Shown: piece by piece, positions 1-64,000 of the stretch
How positions within the stretch are numbered: position 1 is the first letter of the stretch
How the letters are laid out: every line of letters starts with the position of its first letter
Assembly (NCBI RefSeq): GCF_002294995.1
Contig: NZ_NSGF01000014.1
Location: 62,001 to 126,000, forward strand
Direction of reading: 5' to 3'
From: Mesorhizobium sp. WSM3860
GTDB taxonomy: Bacteria > Pseudomonadota > Alphaproteobacteria > Rhizobiales > Rhizobiaceae
DNA: 64,000 nt
The notes under the pieces: generated by a model
The model's input: the letters and a program-made list of their open reading frames with translations, nothing else
Told to the model about the DNA's origin: nothing
Databases searched by the model: none
Made by a program: the position numbers and the translations under genes

Positions 1-1
1 C

Positions 2-2731
2 GTCTACGGCCCGTTCATCAACGACGAATATTCCGACGTCAGCTTCGCTCTCTACGCGCTCAAGGCCAAAGGCATGCCGATGCGAGAGCTGGCCAGGCAG
101 GCCGAGGCGATCCGCCAGGACCTCCTGCACGTGCCCGGCGTCAAGAAGATCAACATTCTCGGTGAACGACCCGAACAGATTTTCGTCGAGTTCTCCTACG
201 CCAAGCTGGCCACGCTCGGCGTGTCCGCCCAGGACATCGTCGCCGCCTTGCAGCGGCAGAACACCGTAACCCCGGCGGGCTCGATCGATACTGAGGGGCC
301 GCAGGTCTTCATTCGAGTCGATGGCGCTTATGACAGTGTCCAGGCGATCGCCGACACGCCGATCGTCGCCTCGGGACGGACGCTGAAACTTTCCGACATC
401 GCCGAGGTCCGTCGCGGCTACGAAGATCCTCCCACATACCTCATCCGACGCCAGGGCGAGCCCACCATCATGCTCGCGGCCGTTATGCAGCAGGGCTGGG
501 ACGGTCGCGCACTCGGCAAGGCGCTGGAGGACAGGACGGCGGGCATCGTCCGGACATTGCCGCTCGGGATGACGCTCGACAAGGTGTCCGACCAGGCCGT
601 CAACATTACCTCGGCGGTCGACGAATTCATGATGAAGTTCGCGATGGCGCTCGGCGTGGTGTTGCTCATCAGCCTGCTCAGCATGGGTTGGCGCGTCGGC
701 ATCGTCGTGGCGGCCGCTGTTCCCCTGACGCTCGCCGCCGTGTTCCTCATCATGCTGGAGACCGGCCGGTTCTTCGACCGCATCACGCTCGGCGCCCCCA
801 TCCTGGCGCTCGGTCTTCTCGTGGACGACGCCATCATCGCCATCGAGGTAATGGTGGTGAAAATGGAAGAGGGCATGGACCGTATCGGTGCGGCGGCCTA
901 TGCGTGGAGCCACACCGCGGCGCCGATGCTGTCGGGGACGCTCGTGACGATCGCCGGCTTCCTGCCGGTAGGCTTCGCACGCTCGACCGCCGGCGAATAT
1001 GCCGGCAACATCTTCTGGGTCGTGGGATTCGCGCTCATCGTCTCGTGGATCGTTGCCGTGGTCTTCACGCCCTATCTCGGCGTCAAGATGCTGCCCGAGA
1101 TCAAACCGATCGAAGGCGGACACCACGCGATCTACGACACGCCGAACTATCGGCGTCTGCGGCGGCTCATCACCTTTGCCGTGCGCCACAAGTTCGCGAC
1201 CTCCGGCATCGTCGCCATCGCCTTCGCGCTTTCCGTTGCAGGCATGGGCGCCGTCAAGCAGCAGTTCTTCCCGACATCCGACCGCCCGGAAGTGCTTGTC
1301 GAGGTTCGCCTGCCGGAAGGCACCAGCATCGAGACGACGACCGCCACGGTCGAGAAGCTCGAGCACTGGCTGAACGGCCAGCCCGAGGCCAAGATCGTCA
1401 CAAGCTATGTCGGCCAGGGCGCTCCGCGCTTCTTCTTCGCGATGGCACCGGAACTGCCTGATCCTGCCTTTGCCAAGATCGTCGTGCTGACCCCGAACGC
1501 CGAGGCGCGCGAGGCGCTGAAACACCGGCTCAGGGAGGCCGTGGCACAGGGGGTCGCGCCGGAAGCCAACGTCCGGGTCACGCAGCTCGTGTTCGGCCCC
1601 TACACGCCGTTCCCCGTCGAGTTCCGGGTCATGGGGCCTGATCCCGCGCAGCTCTACGGCATCTCAGAAAAGGCCCTCGAGATCATGCGAAGCGTCCCGG
1701 ACGTGCGGCAGGCCAGCCGCGACTGGGGCAACCGCACGCCTGTGCTTCGCTTCGTCCCCGATCAGGATCGGCTGAACCTCATCGGCCTGTCGCCGGCGGA
1801 GGTGGCTCAGCAGCTGCAGTTTCTCCTCACCGGCATCCCCGTCACGCAGGTCCGCGAGGACATTCGCAATGTCCCCGTCGTGGCTCGCAGCGCCGGCGCC
1901 GAGCGGCTGGATCCATCGCGGCTGGCGGATTTCTCGCTGATGAGCCGGGATGGCCGCCAGATTCCGCTCGACCAGATCGGTCACTCGGAAGTCCGCCTGG
2001 AAGAGCCGATCATGAAGCGACGCGATCGCACCCCCGTCATCACGATCCGCTCGGACATCAACGAGGCGACCCAGCCTCCGGAGGTCTCAAAGCAGATCAC
2101 GAAAGCCCTTCAGCCGCTGATCGCGTCCCTTCCGGCCGGCTATAGCATCGAAATGGGCGGATCGATCGAGGAGGCTGAAAAGGCCAATACCGCGTTGGGT
2201 AAAATCTTTCCGGCCATGATCGCCGCCATGCTGATCGTCATCATTCTCCAGGTGCGATCTTTCTCGACGATGTTCATGGTCGTGCTGACGGCACCGCTCG
2301 GCCTCGTCGGTGTCGTGCCCATGCTGCTCACCTTCAACCAGCCCTTCGGGTTCAACGCCATTCTGGGCTTGATAGGGCTGGCCGGCATCCTGATGCGTAA
2401 CACGCTGATCCTGACCGAACAGATCAAGGAGAACCGTGCAGCCGGCCTTGACGACTATCACGCCGTCATCGAAGCCACGGTGCAGCGCGCGCGGCCCGTG
2501 ATCCTGACTGCGCTCGCAGCGGTGCTGGCCTTCATACCCCTCACGCACTCCGTCTTCTGGGGATCGATGGCCTATACCCTGATCGGCGGCACGGCGGTGG
2601 GCACGGTGCTGATCCTCCTCTTCCTTCCCGCGCTCTATACCGCGTGGTTCCGGATTAAACCGACAGCCGATGAGGTCCAGGAGGTTTCGACTGAGCAGCT
2701 GGAAGTGCCAACAGCAATGGCGGCCGAGTAG
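2..2731 (+). CDS. RND-family efflux pump inner-membrane permease (5' end outside window)
   Basis: Inner-membrane proton-driven exporter subunit of the AcrB/MexB type; it would work with a periplasmic adaptor and an outer-membrane channel. The reading frame is open from base 2, so roughly the first 130 residues lie outside the window; 909 residues are visible of about 1,030 usual. Visible parts are a porter domain, the central membrane bundle with the paired acidic residues of TM4 (DDAIIAIE near visible residue 276), a second porter domain, and the C-terminal bundle with GLAGILMRNTLILTEQ near residue 793. The adaptor gene is presumably upstream, out of view. A TetR gene follows in the same direction and may regulate it. 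Substrate unknown. Confidence 0.93.
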   Translation, partial: VYGPFINDEYSDVSFALYALKAKGMPMRELARQAEAIRQDLLHVPGVKKINILGERPEQIFVEFSYAKLATLGVSAQDIVAALQRQNTVTPAGSIDTEGPQVFIRVDGAYDSVQAIADTPIVASGRTLKLSDIAEVRRGYEDPPTYLIRRQGEPTIMLAAVMQQGWDGRALGKALEDRTAGIVRTLPLGMTLDKVSDQAVNITSAVDEFMMKFAMALGVVLLISLLSMGWRVGIVVAAAVPLTLAAVFLIMLETGRFFDRITLGAPILALGLLVDDAIIAIEVMVVKMEEGMDRIGAAAYAWSHTAAPMLSGTLVTIAGFLPVGFARSTAGEYAGNIFWVVGFALIVSWIVAVVFTPYLGVKMLPEIKPIEGGHHAIYDTPNYRRLRRLITFAVRHKFATSGIVAIAFALSVAGMGAVKQQFFPTSDRPEVLVEVRLPEGTSIETTTATVEKLEHWLNGQPEAKIVTSYVGQGAPRFFFAMAPELPDPAFAKIVVLTPNAEAREALKHRLREAVAQGVAPEANVRVTQLVFGPYTPFPVEFRVMGPDPAQLYGISEKALEIMRSVPDVRQASRDWGNRTPVLRFVPDQDRLNLIGLSPAEVAQQLQFLLTGIPVTQVREDIRNVPVVARSAGAERLDPSRLADFSLMSRDGRQIPLDQIGHSEVRLEEPIMKRRDRTPVITIRSDINEATQPPEVSKQITKALQPLIASLPAGYSIEMGGSIEEAEKANTALGKIFPAMIAAMLIVIILQVRSFSTMFMVVLTAPLGLVGVVPMLLTFNQPFGFNAILGLIGLAGILMRNTLILTEQIKENRAAGLDDYHAVIEATVQRARPVILTALAAVLAFIPLTHSVFWGSMAYTLIGGTAVGTVLILLFLPALYTAWFRIKPTADEVQEVSTEQLEVPTAMAAE

Positions 2732-2876
2732 GGCTCTGTTGTCGAAAAAGAAGGTTCAAGGCTGTGGTGTCGGCTTTGCCTGACACAGGCAAGCCAACGG
2801 CTCGAACTTGCCGCTTACCGATGATCGCCCACGCGGGTCCGGCAGGTTCGCGCTTTCGTCAATGCTGGAGGCATCG

Positions 2877-3491
2877 ATGAATCGTCCGGTCCGAACGCGC
2901 ACGGATCCCGTCGAGATGCGCGCGCGAATCCTGGATGTGGCGGAGGCGCACTTTCGCCGTTTCGGTTCCCAAAAGACGTCGGTCGCCGACATTGCTTCCG
3001 AACTCCGCATGAGCCCGGCAAACGTCTACCGCTTTTTCCCCTCCAAGGGTGCGATCACCGCGTCAATCTGCGCGCTGGCCGTCAACGAACTCGCCGAGAT
3101 CGCCTCCACGATCGCGCAGTCGAGCGCGCCGGCCCCGGAGAAACTCGTCCGTCTTCTCACTGCGGTTCATCACCACGGCAAGACGACCCTGGTCAAGGAA
3201 AAGCGCATGCACGACCTCATTGTCGCCGCCATGCGGGAGAACTGGGCGATCATCAAGGCGCACATAGAGCGGATGTTAACGATCTTCGAGGCGATCATCC
3301 GCGAGGGCATCGAAGCGGGCCAATTCAAGGTGGAAGATCCTGCGGAGGCGGCGCGTGTCGTAAATACCGCGTTCACGGCGTTCCTCCACCCGATTCTGAT
3401 CGAGCACCGCGTCCAACACGGCGAAGACACCGAAGCGGGCCTGCGTGAGCAGATTCGCTTTAGCCTGAAAGCTCTCGGCAAGCCGGACTAA
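2877..3491 (+). CDS. TetR/AcrR-family transcriptional regulator
   Basis: One-component repressor of 204 residues. The N-terminal helix-turn-helix spans about residues 34-58 (TSVADIASELRMSPANVYRF followed by FPSKG), as usual for TetR proteins; the rest is a helical ligand-binding domain. I chose the ATG at 2877 because CTGGAG ends six bases before it; an ATG at 2862 and an earlier one at 2808 are in frame but lack such a site. It lies 145 bases after the RND permease on the same strand, so control of that pump is the natural guess, though regulators of pumps are more often divergent. Ligand unknown. Confidence 0.88.
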   Translation: MNRPVRTRTDPVEMRARILDVAEAHFRRFGSQKTSVADIASELRMSPANVYRFFPSKGAITASICALAVNELAEIASTIAQSSAPAPEKLVRLLTAVHHHGKTTLVKEKRMHDLIVAAMRENWAIIKAHIERMLTIFEAIIREGIEAGQFKVEDPAEAARVVNTAFTAFLHPILIEHRVQHGEDTEAGLREQIRFSLKALGKPD

Positions 3492-3590
3492 GCAACATAT
3501 GACACGAGCTGCTTGGATCGACTTTAGGACCGAGCTACGCAAGGGGCTGTGCAGGCGCTCCTAAGCCAGCGCTGGAAGATGTTCCAGCTC

Positions 3591-3838
3591 TCATTCGATA
3601 CCGCAGCGCGTCGACCGCCACCGGCTTGGATAGTAGAGATGATATCCCGGCTCCAGTCGCCGAGCACGAGCCTGAGCCGGCCCTCGGCCACGTGCTGGCT
3701 GACACGGTCTTCCCGCACATAGGCGATGTCGTAGCCGGCGAGCGCGGCATCGACCACGGGATGGTTGTGTTGAAGGTCAGATGGCCGTCCACCCGCACCC
3801 GAAGCTCGGGCCCTGCTGCCCTGCCTCGCTGCGACCGG
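3591..3838 (-). pseudogene. Decayed C-terminal fragment of a LysR-family regulator
   Basis: Three consecutive pieces in three frames align in order with the last third of the intact LysR protein at 12321-13214. They are LRVRVDGHLTFNTT (near 3765-3815), then VDAALAGYDIAYV to LVLGDWS (near 3650-3757), then PGYHLYYPSR ending at a stop at 3591-3593. Frame changes fall near 3760 and 3645, the second where a few residues present in the intact protein are missing. The DNA-binding domain is absent. The fragment ends just beyond the stop of the flavoprotein gene at 3857, so it is a scar of an earlier gene order. It cannot make a working regulator. Confidence 0.78.
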
Positions 3839-3856
3839 AAAAGCGAATCTGTGCTC

Positions 3857-4750
3857 TCAAACCAGCATCGACTGCTGGGCGAAGATGCCCGCCATCGCGC
3901 CTTGCCATGATGCCGTGGTGACCGAGGGAATGAGGGGGTTGGTGAGGTCCCCCGCGGCGTAGATGCCGGGCATGCTGGTTTCACGGCGCTCGTCGACCTT
4001 GAGGACGATGCCGAGGGGTGTATCGAGCGTGGCGAGGCCCAGTGATTCATGCAGGCTTGCGGCCGGCTTGTTGCGCGGATGCGCGAACAGGATGTCGACA
4101 GCGACATCGGGGCCGATATCGAGCTTGAGGGTGGGATTATGGCCCCCATGACGGGCGATTTCAGTGATCCGGCCGTCGACGATAGGTGTGTTGCGACGCT
4201 CCAGATCGGCCCGGATATCGGGCGGAATGTCGTGACCATCGGCGAAGACCGTCAACCTGTCGGTCCAATCGTGGAACAGCCTGACCTGATTGTGCGACTG
4301 CGGGCCGGACCAGACGAGGCCCCAATGCTGGCCGGCGACTTCAAAGCCGTCGCAATAGGGACAGGGCACGATGGACGTGCCCCAGCCTTCGGCAAAGCCC
4401 GGCACATCAGGCATCTGGTCGATGATGCCATAGCTCAGGATCAGCCGGCGCGCCCCAAGGCTTTCGCCATCGCCAGTGAGGACGGAGAAATCATCGATGG
4501 CGCCGGAGACGCTGTCGGCCCGGGCACTGACCAGCCTGATCGCGGGATAACGCGCCAACTGCCGCCGCGCCTCGGCCAGGATGTCCAGCGGCGGCTTGTG
4601 ATCGTGGCCGAGCAGGCCATGCGAGTGGCCGGCGAAGCGATTGCGCGGCAGGCCGGTATCGAGAACGGTGACCTTGCGGCGGGCACGGCCGAGCTGCAGG
4701 GCGGCTGCGAGACCGGCAAAGCTGCCGCCGATGATGATGACGTCATCCAT
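3857..4750 (-). CDS. Thioredoxin-reductase-like NAD(P)/FAD-dependent oxidoreductase
   Basis: Cytoplasmic flavoprotein disulfide reductase-like enzyme of 297 residues. Seen directly: an N-terminal FAD-binding GGSFAG motif (8-13), a redox CPYC pair at 130-133 in the place where thioredoxin reductases have CxxC, and a C-terminal FAD-contacting AAGDLTNP. The usual central NADPH-binding glycine motif is degenerate, so reductant specificity is unclear. Many such proteins sit next to TetR or Rrf2 regulators and act on small disulfides or quinone-like substrates; here a TetR gene lies 131 bases upstream on the same strand. Start ATG has GGAG nine bases before it. The substrate cannot be named from sequence. 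Confidence 0.85.
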   Translation of the reverse strand: MDDVIIIGGSFAGLAAALQLGRARRKVTVLDTGLPRNRFAGHSHGLLGHDHKPPLDILAEARRQLARYPAIRLVSARADSVSGAIDDFSVLTGDGESLGARRLILSYGIIDQMPDVPGFAEGWGTSIVPCPYCDGFEVAGQHWGLVWSGPQSHNQVRLFHDWTDRLTVFADGHDIPPDIRADLERRNTPIVDGRITEIARHGGHNPTLKLDIGPDVAVDILFAHPRNKPAASLHESLGLATLDTPLGIVLKVDERRETSMPGIYAAGDLTNPLIPSVTTASWQGAMAGIFAQQSMLV

Positions 4751-4881
4751 GGTGATGGGCTCCGTGTTGTGGATGGAGGGGGTTGGGCTGGGCCTGGCGC
4801 GCTAATTTTCCTCTTGCGGTGAAGAGGTTTCCCAGGGCCGGTTCTCGACCGGGCCGCGGGACTCGGCTGGAGAAACCATCG

Positions 4882-5484
4882 TCATCGGAGCTGTCCTTTT
4901 TGGGCAGCACCGGCAGACAACCCGATCACGCTCTTGGCGGCCTCGTGCAAAAACTGCTTCGACAGCTGCTCGTCGTTGACGGCGCGCGAGAGGACCATCG
5001 CGCCGACCATTGTCGAAAGAATCGCCATGGCCTTGCCGCCGGGCTCCTTGCCCTCGGCTTCGTCAACCCAAAGGCCGAGCATATCGAGATATTCCCTGAT
5101 CCCGGCTTCGAATGACGCCTTTACGTCGGCGCCCTGTCTGGCTGCGTCCGAACCGAGTGCTGCGACCGGGCAGCCGTCCATCCGCTCTTCGCGATGTTGC
5201 GTGCTGAGGTAGAGCGCGATTACCGCGCCAAGGGGATCGTCGGGATTTGCCGCGGCCGCGGCTGACAAGCGGTTGAAGGCGCTCGCCATCGCCCGCCTGG
5301 ACGCCCGCGCGGCCAGGTCGTCCTTCGATGCGAACTGCTTGTAAAAGGCGCCCTGGGTCAGGCCGGCGCCCTTCATCAGGTCCTTGAGGCCGATGCCGTC
5401 AAACCCGTGCTTCCGAAAAAGCCGGCTTGCCACATTGATCACGGTTTGGCGGTTTTCCTCGGCCTGCACCCGGCTGACGCGCAT
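4882..5484 (-). CDS. TetR/AcrR-family transcriptional regulator
   Basis: Repressor of 200 residues with the TetR helix-turn-helix at about 30-52 (GLKDLMKGAGLTQGAFYKQF). The C-terminal domain resembles the subgroup typified by YxaF/LmrA-type regulators (MDGCPVAAL near the middle, then helices). It is divergent from the exported-protein gene at 5690 and co-directional with the flavoprotein gene at 3857. Three palindromes built on TAGATT...AATCTA fill the divergent region; the nearest one lies 17 bases before this start codon. That arrangement fits autorepression together with control of the divergent gene. The ligand is unknown. Confidence 0.9.
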   Translation of the reverse strand: MRVSRVQAEENRQTVINVASRLFRKHGFDGIGLKDLMKGAGLTQGAFYKQFASKDDLAARASRRAMASAFNRLSAAAAANPDDPLGAVIALYLSTQHREERMDGCPVAALGSDAARQGADVKASFEAGIREYLDMLGLWVDEAEGKEPGGKAMAILSTMVGAMVLSRAVNDEQLSKQFLHEAAKSVIGLSAGAAQKGQLR

Positions 5485-5500
5485 GATCGACCTCCGTATT

Positions 5501-5520
5501 TAGATTGCGTACGAAATCTA
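5501..5520. promoter_or_regulatory. Palindromic TetR-type operator, copy 1
   Basis: TAGATT-GCGTACGA-AATCTA, a 20-base near-perfect palindrome, 17 bases before the TetR start codon (5484). The same arms with the same eight-base spacer recur at 5627-5644, within a longer palindrome. TetR dimers bind sites of this size; assignment to this regulator is inferred from position and repetition. Confidence 0.65.
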
Positions 5521-5623
5521 TATCTCATGTAGGGACTGACCGCAATCCATTCAAGCGGCATCCGGGAGAGGCGGCTCGCCTCGTCGGGGGCGTAGGTTTG
5601 CTGCAGGCCAAATGCGCCCCCGT

Positions 5624-5647
5624 TTTAGATTGCATATGAAATCTAAA
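5624..5647. promoter_or_regulatory. Palindromic TetR-type operator, copy 2
   Basis: Arms TTTAGATT and AATCTAAA around the spacer GCATATGA. This is the longest of the three copies, with eight-base perfect arms. It lies about 43 bases before the exported-protein start at 5690, where it would overlap that gene's promoter. Confidence 0.65.
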
Positions 5648-5652
5648 CGGTA

Positions 5653-5672
5653 TAGAGTTCAATCGAAATCTA
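5653..5672. promoter_or_regulatory. Weaker palindromic operator, copy 3
   Basis: TAGAGT...AATCTA with the same 20-base length as copy 1 but one mismatched arm position. It ends 17 bases before the start at 5690. It may be a low-affinity third site beside copy 2. Confidence 0.45.
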
Positions 5673-5689
5673 TCCAGAGGAGAATGCAG

Positions 5690-6052
5690 ATGATCCGCAG
5701 AACCCTTAGCGCATCGCTTCTGGCCGCGCTGTCCATGGCGACGCCGGCCCTCGCCGAGGAAGTCACCATCGGACGCCCCACCGAAGCGGGCAGCCTGCAC
5801 AAGGGGCGTCTCGACATGGTGGTCTATTACGTCCCAATCGGCGGCGGCCTTCTGGAAGTCACCGCCACCTTCGCGCCGAAGGGCGGAGGCGATCCGCAGC
5901 GCGTAGTCATGGGTCTCGCCGACCGGGATTCCGTGACCTTCGCCATGCCGGGCTACCGCGAACAGCTCTACGCGTTCTCGAGATCCGGCGGGGAGGTGAC
6001 GGTCTCGACCGAGGCCGACATGCATCTGCGCGCCAACACGCTGCCGGATTAA
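5690..6052 (+). CDS. Small exported protein of unknown function
   Basis: A 120-residue protein with a clear Sec signal peptide (MIRRTLSASLLAALSMATPA, cleavage expected after ALA at about residue 22), so it should be periplasmic. The mature part is beta-rich by appearance and has no cysteine or catalytic motif I recognise. The ATG at 5690 has GAGGAG seven bases before it; an in-frame ATG at 5684 is too close to that site. It stands alone between divergent genes, behind two TetR-type palindromes, so its expression is probably induced by the TetR ligand. No function can be assigned. Confidence 0.8.
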   Translation: MIRRTLSASLLAALSMATPALAEEVTIGRPTEAGSLHKGRLDMVVYYVPIGGGLLEVTATFAPKGGGDPQRVVMGLADRDSVTFAMPGYREQLYAFSRSGGEVTVSTEADMHLRANTLPD

Positions 6053-6232
6053 CCCGCCACAGATGGCAGCCTGCAGCTGCCGGACAGGGGTGGATCTCAG
6101 TGCGTAGGCCAGGACCTAAGAAAAGACGCGTGAACCAGAGGACCTGTTCGAAGGCTCTTTCTCGAACTCAATTCCCCGGCCGCAGCGCCGGCGAACCACC
6201 GCCGTCGCCGGCAACTACGCCGGCGTTGGGCG

Positions 6233-6979
6233 TCACCGGCGTGCGAAGCTGAAGGCGAAATGGCTGCCGCGATGATAGACGGCGGCATAGACGACCGGGG
6301 TCCCGGTCGCATCGAAGCAGGTTTCCGTAATGAGCAGCGCCGGCCCAAAATCGCGCAGGTCGTTGCGCTGCACGATTTCGTCCGGCAGCGTCACGGCTGA
6401 AACCGAGGCGGCCGACATACGCGGCTGGTGGCGATGTTTTTCCAATAGCGCGAGCAGCGAACCACTCCATTCGATGTCGAAAAGGCGGCCGGGCAAAAGG
6501 CTGCGCGGCACGTAATCCAGCGAGTAGATGAGGGGCACGTCGTTGTGCAGGCGCAGCCGTTCCAGCCTAATGACGCGCTCTCCGTCCGCCAGCCGCAATT
6601 GCTGCTGGATCACCGGCTCGGGCGTTTCCTCGGCGATGGACAGAACCTTGTTGATGGTGTCATAGCCATAATGGCGTGACATGTCGGTCACGCTTTCGAA
6701 CATCGTGATCGGCCGGTCGACCTGCACGGCAGAGCTGGCTGTGACGAAGCGGCCGAGCCCATGGGTGACGGAAATGACGCCGTCCTGTTCGAGAAGCTTC
6801 AGCGCTTCCCGCAGGGCAGGGCGCGAGATGCGGAAGCGCTGCGTCAATTGCGACTCGGTCGGCAGCCGGTCGCCGGGCTTGAGCCCCTCGCTCCTGATCA
6901 GGTCGGCAAGGCGGTCGCGGAGTTGGACCGCCAATGTGCGCGCATCCCGAAGCGGCTCGTCCAAGTCCCTCATCCCCAT
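6233..6979 (-). CDS. frlR: GntR/UTRA regulator of the Amadori-compound locus (FrlR-like)
   Basis: A 248-residue GntR-family regulator: winged helix at about 15-80 (GDRLPTESQLTQRFRISRPA, then EQDGVISVTHGLGRFV) and a UTRA ligand domain at about 95-245, the fold that binds sugar phosphates or amines in HutC/FrlR proteins. It is divergent from the deglycase and kinase genes. I prefer the ATG at 6979 (AAAGGAG about ten bases upstream) over the ATG at 7009, because the latter would put the start inside a perfect TTGTC-G-GACAA palindrome. The same palindrome lies before the deglycase and binding-protein genes, so it most likely represses all three units and itself. The name follows the neighbouring FrlB/FrlD-like genes. 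Confidence 0.75.
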   Translation of the reverse strand: MGMRDLDEPLRDARTLAVQLRDRLADLIRSEGLKPGDRLPTESQLTQRFRISRPALREALKLLEQDGVISVTHGLGRFVTASSAVQVDRPITMFESVTDMSRHYGYDTINKVLSIAEETPEPVIQQQLRLADGERVIRLERLRLHNDVPLIYSLDYVPRSLLPGRLFDIEWSGSLLALLEKHRHQPRMSAASVSAVTLPDEIVQRNDLRDFGPALLITETCFDATGTPVVYAAVYHRGSHFAFSFARR

Positions 6980-6997
6980 TGTGCCAACTCTCCTTTT

Positions 6998-7010
6998 GTT
7001 GTCGGACAAT
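6998..7010. promoter_or_regulatory. FrlR-type operator 1 (regulator's own leader)
   Basis: GTTGTCGGACAAT contains a perfect TTGTC-G-GACAA palindrome. It ends 18 bases before the regulator's chosen start at 6979. Copies with one mismatch occur at 7120-7132 and 12194-12206 at 20 bases before other start codons of the locus. Confidence 0.7.
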
Positions 7011-7119
7011 CGGGGCTAGGTCAAGCGGCGGTATGTCGAGGCGCCCCACATGCGGCATACGACAATTTATGGGAGCCGGTTCGCGAAATTTCCCTTGAAA
7101 TGCGCCCGCCGGGATGTCA

Positions 7120-7132
7120 GTTGTCTTACAAC
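7120..7132. promoter_or_regulatory. FrlR-type operator 2 (before the deglycase gene)
   Basis: GTTGTCTTACAAC, one mismatch from TTGTC-N-GACAA and with longer outer arms (GTTGT/ACAAC). It lies 20 bases before the start at 7153, a place suited to blocking transcription initiation or early elongation. Confidence 0.7.
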
Positions 7133-7152
7133 TAAAAGCGATCGAGGAAACG

Positions 7153-8166
7153 ATGCTCAATTTCGACGAAGCCCGGTTTGTGCGCATTCAATCGGGGGCG
7201 GTGGCTTTGCGGGAGCGCATTGAAACCGCCGTTGCGCAATGCCTTTCCTCCGGTGCACAAAACATCTTCTTCCTTGGCACCGGCGGCGCGGCGATCCTGA
7301 TGCATCCGGCCGCGCAATTGCTGCAGCGCCGATCCGGCTTTCCCGCCTTCGTCGATATCACTGCCGAGCTGCAGCTTGCCCAGTCCGTGCACCTCACCGA
7401 GAAGTCGATCGTCGTGCTGCCTTCGCTCTCCGGCACCACCAAGGAAAGCGTGGCGCTGCTGGCCCGGATCAAGGAGATCGGAGCGACGGTGATCACGCTG
7501 GTCGGGCATGAGGAGACGCCGCTCGGCAGGGGCGGGGACCACGTCTTCGTCAACTTCGCTGAGGATGACACCTCCTGCGAGTCCTTCTACCTCCAGTCGC
7601 TGTTCATCGCGCTTTCGGTGCTGAAGCACCGCGGCGAGCTCGCCGAATCCGAACGCATTTTCGCCGAGCTGGCGCAGTTGCCGCAATTGCTGCTGGAGGT
7701 GAAGCGGAGCTATGAAAAGCAAGCCGCCGACTTCGCTCAAAAACTGGCCGCCTCCGACTATCACATCATAACCGGCGCCGGGAACGTCTGGCCGCAGGCC
7801 TGGTATTACGGCATGTGCATCCTGGAAGAGATGCAATGGATCCGGACCCGTCCCGTGCATGCCTCAGATTTTTTCCACGGCACGCTGGAGCTGGTGGAAA
7901 AAGATGTGAGCGTGGTTCTTTTCAAGGGCGAAGACAGCGCCCGGCCGCTGGCCGAGCGGGTCGAGAACTTCGCAGGTAACTACACGGACAAGACGACGGT
8001 GCTCGACACGGCCGCCTTCGAACTGCCCGGCATTTCTGCGGATGTGCGCGCGCTGGTTTCGCCGATCGTGCTGGCCACCGCCCTCGAACGCGTCAGCGCT
8101 CATCTCGAGGTGATCCGCAACCACCCGCTGACGACGCGCCGCTACTATAAGCGCGTAGCCTATTGA
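7153..8166 (+). CDS. frlB: SIS-domain fructosamine 6-phosphate deglycase (FrlB-like)
   Basis: Cytoplasmic enzyme of 337 residues, the length of E. coli FrlB (about 340). FrlB splits fructoselysine 6-phosphate into glucose 6-phosphate and lysine. Two SIS sugar-isomerase domains are visible (about 30-170 and 195-330): FLGTGGAA and SLSGTTKES in the first, then the FrlB-type block SDFFHGTLELVE with its histidine and glutamates, and a C-terminal RRYYKRVAY resembling the FrlB tail. The ATG at 7153 follows GAGGA. A kinase gene follows 43 bases on, the same pairing as in known frl operons. Which amino acid carries the sugar is not determinable. Confidence 0.8.
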   Translation: MLNFDEARFVRIQSGAVALRERIETAVAQCLSSGAQNIFFLGTGGAAILMHPAAQLLQRRSGFPAFVDITAELQLAQSVHLTEKSIVVLPSLSGTTKESVALLARIKEIGATVITLVGHEETPLGRGGDHVFVNFAEDDTSCESFYLQSLFIALSVLKHRGELAESERIFAELAQLPQLLLEVKRSYEKQAADFAQKLAASDYHIITGAGNVWPQAWYYGMCILEEMQWIRTRPVHASDFFHGTLELVEKDVSVVLFKGEDSARPLAERVENFAGNYTDKTTVLDTAAFELPGISADVRALVSPIVLATALERVSAHLEVIRNHPLTTRRYYKRVAY

Positions 8167-8209
8167 GCGCCTGCCTTCAGCGGCAGCGCTTCATGGCGTA
8201 GCAGTGGAT

Positions 8210-9022
8210 ATGACCCAATTTCGATTTGCCGCCGTCGGCGACAATTGCACTGACCGCCTCGGCTTGCCGATCGGACGCTCGCTGGTCGGCGGCAACGCGC
8301 TCAACGTCGCCGTCCAGCTCGCCCGGCTTGGCCACAGGAGCTTCTATTTCGGCGCCGTCGGCCGCGACGCCGAGGGTGAGCGCACCCGCGCCGAGCTCGA
8401 AGCCAATCGGGTCGTGGTCGACCACCTGCGCGTCGGCGAACGCACCACCGCCTGGACCGACATCAAAGTGTTGCCGTCCGGTGAGCGGCTGATTGCCGCC
8501 GAGGATTTCGGCGCCTGCGCCGGATACGCGCCGCACGAGGCCGAGCTTGCGATCCTGGCAGCGATGGATCACGTCCATATCGGCTGGCTGGATGACGGCG
8601 GCGACTTGCGCAGGCGCCTGTCGCGGGCAGGCGTCAGCGTCTCGCAGGACATTTCGGTCAACGCCGATCCGGCCAATCTGGGCGTCGAGGGGTTGAGCGT
8701 AGCCTTCTGCTCGACCGGCGAACCCCGTGATGCCGCGGCGGCAATGGCGGCGCATCTTCTGTCGCGCGGCGCGGGCTGCGCCGTCGTCATGCGCGGTGCC
8801 GAGGGATCTTTGGCGCTGACGGGCGGCGAACGCGCCGAGACCGGCATCCGTCCGGTCGAGGTCGTCGACACGACCGGCGCCGGCGACAGTTTCATTGCCG
8901 GCTTTCTCCACGCCTGGCTGGCCAAAAAGCCGCTGTTGCAATGCCTCGAAAGCGGCCGCGACCGCGCCGCGCTGACCTGCTGCCATCTCGGCGGCTTCCC
9001 CCAGGAGGGGATGCCGCACTGA
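8210..9022 (+). CDS. frlD: PfkB-family fructosamine 6-kinase (FrlD-like)
   Basis: Ribokinase-fold sugar kinase of about 270 residues. FrlD phosphorylates fructoselysine at C6, making the FrlB substrate. Seen: the N-terminal AVGDNC and GGNALNVAVQLARLG (sugar-binding PfkB signature) and VDTTGAGDSFIAGF near the C-terminus, holding the catalytic aspartate at about residue 226. The opening VGDNC-D...GGNA pattern is as in FrlD rather than fructokinases. Start is either this ATG or the GTG six bases earlier; neither has a strong ribosome site, so coupling to the upstream deglycase gene is likely. Its stop lies three bases from the end of the convergent permease gene. Confidence 0.8.
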   Translation: MTQFRFAAVGDNCTDRLGLPIGRSLVGGNALNVAVQLARLGHRSFYFGAVGRDAEGERTRAELEANRVVVDHLRVGERTTAWTDIKVLPSGERLIAAEDFGACAGYAPHEAELAILAAMDHVHIGWLDDGGDLRRRLSRAGVSVSQDISVNADPANLGVEGLSVAFCSTGEPRDAAAAMAAHLLSRGAGCAVVMRGAEGSLALTGGERAETGIRPVEVVDTTGAGDSFIAGFLHAWLAKKPLLQCLESGRDRAALTCCHLGGFPQEGMPH

Positions 9023-9025
9023 AGT

Positions 9026-9997
9026 TCAGCGCTTCAGCGAGCGCCCGAACCGTTCCTCGATGCGGGACTGCAGGAATTCGAGCCCGATCGACAGCAGCCA
9101 GTAGATCATCGAGGCGGTGATCAGCATCTCGATGTGCCGGAACTCGGTCTGGCCCTGCGTGCGCGCCAGATACATGATCTCCCATACGCCGACCACCGAA
9201 ACCAGCGAGGAATCCTTCAGCATCGCGATGAATTGGTTACCGGTCGGGGGCACGATGACGCGCATCGCCTGCGGCAGGATCACCAGGAACATCGTCTGGT
9301 TGGGGCTGAGGCCAAGCGCGGTGGCGCCCTCCGTCTGGCCGCGCGGAATGCTTTCGATGCCGGCCCGGAAAATCTCGGTCATGTAGGCGCCGTAGCAGAG
9401 CGACAGCGCCATGATGCCGGCGGGTACGGCCCCGATCACGTAACCGACCTGCGGCAGGCCGAGATAGATGAGATAGATCTGCATCAGCAATGGCAGCCCG
9501 CGAAACAGCGAGGTGTAGAACGTTGCCAGGCCATAGACGACGCCGTTCTTGGAGAGCTTGGCTATAGCGCCGATGAAGGCGATGACGGTGGCGATGGCGA
9601 TCGAAATGGCGGAGATGTAGAGCGTCGTCACCACGCCCTGCGAGATGAGGAAGCCGATCTTCCTGGCAATGAAAGACAACGACAGGTCGAAGGAATAGAA
9701 GAACAGCATCAGCAGCGTGAACAGCTCGATCCATACGGCCACGATCTGCTGCTTGCGCCCGAGCTGCTGCAGGGCTTTCCAGTTGGCCGCCGCGATCAGC
9801 GCGATCAGCACCGCCGAAACGCCCCGCGCTGCCGTGGGATTGACGGCGAGCCATCCGAGGGAACTCGGGATCAGCTTGCCGATCCAGTCGGCTTTGATGC
9901 CAAGGCCGTAGAGGCCTGCGGCGAGCGCGGCGAGCGCCAGGCACACGCCGATGCGGCGCGCGGCGTCCGGATAATTGAGCAGCAATCTGCCGATCAC
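9026..9997 (-). CDS. Amino-acid ABC transporter permease (His/Glu/Gln/opine family)
   Basis: Polytopic inner-membrane protein of 323 residues. The C-terminal two thirds is a standard HisM/GlnP-type permease with the EAA loop (GIESIPRGQTEGATALGLSP, about 225-250). The first hundred residues add extra membrane segments, which occurs in fused-type amino-acid permeases. It is the last gene of a leftward unit: binding protein, FAD oxidase, permease, with 18 bases between oxidase and permease. No second permease and no ATPase gene is present in the locus, so it must homodimerise and borrow an ATPase encoded elsewhere, or the system is incomplete. The substrate is presumably a fructosyl-amino acid or opine-like compound. 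Confidence 0.87.
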   Translation of the reverse strand: MIGRLLLNYPDAARRIGVCLALAALAAGLYGLGIKADWIGKLIPSSLGWLAVNPTAARGVSAVLIALIAAANWKALQQLGRKQQIVAVWIELFTLLMLFFYSFDLSLSFIARKIGFLISQGVVTTLYISAISIAIATVIAFIGAIAKLSKNGVVYGLATFYTSLFRGLPLLMQIYLIYLGLPQVGYVIGAVPAGIMALSLCYGAYMTEIFRAGIESIPRGQTEGATALGLSPNQTMFLVILPQAMRVIVPPTGNQFIAMLKDSSLVSVVGVWEIMYLARTQGQTEFRHIEMLITASMIYWLLSIGLEFLQSRIEERFGRSLKR

Positions 9998-10015
9998 CTG
10001 TCGATCTCCCTGTGG

Positions 10016-11308
10016 TCAGCGGGGGCGTTCGCGCCACCAGTCTTGCGCCTGTAGCTTCCAATAGGTGAGTTGCGCCGCGGCAAGCCCGACCGGCCCGCCC
10101 GCCCAGGTCAGCCCGAAGCGTTCGAACAGCCGGTACCGGTCCGACTGGCCGAGAATCGCCTCGGCCACCACCTTGCCGGCCATGGCGGTGGTGTTGATGC
10201 CGTGGCCGCCAAACGCGGTGAGATACCAGACGCCCGGCTGCAGCTGCCCGATCTGGGGCATCAGGTGCCGGGCGTAGGCCATCAGCCCCGACCAGGCGAG
10301 TTCGGTCTTGAGCGCAGCGAGCTGAGGGTAGGTTCCGACCATCTCCCGGCGCAATTCCCTGGCCAGCGCCGCCGGCGAAGCGGCCCGCGTGCTGATGCGC
10401 CCACCCCAGAGCAGCCGCCTCCCGTCTTCCACGACGCGGTAATAGTCGCCGGCGCGGCGGTTGTCGCCTATGCCATCGGTCGTCGCGATGGCGCTGGCGA
10501 TGAGCTCCGGGGCCTCTTCGCTCAGCATCACATAGGTCGCAATCGGCAACATGGCCCGCCTCAACTGGCCGAGCAGCCGTCCTGTGTACCCGCCGGTGGC
10601 GAACACCGCCTGCCGCGCGCGTACTTCGCCGTTTGCGGCGCGTATGGTTTTTTGCGGGCCGTCGAGTCTCGCCTCGAGGGCACTCGACGCCTCGTGGATC
10701 CTGCCGCCCAGCCGCTCGATCTCGTGGGCGACAGCGCGCAGGTAGTTGAGCGGATGCATGTGGAAGGCGTTGGCGTCGCGCAGGCCCTGAAAGTAGCGAT
10801 CGGAATGCAGCACCGCGCGCACCTGGTCACGCTCGAGATATTCGAGCGGATAGTCGAAATCCCGCGCCAGCCGTTCGGCGTGGGCCTTCAGTTCGGCGCC
10901 GCCCTCATGGCGCAGCACGCCGATAATTCCGGGGCGAGGCTTTGCCGCCTCGATGCCGAGATCCTTGATCGTCTGCCGCACGAATTCGACGCCTTCGATC
11001 GACAATCGGTGCAGCTTCTGTGCCGCCGCGGCGCCGGCCATCGAGGCGATATTGTCGCTGCCGGTGGCGAAGCCGGGGCTGACGAAGCCACCGTTGCGGC
11101 CCGAGGCGCCGAAGCCGACGCGCTCGGCTTCGAGCAGGACGATCTCGCGTCCGGCGCGGGCGAGCTGCAGCGCCGTCGTCAGACCGGCCAGTCCGCCACC
11201 GACAATGATTGTGTCGCATTCTGCCAGACCCGCCAATGGTGGTCTGACCTTCGCGTCGGCAAGCGTGCGGCGATAATAAGTATCGGGATAGGTCATGATG
11301 AATCGCAT
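10016..11308 (-). CDS. FAD-dependent amine/amino-acid oxidase of the DAO (PuuB/OrdL-like) family
   Basis: Cytoplasmic flavoprotein of 430 residues. The dinucleotide motif IIVGGGLAGLTTALQLARAG is at about 34-53, followed by GASGRNGGF, and the C-terminus has the FAD-closing GGHGINTTAMAGKVVAEAI. Family members oxidise secondary amines such as gamma-glutamylputrescine or sarcosine. Set in an Amadori locus it may oxidatively cleave a fructosyl-amino acid directly (an amadoriase role, as with SocD of Agrobacterium), or process the released amine; this is inference. A ten-base-arm hairpin sits just upstream. The start could also be the ATG at 11296; no strong ribosome site favours either. Confidence 0.83.
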   Translation of the reverse strand: MRFIMTYPDTYYRRTLADAKVRPPLAGLAECDTIIVGGGLAGLTTALQLARAGREIVLLEAERVGFGASGRNGGFVSPGFATGSDNIASMAGAAAAQKLHRLSIEGVEFVRQTIKDLGIEAAKPRPGIIGVLRHEGGAELKAHAERLARDFDYPLEYLERDQVRAVLHSDRYFQGLRDANAFHMHPLNYLRAVAHEIERLGGRIHEASSALEARLDGPQKTIRAANGEVRARQAVFATGGYTGRLLGQLRRAMLPIATYVMLSEEAPELIASAIATTDGIGDNRRAGDYYRVVEDGRRLLWGGRISTRAASPAALARELRREMVGTYPQLAALKTELAWSGLMAYARHLMPQIGQLQPGVWYLTAFGGHGINTTAMAGKVVAEAILGQSDRYRLFERFGLTWAGGPVGLAAAQLTYWKLQAQDWWRERPR

Positions 11309-11312
11309 GAGA

Positions 11313-11337
11313 GCGGGCGGCCTTGAGGGCCGCCCGC
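11313..11337 (-). terminator. Stem-loop between binding-protein and oxidase genes
   Basis: Perfect ten-base arms GCGGGCGGCC and GGCCGCCCGC around TTGAG, with no T-run. Placed directly after a binding-protein gene inside an operon, it probably stabilises the upstream message and lowers downstream expression rather than ending transcription fully. Confidence 0.6.
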
Positions 11338-11345
11338 GACGAGCG

Positions 11346-12173
11346 TCAGTCGGCGCTGTAGTTCTTGCCGTACCACTTGGTGGTCAGCGTGGCGAGCGTG
11401 CCGTCTTTTTTCATCTGGTCGATGATGCCGCCGATCTTGGTGGTCCACTCGGCGTCGCCCTTGTCCGCGATCACCACCAGCGGCTCGCGGAAGGCGTAGT
11501 CGCCCTCGAGGATGCGCAGCGGATACCCGTTCTTGATGGCGTTCTGGGCGGTCTGCTCGGGCGCGATGACTGCGTCGAGCCTCACGCCGTCCCCAAGTCT
11601 CAAATCGTCGAATGGCAGCATGGAATCGGCGAAGGTCCGGATCTCGCCCGGTTGCAGCTTGTATTCGACTGGCGGAAGGCCGGGAGCGTCGATCTCCAAC
11701 TGACGCCGGATGAAATCTTCCGAAGTGGTGGCGGTTTCGACCCCGATTACCTTGCCGTTCAGGTCGTTTACGGACTTCGCCTTGCTGTCCTTGTGGACCA
11801 CATAGACATAAGGGCTGTAATAATAGATGCCGGCGAAATCGATCACTTTGGCCCGGGCTTTGGTCGGCGTCACCGAGCCGACGCCGAGATCGTAACGGCC
11901 CTGCCAGTGGCCGCCGGTCATTGTGGCCCAATCGGGCGTCTCGAAGCTGACCTCCACGCCCAGGCGCTTGGCGATCTCTTTCGAGACGTCGATATCAAAG
12001 CCCACCAACTGATTGCTTTCGTCGAGAAAGCTCTGCGGCGGCCAGCCGCTGTTGGTCGCGACCACCATGGCCTTCTTGGATGTGACGCGATCCAGGGTTT
12101 CTCCCGCCCGCGCTGCCGACACAAATGCGAGCGCGCCGGCAGCCAGCGCGAAACAAGCGATCAATTTCCTCAC
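11346..12173 (-). CDS. Periplasmic amino-acid-type ABC substrate-binding protein
   Basis: Family-3 solute-binding protein of 275 residues. The signal peptide runs to about residue 23 (ALAFVSAARA then GET). The mature part shows family-3 features: FDIDVSKEIAKRLGVEVSFE, DLNGKVIGVETATTSEDFIRR and DDLRLGDGVRLDAVIA. I chose the GTG at 12173 because GAGGGAGG lies four bases before it; the longer frame to 12257 would add a non-signal leader and contain the operator. Operator 3 of the FrlR-type set lies 20 bases before this start. It captures the compound imported by the permease at 9026, presumably a fructosyl-amino acid. Confidence 0.87.
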   Translation of the reverse strand: MRKLIACFALAAGALAFVSAARAGETLDRVTSKKAMVVATNSGWPPQSFLDESNQLVGFDIDVSKEIAKRLGVEVSFETPDWATMTGGHWQGRYDLGVGSVTPTKARAKVIDFAGIYYYSPYVYVVHKDSKAKSVNDLNGKVIGVETATTSEDFIRRQLEIDAPGLPPVEYKLQPGEIRTFADSMLPFDDLRLGDGVRLDAVIAPEQTAQNAIKNGYPLRILEGDYAFREPLVVIADKGDAEWTTKIGGIIDQMKKDGTLATLTTKWYGKNYSAD

Positions 12174-12193
12174 GAAACCTCCCTCGTATGTAA

Positions 12194-12206
12194 GATGTCT
12201 GACAAC
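12194..12206. promoter_or_regulatory. FrlR-type operator 3 (before the binding-protein gene)
   Basis: GATGTCTGACAAC matches the other two sites at 11 of 13 positions versus operator 2, and holds TGTC-T-GACA. It lies 20 bases before the GTG start at 12173, the same offset as at the deglycase gene, which puts the uptake unit under the same regulator. Confidence 0.68.
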
Positions 12207-12320
12207 GCAAATTGTCCCGAAGCGGCAGGGCGAGTCAAGCATCTTTTGTCGGGGCATTGCCGAGTTCAGCCTGTAGTGGGCGTCCAGCGCTGGGGGCTCG
12301 TGCCGCTCCCCGCCCCAGCC

Positions 12321-13214
12321 TCAGCTCCGTTGCCGCAGTGCCTCGACGACGACCGCCATCGCCGGCGAAAGCTGCCGTCGGCTCGGGTAGTAGAGGTGGT
12401 AGCCCGGGAAGGGCAGGCTCCAGTCGTCGAGCGCGAGCGTCAGCCGCCCCTCCGCGATGTGGCGGCTGACGAGGTTTTCGGGGACATAAGCGATGCCGTA
12501 GCCGCTTAGCGCCGCGTCGATCATCGGCAGGGTTGAGTTGAAGGTCAGCTGGCCATCGACCCGGACCCGAAGCTCGCGGCCTCGTTTCTCGAACTCCCAG
12601 GCATAGAGCCCGCCAAACGTCGCCTGCCGCAAGCCGATGCAGTCATGCCCGACCAGATCCTGCGGTATCCTCGGGGCGGAGCGGTGCGCGAAATACTCCG
12701 GCGAGGCGACGGCCACCAGCCGCCAGTCCGGACCGATCCGCACCGCGATCATGTCCCGGTCGACGCTCTCGCCAAGCCGCACGCCGGCGTCGAAGCGCTC
12801 CTCCACGATGTTGCGCATGCCGTTGTCGCTGTAGAGCTCGATGCGCAAGTCGGGATAGTCGCAGAGCACCGGCTCGAGCTTCGGCCAGACCGTCGTCTGC
12901 AGCGCATGGTCGGACAACGTGATGCGCACCGTGCCAGCGGGCTTGTCTCGGAAGGCGACCAGGCCCGCGAGATCGGCCTCGATCTCCTCGAAGCGCGGGG
13001 CGAGCGACTGATAGAGCCGCTCGCCGGCTTCCGTTGGCGCCACGCTTCGCGTGGTGCGGGTAAGCAGGCGCACGCCGAGGCGGGCTTCCAGCTGCTTGAT
13101 GGTGTGGCTGAGCGTCGACTGTGATGTGCCGAGCTCCGCCGCGGCCCTGGTGAAGCTGCGCTCCCGGGCGACAGCCAGGAACCACAACAGATCTTTCATG
13201 TCGCCGCGCTGCAT
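12321..13214 (-). CDS. LysR-family transcriptional regulator
   Basis: A 297-residue LysR protein. The N-terminal winged helix (about 5-64) includes FTRAAAELGTSQSTLSHTIK; the C-terminal half is the periplasmic-binding-like effector domain ending PGYHLYYPSRRQLSPAMAVV, the form seen in the YafC/DsdC-like group common in rhizobia. ATG at 13214 follows AGGAGG by seven bases. It is divergent from a cupin, alcohol dehydrogenase and MFS gene set. A perfect GATAA-N11-TTATC dyad sits between, 33 bases before this start. It most likely activates that set in response to a small metabolite. Its C-terminal third is also the closest relative in this window of the decayed fragment at 3591-3838. Confidence 0.92.
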   Translation of the reverse strand: MQRGDMKDLLWFLAVARERSFTRAAAELGTSQSTLSHTIKQLEARLGVRLLTRTTRSVAPTEAGERLYQSLAPRFEEIEADLAGLVAFRDKPAGTVRITLSDHALQTTVWPKLEPVLCDYPDLRIELYSDNGMRNIVEERFDAGVRLGESVDRDMIAVRIGPDWRLVAVASPEYFAHRSAPRIPQDLVGHDCIGLRQATFGGLYAWEFEKRGRELRVRVDGQLTFNSTLPMIDAALSGYGIAYVPENLVSRHIAEGRLTLALDDWSLPFPGYHLYYPSRRQLSPAMAVVVEALRQRS

Positions 13215-13247
13215 GCGGAACCTCCTGGCCAATTTATATCACAGATC

Positions 13248-13268
13248 GATAAGTCCATACGGATTATC
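13248..13268. promoter_or_regulatory. LysR-type binding box GATAA-N11-TTATC
   Basis: Perfect five-base inverted arms separated by exactly 11 bases, fitting the T-N11-A rule for LysR sites. It lies in the divergent region between the LysR gene (start 13214) and the cupin gene (start 13465). Confidence 0.62.
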
Positions 13269-13464
13269 TGCTCTATTCGAATTGGTTGCGCTGCAATATC
13301 TTCCGGGCAGGTCGCGGCGGCCGTGAGCGATTCCGGCGCCCCGCTTGCAAGGATGCCCCCGCCATCCCGGGTTGATCAGGCTCGGCCGCTTCGACCAGGG
13401 CCTGCACACGCGCGGCGAGTTCCCGCTGCGCATCGAACGCATGTGAGAACGCAAAGGAGATCAC

Positions 13465-13860
13465 ATGGACATTCTTCGCGCTGGCACGAGGCCGTCCGGC
13501 AAGGGTCCTTCGGACTGGTTCACCGGCCCGGTCCGGATCGATCCGCTCTTCAATCTCTTCGATGCCGCGCGGGTGCAGGGTGCGCAGGTCACCTTCGAGC
13601 CCGGCGCCCGCACGGCCTGGCACACGCATCCGCTCGGGCAGACGCTGATCGTCGTCTCCGGTCGTGGCCGCGTGCAGCGCGAGGGCGGGCCGGTCGAGGA
13701 GATCCGCCCCGGCGACGTCGTCTGGTTCGCGCCCGGCGAGAAGCATTGGCACGGCGCGTCGCCCGAGACCGCCATGACCCACATTGCCCTCCAGGAGGTC
13801 AAGGACGGCAAGGTCGTGGACTGGCTGGAACATGTCAGCGACGCCGACTACGGCGCCTGA
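13465..13860 (+). CDS. Small cupin protein, (R)-mandelonitrile-lyase-like
   Basis: A single-domain cupin of 131 residues. The metal-binding pattern is clear: H53, H55 and Q59 in WHTHPLGQT and H94/H96 in PGEKHWHG, as in the manganese cupins annotated as mandelonitrile lyase-like and often found with LysR regulators and dehydrogenases. The real reaction in such operons is usually unknown; carbonyl or quinone detoxification is a common guess. It is first in a rightward set with the alcohol dehydrogenase 27 bases downstream, opposite the LysR gene and behind its likely box. AAAGGAG lies before the ATG. Confidence 0.85.
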
Positions 13861-13887
13861 TCACCGATCGAACGAAAGGAAAGCAAA

Positions 13888-14904
13888 ATGCTCGCAACTG
13901 TTCTTCATAAGCCCGGCGATATCCGCTGCGAGGAAATCGAGGACCCGAAGATCCTTCGCCCGACGGATGCCATCATAAAACTTTCCGCGAGCTGCATCTG
14001 CGGCTCGGATCTGTGGCCGTATCGCGGGCTGCAGCCGGTCGATCGCCCGATGCATATGGGCCACGAATATTGCGGCATCGTCGTCGAGGTCGGCGCAGAG
14101 GTACGCAACGTGCGCCCCGGCCAGTTCGTCGTCGGCTCCTTCTGCCTCTCCGACAACACCTGCCCGCATTGCCGCTTCGGCTTCCAGTCCTCCTGCGTCC
14201 AGCGCGAGTTCATGTCGGGCGCCCAGGCCCCTTACGCCCGTGTGCCGCTGGCCGACGGCACGCTGGTGGCGACGTCGGAGGTTCCGCCGGCAGACCTAGT
14301 GCCTGACCTGTTGGCCGTCTCGGATGTGCTCGGCACCGGCTGGTATGCCGCCGATGCGGCCGAGGTGCGCGAAGGATCGACGGTTGTCGTTGTCGGCGAC
14401 GGTGCCGTCGGCCTGATGGGCGTCCTCGCGGCGAGCGAGATGGGCGCCGAGCGCATCATCGCTATGAGCCGGCACGAGAGCCGGCAGAAACTCGCGCGCG
14501 AGTTCGGCGCGACCGACATCGTGGCCGAGCGCGGCGAGGAAGGCATTGCCCGCATCAAGGAACTCACCGCGGGCGTCGGCGCGGATTCGGTGCTGGAATG
14601 CGTCGGCACGGCCGAATCCTTCGACCAGGCGCTGGCCTGCTCGCGGCCAGGCGGCACGATCGGCTATGTCGGCGTGCCGCATGGCGTGAGCTTCGACGGC
14701 CAGAAACTGTTCTTCGGCCAGAAGCGCATGCTCGGCGGCCCGGCGCCGGTGCGCCGCTTCCTGCCCGACCTGATGGAGCGCGTGCTCAAGGGCCGGATCA
14801 AGCCCGGCAAGGTCTTCGACCTCAAGCTGCCGCTGTCAGAGGTCGCCGAGGGCTACCGCGCCATGGATGAGCGCCGCGCCATCAAGGTCATGCTGTCGGT
14901 CTAG
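13888..14904 (+). CDS. Zinc-dependent alcohol dehydrogenase (MDR family)
   Basis: NAD(P)-dependent dehydrogenase of 338 residues. Catalytic-zinc ligands are visible as C38 (CICGSD) and H59-E60 (GHEYCG). The structural-zinc lobe has CPHC...SSC, with only three of the usual four cysteines. The coenzyme fold begins at about residue 168 with VVGDGAVGLMG. It would interconvert an alcohol and an aldehyde or ketone. Second gene of the LysR-controlled set; the MFS gene starts ten bases after its stop. AAAGGAAAG precedes the ATG. The substrate is not evident. Confidence 0.9.
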   Translation: MLATVLHKPGDIRCEEIEDPKILRPTDAIIKLSASCICGSDLWPYRGLQPVDRPMHMGHEYCGIVVEVGAEVRNVRPGQFVVGSFCLSDNTCPHCRFGFQSSCVQREFMSGAQAPYARVPLADGTLVATSEVPPADLVPDLLAVSDVLGTGWYAADAAEVREGSTVVVVGDGAVGLMGVLAASEMGAERIIAMSRHESRQKLAREFGATDIVAERGEEGIARIKELTAGVGADSVLECVGTAESFDQALACSRPGGTIGYVGVPHGVSFDGQKLFFGQKRMLGGPAPVRRFLPDLMERVLKGRIKPGKVFDLKLPLSEVAEGYRAMDERRAIKVMLSV

Positions 14905-14913
14905 GTATTGACG

Positions 14914-16110
14914 ATGGCCGCGACCGACACTGCACCCGTTCGAAGCGGGACGATGGCGAGATTGCTGCCCATCATGGCTGCGGTCTTCGCCGGCTTCCTG
15001 CTGATCGGCCTGGCGCTGCCCGTCCTGCCGCTGCACCTGCATGACAGGCTCGGCTTCGGCCCGTTCGCCGTCGGACTGGTGACGGGCAGCCAGTTCGTCG
15101 CCTCGCTGCTCTCGCGCATCGGTGCCGGAAACTATGCCGATCTGCGCGGCGGCAAGCGGGCCGTCGTGGTCGGCCTTGTCGCCGCCGCGCTGGCCGGGCT
15201 TGTCTATCTCGGCTCGCTGGCCTTTCTCGGTCAGCCGGCCGCGTCCGCGACGGCACTCTTCGTCGGCAGGGCGGTACTGGGCGCGGCCGAGAGCTTTATC
15301 ATCACCGGCGGCGTGGCCTGGGGCCTGGCGCTTGCCGGCGGACAGAACTCCGGCAAGGTCATCGCCTGGATCGGCATGGCGATGTTCGCCGCGCTGGCGT
15401 TCGGCGCACCGATCGGGTCCGCGCTCTATGGAGCCGGCGGCTTCGCCGCGATCGCTCTCGCCACAATGGTCCTGCCCCTTGCAACGCTGCTTGCCACTCT
15501 GCCGATGCGCGGCGTCAAGGCCGCCGGCAGCGTCGCGCGGCAGTCCTGGACGCGCGTGGCGCAAGCGGTCTGGCTTCCGGGCGTCGGAGCGGCCCTCAGC
15601 AGCCTCGGCTATGGCGCAATCCTGTCCTTCGCAGCGCTGCTCTTTGCCGAGCGCGGCTGGCAGCCGGTCTGGCTTCCGTTCACCGCCTATGCGGCGGCGC
15701 TGATCGCGGCAAGGCTGTGCTTCGGCCACCTGCCGGACAGGCTCGGCGGCGCCGGCGTCGCCGCGATCTTCGTGGTCGTCGAGGCGGCGGGCCTTCTATC
15801 GATTTGGCTGGCCCCGGGGCCGCTCGTCGCAGCCATAGGAGCGGGCCTGACGGGGCTCGGCTACTCGCTGGTCTATCCCGGCCTCGGGGTAGAGGCAGTC
15901 GGCCATCTCCCCGCAAGCAGCCGCGGCCTTGCCATGGGGCTCTACACCGTCTTCCTCGATGTGGCGCTTGGCTTCGGCAGCCCGGCGCTCGGCCTGATCG
16001 CCGCGTCCGCCGGGCTGCGGTTCGTCTTCCTCGCCGCCGCCACGGCGGCCCTTCCGGCTTTGGCCATCGCGCTTTTGCTTCGCCGCAGGTCAGCCTCGGC
16101 AAGGATGTAA
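14914..16110 (+). CDS. MFS transporter, YhhS-like
   Basis: Major-facilitator inner-membrane transporter of 398 residues with about twelve hydrophobic segments. LPLHLHDRLGFGPFAVGLV followed by SRIGAGNYADLRGGKR is the MFS loop 2-3 signature; the arrangement resembles the YhhS/YfcJ arabinose-efflux-like group. Third gene after the cupin and dehydrogenase, so it probably exports a compound or product related to them. ATG at 14914 is used; an in-frame TTG lies six bases earlier. Convergent with the gene at 16154. Confidence 0.88.
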   Translation: MAATDTAPVRSGTMARLLPIMAAVFAGFLLIGLALPVLPLHLHDRLGFGPFAVGLVTGSQFVASLLSRIGAGNYADLRGGKRAVVVGLVAAALAGLVYLGSLAFLGQPAASATALFVGRAVLGAAESFIITGGVAWGLALAGGQNSGKVIAWIGMAMFAALAFGAPIGSALYGAGGFAAIALATMVLPLATLLATLPMRGVKAAGSVARQSWTRVAQAVWLPGVGAALSSLGYGAILSFAALLFAERGWQPVWLPFTAYAAALIAARLCFGHLPDRLGGAGVAAIFVVVEAAGLLSIWLAPGPLVAAIGAGLTGLGYSLVYPGLGVEAVGHLPASSRGLAMGLYTVFLDVALGFGSPALGLIAASAGLRFVFLAAATAALPALAIALLLRRRSASARM

Positions 16111-16132
16111 CGGCAAGCGCCGCTGCGCCGTT
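16109..16132 (+). terminator. Stem-loop after the MFS gene
   Basis: AACGGC and GCCGTT arms with a 12-base loop and a short T-run following on the plus strand, overlapping the stop codon of the MFS gene and lying between convergent genes. Confidence 0.4.
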
Positions 16133-16153
16133 TCTGCAGGCGTCGGATAGGCC

Positions 16154-16678
16154 TCAGTGCCGGGGCACGTCAGCCCACAAACGGACGGCAAAGCCGCGCT
16201 TGTCGAGCACCCAGGTCTCGCCGGTTACCATCGCCTTGCCGTCCAGGCATTTATAGGAATAGACCGCGTCGTGACCCGTCGCGAAGGCTGGCACGACGTC
16301 GTCATTCGGGTTGGCCTTGCAGAATTCGTCCGCGCCGGGATTGTCGCGCGCGGCGTTCATTTTGGCGCAGGGCAGGTTTGCCCCAATGAAGCAGGCCAGG
16401 ACCTTGCCGTCCATGCAGCGGTAGCTAGCCTGCGTCTGCAGTTCCGATTCCGGCGGCGTGTCCTTGGCGTCCGGAAAGAGCTTCTTGAACGCCTTGGCCG
16501 TGCCGCCGTAAAGCTCGTGCGAGTAGGGGCGGATCGTATCGTCGTTCTTCACTTGGCGGCACAGTTGGTAGAGATTTTGGGCCTTTGCCACGCTGCCTGA
16601 AGCGAGGACCGGGAAGGCGGATGCCGAAAGCAGCACCGAAACGAAAACGCCGATGGTCGAAAGGCGGAATGCACGCAT
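16154..16678 (-). CDS. Exported cysteine-containing protein of unknown function
   Basis: A 174-residue protein with a signal peptide to about residue 26 (ending FPVLA). The mature part has seven cysteines and two similar stretches, YRCMDGKVLACF and YKCLDGKAMVTG, with conserved-looking acidic and aromatic residues; the even spacing suggests disulfides in the periplasm. I do not recognise a named family. The ATG at 16678 follows GAGGAG by six bases; the longer upstream frame has no such site. It is convergent with the MFS gene and divergent from a cupin gene. Confidence 0.75.
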   Translation of the reverse strand: MRAFRLSTIGVFVSVLLSASAFPVLASGSVAKAQNLYQLCRQVKNDDTIRPYSHELYGGTAKAFKKLFPDAKDTPPESELQTQASYRCMDGKVLACFIGANLPCAKMNAARDNPGADEFCKANPNDDVVPAFATGHDAVYSYKCLDGKAMVTGETWVLDKRGFAVRLWADVPRH

Positions 16679-16893
16679 TTTGAACTCCTCGGGAAGGCGC
16701 GGCCATTGCTGGCGTCGCGCATACGACGCCGGCAACCTCCGGCAGCTTGAGCGCTGCGATGCCGGGAAGCAATCCGGGTCGCTAGTGCCGCGAGCGGGCG
16801 TCGGCACCTCTGGAACCAAGGCTGTCCCCAAGGGTTGAGTTCGGTCGGCCAAGGCCGCAAGGCGTTGCAAGCGGTACTTATGGAGGCCCGGCT

Positions 16894-17496
16894 TTGAGCA
16901 TTGTCGAGAACATCAAGAAAGCAGCGGAGAAGCTGACCGGGATCGCAAGACCGGGCACGTCCAGGCTCGCGGATCTGGTAAGGCAGAGGAAAGCCAATGC
17001 CTTCCGCTTCAAGGACGACGGCCTTGTTCCGAGCCATCCGTCCTGGCCGCTGATCGTTTACCGCGGCGCCGTGACATTGCCGGACGGTCTCGATCCGGCA
17101 GCCGTCTTCGAGGAGCTTTTCAAGGCGAATGGCTGGGGCGACAGCTGGCGAAACGGCATCTACGACTATGTCCACTATCACTCGCGCATCCATGAGGTGC
17201 TGGGCATTGCGCGTGGCACGGCCAAGGTGCGCTTCGGCGGCGACAAGGGCCGCGCGCTCACGGTCAAGGCCGGCGACGTGGCGGTCCTGCCGGCTGGCAC
17301 CGGTCACCAGCGGCTCTCGGCTTCCGACGATTTCCTCGTCGTCGGCGCCTACCCGCCCTCCGGCACCTATGACGAATGCACCAAGCCCGAGCAGCACGCG
17401 GAAGCGCTACGCACGATCCCGAAGGCGAGCCGGCCGCGCAAGGACCCGGTCTATGGCCGCGACGGACCGTTGCTGAAGGCGTGGGGCGAACGCTGA
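16894..17496 (+). CDS. Cupin-domain protein, YjlB-like
   Basis: A 200-residue single-cupin protein. Metal-site residues are H94, H96 and H100/E101 in VHYHSRIHEVLGIARG, and a later GTGHQ supplies another histidine (about 137). The pattern and length fit the YjlB-type cupins of unknown reaction. Start is a TTG at 16894 with TGGAGG seven bases ahead; no better in-frame ATG precedes it, and MSIVENIKKAAEKLTGIARP is a typical beginning for the family. Single gene, divergent from the exported protein at 16678. Confidence 0.8.
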   Translation: MSIVENIKKAAEKLTGIARPGTSRLADLVRQRKANAFRFKDDGLVPSHPSWPLIVYRGAVTLPDGLDPAAVFEELFKANGWGDSWRNGIYDYVHYHSRIHEVLGIARGTAKVRFGGDKGRALTVKAGDVAVLPAGTGHQRLSASDDFLVVGAYPPSGTYDECTKPEQHAEALRTIPKASRPRKDPVYGRDGPLLKAWGER

Positions 17497-17594
17497 ATGC
17501 AAGCGCCGTCGCCATCGAGCGTGGCCATCCCCACCTACGCCTTCAGCAAGGAAGCAGCGGCCGGCGATTTGAAAGCGTAGCGGCGGCGCTTCGC

Positions 17595-17954
17595 CTACGG
17601 GTACTGCGCCTTCTTCGGCGCGTAGATTGCCGGATCGAAATCCAGTTCCTTCGGCAACGGCTGGCTTGAGCACTGCAGATGCATCTGCCGGGCGAGAAGC
17701 CGTCGCTGCTGCTGCTCATGCTCCTTCACCGCTGCCACCATCCCCATGCTGTACGGTCCGAGCAGGACGCCAAAACCCCAGCCGGGGTGCTCCTTTTCGC
17801 GCGCCTCGTAGTCCGAGGCCGCAATGCGGGCCTGCTGGCAATCCGGCGAGGCCCATTTCGGGTCCTGCTGCGATAGCTTCGCTCCGTAATCGACCGGAGA
17901 GGTCACGCATCCAGCCAGCGCCGCGCCCAGCGCGAGGATCATTGCGATTCGCAT
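17595..17954 (-). CDS. Small lipoprotein of unknown function
   Basis: A 119-residue protein with a lipoprotein signal: MRIAMILALGAALAGC, lipobox ALAGC with the acylated cysteine at 16, so it is tethered to a membrane facing the periplasm. The next residue is valine, which does not suggest inner-membrane retention. The middle has WGFGVLLGPYSMGMVAAVKE and a glutamine/arginine-rich helix. I chose the ATG at 17954 because the signal starts there. No family recognised. Confidence 0.75.
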   Translation of the reverse strand: MRIAMILALGAALAGCVTSPVDYGAKLSQQDPKWASPDCQQARIAASDYEAREKEHPGWGFGVLLGPYSMGMVAAVKEHEQQQRRLLARQMHLQCSSQPLPKELDFDPAIYAPKKAQYP

Positions 17955-18103
17955 CCACAAGCCTTTCCTAATGTGCGGGCGAGAAAACACAGAAGGAGGC
18001 TTCGGGCAAGCATCCGCCGGCGAGAACCAAAATCGCTTTCGAGCTGCAACCGGCCTGCGGGACGCGCGTTGTCCAAGCAGCCTACCTCATGGAGCCCACA
18101 CCA

Positions 18104-18394
18104 ATGCCCGCCAAGCGTTTCTCTCAGCCCGTCGCAATCTTCGTCGGGCTCGGCTTTCCGCGCGACATTAACACCGTCTTCGAAGCCTATCAGTTTCTCG
18201 ACGATTGGGCGGGGAGCCGCAGCCCGACCTACGCGACGACCGTCGCGCTGTGCCGGGCGGCGCTCGCCGGTGAACAGGATGCCGAAGCCGCACGCGTCGC
18301 CTTCGAAGCGTTCGCGAGGTCGCGCGGCATTCTCGCTGCGGAAGCGATGGAACTCGCCGCGGCGCGCGCCGCGCAGGAATGGATGGCTGCGTGA
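18104..18394 (+). CDS. DUF982-family protein
   Basis: A 96-residue cytoplasmic protein matching the rhizobial DUF982 pattern: an opening FSQPVAIFVGLGFPRDINTV, a central LDDWAG, then LCRAALAGEQDAEAARVAFE. Such genes are present in many copies in rhizobia and their role is unknown. ATG 18104 has GGAG nine bases ahead; an ATG at 18089 is in frame without a site. Isolated between a lipoprotein gene and the convergent DNA-repair gene. Confidence 0.8.
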   Translation: MPAKRFSQPVAIFVGLGFPRDINTVFEAYQFLDDWAGSRSPTYATTVALCRAALAGEQDAEAARVAFEAFARSRGILAAEAMELAAARAAQEWMAA

Positions 18395-18412
18395 CCGATC
18401 GCTATCGATCTC

Positions 18413-18982
18413 TCAAAATTTCCGGCTGACATAAGGCGATCCGCCGAGGCCGAACCGCCACTGGGCCTCCACGCCCTTGGTGATGCCGATCCTGCGTCCG
18501 CTCAGGATGGCGGCCGCGTTGGTTTCCGAGGCGGCAAACTCGAAGGGCGGCGCGATGAGCGACAGGCCGTTATGCGAGCCGTCGACGCCCATCGCCTGGC
18601 AGAGCTTGCCCGGGCCGGAGCAGAGCAGCCTGTCATCGTCGGTTCCCCGCCTGTCGCGCATGGCGGCGATGCCGGATTGCGGCTGGATCGCGCGGATCAG
18701 CACCGCGCTGCCCGGCAGGCACACCGCATTCAAGCACCAATGCAGGCCGTAGGAGCGATAGACATAGGCCGTGCCGGGGGCGCCATACATCGGCGCGTTG
18801 CGCGGCGTGCGGCCGCGATAGCTGTGCGAGGCCGGATCGTCGGGGCGATAGGCCTCGGTTTCGACGATGATGCCGCCGACGCCGTTGAGGCCGAGCCGCG
18901 CGCCGATCAACGCGCGCGCCACAGTGACGGCTTCGCGCGCGAAGAAATTGTGGTGCTGGTCGGCGTGAGCGCTAGGCGGCAT
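18413..18982 (-). CDS. 3-methyladenine DNA glycosylase, AAG/MPG family
   Basis: Base-excision repair enzyme of 189 residues that removes alkylated or deaminated purines. Family motifs are clear: [20 protein letters not shown] (catalytic glutamate and the helix-capping region), [29 protein letters not shown] and [11 protein letters not shown]. The length is normal. I used the ATG at 18982; an in-frame TTG is nine bases earlier. Its first bases overlap the end of a decayed TetR fragment, hinting that the two were once coupled. Confidence 0.92.
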
Positions 18983-19230
18983 GGCGGTCAACGTTCGTCA
19001 GGTAGGCCATGATCATCCTGCGGCACTGATCCATCGCGTTCGCCGGCGACGCTGACCGGGTGCCGTTCGATGGCGCGGTGGACCACGTTCTCCAGGAGCG
19101 TCTCGATGAGCGCCGCCGCGTCGCCGAGATCGAGGTCGGGCGCGATCTCGCGCCGGTGTCGATCACGCGGTCATCGAGAAACCGGAGCACGTTCGGCCGG
19201 GCTATTGCCTGCGCTGCCGTGCTGAGATTC
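18972..19230 (-). pseudogene. Decayed C-terminal fragment of a TetR-family regulator
   Basis: Reading leftwards, one frame gives PNVLRFLDDRVIDTGA, a second gives EIAPDLDLGDAAALIETLLE followed by NVVHRAIERHP, and the first frame returns with AMDQCRRMIMAYL up to a stop at 18972. Joined, they look like the last ligand-domain helices of a TetR protein, interrupted by two frame changes (near 19150 and 19040). No DNA-binding domain remains. The upstream edge runs into the 3' end of the VanZ-like gene, so the junction of the deletion is probably at about 19220-19260. The match is by family pattern only, without an intact parent in this window. Confidence 0.55.
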
Positions 19231-19590
19231 AAATCCTCGGACCTGCCGAACGATCGGCGGCCTGCTCGCGACGGCAAACACAATCCGCGCTAAGCCAATC
19301 CCTATGAGGCCGGCCGCCGCTTTCACGAGCGCATCCTGGAGCCGAGCGTGCCGGCCGGGATCGACCGCCTGCAGCAGTTCCAATACGCCGGCCGCGGCGC
19401 AGACAAGCAGCATTGTATGCATCAGGCGGGCGCGGAATCCGAACGCCAAGGCAAGGCCGAACAGGGCATAGGCCAGGGCGCGTTCCATGTTCGCCTCACC
19501 GAGGTGCGGCCGCATTTGGATAGGTGAGAGCGTGGCGAACGTGATGGCCGCCAGCAGCACGAGCGCGGTAAAACGGGAGATCGAGGTCAT
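19171..19590 (-). CDS. Small VanZ-like membrane protein, C-terminus possibly altered
   Basis: A 139-residue protein with about three to four hydrophobic segments: an N-terminal FTALVLLAAITFATLSPI, then ERALAYALFGLALAFGF and MHTMLLVCAAAGVLELLQAV, followed by the VanZ-like ELLQ..DPGRHARLQDALVKA and AAGLIGIGLA. The last thirty residues after FAVASRPP are hydrophilic and lie over a TetR remnant, so the original stop may have been lost in a rearrangement. Function unknown. Confidence 0.65.
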   Translation of the reverse strand: MTSISRFTALVLLAAITFATLSPIQMRPHLGEANMERALAYALFGLALAFGFRARLMHTMLLVCAAAGVLELLQAVDPGRHARLQDALVKAAAGLIGIGLARIVFAVASRPPIVRQVRGFESQHGSAGNSPAERAPVSR

Positions 19591-19678
19591 CTCCGCTCAT
19601 ACAAGCGAAAAGCCGACATAACAACAGGCGCCGTGCAAGGATGCGAATGAGGAGTGAGGACCGCCGCCTTCAGCTCGC

Positions 19679-20827
19679 TCACCCCAGCAAATTGCGCGCT
19701 GTGCGCATGAAGATCTTCGAGCCGATCGGGATCAGGTCGTCCGGGAAATCGTAGTCGGGGTTGTGGAGCGCCGGGTAACGCTCGCCGGCGCCGAGGAAGA
19801 ACATCGCCGACTTGGCGCTGTGGCCGAAGATGCCGAAATCCTCCGAGGCGCGCATCGGCAAGGCTTCCTCGCCGCGCGAAACGCCTTCCTCGTCCAGCGC
19901 GCGCTCGAGATGCTCCACCGCGTCCGGCGCGTTGACGCTGGCCACAAAAATCTCGTGGTAGTCGTGGCGGACGGAAAGGCCGTGTTCGGCGGCGATCTTT
20001 GCCGCCAGCGCCTCCGCCGCTGCAACCAACGCCGCCATGCGCTCGTCGCGGCGGGTGCGCAGCGTCGCCCACACTTCGGCGTAGCCGGGCGCGATGCCGA
20101 ACACCGCTTCACCCATCGAGCAATGGGTGACGGTGACCATAGCGAAATCGTCGTCGGCGAAGGTGCCGCACCCGAGCGCCGGCAGCTGCGGCATCAACTC
20201 ACTCACCGCCAGCATCGGCGAGCTGCCGGTTTCGGGCATGGAGGAATGCGCGGTCTTGCCTTCAAGCACGATCCGCAGGCCGCGCGAGGCGCAATTCACC
20301 ACGCCGGGTTTGAGCCTTACTTCGCCGAACGGCACGCCCGGCAGATTGTGCAGCGAGAAGGCGAAGTCAGGCTGGATCTCGGCAAAGCGCGGATCGGCGA
20401 CGACGCCGGCCGCGCCATTGCCGGTCTCTTCCGCCGGCTGGAACATCAGCACCACGCGGCCACGCGCCGGCCTTTGGCGCCCGAACTGGCGACCGAGCGC
20501 AGCCAGGATCGCGGTATGCCCGTCATGGCCGCACATATGCGACTTGCCGGGCACCTGCGAGGCATGCGCGACGCCCGAAAGCTCATGGATCGGCAGCGCG
20601 TCGAGCTCGGAGCGAAACAGCACCGTCGGCCCGGCTAGCCCGCTGTCATAGACCGCCGCCACGCCGTGGCCGCCGAGCCCGATCAGCACCTTGTCCGGCC
20701 CGGTATCGGCGAGGAAGTCGACGACCTCCTTTGCCGTCTTCTCCTCCTCGTTGGAGATTTCCGGCTGCCGATGCAGCTTGCGCCGCCATTCCGTCAGCTC
20801 GACCAGGTCTCGATTGGTCAGGGTCAC
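19679..20827 (-). CDS. M20-family amidohydrolase (hippurate/IAA-amino-acid hydrolase type)
   Basis: Cytoplasmic di-metal amidohydrolase of 382 residues. Metal-site motifs of the M20D group are present: MCGHDGHT (C99, H101, H104), PAEETGNGA with the catalytic glutamates, and SLHNLPG. The lid domain follows (TAHSSMPETG). Members cut N-acyl amino acids such as N-acetyl, hippurate or auxin conjugates. A related histidine near the end is in ALHNPDYDFPDD. Divergent from the alpha/beta hydrolase gene. The exact substrate is not predictable. Confidence 0.9.
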   Translation of the reverse strand: MTLTNRDLVELTEWRRKLHRQPEISNEEEKTAKEVVDFLADTGPDKVLIGLGGHGVAAVYDSGLAGPTVLFRSELDALPIHELSGVAHASQVPGKSHMCGHDGHTAILAALGRQFGRQRPARGRVVLMFQPAEETGNGAAGVVADPRFAEIQPDFAFSLHNLPGVPFGEVRLKPGVVNCASRGLRIVLEGKTAHSSMPETGSSPMLAVSELMPQLPALGCGTFADDDFAMVTVTHCSMGEAVFGIAPGYAEVWATLRTRRDERMAALVAAAEALAAKIAAEHGLSVRHDYHEIFVASVNAPDAVEHLERALDEEGVSRGEEALPMRASEDFGIFGHSAKSAMFFLGAGERYPALHNPDYDFPDDLIPIGSKIFMRTARNLLG

Positions 20828-21024
20828 GTCCGTCTCCGCGCGATTTGCAGCTCACACAATCACAATAGGGTTCTGCTCGCGCCGTGCCATGCCGATCAAT
20901 TCAAATAGTCCATGGGCGAATTCGCTGACGCAGTTTGACACCTCCAGCGACTATCCCGACGATTTTCCTTGCCAAAGCTGCAAGCGCCGCCGTCGTGGCG
21001 TCGGTTTTGGCGCGGGAAGCAGAA

Positions 21025-21930
21025 ATGAGCGATGCGCAAGAACAGCTCGACCTAAAGGAAATTAACGTAATCCGCGCCTTGCTGGCGTCGAGGCCGCGGC
21101 CGGTGGGCTGGGACGAACGCCGGGCGCGGCTCGACGAGGTCGGCTCGTCCTGGCCGGTCGCGGACGACATTCGATGCGAGGCGGTGACTTTCAGCGGCCT
21201 CGCGGCCGAGTGGTCCTTGGCGCCCGGGTCCGACACGGACAAGGCACTGCTCTTCTTCCATGGTGGCGGTTACTGCTCCGGCTCGATCAAAAGCCATCGC
21301 CGGATGGTGACAGAGGCTGGCCGGGCAATGGGCATGCGCACGCTTGCGGTCGGCTACCGGCGCGCGCCGGAACATCCTTTCCCCGCCCAGCACGAAGACG
21401 CGCTCGCGGCGTGGCGCTTCCTCGCCGGGCAGGGGATCGCGCCGGATCGCATCGTTGTCGGCGGAGACAGTGCCGGCGGCAATCTCAGCCTGTCACTGGT
21501 CGGCCGGTTGCGCGCGGCGGGCGAGCAGTTGCCGGGCTGCCTTTGGGTTGTCTCACCCTGGACGGATCTTTCGATGTCCGGGGCGACATTGTCAGCCAAG
21601 GACGCGATCGACCCCATCATCCACCGCGCTTATCTGGAGGAACTGGCGGGCGCCTATGTTCCCCATGATGTGGACCGGCGCGATCCGCTGATCTCGCCCT
21701 TGTTTGCCGATCTGAGCGGATTTCCTCCGATGCTGATCCAGGTCGGTTCGGCCGAGACGCTGCTGTCGGATGCGACGCGGCTTGCCGAGGCGGCCGGGGT
21801 TGCGGACGTTAAGGCACGCCTCGAAATCTGGCCGCATATGATCCATGCCTGGCCGGTCTGGAATGCTGAGTTGAGCGCCGGGCGGCGCGCGCTTCTGAGC
21901 GCGGGCAGCTTTGCCCGTGAATTTGTGTAG
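21025..21930 (+). CDS. Alpha/beta hydrolase, hormone-sensitive-lipase family
   Basis: Esterase of 301 residues. HGGG at 79-82 forms the oxyanion hole, GGDSAGG carries the nucleophile (about S149), and the acid and histidine are in IQVGSAETLL and the late PHMIHAW. I chose the ATG at 21025 (GGAAG upstream); the frame is open to 20935. It would hydrolyse a small ester. Divergent from the M20 amidohydrolase and followed after 195 bases by an aminotransferase and oxidase pair, but no shared pathway is evident. Confidence 0.9.
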   Translation: MSDAQEQLDLKEINVIRALLASRPRPVGWDERRARLDEVGSSWPVADDIRCEAVTFSGLAAEWSLAPGSDTDKALLFFHGGGYCSGSIKSHRRMVTEAGRAMGMRTLAVGYRRAPEHPFPAQHEDALAAWRFLAGQGIAPDRIVVGGDSAGGNLSLSLVGRLRAAGEQLPGCLWVVSPWTDLSMSGATLSAKDAIDPIIHRAYLEELAGAYVPHDVDRRDPLISPLFADLSGFPPMLIQVGSAETLLSDATRLAEAAGVADVKARLEIWPHMIHAWPVWNAELSAGRRALLSAGSFAREFV

Positions 21931-22125
21931 TCTAACTGGCGGGCTGACAGGATCCGTTTATTCCGACTTGCCCGATTCGAGCAGCTCGATGAACGACATC
22001 TGTGGCCCGCGTCGCCTGGCCGGCCTGGCCGCTTGCGGACATTTGGGGGCGAGCCATACGATCGTCACCGGAGGAACGAACTGCGGTTTCCCGCTGCAGC
22101 TCGAGCCAATTCGCTTCGGAGAACC

Positions 22126-23445
22126 ATGCCGCATTATCCAGACGCAATGCCTCTATCGAAAACCCTGTTCGAGCGAGCCAAAAAGGTGATGCCGGGCGGG
22201 AACACGCGCACCACGGTCTTTGTCGACCCGTTTCCGATCTATGCCTCGCGCGGCGAGGGGTGCAGGGTCTGGGATGTGGACGGCAACGTCTATTACGACT
22301 GCATCAACAATTTCACCTCGATGATCCATGGCTACACGCAACCCGATGTGGCCGCCGCGGTGATCGACCAGTTGCCGTTCGGCACGGCCTTCGGCACGCC
22401 GACGGTCAGCGAGATCGAGCTTGCCGAGCTGCTGGTCGGGCGCCTGCCCTCGGTCGAACGGATCCGCTTCGCCAACTCCGGCACCGAGGGCGTGATGATG
22501 GCCATCAAGGCCGCGCGCGCCTTCACCGGGCGGCCGAAAATCGTCAAGATCGAGGGCGCCTATCACGGCTCATACGACTTCGCCGAGGTCAGCCTGGACA
22601 GTTCTCCCGCCAATTGGGGAGACATGCCGAATTCGACGCCCTATGCGCGGGGCACGCCGCGCGGGGTGCTGGACGATGTGATCGCCGTGCCGTTCAACGA
22701 CAGCGAAGCATTGCGCGCGGTCTTCGCCGCTGAGCGCGATACTATCGCCGGCGTGCTGATCGATCCCATGCCGAACCGCGCCGGTCTCATTCCGGCTCGG
22801 CAGGATTATCTGCGCGCCATGGTCGAGATCGCCCATGCTGCGGGTGCCCTGGTCATCTTCGACGAGGTGATTTCGTTCCGCCTCGGCTATTCGGGCGCGC
22901 AAGGGCTGTGGAGCATCACGCCTGACCTGACGGCGCTGGGCAAGATCATCGGGGGAGGCTTTCCCGTGGGCGCCGTCGGCGGCCGGGCCGACATCATGGC
23001 GGTGTTCGATCCGACCCAGGGCAAGCCCGCTTTGCCGCATGGCGGCACCTTCACCGCCAATCCGGTGACGATGCGCGCCGGGCTTGCCGCGATGCGGGCG
23101 CTGACCAAGGAAAGCTTTGCCCATCTCGATCGCCTCGGCGCGTTGTTGCGCGACGGGGTCGCCGCCTCATTGGGCAAGCATGGTCTTGCCGGCCAATGCG
23201 TCGGGCTGGGCTCGCTCTTCAAGGTCCATTTCACGTCGCATCCCGTCACGGATTACCGGTCCGTCTATCCCGGCCAGGCCGAACGCAGGAAGCTCGATGC
23301 CTTCCACAAGGGCTTGCTTGGCCGCGGTGTCTTGTCGGCCAGCTATGGCCTGTTCGCGCTGTCGACACCGATGACCGAGGCAGACGCCCGCAACATTCTG
23401 CAGGCGATCGACCAGACCCTGGGCGAGATCGCCCGCCGGTCCTGA
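22126..23445 (+). CDS. Class III PLP aminotransferase / aminomutase-like enzyme
   Basis: PLP enzyme of 439 residues. The fold is that of glutamate-1-semialdehyde aminomutase and related transaminases: PGGNTRT at the start, NSGTEGVMMAIKAAR, IFDEVISFR (PLP-ring aspartate) and K273 in LGKIIGGGFPVGA as the Schiff-base lysine. GSA aminomutase proper (HemL) is not indicated, because the gene pairs with an amino-acid oxidase rather than haem genes. It would move an amino group on an amino or keto acid. ATG at 22126 follows GGAGAACC. The FAD oxidase starts 24 bases after its stop. Confidence 0.88.
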   Translation: MPHYPDAMPLSKTLFERAKKVMPGGNTRTTVFVDPFPIYASRGEGCRVWDVDGNVYYDCINNFTSMIHGYTQPDVAAAVIDQLPFGTAFGTPTVSEIELAELLVGRLPSVERIRFANSGTEGVMMAIKAARAFTGRPKIVKIEGAYHGSYDFAEVSLDSSPANWGDMPNSTPYARGTPRGVLDDVIAVPFNDSEALRAVFAAERDTIAGVLIDPMPNRAGLIPARQDYLRAMVEIAHAAGALVIFDEVISFRLGYSGAQGLWSITPDLTALGKIIGGGFPVGAVGGRADIMAVFDPTQGKPALPHGGTFTANPVTMRAGLAAMRALTKESFAHLDRLGALLRDGVAASLGKHGLAGQCVGLGSLFKVHFTSHPVTDYRSVYPGQAERRKLDAFHKGLLGRGVLSASYGLFALSTPMTEADARNILQAIDQTLGEIARRS

Positions 23446-23469
23446 GACAGGCGGGCAGGAGGACCACAG

Positions 23470-24621
23470 ATGACAGCTTCTCCTCATGTGGTGGTGATCG
23501 GCGCCGGCACTTTAGGTTTGTGCTCGGCCCTCCACCTGGTCGAACAGGGCGCGCGCGTCACCGTGCTTGAAGGCCAGTCGATCGCCTCCGGGTCGAGCGG
23601 CAGGTCGGTCGGCGTGGTCGGGTCGCAATTCACCGATCCGTTCGAGATCATGCTTCGCGTTCATGCGCTGCGCCGCTTCCGCCGATGGGAGAGCCAGGGG
23701 CTTGGCTTCAACCATATCGGTTACCTGCGCCTGGCGCGCACGCAGAAGCAGATGGAGCTGTTTGCGAAGTCGGTGGAAATTCAGGAAGAGGCCGGCCTGC
23801 GCTCGCGACTCTATCGTGCGAACGAGCTCAAGGAACTCGTGCCGCATATCAACCCGGATGGGCTGGAGGGTGGGCTGTTCGGGCCCGACAATGGCTTTCT
23901 CGACCCTCACGAGATGTGCACCTTCCTGGCGCAGATGGTCCGCGCCCAGGGCGCCGAAATCCGCCAGTATCGCAAGCTGCTCGGGGTAAGGCGGCGGGCG
24001 CGCGGCTACACGCTGAAGACCAGCGGCGATCCGATCGATTGCGATGCCGTGGTCAATGCGGGAGGAGCTTGGGCGCCTCACGTGGCCGAACTCTTCGGCC
24101 AGCGCCTGCACATTTGGCCCGAGCGTCACGAGGCGGTCGTCATCCATCTCGACGAGCCGCTCGGCTACACGATGCCGATGGTCATGGATCTGGTGAACGG
24201 CGAGGGAAGCGGGCTCAATTTCCGCCACGAAAAAAGCACCGAACTGATCGCCGAGATCCACAAGGTGGACTCGCTCGCGCCGGCGGACCCCGACAACTAC
24301 AACGACCAGTGCGAGGAACAATCGAAGGTCAGACTGGCGGAGCTTCTCCTCGAGCGGCTGCCCGATCTGCCGGGCGCGAGGCTTGGCCGCGGCTGGGCCG
24401 GCCTTTACCCGGTGACCGCCGACCATCGCCCCTTCGTCGGTCCGATCGATGCTTCCGAGCCGACACTGGTGACCGCTGCCGGCGCCGGCGGCTACGGCAT
24501 CCAGCTGGCCCCGGTGATCGGGCAGATCGCGGCCGACTGGGTTCTTCACGGCGCCCCGGTTTCCGCGCCCGGCACGGAGAGCCTGCTGCCGTCGGCAGCG
24601 CGAAATATTGCTCTTAGGTGA
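23470..24621 (+). CDS. FAD-dependent oxidoreductase, DAO family
   Basis: Flavoprotein of 383 residues resembling sarcosine/D-amino-acid oxidases: VVVIGAGTLGLCSALHLVEQ at about 7-26, SGSSGRSVGVVG after it, and the terminal FAD contact AGAGGYGIQLAPVIGQIAAD. It likely oxidises an amino acid or secondary amine, releasing an imine. It follows the aminotransferase in an apparent two-gene operon, with AGGAGG before the ATG. Substrate unknown; other DAO proteins in this window are at 10016, 32671 and 39191. Confidence 0.88.
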   Translation: MTASPHVVVIGAGTLGLCSALHLVEQGARVTVLEGQSIASGSSGRSVGVVGSQFTDPFEIMLRVHALRRFRRWESQGLGFNHIGYLRLARTQKQMELFAKSVEIQEEAGLRSRLYRANELKELVPHINPDGLEGGLFGPDNGFLDPHEMCTFLAQMVRAQGAEIRQYRKLLGVRRRARGYTLKTSGDPIDCDAVVNAGGAWAPHVAELFGQRLHIWPERHEAVVIHLDEPLGYTMPMVMDLVNGEGSGLNFRHEKSTELIAEIHKVDSLAPADPDNYNDQCEEQSKVRLAELLLERLPDLPGARLGRGWAGLYPVTADHRPFVGPIDASEPTLVTAAGAGGYGIQLAPVIGQIAADWVLHGAPVSAPGTESLLPSAARNIALR

Positions 24622-24816
24622 TTGAGCGGTGGAGCTTGGCAGGATGTCGAAGTCGGCGTCACGCGCCTAGGGAACGCGCCGGCGTCTTCTGAGCGTCGGG
24701 TCGCATGCTCGAAACACTTCTTAGGCCATCGGCGCTTCGCGCGGAACCATCGGATCGAGAGCAGGTTGGTTGTGCATCTCAGTTTGAGAGACAGTCACAG
24801 CTCAAGGGAGAACCCG

Positions 24817-25341
24817 ATGAAACTTCCGTGCAGAACTACAGCCGCCGCTGCTGCCTTGCTATTCATGAGCGTCCCGGTCCTTGCCCAGACAAGTGCTGCG
24901 CCGGAGCCCACGCCGATTCCGCAGAAGCCTGGACCGGCCGCGACACCGGAACCCAACGCTCAACCCGCAGGTCCGACGCGCGAGATGATCCGCCAGATGA
25001 TCGACGACGCGCTCCAGGAGAAGCTGCAGGAAGATCGTTCGGCTGAACAGGGAGCCCGGCATGGCGGACGTTGGCACCGCGAGGACAGACAAGCGCGGCG
25101 CGACGCCGACAGAATGGCCGGCAGGCCCGATCGGATGGGACCGCGCATGATGCACCGCGCCAGGATGCAGATCATGTTCGCGATAATGGATGCCGACGGC
25201 GACGGCGCACTCTCGCAGGGCGAAGTTCAGGATATCGTCGGCAGGATCTTCAGCGCTGCCGACGAGGATGGTGACGGCAGCCTCGACCTGGACGAGCTCC
25301 AGGGCTTCATGCATGGCCCCGGTGGTGGGCACATGCGCTAG
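24817..25341 (+). CDS. Exported EF-hand calcium-binding protein
   Basis: A 174-residue secreted or periplasmic protein. A signal peptide ends at about residue 23 (SVPVLA then Q). A proline-rich linker (about 28-52) and an arginine-rich charged segment follow, then two canonical EF-hand loops: DADGDGALSQGE at 125-136 and DEDGDGSLDLDE at 149-160, each with all oxygen ligands. Such rhizobial proteins probably sense or buffer calcium outside the cytoplasm. ATG 24817 has GGGAG upstream. Stands alone. Confidence 0.85.
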   Translation: MKLPCRTTAAAAALLFMSVPVLAQTSAAPEPTPIPQKPGPAATPEPNAQPAGPTREMIRQMIDDALQEKLQEDRSAEQGARHGGRWHREDRQARRDADRMAGRPDRMGPRMMHRARMQIMFAIMDADGDGALSQGEVQDIVGRIFSAADEDGDGSLDLDELQGFMHGPGGGHMR

Positions 25342-25487
25342 CAGCTCCGAAGCAAGATATCGCAGCCCGAGGCAGGCCACCTTGGCGACCGCTATCCATG
25401 GGACGCGCATATATGTGACAGTCAGGGATTGAGATATATTGCCGCCACGTCCTTAGGTCGCTGACGTTCTTTGAACGGGGGCATGAC

Positions 25488-26441
25488 ATGCAGGCGGTGC
25501 CGATAGCTCATCCGGCGGAACAGTCCGCCGTCGCCTCGATACCTTCGATCTCCGGCTATCCGGCCGCGGTGCTGTGCTGGCTGCTGTCGGCCGGCGTCTA
25601 TATCGCGGCGAAATGGGTGGCGCCGGAAATGCCGCCCTGGGGGCTCTGCTTCTGGCGGCTTGCGCTCGCCTGCGCCATTCTGCTGCCGATCGTGCATCGC
25701 CATCACGGCGCGATGATCGCGCTTGTCAAATCCCGGCCGCTGGAGATCGTCGCCGTCGGAGCGATCGGTCTGACGCTCTGCCAGGGCATGATCTACCGCG
25801 GCCTCGCCGATACCGACGCGACCACTGCCGGCATCATCATGGCGCTGTCTCCGGTCATGACGATGGTGCTCGCGCGTTTCGTGCTTGGCGAGCCGCTCGG
25901 GCTTTGGCAGGCGCTCGGCGCGCTGGCAGCGCTAGCCGGGATGCTGGTGATTGTCGCGCATGGCGACCTGACGGCGCTGCTCCAGCTCCAGTTCAATCTG
26001 GGTGAACTGTGGATCGTCGGCAGCGCGTTCTGCTGGGCGCTCTACACCGTGCTGGTGCGCCATTCCAAATTCGGCATCGAGCTGTTGCCGCTGGTCGTGC
26101 TTCTGCTCGGCGCCGGCGCTGTCGTCGCCCTGCCTTTCCATCTGTGGGAACTGGTCAACGACGAACGCTCCGCCTTGAACGTCCATGGCTGGCTGGCGCT
26201 CGCCTACCTGGCGGGCCCGGGCGGCGCCCTGATGTACTATCTCTACAATCGCAGCGTGGCGACGCTCGGCGCCAGCCGGGCGAGCATGCTGCTCTATCTG
26301 CAGACGATGTTCGTCGCCATCCTCGCCTATCTGCTGCTCGGCGAGAGCCTGCATGACTACGATCTCATCGGCGCCGCCTTCATCGTCGCCGGCATCGTGC
26401 TGGCGACGGTGTTGAAGCCGCACGCGGCTCGCGTCGCGTAG
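25488..26441 (+). CDS. EamA/DMT-superfamily transporter
   Basis: Inner-membrane transporter of 317 residues with ten hydrophobic segments in two repeated EamA halves (for example VGAIGLTLCQGMIYRGLADT and GASRASMLLYLQTMFVAILA). Members usually export amino acids, amines or other metabolites. The gene stands alone, before an immunity-type remnant on the other strand. A second EamA protein occurs at 56213. Substrate unknown. Confidence 0.9.
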   Translation: MQAVPIAHPAEQSAVASIPSISGYPAAVLCWLLSAGVYIAAKWVAPEMPPWGLCFWRLALACAILLPIVHRHHGAMIALVKSRPLEIVAVGAIGLTLCQGMIYRGLADTDATTAGIIMALSPVMTMVLARFVLGEPLGLWQALGALAALAGMLVIVAHGDLTALLQLQFNLGELWIVGSAFCWALYTVLVRHSKFGIELLPLVVLLLGAGAVVALPFHLWELVNDERSALNVHGWLALAYLAGPGGALMYYLYNRSVATLGASRASMLLYLQTMFVAILAYLLLGESLHDYDLIGAAFIVAGIVLATVLKPHAARVA

Positions 26442-26482
26442 CCCAAGCCCCCGCCAGGAAAGCTCTTACTGCATCGGCGCGG

Positions 26483-27015
26483 TCAAACCGCAATGCCCGA
26501 CGTCCATCGGGGTTCGAATGAAACGGTCCGCAGCCCTGCCTTGCGCACCCGATCCACGAACACATCGTTGACGAACACCAGCGACGCCCGCATCGGCAGC
26601 TTGAACACTTCGGCGCTGCCGATCTTGTCCGCATCGAACGCGTAGCGCTCGATCGCGAGAATGTCGCCGTCGTCGAAATAGACGATCTTCGACCGCTTTC
26701 GGTCCAGCGCGTCGATCACGTTGGTGACGTTGAAGAGCCAGACCTTCTCGCCGCGCAATGGGATTAGCTCGCCATAAGGGCGCAGCGAGGCCTGCAGCGC
26801 ATCGACGGCCGGCTTGCGCAGGAGTGGCGCGTGTCCGCCGAGCCAGGGGAAGTCGGAATAGACCGGATCGCGGTCCGCCACGCGCTGCATGACCGCCGGC
26901 TCCCAGGCGCCCAGTGGTCTTCCGTCGAGGGCTAAGAAAACTCGTAGTAGCTGTCATCGACCGGGAGCACCCATTCCTGACCGTCCACGACCGCGAACTC
27001 ATAGATGGTCGTCAT
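26483..27015 (-). pseudogene. Imm11 (DUF1629)-family gene with a one-base frameshift
   Basis: The leftward frame starting at 27015 reads MTTIYEFAVVDGQEWVLP and on to SYYEFS before a stop; the next frame picks up at once with ALDGRPLGAWEPAVMQRV and runs to 26483 (FEPRWTSGIAV). Together they make one protein of about 177 residues with the order typical of Imm11 proteins: MTTIY start, ALDGRP, YSDFPWL, RPYGELIPL, NVTNVIDALD and EVFKLP. Adding one base in the A-run at 26937-26940 would restore an EFFLALDGR reading. Imm11 proteins are immunity factors of polymorphic toxins; no toxin is next to it. It may be a true mutation or a sequencing error in a short homopolymer. Confidence 0.72.
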
Positions 27016-27183
27016 CGCTCGACGCTCCCCCATTTTGGCGCCCGGGTGCTGCCGCGCGACGTTGATCTGCGGCAGGTCGCGGGTCAACCGGCGAAAGCCG
27101 ACGCCGTAATGGACATGTACCCTTAATGCGACTTCCAATTCAGTAATCGCTAATATAATCTGCAGCGGTACGGGGCGATTTCA

Positions 27184-27594
27184 ATGCATCAGCCACGAAG
27201 GCGTATGGCGTTGGCTTGGCTGGTTTTAGCCGGCAATGCGGACGCTCACGACTGGTACTCAAACAAGACTGATCCGATCCTTCATCTTCAGTGCTGCGGC
27301 AACAAAGACTGCCACCCGATCGATTCCAGCAATGTTAGTCCAACTAGAGACGGCTATCTCGTAAGGCAACCTCAACCCTACTATAGGAATGATCCGCCTA
27401 CAGGAACGTGGTTTATCCCAAGGGATCGCGTACAGGCTGCGCCGGATGAACGGTATCATATCTGCGAGACTTTGATGCAAACGGCTCGCGTCGGCAGATA
27501 CAGGATGACATGGACATGTTTCTTTGCGCCCATGAGCACGGGCTCCATCGCGCGGACGGACCAGTCGGTGCTTTACGGCTTGTCGACACCCTGA
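27184..27594 (+). CDS. Exported rhizobial protein of unknown function (CCGxxDCHP type)
   Basis: A 136-residue protein with a short hydrophobic start (MALAWLVLAGNADAHDWYS) that looks like a signal peptide cut before HDWY. The mature part has CCGNKDCHPID, WFIPRDRVQAAPDERYHIC and a late C, a layout I know from small secreted proteins of Rhizobiales with no assigned role; the cysteine/histidine cluster could bind metal. The true start may be the ATG at 27205. Base composition around 27.1-27.8 kb is lower in GC than the neighbours. Confidence 0.6.
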   Translation: MHQPRRRMALAWLVLAGNADAHDWYSNKTDPILHLQCCGNKDCHPIDSSNVSPTRDGYLVRQPQPYYRNDPPTGTWFIPRDRVQAAPDERYHICETLMQTARVGRYRMTWTCFFAPMSTGSIARTDQSVLYGLSTP

Positions 27595-27603
27595 CACGGG
27601 AGC

Positions 27604-27653
27604 GGCCCGGAGCCCTTGTGGGTTTGGTGGCGAAAGGCAAGGGCCACCGGGCC
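27604..27653. terminator. Long GC-rich hairpin
   Basis: Arms GGCCCGGAGCCCTTG and CAAGGGCCACCGGGCC pair over 14 bases with one mismatch/bulge; the loop is 19 bases. It starts ten bases after the stop of the gene at 27594 and ends about 180 bases before the convergent racemase gene. It could end transcription from either side or be a small palindromic repeat; there is no T-run. Confidence 0.5.
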
Positions 27654-27835
27654 TAACCGGCGGGGACCTAGTACGGGGACTTCGCTAAGAGGGCACCGGC
27701 TGATAGAAATATGCGCTAATGCTAATACAATTGAAACGCATCCCTAAGGACGATGGCCGGACTGGCCACCTTAGGTAAATATTGGCCGTGCGCATCGCAT
27801 GCTCGGCCATTCGGACGACGGCAAGGGGTCGACGC

Positions 27836-28834
27836 CTATCTGATCTGGAACCCATGCGCGAGCGGATCGCGATCGTCCACGAAGATCGTATTGTGGCCGA
27901 TAATTTGCGCCCATCCGCCGACGCTTGGCCGAATGCCTTTGAAGGGGCCAACGTCAACCTCCGCCTCGACACGGCCCTCGAAGACAGTGCCGATCAGGCT
28001 TTCCTGGCGGAAGCTATCGCCGACGTTCAGGCGGCCCTTGCCGTGAAGTTGGGCCATGCGCGCCGACGTTCCCGTGCCGCCCGGCGAACGGTCGATCGCC
28101 TTGTCGCCATAGAACACCGCACCGCGGCCGTCGGCATCGCTGCCCGAGGGCTTGTCGCACCAGATGGCGTGGTGGACTCCGCTTATTCTCTCGTCCTCGG
28201 GATGGACCGGATTGCAGTCATGCTCCAACGCGTCACGCAGACGCCGGCTGAGGTCGACGATGTCGCTGGCCGAAATGCCGTCCAAACCCTGCCAGTTTTC
28301 CTGCGGCTCGACCACCGCGTAGAAATTGCCGCCATAGGCGATGTCGACGACGAGCCGGCCGAGCCCCGGAACATCGACGCCGACATCGGCTGTATGCAGA
28401 TAGCTCGCGACATTGAACATCCGCACGGCATCCACGAATTCGCCCGGCTTCTCGTACTGGATATCCACTCTTCCCGCCGGCGTCTCGATCGACAGCCTGC
28501 CTGGAACCCGCGGCGTAACGAGCCCTTCTTCCAGCGCCGCCGTAACCAGGCCGATCGTGCCGGCGCCGCACATCGGCAGGCAGCCGCTGACCTCGATGAA
28601 GATGACGGCGAAATCGCAGTCCTCGCGGTAGGCGGGATAGATGATGGCGCCCGACATGATGTCGTGCCCGCGCGGCTCGAACATCAGCGCCCGCCGGATC
28701 CAGTCATGCTCGCGCACGAAGAGCTCGCGTCGCTCGGCGATCGGGGCGTGCGGCAGCAAAGGGCCGCCGCCGGCGACCAGCCGAACGGGATTGCCGCAGG
28801 TGTGGGCGTCGATGCAGAAGAAGCTGCGGCGCAT
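27836..28834 (-). CDS. Proline-racemase-family protein with altered active site
   Basis: Cytoplasmic protein of 332 residues, full family length. Hydroxyproline 2-epimerases and proline racemases use two cysteines, in MCGHGTIG and DRSPCGTGTSA. Here the first site reads MCGAGTIG (cysteine kept, histidine changed to alanine) and the second DRSPGGTGTSA (cysteine changed to glycine). Dehydratases of the family carry threonine at the second site, so this is neither classical form. It is the last gene of an eight-gene operon with a betaine-type importer, an oxidase, an aldehyde dehydrogenase and a DapA-like lyase, the set used for trans-4-hydroxyproline. It might epimerise or dehydrate a related ring compound; the exact reaction is open. 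Confidence 0.85.
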   Translation of the reverse strand: MRRSFFCIDAHTCGNPVRLVAGGGPLLPHAPIAERRELFVREHDWIRRALMFEPRGHDIMSGAIIYPAYREDCDFAVIFIEVSGCLPMCGAGTIGLVTAALEEGLVTPRVPGRLSIETPAGRVDIQYEKPGEFVDAVRMFNVASYLHTADVGVDVPGLGRLVVDIAYGGNFYAVVEPQENWQGLDGISASDIVDLSRRLRDALEHDCNPVHPEDERISGVHHAIWCDKPSGSDADGRGAVFYGDKAIDRSPGGTGTSARMAQLHGKGRLNVGDSFRQESLIGTVFEGRVEAEVDVGPFKGIRPSVGGWAQIIGHNTIFVDDRDPLAHGFQIR

Positions 28835-28845
28835 GATCTCTCCGT

Positions 28846-29706
28846 TCAGGCAGGCTTGGCCGCGCCGGGTGCCCGGCTGCGCTGCAGCGCGCCCCTCGAC
28901 AGCCGGTCAAGGAAGATGGCGATCGCCACGATCGACAGGCCGGCCCGCAGGCCGAGCCCCATCTCCATGCGGGTCAGCCCCCGCGTCACCTCCGCGCCCA
29001 GGCCTCCCGCTCCGACGAGGCCGGCCAGCACGACCATCGCTAGTGAGAGCAGAATGCACTGGTTGAGGCCGACCAGCAGGGTGGGCGTGGCGGAGGGGAT
29101 TTCTATCTTGAACAGGATCGATCGCGGCGAAGCGCCGGTTGCCTGCCCGAGTTCCAAAAGGTCCTTCGGCACCTGGTTGAAGGCGAGCGTCGTCAGGCGC
29201 AGCATCGGCGGTATGCCGTAAACGATCGTGGCGATGATCGCCGGCACGCGGCCGAGGCTGAAGATCATGACGGCAGGGATGAGATAGACCCACGGTGGCA
29301 CCGTTTGCATGATATCGAGCACCGGCCGGATCGCGGCCTCGAAACTCTTGTAGCGCGATGCCAGGATGCCGAGCGGGAACGCGATCGACACCGAGATGAT
29401 CACCGCCACCGTCACCAGCGCCAGCGTCTGCATCGACGCGGCCCAGAAGCCGGCCAGCAGGCAAAAGAGAAGCGCTACGGCCGTCACGACGGCAACCCTG
29501 ATGCCGACGAGAAAGAAGGCCAGAGCAACGGCCAAGACGATCGTCACATAGGCGGGCGGGTAGAGCAGGGCGGCTTCGATGGCGCTGAGCACCGCCTCGA
29601 TCAGTCTGGCCACGGCATCGAAAAACGGATGGAAGTTGGTGTTCAGCCAATCCACGGCAGGGGCAAGGTAAGCCCCCGGCGAAAAGCGGAGCAGATCGAA
29701 GTTCAT
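28846..29706 (-). CDS. Betaine/proline-type ABC transporter permease, second copy
   Basis: Inner-membrane ProW-like permease of 286 residues with about seven hydrophobic segments and the permease loop VPKDLLELGQATGASPRSIL. Its ATG overlaps the stop of the preceding permease gene (ATGA at 29703-29706), so the two are translationally coupled. Having two different permease genes implies a heterodimeric channel, or two half-pores, for the ATPase at 30567. It ends 11 bases before the racemase-family gene. Confidence 0.9.
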   Translation of the reverse strand: MNFDLLRFSPGAYLAPAVDWLNTNFHPFFDAVARLIEAVLSAIEAALLYPPAYVTIVLAVALAFFLVGIRVAVVTAVALLFCLLAGFWAASMQTLALVTVAVIISVSIAFPLGILASRYKSFEAAIRPVLDIMQTVPPWVYLIPAVMIFSLGRVPAIIATIVYGIPPMLRLTTLAFNQVPKDLLELGQATGASPRSILFKIEIPSATPTLLVGLNQCILLSLAMVVLAGLVGAGGLGAEVTRGLTRMEMGLGLRAGLSIVAIAIFLDRLSRGALQRSRAPGAAKPA

Positions 29707-30551
29707 CTTACGCCTCCCTTGGCGCGGCTGGCCGCGCTTTGCGTGAGCCTGTCGAGCACCATGGTCAGGATGACGATGGCGATGGCGGCATTGATCGAGG
29801 TGGCAATGTCGAGCGTGCGCACGGCCGAATAGATCGTCTCGCCGAGACCGCCCGAACCGACGATGCCGGCGATGACCACCATGCCGAAGGCCATCATCAG
29901 GCTCTGGTTGATCCCCGCCATCACGCTCGGGATGGCGAAGGGGAGCCTGATCTTGACGAACATCTGCCATGGCGTCAGGCCGGTCGCGTGTCCCAGCTCC
30001 ACGAATTCGCGCGGCGTCATGCGGATGCCCAGCGCAGTGAGCCGGATGGCAGGAGGCATCGCGACGATGAAGGTGGCCACGAGCGCGGTCGCCGGTCCGT
30101 AACCCAGGAGCGCGATCGCCGGAAGAAGATAGATGTAGGGCGGCAGCGTCTGGATAAGGTCGAGTATCGGCTCGAGGAACCGGTCGAACGCCCTGACGAA
30201 ACCCGCCACGATGCCGATCGGAATGCCGAAGAGCAGCGCCAGTATGGTGGCGGTAATCACCAGGGCGAGCGTGCTCATGGTCTCGGCCCAGAGCCCCATG
30301 ACCGCACAGAAGACCAGGGCAAGCCCGGCGAGAACGCCGGCGAGGGCGTTGATCAGCCGCCACGCGAGCAGCGCCGCGACGATCGCGATCACATAGAATG
30401 GCGCGAACTGCAGCAGCCAGAGGACGCCGTCATAGGTTCCTTCAAGCCCGGCTCTCAGCGTTTCGAACAGCCAGTCGCCATTGTCGCTGATCCAGCCGAG
30501 AGCCGTATCGGTCCAACTGTCGAACGTGTCGGTGATGGTCGAGATGTCCAT
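29703..30551 (-). CDS. Betaine/proline-type ABC transporter permease, first copy
   Basis: ProW-like inner-membrane permease of 282 residues. The EAA loop reads MTPREFVELGHATGLTPWQM and the N-terminus carries an amphipathic stretch rich in tryptophan and aspartate, as in ProW. It follows the ATPase gene by 15 bases and overlaps the next permease gene by four. It imports quaternary amines or cyclic imino acids with the binding proteins at 31736 and probably 37405. Confidence 0.9.
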   Translation of the reverse strand: MDISTITDTFDSWTDTALGWISDNGDWLFETLRAGLEGTYDGVLWLLQFAPFYVIAIVAALLAWRLINALAGVLAGLALVFCAVMGLWAETMSTLALVITATILALLFGIPIGIVAGFVRAFDRFLEPILDLIQTLPPYIYLLPAIALLGYGPATALVATFIVAMPPAIRLTALGIRMTPREFVELGHATGLTPWQMFVKIRLPFAIPSVMAGINQSLMMAFGMVVIAGIVGSGGLGETIYSAVRTLDIATSINAAIAIVILTMVLDRLTQSAASRAKGGVR

Positions 30552-30566
30552 GGTGCTCCTCCCGAG

Positions 30567-31658
30567 CTATGCCGCCACGAGTTCCCCCGCAGGCTTGCCG
30601 GCAACGCCGCGCAGCAGGCCGCGTATGGTGACGACGCCGACGACCGTTCCGCCCTCGACCACCGCGACGGCATCGCGATCGGACTGCGTGGTGAGGTCGA
30701 TAAGCGCGCCGATGTCGGCCTCGGGCGACGTTTGGGGCAGGGCGTTCACGTCGCTATGCGGCTGCGCGCTCTTGTATTCGCTCACCGGCGTCATCACGGA
30801 GTGCGCCTTGACCAGATGAATCCTGGAAATGCCCGCCACGAAATCGGAGACGTAGTCGTCCGCGGGTTTTGTCACGATGTCCTCGGCCGTCCCGACCTGG
30901 ACGATGACGCCGTCCTTCATGATGGCGATGCGGTCGCCGATGCGGATGGCTTCCTCGAGATCATGCGTGATGAAGACCGCCGACTTGCCGAGCGACTTCG
31001 TCAGCTGCCGGAACTCGTCCTGCAACTGCCGGCGGATGAGCGGGTCGAGCGCGCTGAACGGCTCGTCCATGAGGATGATTTCCGGGTCAGCCGCCAGGGC
31101 TCGGGCGAGGCCGACGCGCTGCTGCATTCCGCCGGAAAGCTCCGAGGGATAACGCGATGTCCAATCGGCGAGCCCGACCTTTTCGAGGGCAGCGCGGGCG
31201 ATCTTGTTGCGTTCTTCCTTGGCGACGCCTCGCACTTCGAGGCCGAAGCCGGCGTTTTCGAGAACCGTGCGGTGCGGCAGAAGTGCCACGCTCTGGAACA
31301 CCATGCCGATATTGCGGGCGCGCATGTCGCGCAGCTCGGCGGCATTGAGCTTGGCGATCTCCTTTCCCTTGACCGTGATCTTGCCGAGGCTGGGCTCGAT
31401 CAGGCGATTAAGCAGCCGGATCAGCGTCGACTTGCCGCTCCCCGAGAGGCCCATGATGCAGAAGATCTCGCCGCGGCGGACCTGGAGCGTGGCGTCGGCA
31501 ACACCGACCACGCAGTTGAACTCCTGCAGCACCTGCTTTTTGGAAAGCCCGCGCTCGGAGATCGCCTTGACGGCGGCCGAGGCGCGGCTCCCGAAAACCT
31601 TCCACACGGATTTGCAGTCGACCAAGACTTCGTTGGGGGCATTCACGGTCATGTTCAT
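30567..31658 (-). CDS. Betaine/proline-type ABC transporter ATPase (ProV/OpuA-like)
   Basis: ATP-binding subunit of 363 residues. Walker A GLSGSGKST, signature LSGGMQQRVGLARAL and Walker B IILMDEPFSALDP are intact. After the ATPase domain come SVMTPVSEYKS and DRDAVAVVEGGTVVGVVTI, a CBS-like region as in ProV/OpuA, which in relatives senses ionic strength. ATG at 31658 follows GGGAAGG; earlier in-frame ATGs are at 31664 or beyond without such a site. It is the only ATPase of this type in the island and may serve two binding proteins. Confidence 0.92.
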   Translation of the reverse strand: MNMTVNAPNEVLVDCKSVWKVFGSRASAAVKAISERGLSKKQVLQEFNCVVGVADATLQVRRGEIFCIMGLSGSGKSTLIRLLNRLIEPSLGKITVKGKEIAKLNAAELRDMRARNIGMVFQSVALLPHRTVLENAGFGLEVRGVAKEERNKIARAALEKVGLADWTSRYPSELSGGMQQRVGLARALAADPEIILMDEPFSALDPLIRRQLQDEFRQLTKSLGKSAVFITHDLEEAIRIGDRIAIMKDGVIVQVGTAEDIVTKPADDYVSDFVAGISRIHLVKAHSVMTPVSEYKSAQPHSDVNALPQTSPEADIGALIDLTTQSDRDAVAVVEGGTVVGVVTIRGLLRGVAGKPAGELVAA

Positions 31659-31698
31659 TGCCTTCCCCATGGGCCACCAAATGGCCATCGTGTTTGGA

Positions 31699-31725
31699 GG
31701 CGGGCAGCCGGTTGGGCGGCCCGCC
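31699..31725 (-). terminator. Stem-loop between binding-protein and ATPase genes
   Basis: GGCGGGC and GCCCGCC arms with a 13-base loop, directly after the binding-protein stop. Such intra-operon loops usually keep the binding-protein message more abundant than the ATPase and permease part. Confidence 0.55.
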
Positions 31726-31735
31726 GTTGGTGTGG

Positions 31736-32587
31736 TTACTCGGCCTTGATGTTTTCCCAGCGCTTCAGGAGGTCGGCGTGGGCGTCGGTCCAGGCCTTGA
31801 CGGCTTCATCCATCTTCTTGCCGTCGCTGACCGCGCCGTTGATCGCGGTGATATCGGCGAGCGGCACATAGACCGAGGCGATCACCTCGCGGGCATGCGG
31901 ATGGTCGGCCGAAAAGCCCTTCTTGGCGATCCAGTAGTAGCTCTGCGGCGGCGGGAAGATGCCCTTCGGATCCTTGAGGAATTTCACAGGATATTTCTGC
32001 ATCATCCAGGACGGCTCCCAGATGGTGACGGCAATCCATTCCTTGCGGTCGACGGCCGACTTCAGCGCTGCGGTCATCGCGGCGGTGCTGCCTTCGACCA
32101 GCTGGAGCTTCAGGCCGTATTCCTTGACCGCATTGGCGGCGTCGCGCATCAGGCCCGAACCCGGTTCGATGCCGACGATCTTGCCGCCGAACTTGTCGGC
32201 GTTGTCGTTGAGCTGCTCGGTCGAATCGATGGTCACATAGTTCGGCACGGCAATCGCCTGGTAGAGGCCGTGCGAAACCGGAGAGATCTTCTCGAGGCGC
32301 TTCTTGTTCTTGTCCCAGTAATCCTGCGCGACATAGTCCGTCTGCGAGGCGAGCAGTTGAATATCGCCCTTGGTCAGCGCGGCGTAGGCGATGCCCCATT
32401 CGGAAAAATCGACCACCTTGACGGTGTAGCCGGCGTCCTCCAGCACCTTCTTGGTGATGCCGGTGATGGGGGTAAGATCCTCCCACGACATCGTGCCAAC
32501 GGTGATTGTCTTTTCTTCCGCCTGAGCGGACAGCATGGTCATCCCGACCATCGCGGCAGCGCAGAGCGCTTTCCACAACGTCTTCAT
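31736..32587 (-). CDS. Glycine-betaine-type periplasmic binding protein 1
   Basis: OpuAC/ProX-fold binding protein of 283 residues with a signal peptide to about residue 23 (TMLSAQA then EEKTITVG). Aromatic residues likely to cage a quaternary ammonium are in MSWED, FSEWGIAY, IWEPSWMMQKY and QSYYWIAKKGF. It resembles the second binding protein at 37405 over its whole length (more than half identical by eye). The operon context with oxidase, aldehyde dehydrogenase and DapA-like lyase suggests a betaine or imino acid used as food rather than as osmoprotectant. Confidence 0.92.
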   Translation of the reverse strand: MKTLWKALCAAAMVGMTMLSAQAEEKTITVGTMSWEDLTPITGITKKVLEDAGYTVKVVDFSEWGIAYAALTKGDIQLLASQTDYVAQDYWDKNKKRLEKISPVSHGLYQAIAVPNYVTIDSTEQLNDNADKFGGKIVGIEPGSGLMRDAANAVKEYGLKLQLVEGSTAAMTAALKSAVDRKEWIAVTIWEPSWMMQKYPVKFLKDPKGIFPPPQSYYWIAKKGFSADHPHAREVIASVYVPLADITAINGAVSDGKKMDEAVKAWTDAHADLLKRWENIKAE

Positions 32588-32670
32588 GTTTCCTCACTCC
32601 TTAGTTATCGTTTCCATTCCCGTTCGAAGACTTCGCGGTCTGCTCGGTCTTCACATTGCGCGGCGAGAGC

Positions 32671-34002
32671 TCATCCCTCGCGGCCAGCACGCAATTCCTG
32701 CAAGCGGATCACCGTGTTGATGCCCATCCACGCGAACGGCTCGGGAGGAAGCCGCGCGGGTTGGGGTTGATCCGCATATTTGTCGAGCATGTTCGAGCGG
32801 GTGCCGGTCGCGAGATCGGCGGCCATGACGCCCGCGAGCGTGCTTTTGACGGTCCCAAGGCCGTTCTCGCAGCACGCCGAGTAGAGGCCTTCTTCGATCT
32901 CGCCGAAGGCCGGCACGTGGTTGCGGCTGAGGCAAAGCCGTCCGGCCCAGACATATTCGAACGGCACGTTCTTGAGGTCCGGAAACCTGGCATCGAGTGA
33001 CGACCGCTGCTCGGCGGCGATGCCGGCCAGGCGCCTCTCGCTGACCCGAACGGGCCAGTCATAGGTGAACCGCGTCCGGATCACGACCCGCGAGAGCCCG
33101 TCGCTGGTTATCTTCCTGACCGTGGCGCCCATCGGATCGGCCGGAAGCAAGGCCCACCGGTCCTTGCCCGTTGACTTCGCGGTGAAAGGGGCGGTCATGG
33201 ACGCGTAGGTGAAGATGTGCATCAGGCGGCCGCGGAAATGGCCGAAATCGTCGATATGGCCGTTGACGCCGAGGATGACTCTCGGCGCGGTAACGCTTCC
33301 GGTGCGCGACACCGCCTTCCACGCTCCTGCGGCCCGGGTCAGCTTGAGCACCGGCGAGTGCTCGAAGATGTCGACTTTCGGTGCGAGCCCCGCGGCGAGC
33401 CCGCGGATATAGTCGGCCGGCTGGATCATCACCGCGCCGGGCGTGTAGAGGCCGGCGAGGTAGTAGGACGACCCGGTGATTTCCTTCATCTCGTCCGCGT
33501 CGAGGAAGCGATGCTTTTCGCCGATCGCCTTGAGCGAGCGGCCGTAATTGGCATTGAGCTTCAGCCCGCGCTCGGTCGCCGCAGCATTGATCTTGCCCGA
33601 CGGATCGAAGGTGCGCGCGGACATGCCGTATTCCGCAGCCGCCTCGGCGGCGAAGGCGATCGCGAAGCGGTTCTCGGCAATCTCGGCCTTGGTTTCGGCC
33701 TCACCGGCGACCGAATATTCGCCCGAGGACAAATTGTGCGGGGTGTCGATCATATAGCCGGAATTCCGGCCGGCGGGGCCTTTGGCGACCTCTCCGGCTT
33801 CCAGCAGGACGATCCTGTCGCCAGGCCGCAACTGGGCGAGCCGCCGCGCGGCGGAGAGGCCGGCGAAGCCGCCGCCGATGATCAGCCAGTCGGCCTTGAT
33901 GTCGCCGTCAAGCGTGCGGACGGGGAAGCAGCGTCTGCTGATCGCCTCCCAGCCAGAGATTCCGGATTCAGCCGGAAGCCGCTTGACGACGAGATCGCTC
34001 AC
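32671..34002 (-). CDS. FAD-dependent oxidoreductase, DAO family (island copy 1)
   Basis: Cytoplasmic flavoprotein of 443 residues. DWLIIGGGFAGLSAARRLAQ at about 38-57, then GPAGRNSGYMID, and at the end the FAD contact CCENGLGTVKSTLAG. The family oxidises N-methyl amino acids and D-imino acids; in hydroxyproline pathways a DAO protein oxidises the D-epimer to a pyrroline carboxylate. It starts with GTG overlapping the aldehyde dehydrogenase stop by four bases, so the two are coupled. It is a paralogue of the copy at 39191. Confidence 0.9.
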   Translation of the reverse strand: MSDLVVKRLPAESGISGWEAISRRCFPVRTLDGDIKADWLIIGGGFAGLSAARRLAQLRPGDRIVLLEAGEVAKGPAGRNSGYMIDTPHNLSSGEYSVAGEAETKAEIAENRFAIAFAAEAAAEYGMSARTFDPSGKINAAATERGLKLNANYGRSLKAIGEKHRFLDADEMKEITGSSYYLAGLYTPGAVMIQPADYIRGLAAGLAPKVDIFEHSPVLKLTRAAGAWKAVSRTGSVTAPRVILGVNGHIDDFGHFRGRLMHIFTYASMTAPFTAKSTGKDRWALLPADPMGATVRKITSDGLSRVVIRTRFTYDWPVRVSERRLAGIAAEQRSSLDARFPDLKNVPFEYVWAGRLCLSRNHVPAFGEIEEGLYSACCENGLGTVKSTLAGVMAADLATGTRSNMLDKYADQPQPARLPPEPFAWMGINTVIRLQELRAGREG

Positions 34003-35516
34003 CGGACGGTCTCGTCGACCGAACGGTCGGAGACGTCGATCCAGACCGTCTTCAACTCGCAGTAATTGTCATGCGCGAAGACCGACTTGTCGCGCCCGCC
34101 GAAGCCGGATTCCTTATAGCCGCCGAACGGTGTCGTCGCGTCGCCTTCGCCGAAGCAGTTGACGGTGACGACGCCGGCGCGGATCTCGCGCGAGAGCTTG
34201 ATCGCCTTGCGCAGGCTCCCCGTATAGACGGACGCGGTCAGGCCGTAATTCGTGTCGTTGGCGAGCGCGATCGCCTCGGCCAGCGAGGTGAACGTCGTCA
34301 CCGAAAGGATCGGCCCGAAAATCTCCTCCTGGAAGAGGCGGCTCGCAGGCGTGACGCCGTCGACGACGGTCGGCTCGATATAGGCGCCCTTATGCGTGGC
34401 GCCGCCATGGGCGACCGAGAGCTTCTCGGTCTTCACGTCGCCGAGGAAGGATTTCACCTTCTCGAAATGGGTCTTGCTGACCAGCGCGCCGATGCGGTTT
34501 TCCGGATCGAGCGGATCGCCGGTCTTCCATTCGCGCATGTAGGCGCCGATCCGCTGCAGCAGCTCGTCCTTGATCTTGGCGTCGACGATGAGGCGCGAGG
34601 TGGCCGAGCAGTTCTCGCCCATGTTCCAGAACGCGCCGTTGACCACCTGTTCGGCGACGAGGTCGAGGTCTTCGGCGTCGTCGAGAACCACGGCCGGGTT
34701 CTTGCCGCCGCATTCCAGCACGACGCGCTTGAGGTTGGAGTCGGCCGCGTAGCGCAGGAAACGGCGGCCGGTCGGCGTCGATCCGGTGAAGGCCACCATG
34801 TCGACGCCCATATGCATGCCGATCGGTTCGCCGACCTCGTTGCCGCCGCCCGGCACGACATTGAATACGCCGGCCGGGATGCCGGCCTCATGGGCGAGCT
34901 CCGCGACACGCAGCGTGGTCAGCGTCGTCTCCTGGGCAGGCTTCACGATGACCGAGCATCCGGCCGCAAGCGCCGGGCCGATCTTCCAGGCCAGCATCAG
35001 CAGCGGAAAGTTCCACGGCAGGACGCAGCCGACGACGCCGACCGGTTCGCGCACGACCATGGTCAGCGCCTTCGAGCCAACGGGCGCGGTGTTGTCGTAG
35101 AGCTTGTCGATCAGCTCGGCATGCCAGCGGATGGTATGGATCGTGTCCGGCACATCGACCGTCTGGCATTCCCGGATCGGCTTGCCGCTGTCGAGGCTTT
35201 CCATGACGGCAAGCTCGTGGCGGTTGCGCTCCAGAAGCTTGGCGAATTTGAGCAGGACGGCCTTTCGCTCGCCAGGCGCGAGATGCTGCCAGCGTCCGTC
35301 GTCGAAGGCTTCCCTGGCCTTGGCCACGGCGAAGTCGACATCGCTGGCGTCGCAAGCCGCGATCTCGGCAAGCACGTCGCCGGTCGCCGGATTCGTCGTC
35401 TTGAAGGTCTTGCCGGAATTCGCCGGGCGGAAGGCTCCGTCGATGAAGGCGTTGGTCGGGAATTGAATCTCGGCGGCGAGCGCCTTGTATTCGGCGGCGG
35501 TCAAAGGCTCATGCAT
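33999..35516 (-). CDS. NAD(P)-dependent aldehyde dehydrogenase
   Basis: Aldehyde dehydrogenase of 505 residues. The catalytic cysteine is in GENCSATSR, the general-base glutamate in LECGGKNP, and the coenzyme region has PWNFPLLMLAWKIGPALAAG and FTGSTPTGR. Candidates are alpha-ketoglutarate semialdehyde (the hydroxyproline route, after a DapA-type deaminase) or gamma-aminobutyraldehyde-like aldehydes. ATG at 35516 follows GGGAG and overlaps the end of the DapA-like gene by 16 bases; the frame is open further upstream but that part belongs to the neighbour. Confidence 0.92.
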   Translation of the reverse strand: MHEPLTAAEYKALAAEIQFPTNAFIDGAFRPANSGKTFKTTNPATGDVLAEIAACDASDVDFAVAKAREAFDDGRWQHLAPGERKAVLLKFAKLLERNRHELAVMESLDSGKPIRECQTVDVPDTIHTIRWHAELIDKLYDNTAPVGSKALTMVVREPVGVVGCVLPWNFPLLMLAWKIGPALAAGCSVIVKPAQETTLTTLRVAELAHEAGIPAGVFNVVPGGGNEVGEPIGMHMGVDMVAFTGSTPTGRRFLRYAADSNLKRVVLECGGKNPAVVLDDAEDLDLVAEQVVNGAFWNMGENCSATSRLIVDAKIKDELLQRIGAYMREWKTGDPLDPENRIGALVSKTHFEKVKSFLGDVKTEKLSVAHGGATHKGAYIEPTVVDGVTPASRLFQEEIFGPILSVTTFTSLAEAIALANDTNYGLTASVYTGSLRKAIKLSREIRAGVVTVNCFGEGDATTPFGGYKESGFGGRDKSVFAHDNYCELKTVWIDVSDRSVDETVR

Positions 35517-36421
35517 TGGTTTGCTCCCGACGTGATCTGGGCGACCGTGCGCTTCAGCGTGGCGACGACAGTCTGGAGGGATCGCTTTTCTTCCGAATTG
35601 AGAGGCCGCAGTGGCGCGCGCACGCCGCCTGTCTTCAGGCCGATCAGCTCGCATCCATGCTTGATCGACTGGACGAACTTGCCGCATTCGAGAAAGTCCA
35701 TCAGCGGCAGCATCGCGCTCATGATGGCGCGGCCCTTGTCGAAGTTCTTTTCGAGCACGCAGGCCTCGTAGAGCGCGACGTGCTCGCGCGGCAGGAAGTT
35801 CGAGCCGGCGCAGACCCAGCTCCTGGCGCCCCAGGCGAAGAATTCCAGCGCCTGGTCGTCCCAGCCGCAGGAGAGCGAGATGTGCGGGAACTTGCGGGCA
35901 AGCCGGTGCAAATTGCCCATGTCGCCGGAGCTTTCCTTGATGGCGACGACGTTGCGGGATTTGCCGACGCGGGAGAAATACTCCTCGCTCATCATCACGC
36001 CCATGCGGGCTGGATAGTTGTAGAGCATGATCGGCAGGTTGGCCGCGCGGTCGACGGTGAGCGCATGAACAGCATTCTCGCGCTCCGTCGGCAGGGCATA
36101 TGGTGGCGACGAGACGAGGATCGCGTCGGCGCCGATCTCCTTCGCCGCCTTGGCGTATTCGACCGAATCTTCGGTCCTGGTAGCGCCTGTGCCGATGACC
36201 AGCGGAAGGCGGGTGCCGATCACCTGCTTGGCGTAAGCGCCGAGGTCGAAGCGCTCCTGGGCGCTCTGGGCGTAGTATTCGCCGGTCGATCCGCCGACGA
36301 TGATGCCGTGCACCTTGGCTTCGATCAGTGACTCGAGAACGTCGGCAAAAGCGGCGTTGTCGATCTGACCGTCCGGACCGAGCGGCGTCACCGCCGGCGT
36401 GTAGATGCCCTCAAACTTCAA
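35501..36421 (-). CDS. DapA-family lyase/deaminase (island copy 1)
   Basis: Class I aldolase-fold enzyme of 306 residues. Schiff-base lysine is in VVAIKESSGD and the proton-relay tyrosine in MLYNYPAR; GGSTGEYY matches the substrate-carboxylate loop. In hydroxyproline breakdown a DapA-family deaminase turns pyrroline-4-hydroxy-2-carboxylate into ketoglutarate semialdehyde, the substrate of an aldehyde dehydrogenase, which is the next gene here. Start is a TTG at 36421 with GGAG seven bases ahead, giving the normal KFEGIYTPAVTPLG opening; an earlier ATG would add a foreign leader. First gene of the eight-gene operon. Confidence 0.88.
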   Translation of the reverse strand: MKFEGIYTPAVTPLGPDGQIDNAAFADVLESLIEAKVHGIIVGGSTGEYYAQSAQERFDLGAYAKQVIGTRLPLVIGTGATRTEDSVEYAKAAKEIGADAILVSSPPYALPTERENAVHALTVDRAANLPIMLYNYPARMGVMMSEEYFSRVGKSRNVVAIKESSGDMGNLHRLARKFPHISLSCGWDDQALEFFAWGARSWVCAGSNFLPREHVALYEACVLEKNFDKGRAIMSAMLPLMDFLECGKFVQSIKHGCELIGLKTGGVRAPLRPLNSEEKRSLQTVVATLKRTVAQITSGANQCMSL

Positions 36422-36487
36422 GACATTTCTCCATCGATGGAGTGGCCGTTTCGACCAATGCGTCATTCGGCAAAACGAAGGCCATCC

Positions 36488-36511
36488 GCGAATTCCCAAG
36501 CGGGAATTCGC
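36488..36511. promoter_or_regulatory. Perfect ten-base inverted repeat before the eight-gene operon
   Basis: GCGAATTCCC and GGGAATTCGC around AAGC, 67 bases before the TTG start at 36421. It sits between the likely promoter and the gene, so it may be an operator or a leader hairpin. No other copy was noticed in the window. Confidence 0.5.
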
Positions 36512-36570
36512 AGCGCTCGAAACCGGTTGATCGCGTTTGATGACGCGGAAGATTGCACGTCAGCATCCGA

Positions 36571-36607
36571 GAGTCAACAGATTGTATAATTTGCGTACAC
36601 ATAAAAA
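36571..36607 (-). promoter_or_regulatory. Promoter/operator module A of the eight-gene operon
   Basis: Plus strand reads GAGTCAAC then RGATTGTATAA... and ...GTACACATAAA. On the minus strand it is an operator-like block followed by a -35-like TTGACT (36577-36572), about 150 bases before the operon start. A nearly identical block is at 49375-49410 before the GntR gene. The shared part covers about 30 bases with the two halves ATTGTAT and GTACACA in the same spacing. Confidence 0.6.
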
Positions 36608-36670
36608 ATATGGCACGAGTACAATCCCGAGAGCGCGCCGCCACCCGGCCCGTGGCGCGGGGGGCGTTCG

Positions 36671-37291
36671 CTAGTTGGAGGACTCGCGGGACCAGCCGAT
36701 CCGATAGATCCGCCCGGTCTGCGCCCCTTCGATGCTCTTGACGTATCCGAGGGCGGCTTCACTGGCCGGAACTGCTTTCGTGCCCCGGAAGTAAGGGGCA
36801 TAGATTGGCAGCGACTCCTCGATCACCGTCGGACTGACAAGGTTGATCCGCAGCCCTCGCTTCATCTCTATGGCTGCGCCGCGAACGAACCCCTCGAGCG
36901 CTCCGTTCACCAATGCAGCCGACGATCCTTGAGGCACCGGGTCGTCGTTGGTCAGTCCCGACGTCAAGGTGAAGGACCCTCCATCGCGAATGTATTCGAG
37001 CCCGTAGGTCACCAGATTGACTTGGCCCATGAGTTTGCTTTGCAGGCCGATTTCGAACTGTTCTGGCGTGAACTGGTCCAGCGGAGCGAAGTGGACTTCC
37101 CCCGCCGTACAGACCAGCGCGTCGAAGCTGCCGATTTTCTCGTAAAGGTTCCTGATCGAGTCGGGCTTGGAGATATCGACGCGCAAGTCGCCCCTGGTGC
37201 GACCCACGCGAACCACTTCATGCCGGGAATCCAATTCGGCAGCGACTGCCGCGCCTATCGTGCCACCGGACCCGACAACGACGACTTTCAT
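36671..37291 (-). CDS. Short-chain dehydrogenase/reductase-like protein lacking the YxxxK motif
   Basis: Rossmann-fold protein of 206 residues. The coenzyme motif is VVVVGSGGTIGAAVA, with TRGDLRVDI then DALVCTAGEV as in SDRs. The serine region TLTSGLTNDDP is present, but the classical tyrosine and lysine are not: the stretch reads SSAALVNGALEGFVRG. This short subgroup exists and is poorly characterised, so activity is uncertain. It is the last gene of the second leftward set. ATG at 37291 is favoured over the one at 37309. Confidence 0.8.
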   Translation of the reverse strand: MKVVVVGSGGTIGAAVAAELDSRHEVVRVGRTRGDLRVDISKPDSIRNLYEKIGSFDALVCTAGEVHFAPLDQFTPEQFEIGLQSKLMGQVNLVTYGLEYIRDGGSFTLTSGLTNDDPVPQGSSAALVNGALEGFVRGAAIEMKRGLRINLVSPTVIEESLPIYAPYFRGTKAVPASEAALGYVKSIEGAQTGRIYRIGWSRESSN

Positions 37292-37361
37292 CACACGGCC
37301 TCTCGACAAAATGATGAGTTGGTTCGTGGCCCTGGGGCTGCGCCCGATTCCTGACTGACAT

Positions 37362-37391
37362 CGCAGGCGACGATTGCCGTCGCCGCCTGCG
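37362..37391 (-). terminator. Stem-loop after binding protein 2
   Basis: CGCAGGCG and CGCCTGCG eight-base arms, extended inside by GACG/CGTC with a bulge. It lies between the binding-protein stop (37405) and the SDR start, mirroring the loop after binding protein 1. Confidence 0.55.
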
Positions 37392-37404
37392 CAGCCGAAC
37401 TGGG

Positions 37405-38262
37405 CTATTTTTCAGCCATCACCGACCAGCGGTCGACCAGGTCCTTGTTCTGGTTCCACCAGTCGTCGACGGCCTGATCGAACGTCTTGCCGTCCTTCAC
37501 CTCGCCATTGATGGCGGTGATGTCCTCGATCGGCACGTAGACGCTCGCCAGCGCCTCGCGGGCATGCGGATCCTTGGCGGAGAAGCCTCGCTTGCCGATC
37601 CAGTAATAGCTCTGCGGCGGAGCGAAAATGTGCTTGGGGTCCTTCAGGAACTTCACGTCGTACTTCATCACCATCCAGGATGGCTTCCACAGCATCGTGA
37701 CGATGGGTTCCTTGCGTTGCATGGTCGACTGCAACTCCGCCGTCATGGCGGCGGTGCTTCCCTCGACGACCTTGTAGTTCAGGCCATAGGCCTTGACGGC
37801 TTCGCCGACCTCTCGCATGAGCCCCGAACCCGGCTCGATGCCGATGATCTTTCCGCCGACCTTGTCGCTGATCTGATTGAGCTGGTCGACCGAGTCGACG
37901 GGCACGTAGGACGGTACGACAAGGCCCTGGAACAGGCCGTGCGAGACGACAGAGATCTTCTCCAGCTTGGTCTTGTTCTTCTCCCAGTAGTCGGATGCGA
38001 CATAGTTGATCTGCGAAACGAGAATGTCAGCGTCGCCCTTGCTGAGGGCGCCGAACGCAATGCCCCATTCGGAGAATTTCACGAGCTCGACCTTGTAGCC
38101 CTCTTTCTCCATGAATTTCTTGGTGATCAGGCTGACCGGAAGCAGATCTTCCCAGCCCATCGTTCCGATTGTGATGGTCTTTTCCTGCGCCTGCGCCTGC
38201 GCGGACGCGACGGCCACGAATGTGGCCACAACAAGTGTCAGTTTTCTTATTATGTTACGCAT
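37405..38262 (-). CDS. Glycine-betaine-type periplasmic binding protein 2
   Basis: OpuAC/ProX-fold binding protein of 285 residues with a signal peptide to about residue 25 (ASAQAQA then QEKTITIG). It matches binding protein 1 in order and length: FSEWGIAFGALSKGDADI, KISVVSHGLFQGL, GIEPGSGLMREVG and QSYYWIGKRGFS. One notable change near the ligand loop is WKPSWM where the paralogue has WEPSWM. No ATPase or permease accompanies it, so it probably feeds the importer at 28846-31658 with a different ligand. Confidence 0.92.
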   Translation of the reverse strand: MRNIIRKLTLVVATFVAVASAQAQAQEKTITIGTMGWEDLLPVSLITKKFMEKEGYKVELVKFSEWGIAFGALSKGDADILVSQINYVASDYWEKNKTKLEKISVVSHGLFQGLVVPSYVPVDSVDQLNQISDKVGGKIIGIEPGSGLMREVGEAVKAYGLNYKVVEGSTAAMTAELQSTMQRKEPIVTMLWKPSWMVMKYDVKFLKDPKHIFAPPQSYYWIGKRGFSAKDPHAREALASVYVPIEDITAINGEVKDGKTFDQAVDDWWNQNKDLVDRWSVMAEK

Positions 38263-38297
38263 GCACGTTCCCTCCCATTAGGGCCGATGATAGGACC

Positions 38298-39170
38298 TCA
38301 GCCAAGCAGAGGCCCGAGCGAATGCCGCAGAGCCGCCTCTTGCTCGGACGAGAGCCTCCTTAGCGGCTTGCGGACGTTTCCGGTGCCGAAGCCGCGCAGC
38401 TGCGCTGCCCTCAGCACCGATGGTGTGTATGGCCCTCGCCAGATGAAAAGCAGCGACGGCAGCACCCGCTGCCAAAGCTGGAACGCCTCGTCATACTGTC
38501 TGGCGGTCACCAGCTCGTACAATCTGACTGCTTCGTAGGGCATGTAATTGGCTGCCCCCCAGATCACGCCGCGAGCACCGGCCAAGAGCGCGTAAAGCGT
38601 GGTCGTGTCGCAGCCGTTGAGGACAGCGCCTCGCGTGCGCAGGAACTCCTGGTGCACGGTGAAGTCGCCGGCGCTGTCTTTGATGTATCTGAAGTTCTTG
38701 AGCCCGCTGAGGCGGTCGAAAAGCCCCGCCGATACCGAAATCCCGGTCGCCTGCGGAATGTTGTAGCCGACGATGTCGATGCCGACAGCCGCATCGATTT
38801 CCTCGTAGAAGCTGAAAATGCCCTGCTCGTCGGATGGACCCTCGAAGTAGGGCGGCAGGATCATCAGGGCGTTCGCCCCGACGCACTCGGCTTGCCGAGA
38901 CCGCCGGATCACCTCCTCCACGTTGAGCGCGGAGCTTTGGCAAATCACATTGCATCGGCCGGCCACGAGCTTGACGCCAACCTCATAGAGACGGTTGCAT
39001 TCGCTTTCGGTCAGGTAGGGGTGCTGTCCGGTGCCGGATCCCAGCACCAGGCCGTGCACGCCGGCGGCAACATACTTTTCGACCAGTTCTTCGAAGATCG
39101 CGAAGTCGATCGCTCCATCCTCGTCGAATGGAGTCTGCATCGCCAGATTAATGCCCTTCAGGTCGCTCAT
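38298..39170 (-). CDS. DapA-family lyase (island copy 2)
   Basis: Class I aldolase-fold enzyme of 290 residues. The Schiff-base lysine is in RYIKDSAGDF and the tyrosine in VGYNIPQATG; GSGTGQHPYL is the carboxylate loop. It is a distant paralogue of copy 1. It lies between the oxidase (20 bases upstream) and the binding protein (35 bases downstream), so it should process the oxidase product. The ATG at 39170 has GAGGAATGGA before it; the longer frame to 39470 overlaps the oxidase and is not credible. Confidence 0.88.
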   Translation of the reverse strand: MSDLKGINLAMQTPFDEDGAIDFAIFEELVEKYVAAGVHGLVLGSGTGQHPYLTESECNRLYEVGVKLVAGRCNVICQSSALNVEEVIRRSRQAECVGANALMILPPYFEGPSDEQGIFSFYEEIDAAVGIDIVGYNIPQATGISVSAGLFDRLSGLKNFRYIKDSAGDFTVHQEFLRTRGAVLNGCDTTTLYALLAGARGVIWGAANYMPYEAVRLYELVTARQYDEAFQLWQRVLPSLLFIWRGPYTPSVLRAAQLRGFGTGNVRKPLRRLSSEQEAALRHSLGPLLG

Positions 39171-39190
39171 TCCATTCCTCTTCGATTTGA

Positions 39191-40546
39191 CTAAACCTCT
39201 GCGCCCGCCTGCTTGAAGCGAAGCGCCGTCACGAGGCGGACTCCCATGGCGGTGATCAGTCTTGGATAGGGTCTGCTTGGCTGGGCCCGGCCTTTCAGAA
39301 TCTCGATCACCGGCGATGAAAGACCGGCAGCGACTTCGGCAACCGCCTTTCCGAACGCGGCGCCCCTGGCCACGCCCGTTCCGTTGCAGAAAGCGGCTCC
39401 ATAGACGTTCTCTCCCAACTCGCCGAAGACCATGCCGCCGTTTTGCGCCAGCGTCAGGAGACCGCCCCAACTGGCCTCGAAACCGATGTGCGAAAGTTCG
39501 GGCCAGCGACGCTCGAACGCCACCTGCTGTTGAATTCGGGCCCTTTCGACGTCCTTCGCGGTCGTCTTGAAATCACGCGCGTAGGCGTAGACGTTCCGCA
39601 GGAAGAGCCTGTTGTCGCTGGTGCGCCGTACCGTCGTTCCGAAGCTGTTCGCCGGTATCAGTCCGTAAGCCTCTTTGTTGCCGACTAGCGAAAGCTCCCG
39701 CTCGGTTAGTTGCCTGGTCATGCTCGCGAAGGTGTAGAGCGGTATTGCGCGGTTTTCGAAAAAGCCGAACTTCGTGAGATAACCCGAGGCGCAGATAATT
39801 ACCTTCGAGGCTCTTATCGTGCCGGTAAGGGTCTCGCAGACGTGCTTCGGAGTGCCAAACTGCACCGCCGTAATTGGGGTATTCTCGTGCACCGTCACGT
39901 TTGCCGGCAGTCGTTTTGTAGCGCTCTTCATATACTTGGCCGGCTGGACAAGTATCGTGCCGGGATGGTGTATCGCCTTGATGTAATGCCTGCTGCCGGT
40001 GATCGCGCGAATTTCCTCGCGCTCGGTCCAGCTGTACCTTTGTCCGAGCACGTCAAGGGCTTCGGAAAAGCGTCGTAGGTCCTCTACACCGTGGGCAGTG
40101 GCAGCACTATGGTACTTGCCCTGCGGATCCCAGTCGCAGTCGACGCCGTGGTCCTCAATGGCGCTTCGGATGTAGGCGATGCCGTCGAGGTTGACGAACA
40201 GTTCCTCCTTGTTGCCCTTGATGTCTTCGACGAAGTCCTGCTTGCGAGGGTTGTGGGCAAGGTCGATAACGAATCCCATGCATCGCCCTGACGCGTTGTT
40301 GCCGATGCGGCCAGCGTCAACCAAGATCACGGAGGCATCAGGGTTGAGTTCCGCAAAGCGGCGCGCCGCATGAAGCCCCATCCAGCCGCCGCCAATGACG
40401 AGACAGTCACAGACTGTATCGCCCTTTTGCGGGACAAGTGGGAGTTCGGGGCCTGATGCCAAGTACCACCCGGAATCGGTCGGTTCCGGATTGGGCAACT
40501 CGACGACCCTGCGTTCCTTCAACACTGTCCGATTGAGTGAATTCAT
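39191..40546 (-). CDS. FAD-dependent oxidoreductase, DAO family (island copy 2)
   Basis: Flavoprotein of 451 residues. CLVIGGGWMGLHAARRFAE at about 49-67, then NNASGRCMGFVIDLAHNP and the terminal FCNGTGVARGAAFGKAVAE. Layout and length match copy 1 at 32671, and both end with a similar C-terminal tail, so the two arose by duplication or share an ancestor. It likely oxidises an N-methyl or cyclic amino acid. First gene of the second leftward set, opposite a LysR gene; a GAGCTTG-N11-CAAGCTC box lies 28 bases before its start. Confidence 0.9.
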   Translation of the reverse strand: MNSLNRTVLKERRVVELPNPEPTDSGWYLASGPELPLVPQKGDTVCDCLVIGGGWMGLHAARRFAELNPDASVILVDAGRIGNNASGRCMGFVIDLAHNPRKQDFVEDIKGNKEELFVNLDGIAYIRSAIEDHGVDCDWDPQGKYHSAATAHGVEDLRRFSEALDVLGQRYSWTEREEIRAITGSRHYIKAIHHPGTILVQPAKYMKSATKRLPANVTVHENTPITAVQFGTPKHVCETLTGTIRASKVIICASGYLTKFGFFENRAIPLYTFASMTRQLTERELSLVGNKEAYGLIPANSFGTTVRRTSDNRLFLRNVYAYARDFKTTAKDVERARIQQQVAFERRWPELSHIGFEASWGGLLTLAQNGGMVFGELGENVYGAAFCNGTGVARGAAFGKAVAEVAAGLSSPVIEILKGRAQPSRPYPRLITAMGVRLVTALRFKQAGAEV

Positions 40547-40574
40547 GAGCAGCTCGCGACGAATGAGAGGACCT

Positions 40575-40599
40575 GAGCTTGTACGGTCCGCTCAAGCTC
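40575..40599. promoter_or_regulatory. LysR-type binding box GAGCTTG-N11-CAAGCTC
   Basis: Perfect seven-base arms with an 11-base spacer, the spacing typical of LysR sites, in the 133-base divergent region between the oxidase (start 40546) and the LysR gene (start 40680). Confidence 0.7.
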
Positions 40600-40679
40600 G
40601 CTTTGGATCGCCATTCGAATAGCCTAGCCAGCGCTCATCTCGTAGACGAAAAAGATAGCGTCTGATATCAATCAGCTTC

Positions 40680-41630
40680 ATGTCGAAGCTCAGAAGCCTA
40701 GTTCCGTCCACACATTCCCTGTTTGTTTTTGAAGCAGCCGCTCGCACGTTGAGTTTCAAAAGCGCGGCTGCTGAATTGAACGTCACCCAGCCTAGCGTCT
40801 CTCACACGATCAAAACATTCGAGAGGCACTGCGGTACCGCGCTCTTCGCGCGAGACAATCGGGGCGTGCAGCTGACCGAGGCTGGGCGGCAACTCTATGA
40901 CGAGGTTCGAACCAGCTTTCGTCGACTGGAGCAGAGGCTGGAGGCGATATCGGACGGGGGCACCAAATATATCACCTTCGCCGCATCCACGTCGCTTGCC
41001 GCTCACTGGCTGGCGCCGCAGCTCTATCATTTCCAAGAAGTGCATCCCGACGTCAGAATCAAGGTGGTGGCAACCGACCGTGACATCGAGCCCGACCATG
41101 AAGTCGACGTCACGGTGTGGGTTCGGCCCCGCGATTTCGAGCGAAGCAACAGCTGGTTCGTATGCGATGAGATCGTGTTCCCAGTCTGCTCTCCAGGATA
41201 CCTGCTATCGCATCCCGCTCCCACCACAGTCGACGACTTGACCCATCACAAGCTGATCCACTCCTCGGACGCTTTTCGCAAGCGAATGAGCTGGGCCGAG
41301 TGGGTCGAGCTTGCCGGCGGCATCGGTAGTGAGATCAAGGAAGACATAGTTTTCAACGACTATCAGCTCACGCTGCAAGCGGCCCTCGCTGGCGAAGGGA
41401 TATCGCTGGGCTGGTCTTTGACGGCCCAGCACCTCCTAAACAGGCGTCTTCTCGTTCGCCCGATCGAAAAGACGATTCAGACCGACAGAGCTTTTTTCCT
41501 GCTTTCTAGCGATGATGCCACGAGGAACAAACGGTGCAAGGTCCTGGTCGACTGGTTCCTGGCGCAATCGCGCGAACTTCGCACCGGGGACAAGCTGCCG
41601 CAGGCAATCGAATATCCCTCCCAGACATAA
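40680..41630 (+). CDS. LysR-family regulator (GcvA-like) of the second catabolic set
   Basis: A 316-residue LysR protein of the GcvA group: LFVFEAAARTLSFKSAAAEL and NVTQPSVSHTIK form the helix-turn-helix (about 14-50), and the effector domain contains the GcvA-type DVTVWVRPRDF and ends with GEGISLGWSLTAQHLL. It is divergent from the oxidase-DapA-binding protein-SDR set and close to a perfect 25-base box, so it probably activates that set and may also act on the methyltransferase gene 116 bases downstream. Its last 70 residues have a homologous fragment at 43290-43496. Confidence 0.92.
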   Translation: MSKLRSLVPSTHSLFVFEAAARTLSFKSAAAELNVTQPSVSHTIKTFERHCGTALFARDNRGVQLTEAGRQLYDEVRTSFRRLEQRLEAISDGGTKYITFAASTSLAAHWLAPQLYHFQEVHPDVRIKVVATDRDIEPDHEVDVTVWVRPRDFERSNSWFVCDEIVFPVCSPGYLLSHPAPTTVDDLTHHKLIHSSDAFRKRMSWAEWVELAGGIGSEIKEDIVFNDYQLTLQAALAGEGISLGWSLTAQHLLNRRLLVRPIEKTIQTDRAFFLLSSDDATRNKRCKVLVDWFLAQSRELRTGDKLPQAIEYPSQT

Positions 41631-41746
41631 ATTGGGTTTAAGGCCAACGCAAACTTTTGCGCATTCTCACAACCAGTTCCCACCCCTATCATTCCTTCCC
41701 ATGAATTGAGGGCCGCTTCTGCGCCCCGCCCAGGGAAGCTACGAGA

Positions 41747-43285
41747 ATGGATACTGATGCTCCGGTAGTCCGGCGCCGCGGAGGGCGATCTTCGGTCGTT
41801 GCTGCACGGGAGATGGAAAAGAGGCCTCGCGTTTCGACCATCAAGTACGGCATCAAACCGGTAGAGGCGGTCAGCGCCGAGCAGCTCGAACGGATCCACC
41901 AGGCTTCGCTGGCCATCCTGCGTGAAATCGGCATCGAATTTCGCGACGAGACCGCCATCCGGCAATGGAAGGATGCCGGCGCCGATGTCCGTGACCACCG
42001 CGTGCGCCTAGGGGGCGACATGGTCATGGACCTTCTCTCCAAGGCTCCGTCAAGCTTCGAAATGACGTCTCGGGATCCGTCGCAGCGCTTCACTATCGCG
42101 CCCGACACGATGACATTCGGAGCCATGCAGGGCGCTCCGAACATCCGTGACCTCCAAGGTGTCAGACGCGCCTCCACGATCGAAGATCTGCGGAACATGA
42201 ATCGGCTGACGCAGATGCTTCCCGGTTTTCATATCGCCGGCGGCTTCACCTGCGAGCCGACCGATATAGCGGTGCCATGGCGCCACTTGCATATCAATCA
42301 CTCGAGCCTGGTCGAGACCAACATGCCATTCTTCGGTCTCACAACCGGGCAGCAGCGCGCCGAGGACTCGATAGCGATGGGTCGCATCGTCCACGGCAAG
42401 GCGTTCATGGACGACAACGCTGTGATGATCGGACACGTCTCGGGAAACTCGCCGCTCGTCTGGGACGCGACGATGCTCGAAGGCCTGCGCGCTTTCGTCG
42501 AAGCGAACCAGGTGGTGCTGCTTTCCCCCTTCGTGCTTGGTGCGGCCAACACTCCGGCGGACATTCCAGCCACCATCGCACAGTTGAATGCAGAGGCGCT
42601 CGCCGCCCTCGCATACACTCAACTGGTCAAGCCCGGCGCCAAGATGATCTACGGGCAATACTCGGTTTCTGTGTCGATGCGTAGCGGAGCCCCGATGTCT
42701 GGCATGCCGGAGGTCACGCTGATCAACGCGGTGATCGGCCAGTTGGCGAGGCGGTACGGCGTGCCGTGGCGAACCACCGCGTCCCAGTCCTCGGCCAAGA
42801 CTTTCGATGCGCAATCGGGCTATGAATCGGCGGTCGCCTATATGTCAGGCGCCAGCGCCAACGCAAATTTGATGATGCATGCGGGCGGCTGGGATGAGGC
42901 AGGGCTGGTCTGCTGCATGGCCAAGTTCGTCGCCGACGCCGAGCAGAATTTGCTGATCGAGAAGTACGCTCAAGGCATAACTTTCGATCATTTCGACGAC
43001 GCGCTCGAAGCCGTGCGGCGCATCGGCCCCGGGGGGCACTATCTCGGCGACTCATTCACCCTAAAACGTTTCAAGGACGCCTTCATCGCACCCGAAATCC
43101 TCGACTACCTCAGCTACGAGCAGTGGAAGGTACAGGGATCGAAGGACATGGCGCAACGTTGCCGCGACAAAGCGAAGGCGATCATCGCGAGCTATGAACA
43201 GCCTTCGATGGACCCTGCGGTACGCGAGGAGCTCGACGCCTTTGTCGCGAAACGTCAGGAGGAGATTTCACCGAGCATCGCCTAG
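41747..43285 (+). CDS. Trimethylamine-methyltransferase (MttB) family protein, non-pyrrolysine type
   Basis: Cytoplasmic TIM-barrel methyltransferase of 512 residues. MttB-family features: EQLERIHQASLAILREIGIE near the start, GAMQGAPNIRDLQGVRR, GFTCEPTDIAVPWRHL, and DAQSGYESAVAYMSGASANA before a C-terminal LGDSFTLKRFKDAF. There is no in-frame amber codon, so it is of the type that demethylates quaternary amines such as glycine or proline betaine rather than trimethylamine. Those enzymes pass the methyl group to a corrinoid protein; none is encoded in this window. Neighbours (betaine-type binding proteins, an N-methylproline-demethylase-like flavoprotein) support a betaine substrate. Confidence 0.88.
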   Translation: MDTDAPVVRRRGGRSSVVAAREMEKRPRVSTIKYGIKPVEAVSAEQLERIHQASLAILREIGIEFRDETAIRQWKDAGADVRDHRVRLGGDMVMDLLSKAPSSFEMTSRDPSQRFTIAPDTMTFGAMQGAPNIRDLQGVRRASTIEDLRNMNRLTQMLPGFHIAGGFTCEPTDIAVPWRHLHINHSSLVETNMPFFGLTTGQQRAEDSIAMGRIVHGKAFMDDNAVMIGHVSGNSPLVWDATMLEGLRAFVEANQVVLLSPFVLGAANTPADIPATIAQLNAEALAALAYTQLVKPGAKMIYGQYSVSVSMRSGAPMSGMPEVTLINAVIGQLARRYGVPWRTTASQSSAKTFDAQSGYESAVAYMSGASANANLMMHAGGWDEAGLVCCMAKFVADAEQNLLIEKYAQGITFDHFDDALEAVRRIGPGGHYLGDSFTLKRFKDAFIAPEILDYLSYEQWKVQGSKDMAQRCRDKAKAIIASYEQPSMDPAVREELDAFVAKRQEEISPSIA

Positions 43286-43289
43286 TCGC

Positions 43290-43496
43290 GGCGAGGGGAT
43301 CGCGTTCGATTGGTCGCTGACGGCCCAATATCTTCTCGCAAACAAGCTTCTCCTGCGCCCGTTGCCGTCGGAAATAAGAACCGACAGGGCCTTTTTTCTG
43401 CTGACCAACGATCGTGCGGGCCAAGGCCGAAAATGGCGCGAGCTCGTGGATTGGCTCATGTCCCAGTCGAAAGAGCTTCGCGTGGAACGCGATTGA
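43290..43496 (+). pseudogene. C-terminal remnant of a second GcvA-like LysR regulator
   Basis: Starting five bases after the methyltransferase stop, the frame reads GEGIAFDWSLTAQYLL, then RTDRAFFLLTND and ELVDWLMSQSKELR to a stop at 43496. This matches the final 70 residues of the LysR protein at 40680 with about half the residues identical, so it is the tail of a related but different LysR gene. No start or DNA-binding domain is present. The sharp edge at the methyltransferase stop suggests that the methyltransferase gene replaced or was inserted into the rest. Confidence 0.8.
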
Positions 43497-43590
43497 CTCT
43501 CCGAGCTGTGCGACCGCCGCCGGACCGGATCATAGGCTCGATGAACGGCGAAAGCTTGCTTGGCGGCCGCCTGTCTCTCGGCCGGCCGCA

Positions 43591-44628
43591 TCACGGCTTT
43601 CCGATCCGCCTGAACTGCTTGGGCGTCATCGAAAAGTGCTTCTTGAAGGTGCTGCAGAAATGTGCGCTGTCGCTGAACCCGGTTTCATAGGCGATCTCGG
43701 TGACGCTTCGCCGCCGGCTGGCCAGGAGCTCGCGCGCCGCGAGCAGGCGTATCCGACGCCAGAATACGGCTGGTGCGGATTGGAGATCGGCCAGGAAGGC
43801 CCGGTTCAGGCGCGCCTTGGAGGTGTTCAGGGAGCGCGCGAGCTCGTCGATCGAGCACGGCGCATCGATCCGCGTTTCCATCACTTTCACGGCCTCCACG
43901 GTCAGCCGCGACGCCGCCCCGAGCGCCTCCTCGTAAGGTTTCGTCCTGAGGACAATCCGAGGCTCCTCGGGTTTGAAGAGAAGATAGTTGAGGGCCTTTT
44001 GAGCCCTGCCGGCATTGCTGTAGTGGGCAATGAGGAACGCCGCGACCTCGATGGCCACGACGCTCCCCGGGCAAGTGACTATGTTGCCGTCGATGACATA
44101 GTTTTGGCTGGTGATCGGGCTGACATCCTGAAACCTGTCCACGAACTCGCCCAGAGTGTCGAAGTGCAAAGCGCATTCCCGATGCTTGAGAAGGCCGGCC
44201 TGCGCCAGCACGAAGCTGCCTGTGCATAAACCGACCATGGGAATGCCGCGCTTGCTCGCGGCCTGCAGATAATCATACGTCCCCGCCGCGATGTCTTTCA
44301 TATCCCGCAGGAGCCCGCCGCACACGGCCAGGCAGTCATACGCGCCTGGATCGTCCAGATTTCCGTTCGGCACCATCTCGAGGCCGCAGCTCGCGCGCAC
44401 CGGATGCTGCCCTGCCGAAATGAAATCCCACGCGAAATAGACCTGCCGGCTCTGATCCTCCCTGTCGGCGGCCAGCCGAAGCGCATCCACGAAGCTCGCC
44501 ATCGGCGTCAGCGTGAAGCTCGGACAAAGGATGATGCCGATCTTCAGGTAGGGAAGTCCTACGCGATCCGGCGCTTTCAGCGCGGGTGTCAAGGCAAGCT
44601 CCTTCTCGCTTACGATAGCCTGCTCCAA
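43591..44628 (-). CDS. GlxA-family AraC-type regulator 1 (DJ-1/PfpI domain plus AraC domain)
   Basis: Activator-type regulator of 345 residues. The N-terminal half is a DJ-1/PfpI-like domain with the nucleophile-elbow cysteine in GLCTGSFVLAQAG; the C-terminal half is an AraC DNA-binding domain (SIDELARSLNTSKARLNRAF and SVTEIAYETGFSDSAHFCST). Such proteins include GbdR and CdhR, which sense glycine betaine, dimethylglycine or carnitine. It is divergent from the flavoprotein gene at 44730 and close to the methyltransferase gene, fitting a role as betaine-derivative sensor for this part of the island. Confidence 0.9.
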   Translation of the reverse strand: MEQAIVSEKELALTPALKAPDRVGLPYLKIGIILCPSFTLTPMASFVDALRLAADREDQSRQVYFAWDFISAGQHPVRASCGLEMVPNGNLDDPGAYDCLAVCGGLLRDMKDIAAGTYDYLQAASKRGIPMVGLCTGSFVLAQAGLLKHRECALHFDTLGEFVDRFQDVSPITSQNYVIDGNIVTCPGSVVAIEVAAFLIAHYSNAGRAQKALNYLLFKPEEPRIVLRTKPYEEALGAASRLTVEAVKVMETRIDAPCSIDELARSLNTSKARLNRAFLADLQSAPAVFWRRIRLLAARELLASRRRSVTEIAYETGFSDSAHFCSTFKKHFSMTPKQFRRIGKP

Positions 44629-44729
44629 TTCTTATGAAAAACGTATCGAAATCGCAATTCGTGAATTTCGCGAACCGCTAATGTTCGGTCATCCCAATCA
44701 GGTGAGCGCTCACGGCGCGGAAACCAAAG

Positions 44730-46727
44730 ATGACGCTGAAGCCGGCTTTCCCGAAAATCCTCGAGCCGCTTCAACTGCGCCACAAGACGCTGCGCAACCG
44801 GATCAATTTCGGGGCTCACACGGCCAACATGGCCGAGGACGGTCTGCCTGGAGCGCGGCACCTGGGCTACTACCTGGAGCGAGCCAGGGGAGGCGCGGCC
44901 ATGATCGTGGTCGAGCCTATGCCGGTCCATCGCACGGCTCGGCTGACGCGCGGCAATTTCCGTCACGACGACGATGCGGTGATCCCCGGTTTCAGGGCCA
45001 TCACCGATGCATGCAAGGCCGAAGGCGCGGTGATGGTTCACCAGCTTTACCATGTCGGCCAGCATGGGGATTACGACAATTCCTACTCGGCCAACTGGTC
45101 TCCATCCGGGCTGCCGTCTTACCACGATGGAGACGGTAGCCATCGGATGCGGCAAGCAGAGATCGAGGAGATCATCGAGAGCTTCGTTGGCGCCGCTGTC
45201 CGAGCCAGGGAATGCGGTTTCGATGGTGTGGAATTATTCGGCCCCTACAATTCGCTCATCGAACAGTTTTGGCTTCCATGGTCGAACCGGCGCGACGACC
45301 GCTGGGGCGGCTCGTTCGAAAACAGGATGCGATTCTCGACCGAGATCACCTCGCGCATTCGTGCGGCCGTCGGTGAAGAGTTCATTATCGGCCTCGCCTC
45401 GAGCATCGATACCTCTGTCGACGTGGGGATGAACACGGGACTGCTCCAGGAGATCGCCGCGTATCACGATACGCGGGCGCTGATCGATTACATCAGTTGC
45501 GGCACGGGCAGCTATTTCGACCACTCCTCGGTGATGCCGACCTTCCTGTTTGCCGACAAGCTTGGCGCTCCCAACGCCGAGGCGCTGAAACAAGTCTGCA
45601 AACACACCCGCGTCCAGGCGGAAAGCCATATCCGGACGCCAGAGAATGCCAACGAGGTCATCTCGTCGCGGCAGGCGGACATGATCAGCATCGTTCGCGG
45701 ACAGATCGCCGATCCCTATTGGGTGAGAAAGGTGGAGAGCGGCAGGGACGCCGACATTCGCGGCTGCATCTCGTGCAACCAGATGTGCTGGGGAAGGCGG
45801 TCGAGAGACTATTGGATCTCGTGCCTCGTCAATCCTTCGGCCGGCCGCGAATTCGAGTGGAGCGGCGATCGCTTCGGCCCGGCCGAGTCGCCGAAGCGTG
45901 TGCTGGTGGTGGGAGGCGGCCCGGCCGGTCTTGAAGCGGCTCGCGTCGCCGCCGAGCGAGGTCACAGCGTGACGCTCGCGGAGGCCGGCTCTCAACTCGG
46001 CGGGCAGTTCAGGCTTGCGGGCTTGCAGCCTCGCCGGTCTCAAATCCTGGAGCTGATCGACTGGTACGAACGACAGTTGACCGGACTGGGCGTGACCGTT
46101 TTGTTCAATACCCCGCTCGATGCTGGGGAGATTGCCAGCCGCGACTTCGAGGAAATCGTCATTGCGACGGGCTCGCAGCCAGCAGGAACCGGTTTCCAGC
46201 GTGGACTGCCTGGGCAGGACCGCCTTCCGGGTGTGGACTTGCCCAACGTCTGGTCCGTCGAGGACGTCATGACCCGGACGGCACGGCTGGGCGACCATGT
46301 GCTCCTCATCGATGACACCGGTGATTGGCGGGGTCTCGGCACCGCTCTCGAAATCGCGGCGTCTGGCCATCGCGTCACAGTCGTCACCTCCTGGCCGGTG
46401 CTCGGACGTTACCTGCAGCGGACGGAAAGCGACGGCGTGGCGCGGGCCAAGCTCAGGAGCGCCGGCGGCGACTGGATAACCGACTCCGTAGTCAAGGAAT
46501 GGCATGGCGACCGCGCGACGGTCAGGTGCCACCTCGACGGCGCCGAAACCGTCATCAGCGCCGACACACTGATCCTTGCGACCACCAACGTCTCGGACAC
46601 GTGGGTGCTGGATGATCTCGAAGATCTGGCACCTGCGCTGAAGCCGAAGATCATCGGCGACGCCTTGGCGCCGCGGCTCGCAGTGGCTGCAATCTACGAG
46701 GGGAGGGTGCTTGGCCAATCCATCTAG
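44730..46727 (+). CDS. FMN/4Fe-4S/FAD dehydrogenase of the dimethylamine/N-methylproline-demethylase type
   Basis: Multidomain flavoenzyme of 665 residues: an old-yellow-enzyme TIM barrel (about 10-340; [40 protein letters not shown] and [11 protein letters not shown]), then cysteines 346, 349, 353 and 365 for a 4Fe-4S cluster, then an FAD/NAD Rossmann domain ([19 protein letters not shown] at about 391-409). This is the plan of trimethylamine dehydrogenase, DgcA (dimethylglycine) and StcD (N-methylproline), which oxidatively remove an N-methyl group. After a methyltransferase takes one methyl from a betaine, this enzyme could take the second. Divergent from GlxA regulator 1; the binding-protein gene follows. 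Confidence 0.88.
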
Positions 46728-46839
46728 GCCGCAGCCAACGGCCGGACAACGCCAGCAGTCGCCCCTCTTCGGCCAGCGACGCATCGAACTGGCTGGGCAA
46801 CGCGTGAGAGACAAAAACCGTCAACAGGGAGCATTCGAA

Positions 46840-48492
46840 ATGAAGTTTTTCAAAAGCGGAGGAACCCGCGTACCAAAAGCGATAACGCGCATGGCCAAGG
46901 ACGCTCGTGAGGGCCTCATGGACCGGCGCGAATTCCTCGCGATTGCCAGTGCGTTCGGCGCATCGACCGCGGTCGCTTACGGCATGGTCGGCCTGGCCGC
47001 GCCGACACCGGCGCTCGCCGAGGAAGGCAAGAAGGGCGGAACGCTTCGCGTCGCCATGGTCGTGAAGCAACAGAAGGATCCGCGGACCTATGATTGGGTC
47101 GAGATGGCCAATATCAGCCGCACCTGGCTGGAGCCGCTGGTCAGGTATACCCGCGAATTCACCTTCGAGCCGGTTCTTCTGGAGAGCTGGGAGGTCAACG
47201 GCGACGCCACCGAATATCTGCTCCATGTCCGCAAAGGCGTAACCTGGAACAACGGCGACACCTTCAACGCCGACGATGTCGTCTACAACTTCAGCCGCTG
47301 GTGCGACAAGAACGCGCCGGGCAATTCCATGGCGGCACGGGTCAACAGCCTTGTCGACCCGAAGACCGGCAAGGTGCGCGAGGGCGCCGTTACCAAGGTC
47401 GATGACTACACCGTCAAGCTTTCGCCGAGCGACCCGGACATCGCCATCATCGCCAATATCACCGACTATCCGGGCCTGATCGTGCACCGGAATTTTGACG
47501 CCGACGGCGCCAATCCGGTCACGAAGCCGATCGGGACCGGTGCGTTCGAGCTCGTCTCCTACGACGTCGGCCAAAAGGCCGTCGTTAAGCGGCGCGAGAA
47601 CGGCAAGTGGTGGGGTGGCGAGGCGTTGCTGGATGGGATCGAGTTCATCGACTACGGAACCGATCCAGCCGCGATGGTAAGCGCCTTTGAGGCCGGCGAG
47701 GTTGATCTCAACAATGAGACCGGAGCGGACTACGTCGAGATCCTAGACAAGATTGGGCTTCACCAGACGGAGATCCAGACCGCGACCACACTGGTTGCCC
47801 GTACCAATGTCACGCAAAAGCCCTATGACGACCAGCGTGTGCGCAACGCTCTCCAGATGGCGGTCGACAATAACGTCGTGCTTCAACTCGGCTATGCGGG
47901 GCGCGGCACGGTGGGCGAGAATCATTTTGTCAGCCCAATTCACCCCGAATACTATCCCTTGGCCAAGAAAGCGCGCGACCCGGCAGGAGCGAAAAAACTC
48001 ATGGCGGAGGCGGGCCAGGCGGATTTCGAGCACGAATTGATCACCGTCGACGATGACTGGAACAAGAGCACGGGGGATGCGATCGCCGCTCAGCTTCGCG
48101 ACGCGGGCATCAAGGTCAAGCGCACGGTGATGCCCGGCTCGACCTTCTGGAACGACTGGACGAAGTACCCTTACTCTCTGACCGTCTGGTACATGCGTCC
48201 CCTGGGCGTCCAGGTTCTGGCGCTGGCGTTTCGCACGGGCGAGGCCTGGAACGAGACGGGCTACTCCAATCCGGAGTTCGACAAGAAGCTCAAGGAGGCC
48301 TTGTCGGTGAGCGCGCCCGAAAAGCGGCGTGAGGTGATGAAGGATATCGAGACCATCATTCTGGACTCGGGGATCATCATCCAGCCTTATTGGCAGAAGC
48401 TCTACAATCACATGAGCAAGAAGGTGAAGAACTACTCCATTCACCCGACGTTCCAGATGGATCTGCAAACGGTCTGGCTGGAACAGGCCTGA
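46840..48492 (+). CDS. Tat-exported family-5 (peptide/opine-type) ABC binding protein
   Basis: Periplasmic binding protein of 550 residues. The leader has a twin-arginine motif DRREFLAIA at about 28-36 and cleavage after PALA near residue 60, so it is exported folded. Mature features of family 5: [47 protein letters not shown] and [18 protein letters not shown]. Family 5 binds peptides, opines, nickel chelates or glycosides; here a bulky amine is plausible. ATG 46840 follows AGGGAGC. No permease or ATPase of this type is adjacent, so its partners lie elsewhere. Downstream is a convergent GntR gene. Confidence 0.9.
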
Positions 48493-48586
48493 CCGATCGG
48501 TGCCCCGAGGTGGCGGCCGCGGAATCTGCTTCTTGAGAGGGAGGTTTCGCTGCCGGCACCGGGCTCGTCAGCCGGCGTTCTTGTCT

Positions 48587-48614
48587 CGGCCGCAAGCGCT
48601 TTCCTAAGCGGCCG
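48587..48614. terminator. Stem-loop between convergent genes
   Basis: CGGCCGC and GCGGCCG arms around a 14-base loop, directly before the end of the GntR gene and about 95 bases after the binding-protein stop. It probably serves both convergent transcripts. Confidence 0.5.
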
Positions 48615-49301
48615 TCAGTTATCGCCGACCAGGGCGTCCGCCTTCATACCCTGGGGTGCGATGAACATTTCCATGTTCTCGCGCGACAGTTCCCAGTGCT
48701 CGAACACCAGGTCGACGACGGCGTCCTCATTATGCGCGCCGATGGCTGAGATGAAGCCGTCATGGTGTTCGACCGCCGTCTGCAGCCGCTTGCGCATGTC
48801 GTCATTGCGCGGGCGAAAGAAGGTGTGGCCGATGCGGGCGTGGTCGATCAGCAGCCTGCCGAGGCTTGGCTGAAGATAGGCGTTGGCGGACATCTCGCCG
48901 ATGATCTCGTGAAACCTGTTGTTCTCGACCACCATGGAAAGCGCGTCGCCCGACTTGCTCGCGGCACGGAAACGCTCCTGCGTGTCCTTCAGGTCAACCA
49001 TCTGCGAAGGCTTGAAATTCTGCACGGCCAGCCGGCCGATGGCGGCGTAGACCATCGGAGCGACCAGGAAGAATTGCCGAAGGGTCGAATGGTTCATCGG
49101 AACGACCCTGGCGCCCCGGTTCGCGCGGATTTCAATATAACCTTCGCCTTCCAGCCGGCGGAAGATTTCCCTGACCGGGGTCCGCGACAGGCCATAGCGC
49201 TCGCTCAGCGCCACTTCGTCCAGATCCTCGTCGGGATCGAGCTCCATTGTCAGGATGCGACGCTTCAGATCGTCGTAGAGACTGCCCTTGCTTCCCTTCA
49301 T
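48615..49301 (-). CDS. GntR-family regulator with FCD domain
   Basis: A 228-residue regulator. Winged helix at about 5-70 (LDEVALSERYGLSRTPVREI, then EGEGYIEIRANRGARVV), then the all-helical FCD ligand domain with metal-ligand-like residues (ENNRFHEIIG and VEHHDGFISAI). FCD regulators usually respond to carboxylic acids or amino acids. It is divergent from GlxA regulator 2. A promoter block upstream (49375-49410) is shared with the eight-gene operon at 36.4 kb, so it most likely controls both itself and that operon. Confidence 0.92.
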   Translation of the reverse strand: MKGSKGSLYDDLKRRILTMELDPDEDLDEVALSERYGLSRTPVREIFRRLEGEGYIEIRANRGARVVPMNHSTLRQFFLVAPMVYAAIGRLAVQNFKPSQMVDLKDTQERFRAASKSGDALSMVVENNRFHEIIGEMSANAYLQPSLGRLLIDHARIGHTFFRPRNDDMRKRLQTAVEHHDGFISAIGAHNEDAVVDLVFEHWELSRENMEMFIAPQGMKADALVGDN

Positions 49302-49374
49302 GGCGCACCTTCGGAATCATCTCTGCCAATCGACATATCCGGCACGGTTGGAAGAGTCGCATGCACATGCAAGT

Positions 49375-49410
49375 GAGTCAACGGATTGTATTTTCTTGGT
49401 ACACAATATA
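49375..49410 (-). promoter_or_regulatory. Promoter/operator module B of the GntR gene
   Basis: Plus strand reads GAGTCAACGGATTGTAT, then an eight-base spacer, then GTACACAATAT. ATTGT and ACAAT form the outer arms of an imperfect palindrome. On the minus strand it abuts a -35-like TTGACT (49381-49376), 75 bases before the GntR start. It aligns base for base with the block at 36571-36607, and may also serve the divergent GlxA gene. Confidence 0.6.
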
Positions 49411-49500
49411 TGACCGGATGGATCGGTGGCTCGCCCAAATGACAGCCAGGACGGCGATCTTGTCTGAATGAGCTTCGGATAACGCGAGGGTCGGCAAAGC

Positions 49501-50481
49501 ATGGCCAAGAAGTTTGCGTTTCTCCTGGTGCGCGATTTCACTTTGTCGCCGCTGTCGCTGTTCATCGACACGCTGCGCCTGGCCGGCGACGAGGGCGATC
49601 GCAGCCGCAGGGTAGAGTTCGACTGGCAGATCGTCGGCGAGCGCGGCTTGCCGATCAGGGCGAGCTGCGGCGTCGAGCTATTGCCGACCAGGGCGATCGG
49701 CAATCCGGAGGATTTCGACAACGTCGTCGTGGTCGGCGGCCTGCTCGACACCAACCGCAACCTCAGCGCTGAAAAGGAGGCCTTCCTTGTCCGGGCCGCC
49801 GACAAGGGCGTGCCGATAACCGCGCTGTGCACGGGAAGCTTCGTGCTGGCGCGCTACGGCTTGCTGGACGGCTACAGCGCCGCCGTCAGCTGGTTCCACA
49901 TCAAGGATTTCCGCGCCGAATTCCCCGATGTGAATGCGCATGCCGACAGCCTCTATTCCGTCGACCGCGGCCGCGCGACATGCGCCGGCGGCACGGGTGC
50001 TGCCGACCTCGCCGGCTATTTCGTGTCGCAATTCATCGGTCAGAAGGCGGCGGAAAAGGCCGCCAAGATCCTTGTGCTCGATCGCATCCGCAACATCCGG
50101 GACGTGCAGCCCGTCGGCGACCTGTTTCCCGAAGCGTCGAGCCGTGCGGTGAAGCGAGCCTTGCTGCTGATGGAAAGCAGCCTGCAGGAAAAGATATCGG
50201 TCACCGAGATCGCAAGCCGGTTGAATTGCTCCAGGCGCCAACTCGAGCGTCTTTTCGCGACCGAGCTGGGCACGAGCCCGATGGCCGCGTACCTGGCGCT
50301 CAGGGTTCACTACGCCAAGTCGCTGCTGGAAGGCAGCGACCTGCAGATAGGCGACATCGCCTACAGATGCGGCTTCGAAAATGCCGGGCACTTCAGCCGG
50401 GTATTCCGCCAGCACACCGGCATCACGCCGACCAATCTCAGGCATCCCGGCCGCTTGGCTGCTCAAGCGGCGAAGCAGTGA
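49501..50481 (+). CDS. GlxA-family AraC-type regulator 2 (DJ-1/PfpI domain plus AraC domain)
   Basis: Regulator of 326 residues with the same plan as the protein at 43591: a DJ-1/PfpI-like N-terminal half with ALCTGSFVLARYG, and an AraC domain (SVTEIASRLNCSRRQLERLF and QIGDIAYRCGFENAGHFSRV). The family includes sensors of betaine and carnitine breakdown products. It is divergent from the GntR gene and convergent with the polyamine-type importer, whose operon ends 39 bases after it. It may activate either the importer or part of the catabolic island. Confidence 0.9.
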   Translation: MAKKFAFLLVRDFTLSPLSLFIDTLRLAGDEGDRSRRVEFDWQIVGERGLPIRASCGVELLPTRAIGNPEDFDNVVVVGGLLDTNRNLSAEKEAFLVRAADKGVPITALCTGSFVLARYGLLDGYSAAVSWFHIKDFRAEFPDVNAHADSLYSVDRGRATCAGGTGAADLAGYFVSQFIGQKAAEKAAKILVLDRIRNIRDVQPVGDLFPEASSRAVKRALLLMESSLQEKISVTEIASRLNCSRRQLERLFATELGTSPMAAYLALRVHYAKSLLEGSDLQIGDIAYRCGFENAGHFSRVFRQHTGITPTNLRHPGRLAAQAAKQ

Positions 50482-50519
50482 ATTCCTGAAGGCCGGATGC
50501 GGACGAGGGGCATGGTACC

Positions 50520-51680
50520 TTACGAAATTCGCTGCCCGTTCTCGTCGAGCAAAACACAGCTGCTCGGATCGAACCCGACCTCGATGGTCTCGCCCTCTCG
50601 GACGATGCGGCCGTTGATCGGCGCGTTGGCACGGATGCTCGTCTTGCCGCCGATGTCGATTTCGTAGATGGCGCTGCCGCCGAGATACGAGGTCGAGACG
50701 ACGCGGCCGGAGAGCCGGTTGGCGCCTCCTGCAGGACCGACCGACAGTTTCTGCGGCCGGACCACCACGGTGACCCTGCTGCCGGGCTTAAGCGGCCGCG
50801 GCGATGTCACATTGACCGTCTGGCCAGCGGCGAGCGCGACCGCCGTCGTCCCGTCGGATTTGCTGACGGTGCCGGCAAGCATGTTGGCCTTGCCAAGGAA
50901 ATCGGCGACGAAGGCGGTGGCGGGCCGCTCATAGACCTCCTCCGGCGCGCCGATCTGCTCGACCGAGCCGCCGTTCATCACCACGATGCGGTCCGACATG
51001 GAGAGCGCTTCTTCCTGGTCGTGTGTGACGAAGATGGCGGTGATGCCGGTTGCCTTCTGGATCTTCTTGATCTCGACGCGCATCTCCTCGCGCATGTTGG
51101 CGTCGAGCGCCGACAACGGCTCGTCGAGCAGCAGCACCTGCGGCTCGAAGACGATGGCCCGCGCCAGCGCGATGCGTTGCTGCTGCCCGCCCGACAATTG
51201 CGAGGGCAGTTTCTTCTCGCTGCCCGGCAGCCGCACCATGTCGAGCGCCTGGCCGACCCTGCGCGCGATCTCGGGCTTCGGCACGCTGCGATATTTCAGG
51301 CCGAAGGCGACATTGTCGAACACGCTTTTGTGCGGGAACAGCGCGTAGCTCTGGAACACCAGGCCGATGTTGCGCTTGTAGATCGGCACGTCGTCGACCC
51401 GCCGCCCATCGATCATGATCTGGCCGCCCGAAATGTCGACCAGGCCGGCGATGGAGCGCAGGATCGTCGTCTTGCCGCAGCCCGACGGCCCGAGCAGCGT
51501 GACGAAGCTGCCCTTGCGGATCGACAGCGAGAAGTCGCGCACCGCGACGAACTTGCCGTAGGCGATGTCGATATCGCGGAACTCGACCGCCGGCTGCCCC
51601 GCATCCATGTTGGGGACGGTCCCGGGTGCCCCGGCCGAGACCGGCCGGGGGCTGAGTGACGCTTCGCTTCTGTCAGGCAC
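50520..51680 (-). CDS. Polyamine-type ABC transporter ATPase (PotA-like)
   Basis: ATPase subunit of 386 residues from the GTG at 51680, or 362 from the ATG at 51608. Walker A GPSGCGKTT (about 64-72), signature LSGGQQQRIALARAI, Walker B VLLLDEPLSALD, and a C-terminal TOBE domain (VVRPQKLSVGP). It overlaps the end of the binding-protein gene by eight bases. It powers the importer formed by the permeases at 52812 and 53668. Confidence 0.92.
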   Translation of the reverse strand: MPDRSEASLSPRPVSAGAPGTVPNMDAGQPAVEFRDIDIAYGKFVAVRDFSLSIRKGSFVTLLGPSGCGKTTILRSIAGLVDISGGQIMIDGRRVDDVPIYKRNIGLVFQSYALFPHKSVFDNVAFGLKYRSVPKPEIARRVGQALDMVRLPGSEKKLPSQLSGGQQQRIALARAIVFEPQVLLLDEPLSALDANMREEMRVEIKKIQKATGITAIFVTHDQEEALSMSDRIVVMNGGSVEQIGAPEEVYERPATAFVADFLGKANMLAGTVSKSDGTTAVALAAGQTVNVTSPRPLKPGSRVTVVVRPQKLSVGPAGGANRLSGRVVSTSYLGGSAIYEIDIGGKTSIRANAPINGRIVREGETIEVGFDPSSCVLLDENGQRIS

Positions 51681-52815
51681 CTTTCGCGATCCTGTCCCAC
51701 TGCTTGGTCCAGGCGTCCTCGTTGGTCGCCCAGTAGACCGGATCGGCGAAGGTCAGCGCCTTCATCGAGCCGGTCTTGTCGAAAGCCGGCAGCTTCTCGA
51801 TCTTCTCGCTGAGCTTGACCTTGGTCGGGTCGAGCGATGGCGGGTAGCTCTGGCCCTCGGCCACCGCGATCGAGGTTGCCGGGTCGAGCATGAAGTTGAT
51901 CAGCTCTTCGCATTCGGTCATCGGCGAGCCTTTCAGGATCAGCATATCCTCCATCCAGGCATAGGAGCCCGCCGGATCCAGATAGCCGATCGGATGGCCC
52001 TGATCCTGCAAAGCGGCGACGCGGCCCGACCAGGCGTCGGTCACCACGATCTCGCCCTTGGACAACAGGTCCATCAGCTCCGCGCCGGAGCTCCAGAATT
52101 TTTTGGCGAGGTCGCGCGTCTCGCGCACCTTGGCCCATATCGTGTCCATGTCCTTGATGTTGTTGGGATCCTGTCCGGTGGCCAAAGCCGCGTACCAGAC
52201 GCGCGTGGTCATGTCGGCATAGCCGCCGACCTTGCCGGCGTATTTCTTGTCGAGCAGCAGGCCGGCACCCTTTTCCTTCGCTTCCTCCGGCGAGATCACC
52301 TTGGTGTTGTAGGCGATGCCGGTGGTGCCGTAGTCGTAAGGCACGGCCGAGAGCTTTGGCGTCAGCTTGCGGAACGGCTCGATCATCGGCTGCAGCACAT
52401 TCGCCATGTTGGGAATGTTGGCCTCGTTGATCTCCGAGTTCATGCCGGCATTCACATATTTGATGTAGTAGTTGACGCCGGACGAATGCACGATCTGGAA
52501 GTCGCCGGGCTTCGCCGTCTTGATCTTGGTGATGATCTCGTTCTCGTCGCCGAACGTGCCCTGGACCACCTTGATCTTGGTCTTGGCCGTGTAGGGCTGG
52601 AAGGCGTATTTGTCGATCGCCTCCTGCACCGTTCCGCCCCAGCCGTCGAAGCGCACCTGCTCGACTGCCGCGAGCGCGCGGCTCATCCACGGCATGGAGA
52701 GGCCGGCCGAGGCCGCAGCGGCAGCGGTCAGGCTCAGAAACGTGCGGCGGCTCAAGTCGCCGTTCACGTAGCGGTCGTGCAGCCGTTCCAGCCGCCTGGT
52801 GGTGGATAGTTTCAT
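51673..52815 (-). CDS. Polyamine-type (PotD-like) ABC substrate-binding protein
   Basis: Periplasmic family-1/PotD-like binding protein of 380 residues. The leader has LSRRTFLSLTAAAAASAGLS, a twin-arginine-like motif, with cleavage near SRALAAVEQ at about residue 52. Mature motifs are FDGWGGTVQEAIDKYAF, KVVQGTFGDENEIITKI and YDYGTTGIAYNTKVISPEEA. The third gene of a four-gene leftward operon; its start overlaps the permease stop by four bases. The ligand may be a polyamine or another cationic amine, not resolved. Confidence 0.9.
   Translation of the reverse strand: MKLSTTRRLERLHDRYVNGDLSRRTFLSLTAAAAASAGLSMPWMSRALAAVEQVRFDGWGGTVQEAIDKYAFQPYTAKTKIKVVQGTFGDENEIITKIKTAKPGDFQIVHSSGVNYYIKYVNAGMNSEINEANIPNMANVLQPMIEPFRKLTPKLSAVPYDYGTTGIAYNTKVISPEEAKEKGAGLLLDKKYAGKVGGYADMTTRVWYAALATGQDPNNIKDMDTIWAKVRETRDLAKKFWSSGAELMDLLSKGEIVVTDAWSGRVAALQDQGHPIGYLDPAGSYAWMEDMLILKGSPMTECEELINFMLDPATSIAVAEGQSYPPSLDPTKVKLSEKIEKLPAFDKTGSMKALTFADPVYWATNEDAWTKQWDRIAKGA

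Positions 52816-64000: not shown

Follow-up and report, generated by a model that had tools for sequence, protein, structure and literature searches.

The window, the whole stretch of 64,000 nucleotides analysed here, contains a regulator gene and five structural genes, with a candidate operator and a probable -35 box at each of three promoters.

6236..6979, minus strand: GntR-family regulator, 248 aa, FadR-like winged helix and UTRA effector domain
6999..7009, no strand assigned: candidate operator TTGTCGGACAA at the regulator's own promoter, a bare 11-bp palindrome
7019..7024, minus strand: regulator promoter, TTGACC as probable -35 box, 15 bases from the palindrome
7095..7100, plus strand: deglycase promoter, TTGAAA as probable -35 box, 26 bases from the palindrome
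7114..7132, minus strand: candidate composite operator GTTGTAAGACAACTGACAT (minus-strand reading) at the deglycase promoter, inner palindrome 7121-7131
7153..8166, plus strand: FrlB-like SIS-domain sugar-phosphate deglycase, 337 aa, PF01380
8210..9022, plus strand: FrlD-like PfkB-family sugar kinase, 270 aa, PF00294 (117 bits)
9026..9997, minus strand: polar-amino-acid-type ABC permease, 323 aa, PF00528
10016..11308, minus strand: DAO-family FAD-dependent oxidoreductase, 430 aa, PF01266 (203 bits)
11346..12173, minus strand: family-3 amino-acid-type solute-binding protein, 275 aa, PF00497 (112 bits)
12188..12206, minus strand: candidate composite operator GTTGTCAGACATCTTACAT at the binding-protein promoter, inner 11-mer 12195-12205
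12233..12238, minus strand: binding-protein promoter, TTGACT as probable -35 box, 33 bases from the 11-mer

The deglycase matches the FrlB group of structures (2a3n, 8glr, 3eua, 3fkj and 9ou6) over its full or nearly full length. The best match is 2a3n (206 bits), a Salmonella Gfr protein, and 3eua, a "putative fructose-aminoacid-6-phosphate deglycase", gives 141 bits; the score against the NCBIfam equivalog, 79 bits, is below its cut-off of 430. For the kinase, the best NCBIfam model is fructoselysine 6-kinase (141 bits, below the cut-off of 247), and a Sinorhizobium meliloti ortholog carries this annotation. The oxidase is closest to the L-pipecolate oxidase model (166 bits, below the cut-off of 600), and the permease scores 96.2 bits against TIGR01726, above the cut-off of 42.2. 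No ABC ATPase frame was found in this cluster; in other relatives, such a frame follows the permease in 32 of 78 loci (motif test; best 80 of 139). A candidate ATPase in the 900-base gap between kinase and permease of locus L031 was rejected, as the frame looks like a DMT-type transporter.

This gene content points to the uptake and breakdown of a sugar-amine of the fructosamine type. The genes could instead serve a non-Amadori substrate, such as a Heyns-type glucosyl-amino acid, a mannityl opine or another secondary amine; the oxidase would then be the main enzyme, and the deglycase and kinase would be accessories. The transporter is indeed of the amino-acid and not the sugar type, and in 10 of 81 loci (best 80 of 139) the binding-protein/oxidase/permease unit is kept although the cluster-type deglycase and kinase are missing. 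The best structural match of the deglycase, 2a3n, is a Salmonella Gfr protein. The Gfr system also uses glucoselysine (PMC12675984). However, all five structural genes are present together in 67 of these 81 loci, in four of the ten (L062, L080, L088 and L096) a paralogous FrlB/FrlD/oxidase set is present, completely or in part, within the same 20 kb, and the best model of the kinase is fructoselysine 6-kinase. A non-Amadori substrate is thus possible but on the whole unlikely, and we proceed with a fructosamine-type compound as the probable substrate.

The regulator combines a PF00392 DNA-binding domain (57.8 bits) with a PF07702 UTRA domain (1.5e-28, 99.8 bits, cut-off 23.8), and its orthologs in 12 other loci of the family share 56-73% identity. 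When the winged helix is taken alone, FadR-family, PdhR, 2di3 and NanR chains match ahead of YvoA, and the NCBIfam models are mixed. R141, R143 and S174 align with the phosphate-binding residues Arg133, Arg135 and Ser165 of NagR (PMC4333415) and are invariant across 13 orthologs, and the sugar-stacking Tyr167 of NagR aligns with a leucine. Since the R-x-R pair is also found in other UTRA proteins, it argues only weakly that the ligand is phosphorylated. The start codon is uncertain: ATG 6973 or TTG 6964 are alternatives to ATG 6979, the relatives align from codon 5 or 6, where TTG 6964 lies in this gene, and the S. meliloti ortholog is annotated with a length of 243 codons.

The first-pass annotation had proposed three 13-mers as operators of this regulator, and all three are present where it placed them: GTTGTCGGACAAT at 6998-7010, GTTGTCTTACAAC at 7120-7132 and GATGTCTGACAAC at 12194-12206. 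Its description of one perfect palindrome and two sites one base off holds for the inner 11-mers, since TTGTCGGACAA (6999-7009) is a perfect palindrome without mismatch to TTGTCNGACAA, while TTGTCTTACAA (7121-7131) and ATGTCTGACAA (12195-12205) each have one mismatch to it. In the window, five 11-mers with at most one mismatch were observed against 0.97 expected, a number reached in 0 of 100 shuffles, and with 158 such sites in 6.37 Mb of genome, three in 5.2 kb correspond to a Poisson P of 3e-4. Over the whole genome, the 11-mer at up to one mismatch showed no enrichment (158 sites compared with 166 for the reversed control pattern) and was therefore rejected as a genome-wide regulon finder. 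Eight of its nine exact genomic copies lie outside this locus. By eye, three of them stand directly before MucR/Ros-like genes, a long frame encloses one, another precedes a Gfo/Idh-type frame and a further one lies about 1 kb from a FadR-like frame; inspection of the surroundings found none of the eight adjoining genes of this cluster.

We regard the three sites as real because they are conserved in relatives. The comparison comprised 73 Rhizobiaceae-type loci, namely the window and 72 relatives chosen by regulator similarity from the best 80 of 139, many of them close relatives (48, 53 and 47 non-redundant); eight Microvirga loci (L120-L127) were left out of these counts. A site was accepted with at most one mismatch to TTGTCNGACAA near the regulator, at most two to TTGTCTTACAA before the deglycase, and at most two to TTGTCNGACAT before the binding protein. 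By these rules, a site precedes the regulator in 73/73 loci, the deglycase in 66 of 69 and the binding-protein gene in all 71 having the gene and its flank. Loci L062, L069, L084 and L111, which have no deglycase at its place, were dropped from the second count, and L070 and L110, which lack the binding-protein gene or its flank, from the third. L080, L088 and L096, the first two of which are from one strain, have a 59% deglycase without a deglycase-type site. In shuffled 150-base upstream regions, an 11-mer with at most one mismatch appeared in 6/1460, 5/1320 and 9/1420 cases. Sites at all three promoters were also present in 12/12 complete clusters of a 199-genome family sample.

The two metabolic promoters share a 19-bp composite operator, GTTGTMAGACAWCTKACAT, in opposite orientations. 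It consists of the palindrome and an additional half-site, CTKACA, at +11 to +16 of the 11-mer, which lies within 7-12 nt of the centre, resembles the palindrome arms, and in sequence is the palindrome's own arm TGTMAG, inverted. Among the loci drawn from the best 80 of 139, CTGACA stands before the deglycase in 66/66, and each base of CTTACA before the binding-protein gene is kept in at least 67 of 71, so that the third half-sites are conserved about as strictly as the palindrome. The deglycase 19-mer agrees fully with its consensus in 58 of the 66 loci, has one mismatch in 7 and two in 1. In the seven loci where the cluster-type deglycase is missing from its place, this element has 1, 1, 1, 1, 2, 3 and 7 mismatches, and the regulator and binding-protein sites are retained; one or two mismatches also occur in 8 of the 66 loci having the deglycase. 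Read in gene sense, the outer pair TGTCAG-N4-CTTACA is common to both metabolic promoters, around a fixed centre of TTGT at the deglycase and ACAT at the binding protein. No third half-site was found on the sense side of the regulator's own site, where the 73 own sites differ from CTTACA by 3-6 mismatches.

These observations bear on the simple-palindrome motif described initially, under which a single operator of 11 or 13 bp would suffice and the one-base differences would be ordinary degeneracy. All three sites do hold the palindrome with 0-1 mismatch, and the regulator's own site is exactly that. However, the deviating bases are themselves conserved (best 80 of 139): position 6 of the deglycase 19-mer is A in 64/66 loci, and position 12 of the binding-protein 19-mer is T in 68/71. 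The third half-sites are about as strict as the palindrome, and the 11-mer alone lacks genome-wide enrichment. The palindrome is therefore retained as a part common to all three sites, two of which are 19-bp composites, and the simple motif appears decidedly unlikely. Many unrelated sites, which had been named as a finding against the proposal, do exist for the bare 11-mer, with its nine exact copies, but not for the composite 17-mer core, which has two exact genomic copies, both at this locus, and no copy at one mismatch in the genome.

The conserved third segment might also be a promoter or RNA element outside the operator. Judged from the spacing, it lies close to where the -10 region of the deglycase promoter is expected and, at the binding protein, in what should be the 5' leader of the transcript. 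However, the orientation of the same 19-bp element is reversed between the two promoters and its distance from the -35 box differs, and the segment carries the half-site sequence of the palindrome. We consider this explanation very improbable and treat the segment as part of the operator.

Composite sites and regulator also go together across genomes. Two composite sites occur in 13 of the 199 family genomes, exactly the 13 with a GntR protein at least 68% identical (Fisher 1e-20, ignoring kinship). With the regulator defined by E <= 1e-70, pairs are found in 13 of the 14 sampled genomes that have it and in 0 of 185 others. In seven further genomes of the family, one composite site with one mismatch was found; in four of the six inspected, it lies near another GntR-like frame. 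In the Microvirga loci, with a regulator of 60-63% identity, the third segment differs and no site was found before the binding-protein gene in 6/6 readable cases. The earlier proposals that the three sites belong with one regulator, and that the opposing binding-protein/oxidase/permease unit is part of the same system, are both borne out by this co-occurrence and by the own-promoter (73/73) and binding-protein (71/71) sites. A different regulator, a FadR-type GntR protein elsewhere in the genome, could in theory bind here: the operator core is GT-N3-AC, with 3 nt instead of the 4-nt HutC spacing between GT and AC, which fits the FadR-subfamily consensus of 2-3 nt (PMC4494728), and one further exact 11-mer lies near a FadR-like frame, as noted above. 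In contrast, composite pairs and the adjacent regulator share the same 13 genomes, the adjacent regulator has a site at its own promoter in every locus, and its own DNA-binding domain is FadR-like. Of all the explanations considered, a distant regulator seems the least probable, and we assign the sites to the adjacent one.

The distances between sites and start codons were also compared. The gaps given initially for the 13-mers, 18, 20 and 20 bases to ATG 6979 (minus), ATG 7153 (plus) and GTG 12173 (minus), are correct, and the first would change with a regulator start at TTG 6964. For the 11-mers, the gaps in the window and loci L049-L056 are 19 (regulator), 20-21 (deglycase) and 21-23 (binding protein). 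Over all 73 loci (from the best 80 of 139), they range over 13-37, 20-70 and 21-126 bases, respectively, measured to the base homologous to the start codon in the window instead of annotated starts and extrapolated where the protein match began later. A constant offset was therefore rejected as a rule, and the support that it was thought to lend to the start codons falls away; instead, it is the distance to the -35 box that hardly varies. TTGAC lies 15 bases from the site in 73/73 regulator promoters, TTGA at 26 bases in 65/66 deglycase promoters, and TTGAC at 31-35 bases in 70/71 binding-protein promoters, at 33 in 48 of them (loci from the best 80 of 139). Viewed by eye, the -10 boxes expected to overlap with the operators match poorly. 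The distance between sites rises with intergenic length (r=0.84, n=66), which has been described as a sign of independent sites (PMC4494728).

Combined, a regulon of one regulator and three promoters is well supported by the sequence comparisons. In this Mesorhizobium-like bacterium, the three sites probably place the regulator gene itself and the two adjacent gene groups under one repressor. We put the probability at roughly 80% that this is a small GntR regulon, autoregulated and serving to import and degrade a sugar-amine, with a palindrome and three-half-site operators. Repression is inferred because of the position of the sites and the analogy to FrlR: the predicted operators would cover the spacer and -10 region at the regulator, the -10 region and start at the deglycase, and the start and early transcribed region at the binding protein, and the bound regulator would block RNA polymerase there. 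The palindrome may be occupied by one dimer and the third half-site by a further subunit or dimer, and therefore the metabolic units would be held more tightly than the regulator gene. As inducer, a phosphorylated sugar-amine made by the FrlD-like kinase would bind the UTRA domain and free the DNA; the FrlB-like deglycase would then split this compound, and the FAD oxidase might use it, or a related one, as its substrate. For E. coli FrlR, a response to fructoselysine-6-P has been proposed, and in B. subtilis the regulatory sign of FrlR is disputed, a repressor in one account and an activator in an earlier one (PMC12632257).

A more speculative possibility, which we think rather improbable, is that the operators encode an order of release. 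The different register at each metabolic promoter, together with the bare palindrome, would give three affinities: the fixed centre would turn the inner half-site to the right at one metabolic promoter and to the left at the other, so that, for example, uptake and oxidase would be freed before kinase and deglycase. Such an order would be written in one 16-bp frame and kept across rhizobial genera.

The locus thus offers a compact and checkable regulon, with one regulator and three promoters, for the probable use of Amadori compounds in rhizobia. Its 17-19 bp motif locates the regulon in new genomes, and the regulon ties an uncharacterised FAD oxidase and an amino-acid-type transporter to a FrlB/FrlD pathway. 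Among the matches listed from the open-licence literature, none describes a GntR operator or Amadori regulon for this cluster in rhizobia. As in the frl operons of B. subtilis (frlBONMD-frlR-frlP) and E. coli, a FrlB-like deglycase, a FrlD-like kinase and a FrlR-type regulator are present. However, the frl operons use FrlONM in place of the family-3 binding protein and permease, and, unlike them, the present regulon includes an FAD oxidase, has two divergent units with three sites and shows no ATPase frame.

The soc (santhopine) locus of Agrobacterium plasmid pAtC58, from the same bacterial family, likewise has a repressor, an amino-acid-type binding protein, a permease and an FAD oxidase for an Amadori compound. 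Its regulator, SocR, is annotated as LacI-family, the amadoriase-like SocD shares only the FAD motif with this cluster, SocA has 23% identity and the permease part of SocB 36%, and we therefore rejected soc as the parent system. The annotated soc genes also lack a SIS deglycase and a PfkB kinase, whereas the present cluster lacks a MocA-type SocC gene. With the HutC-type regulators NagR/YvoA and DasR, the regulator shares the UTRA domain, including the conserved counterparts of Arg133, Arg135 and Ser165. In contrast, HutC sites mostly have GT-N4-AC, with exceptions (PMC4494728), and the present DNA-binding domain is nearer to FadR/PdhR-type chains. NanR, which places three dimers on GGTATA repeats and thus binds more than two half-sites cooperatively, may serve as a model for the third half-site, although its repeats are direct and it has a 32-residue N-terminal extension (PMC8012715); the N-terminus here is shorter, with residue 14 aligning with NanR residue 30.

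A further comparison is with the GntR sites of Suvorova et al. 2015 (PMC4494728), where extra half-sites beside GntR palindromes were already described, 7-12 nt from the centre (about 8.5 nt here), as were two independent sites within a divergon. In that study, such boxes score on average about half of a true half-site and their function is left to experiment; the third half-site here is about as conserved as the palindrome and, unlike those boxes, stands at the two metabolic promoters while being absent from the regulator's own. The locus is thus a clean natural case for the role of such half-sites, and what is new here, within a known kind of control, is an unusually strict extra half-site in an arrangement that recurs across rhizobia.

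By all sequence evidence, the cluster is a conserved three-promoter GntR regulon, comprising the following genes and predicted operators.

6236-6979 (-), GntR regulator
6999-7009, site before the regulator
7121-7131, site before the deglycase, within a composite element at 7114-7132
7153-8166 (+), deglycase
8210-9022 (+), kinase
9026-9997 (-), permease
10016-11308 (-), FAD oxidase
11346-12173 (-), binding protein
12195-12205, site before the binding protein, within a composite element at 12188-12206

The regulator combines a GntR winged helix with a UTRA domain, and the other genes encode a SIS deglycase, a PfkB kinase, a family-3 binding protein, a DAO-family FAD oxidase and an amino-acid-type permease. 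The deglycase can be aligned along its length with 2a3n, and also aligns with 3eua, which was deposited as a putative fructose-aminoacid-6-phosphate deglycase. The scores of both the deglycase and the kinase lie below the equivalog cut-offs. Glu226 and His242 of the deglycase, sixteen residues apart and conserved in the five chains with printed alignments, are presumably the catalytic pair known from FraB work.

Re-reading confirmed all three sites of the first-pass annotation in position, sequence match and gaps to the starts. Allowing one mismatch to TTGTCNGACAA, the window contains 5 matches against 0.97 expected, and the occurrence of three sites within 5.2 kb has a P of about 3e-4. The genome contains 9 exact copies of this 11-mer and 158 at no more than one mismatch, compared with 166 for the reversed control; since the genomic count does not exceed the control, the 11-mer alone proves nothing. 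Three of the 9 exact genomic copies (L026:4246, L029:4151 and L029:5696, loci read from the genome) lie directly 5′ of MucR/Ros-like genes as judged by eye, the two in L029 have flanking bases in common, and these copies may be the site of another regulator.

A protein search found the deglycase in 19 of the 199 family genomes, and the whole cluster in 12 of these 19, own genome included in both counts; all 12 carry sites at the three promoters. Named genomes were scanned by regulator alignment; the best 80 of 139 relatives were kept, making 81 loci together with the window, and 73 were counted after setting apart 8 Microvirga loci. Among these best 80, the closest regulator locus is that of Mesorhizobium sp. 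WSM3862 (98% identical). The site is present at the regulator promoter in 73/73 loci, at the deglycase promoter in 66 of the 69 for which a deglycase is matched and flanking sequence available, and at the binding-protein promoter in 71/71 having the gene and flank (non-redundant sets of 48, 53 and 47, respectively). Shuffled 150-base upstream regions yielded an 11-mer with at most one mismatch in only 6/1460, 5/1320 and 9/1420 cases, respectively. Grouping the genes into one regulon, opposing uptake unit included, was right.

The constant offset to the start codons, previously used as an argument, does not hold. Measured up to the base that is homologous to the start codon in the window, the gap ranges from 13 to 37 for the regulator, 20 to 70 for the deglycase and 21 to 126 for the binding protein, and the values of the window are common to Mesorhizobium loci only. 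In contrast, the 11-mer lies 15 bases from the first T of TTGAC at 73/73 regulator promoters and 26 from that of TTGA at 65/66 deglycase promoters; at 70/71 binding-protein promoters, it lies 31-35 from TTGAC (33 in 48). Therefore, the operators are set by the promoter and not by the start codon. With the usual -35/-10 spacing, the palindrome would cover the spacer and -10 of the regulator promoter, the -10 and start of the deglycase promoter, and the start and early transcribed bases of the binding-protein promoter; these predicted positions would suit repression. The longer the intergenic region, the farther apart the two divergent sites lie (r = 0.84, n = 66), which, according to PMC4494728, indicates two independent sites.

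The palindrome recognized in the first-pass annotation is present at all three sites, but is incomplete as a motif, because two of them carry a conserved third half-site. The deglycase site on the antisense strand, GTTGTAAGACAACTGACAT, and the binding-protein site in sense, GTTGTCAGACATCTTACAT, are identical at 16/19 positions. Across 66 loci, 16/19 positions of the deglycase 19-mer never vary; of the other three, the last differs in eight loci and the remaining two in one or two. Its third half-site reads CTGACA in 66/66 loci, while that of the binding protein reads CTTACA with every base kept in at least 67/71; reversed, this half-site is TGTMAG, an arm of the palindrome. The regulator's own site is 3-6 bases off CTTACA on the sense side in 73/73 loci, and shows 5-9 mismatches to the 19-mer in the opposite orientation. 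A genome search for further sites, unspecific with the bare 11-mer, gained specificity with the 17-mer TTGTMAGACAWCTKACA, whose two exact copies both lie in the cluster; none was found at one mismatch, one at two, and the counts at three did not exceed the reversed control (9 and 6 vs 11 and 11). At no more than one mismatch, 13 of the 199 family genomes hold two composites and 7 hold one, compared with one match each in three genomes for the reversed control. These 13 are the same 13 genomes whose regulator is at least 68% identical; a fourteenth regulator (genome G070, 56% identical) comes without the composite pair. Near the single composites, another GntR-like frame was found in 4 of the 6 genomes read (G111, the seventh, is outside this count), so that a palindrome with an extra half-site is a wider GntR habit. 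This agrees with PMC4494728, which reports extra boxes beside the palindrome, without assigning them a function, in 23 groups, of which 4 belong to HutC. Operators of this kind are already known; what makes the present variant worth testing is how strictly its third half-site is kept and how asymmetrically it is used.

Seven loci have no cluster-type deglycase adjoining the regulator. Their deglycase-type elements carry 1 mismatch in L069, L080, L088 and L096, 2 in L111, 3 in L062 and 7 in L084, whereas the 66 loci with the gene show none (58 loci), one (7 loci) or two (1 locus). The regulator and binding-protein sites are retained. An identical base of the third half-site is changed in L080, L088 and L096, perhaps through a single event, L080 and L088 being from the same strain; L111 is also changed in this half-site, and L069 only at the outermost base. 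These changes link the predicted deglycase operator to the deglycase gene, although independent losses are few. In L069:9392-9829 and L172:7863-8300, where the deglycase is lost, only the C-terminal part of the kinase remains, and it immediately follows a composite operator that is intact in other respects.

In 6/8 Microvirga loci, the regulator is followed by the binding-protein, oxidase and permease genes in the same orientation, and these by an ATPase frame. No site precedes the binding-protein gene there (best 3 mismatches in 6/6 readable loci). The Microvirga deglycase has a palindrome with at most one mismatch 39-59 bases upstream in 5/5 loci having the gene, and the next bases are CTGTC or CTGG, not CTKACA.

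By a motif test, an ATPase frame follows the permease in 32/78 loci, and no ABC ATPase frame lies within 2.2 kb behind it either in the uptake unit of the window (unit at 9026-12206) or in its closest Mesorhizobium relatives, L049-L056 (0/9). Within the own genome, the ATPase of the S. meliloti cluster has its nearest homolog (G000:C5:78475-79200, 71%) elsewhere, which suggests that the uptake unit uses a shared ATPase. Some relatives have a DMT-type transporter frame separating the kinase from the permease (L031:11880-12790), annotated likewise in S. meliloti pSymB; in the window, the 3 bases between these two genes are too few to hold it.

In 10/81 loci, the binding protein-oxidase-permease unit is present but the deglycase and kinase of the cluster type are missing (67/81 have all genes); 4 of these 10 have a paralogous FrlB/FrlD/oxidase set, whole or in part, nearby. 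A separate route through the FAD oxidase is therefore possible. The paralogous set, a second rhizobial system (FrlB 57-62%, FrlD 37-40%, DAO oxidase 26-28%), is found in L043, L045, L046, L080, L088 and L096, and partially in L044 and L062; a LacI-type frame was seen by eye near it in L080. In Ensifer adhaerens Lc04 (L080, L088), the regulator/binding-protein/oxidase/permease unit is present twice, once on each of two scaffolds, and both copies adjoin such a set. The recurring oxidase partner of FrlB/FrlD suggests shared chemistry.

The soc system of Agrobacterium concerns deoxyfructosyl-glutamine. It was rejected as the parent system, because its regulator is of the LacI type and the similarity of SocA, SocB and SocD to the cluster is weak or nil. 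Regarding the regulator, PMC4494728 gives mostly 4 nt between GT and AC for HutC sites and 2-3 for the FadR consensus; the cluster sites have 3 nt, with a UTRA effector domain in the regulator. FadR-type chains are the first matches of the winged helix by itself, and a FadR-like winged helix would explain this spacing. The gene at 6236-6979 is of mixed domain character, with UTRA, a FadR-like winged helix and a predicted FadR-type GT-N3-AC operator. According to PMC12632257, B. subtilis FrlR is a repressor relieved by fructosevaline, although an activator role had been claimed before, and fructoselysine-6-phosphate is the proposed signal for FrlR of E. coli. Arg133, Arg135 and Ser165, which bind the phosphate in NagR (PMC4333415), align with R141, R143 and S174 of the regulator, invariant in 13 orthologs, although the Arg pair is common among UTRA proteins.
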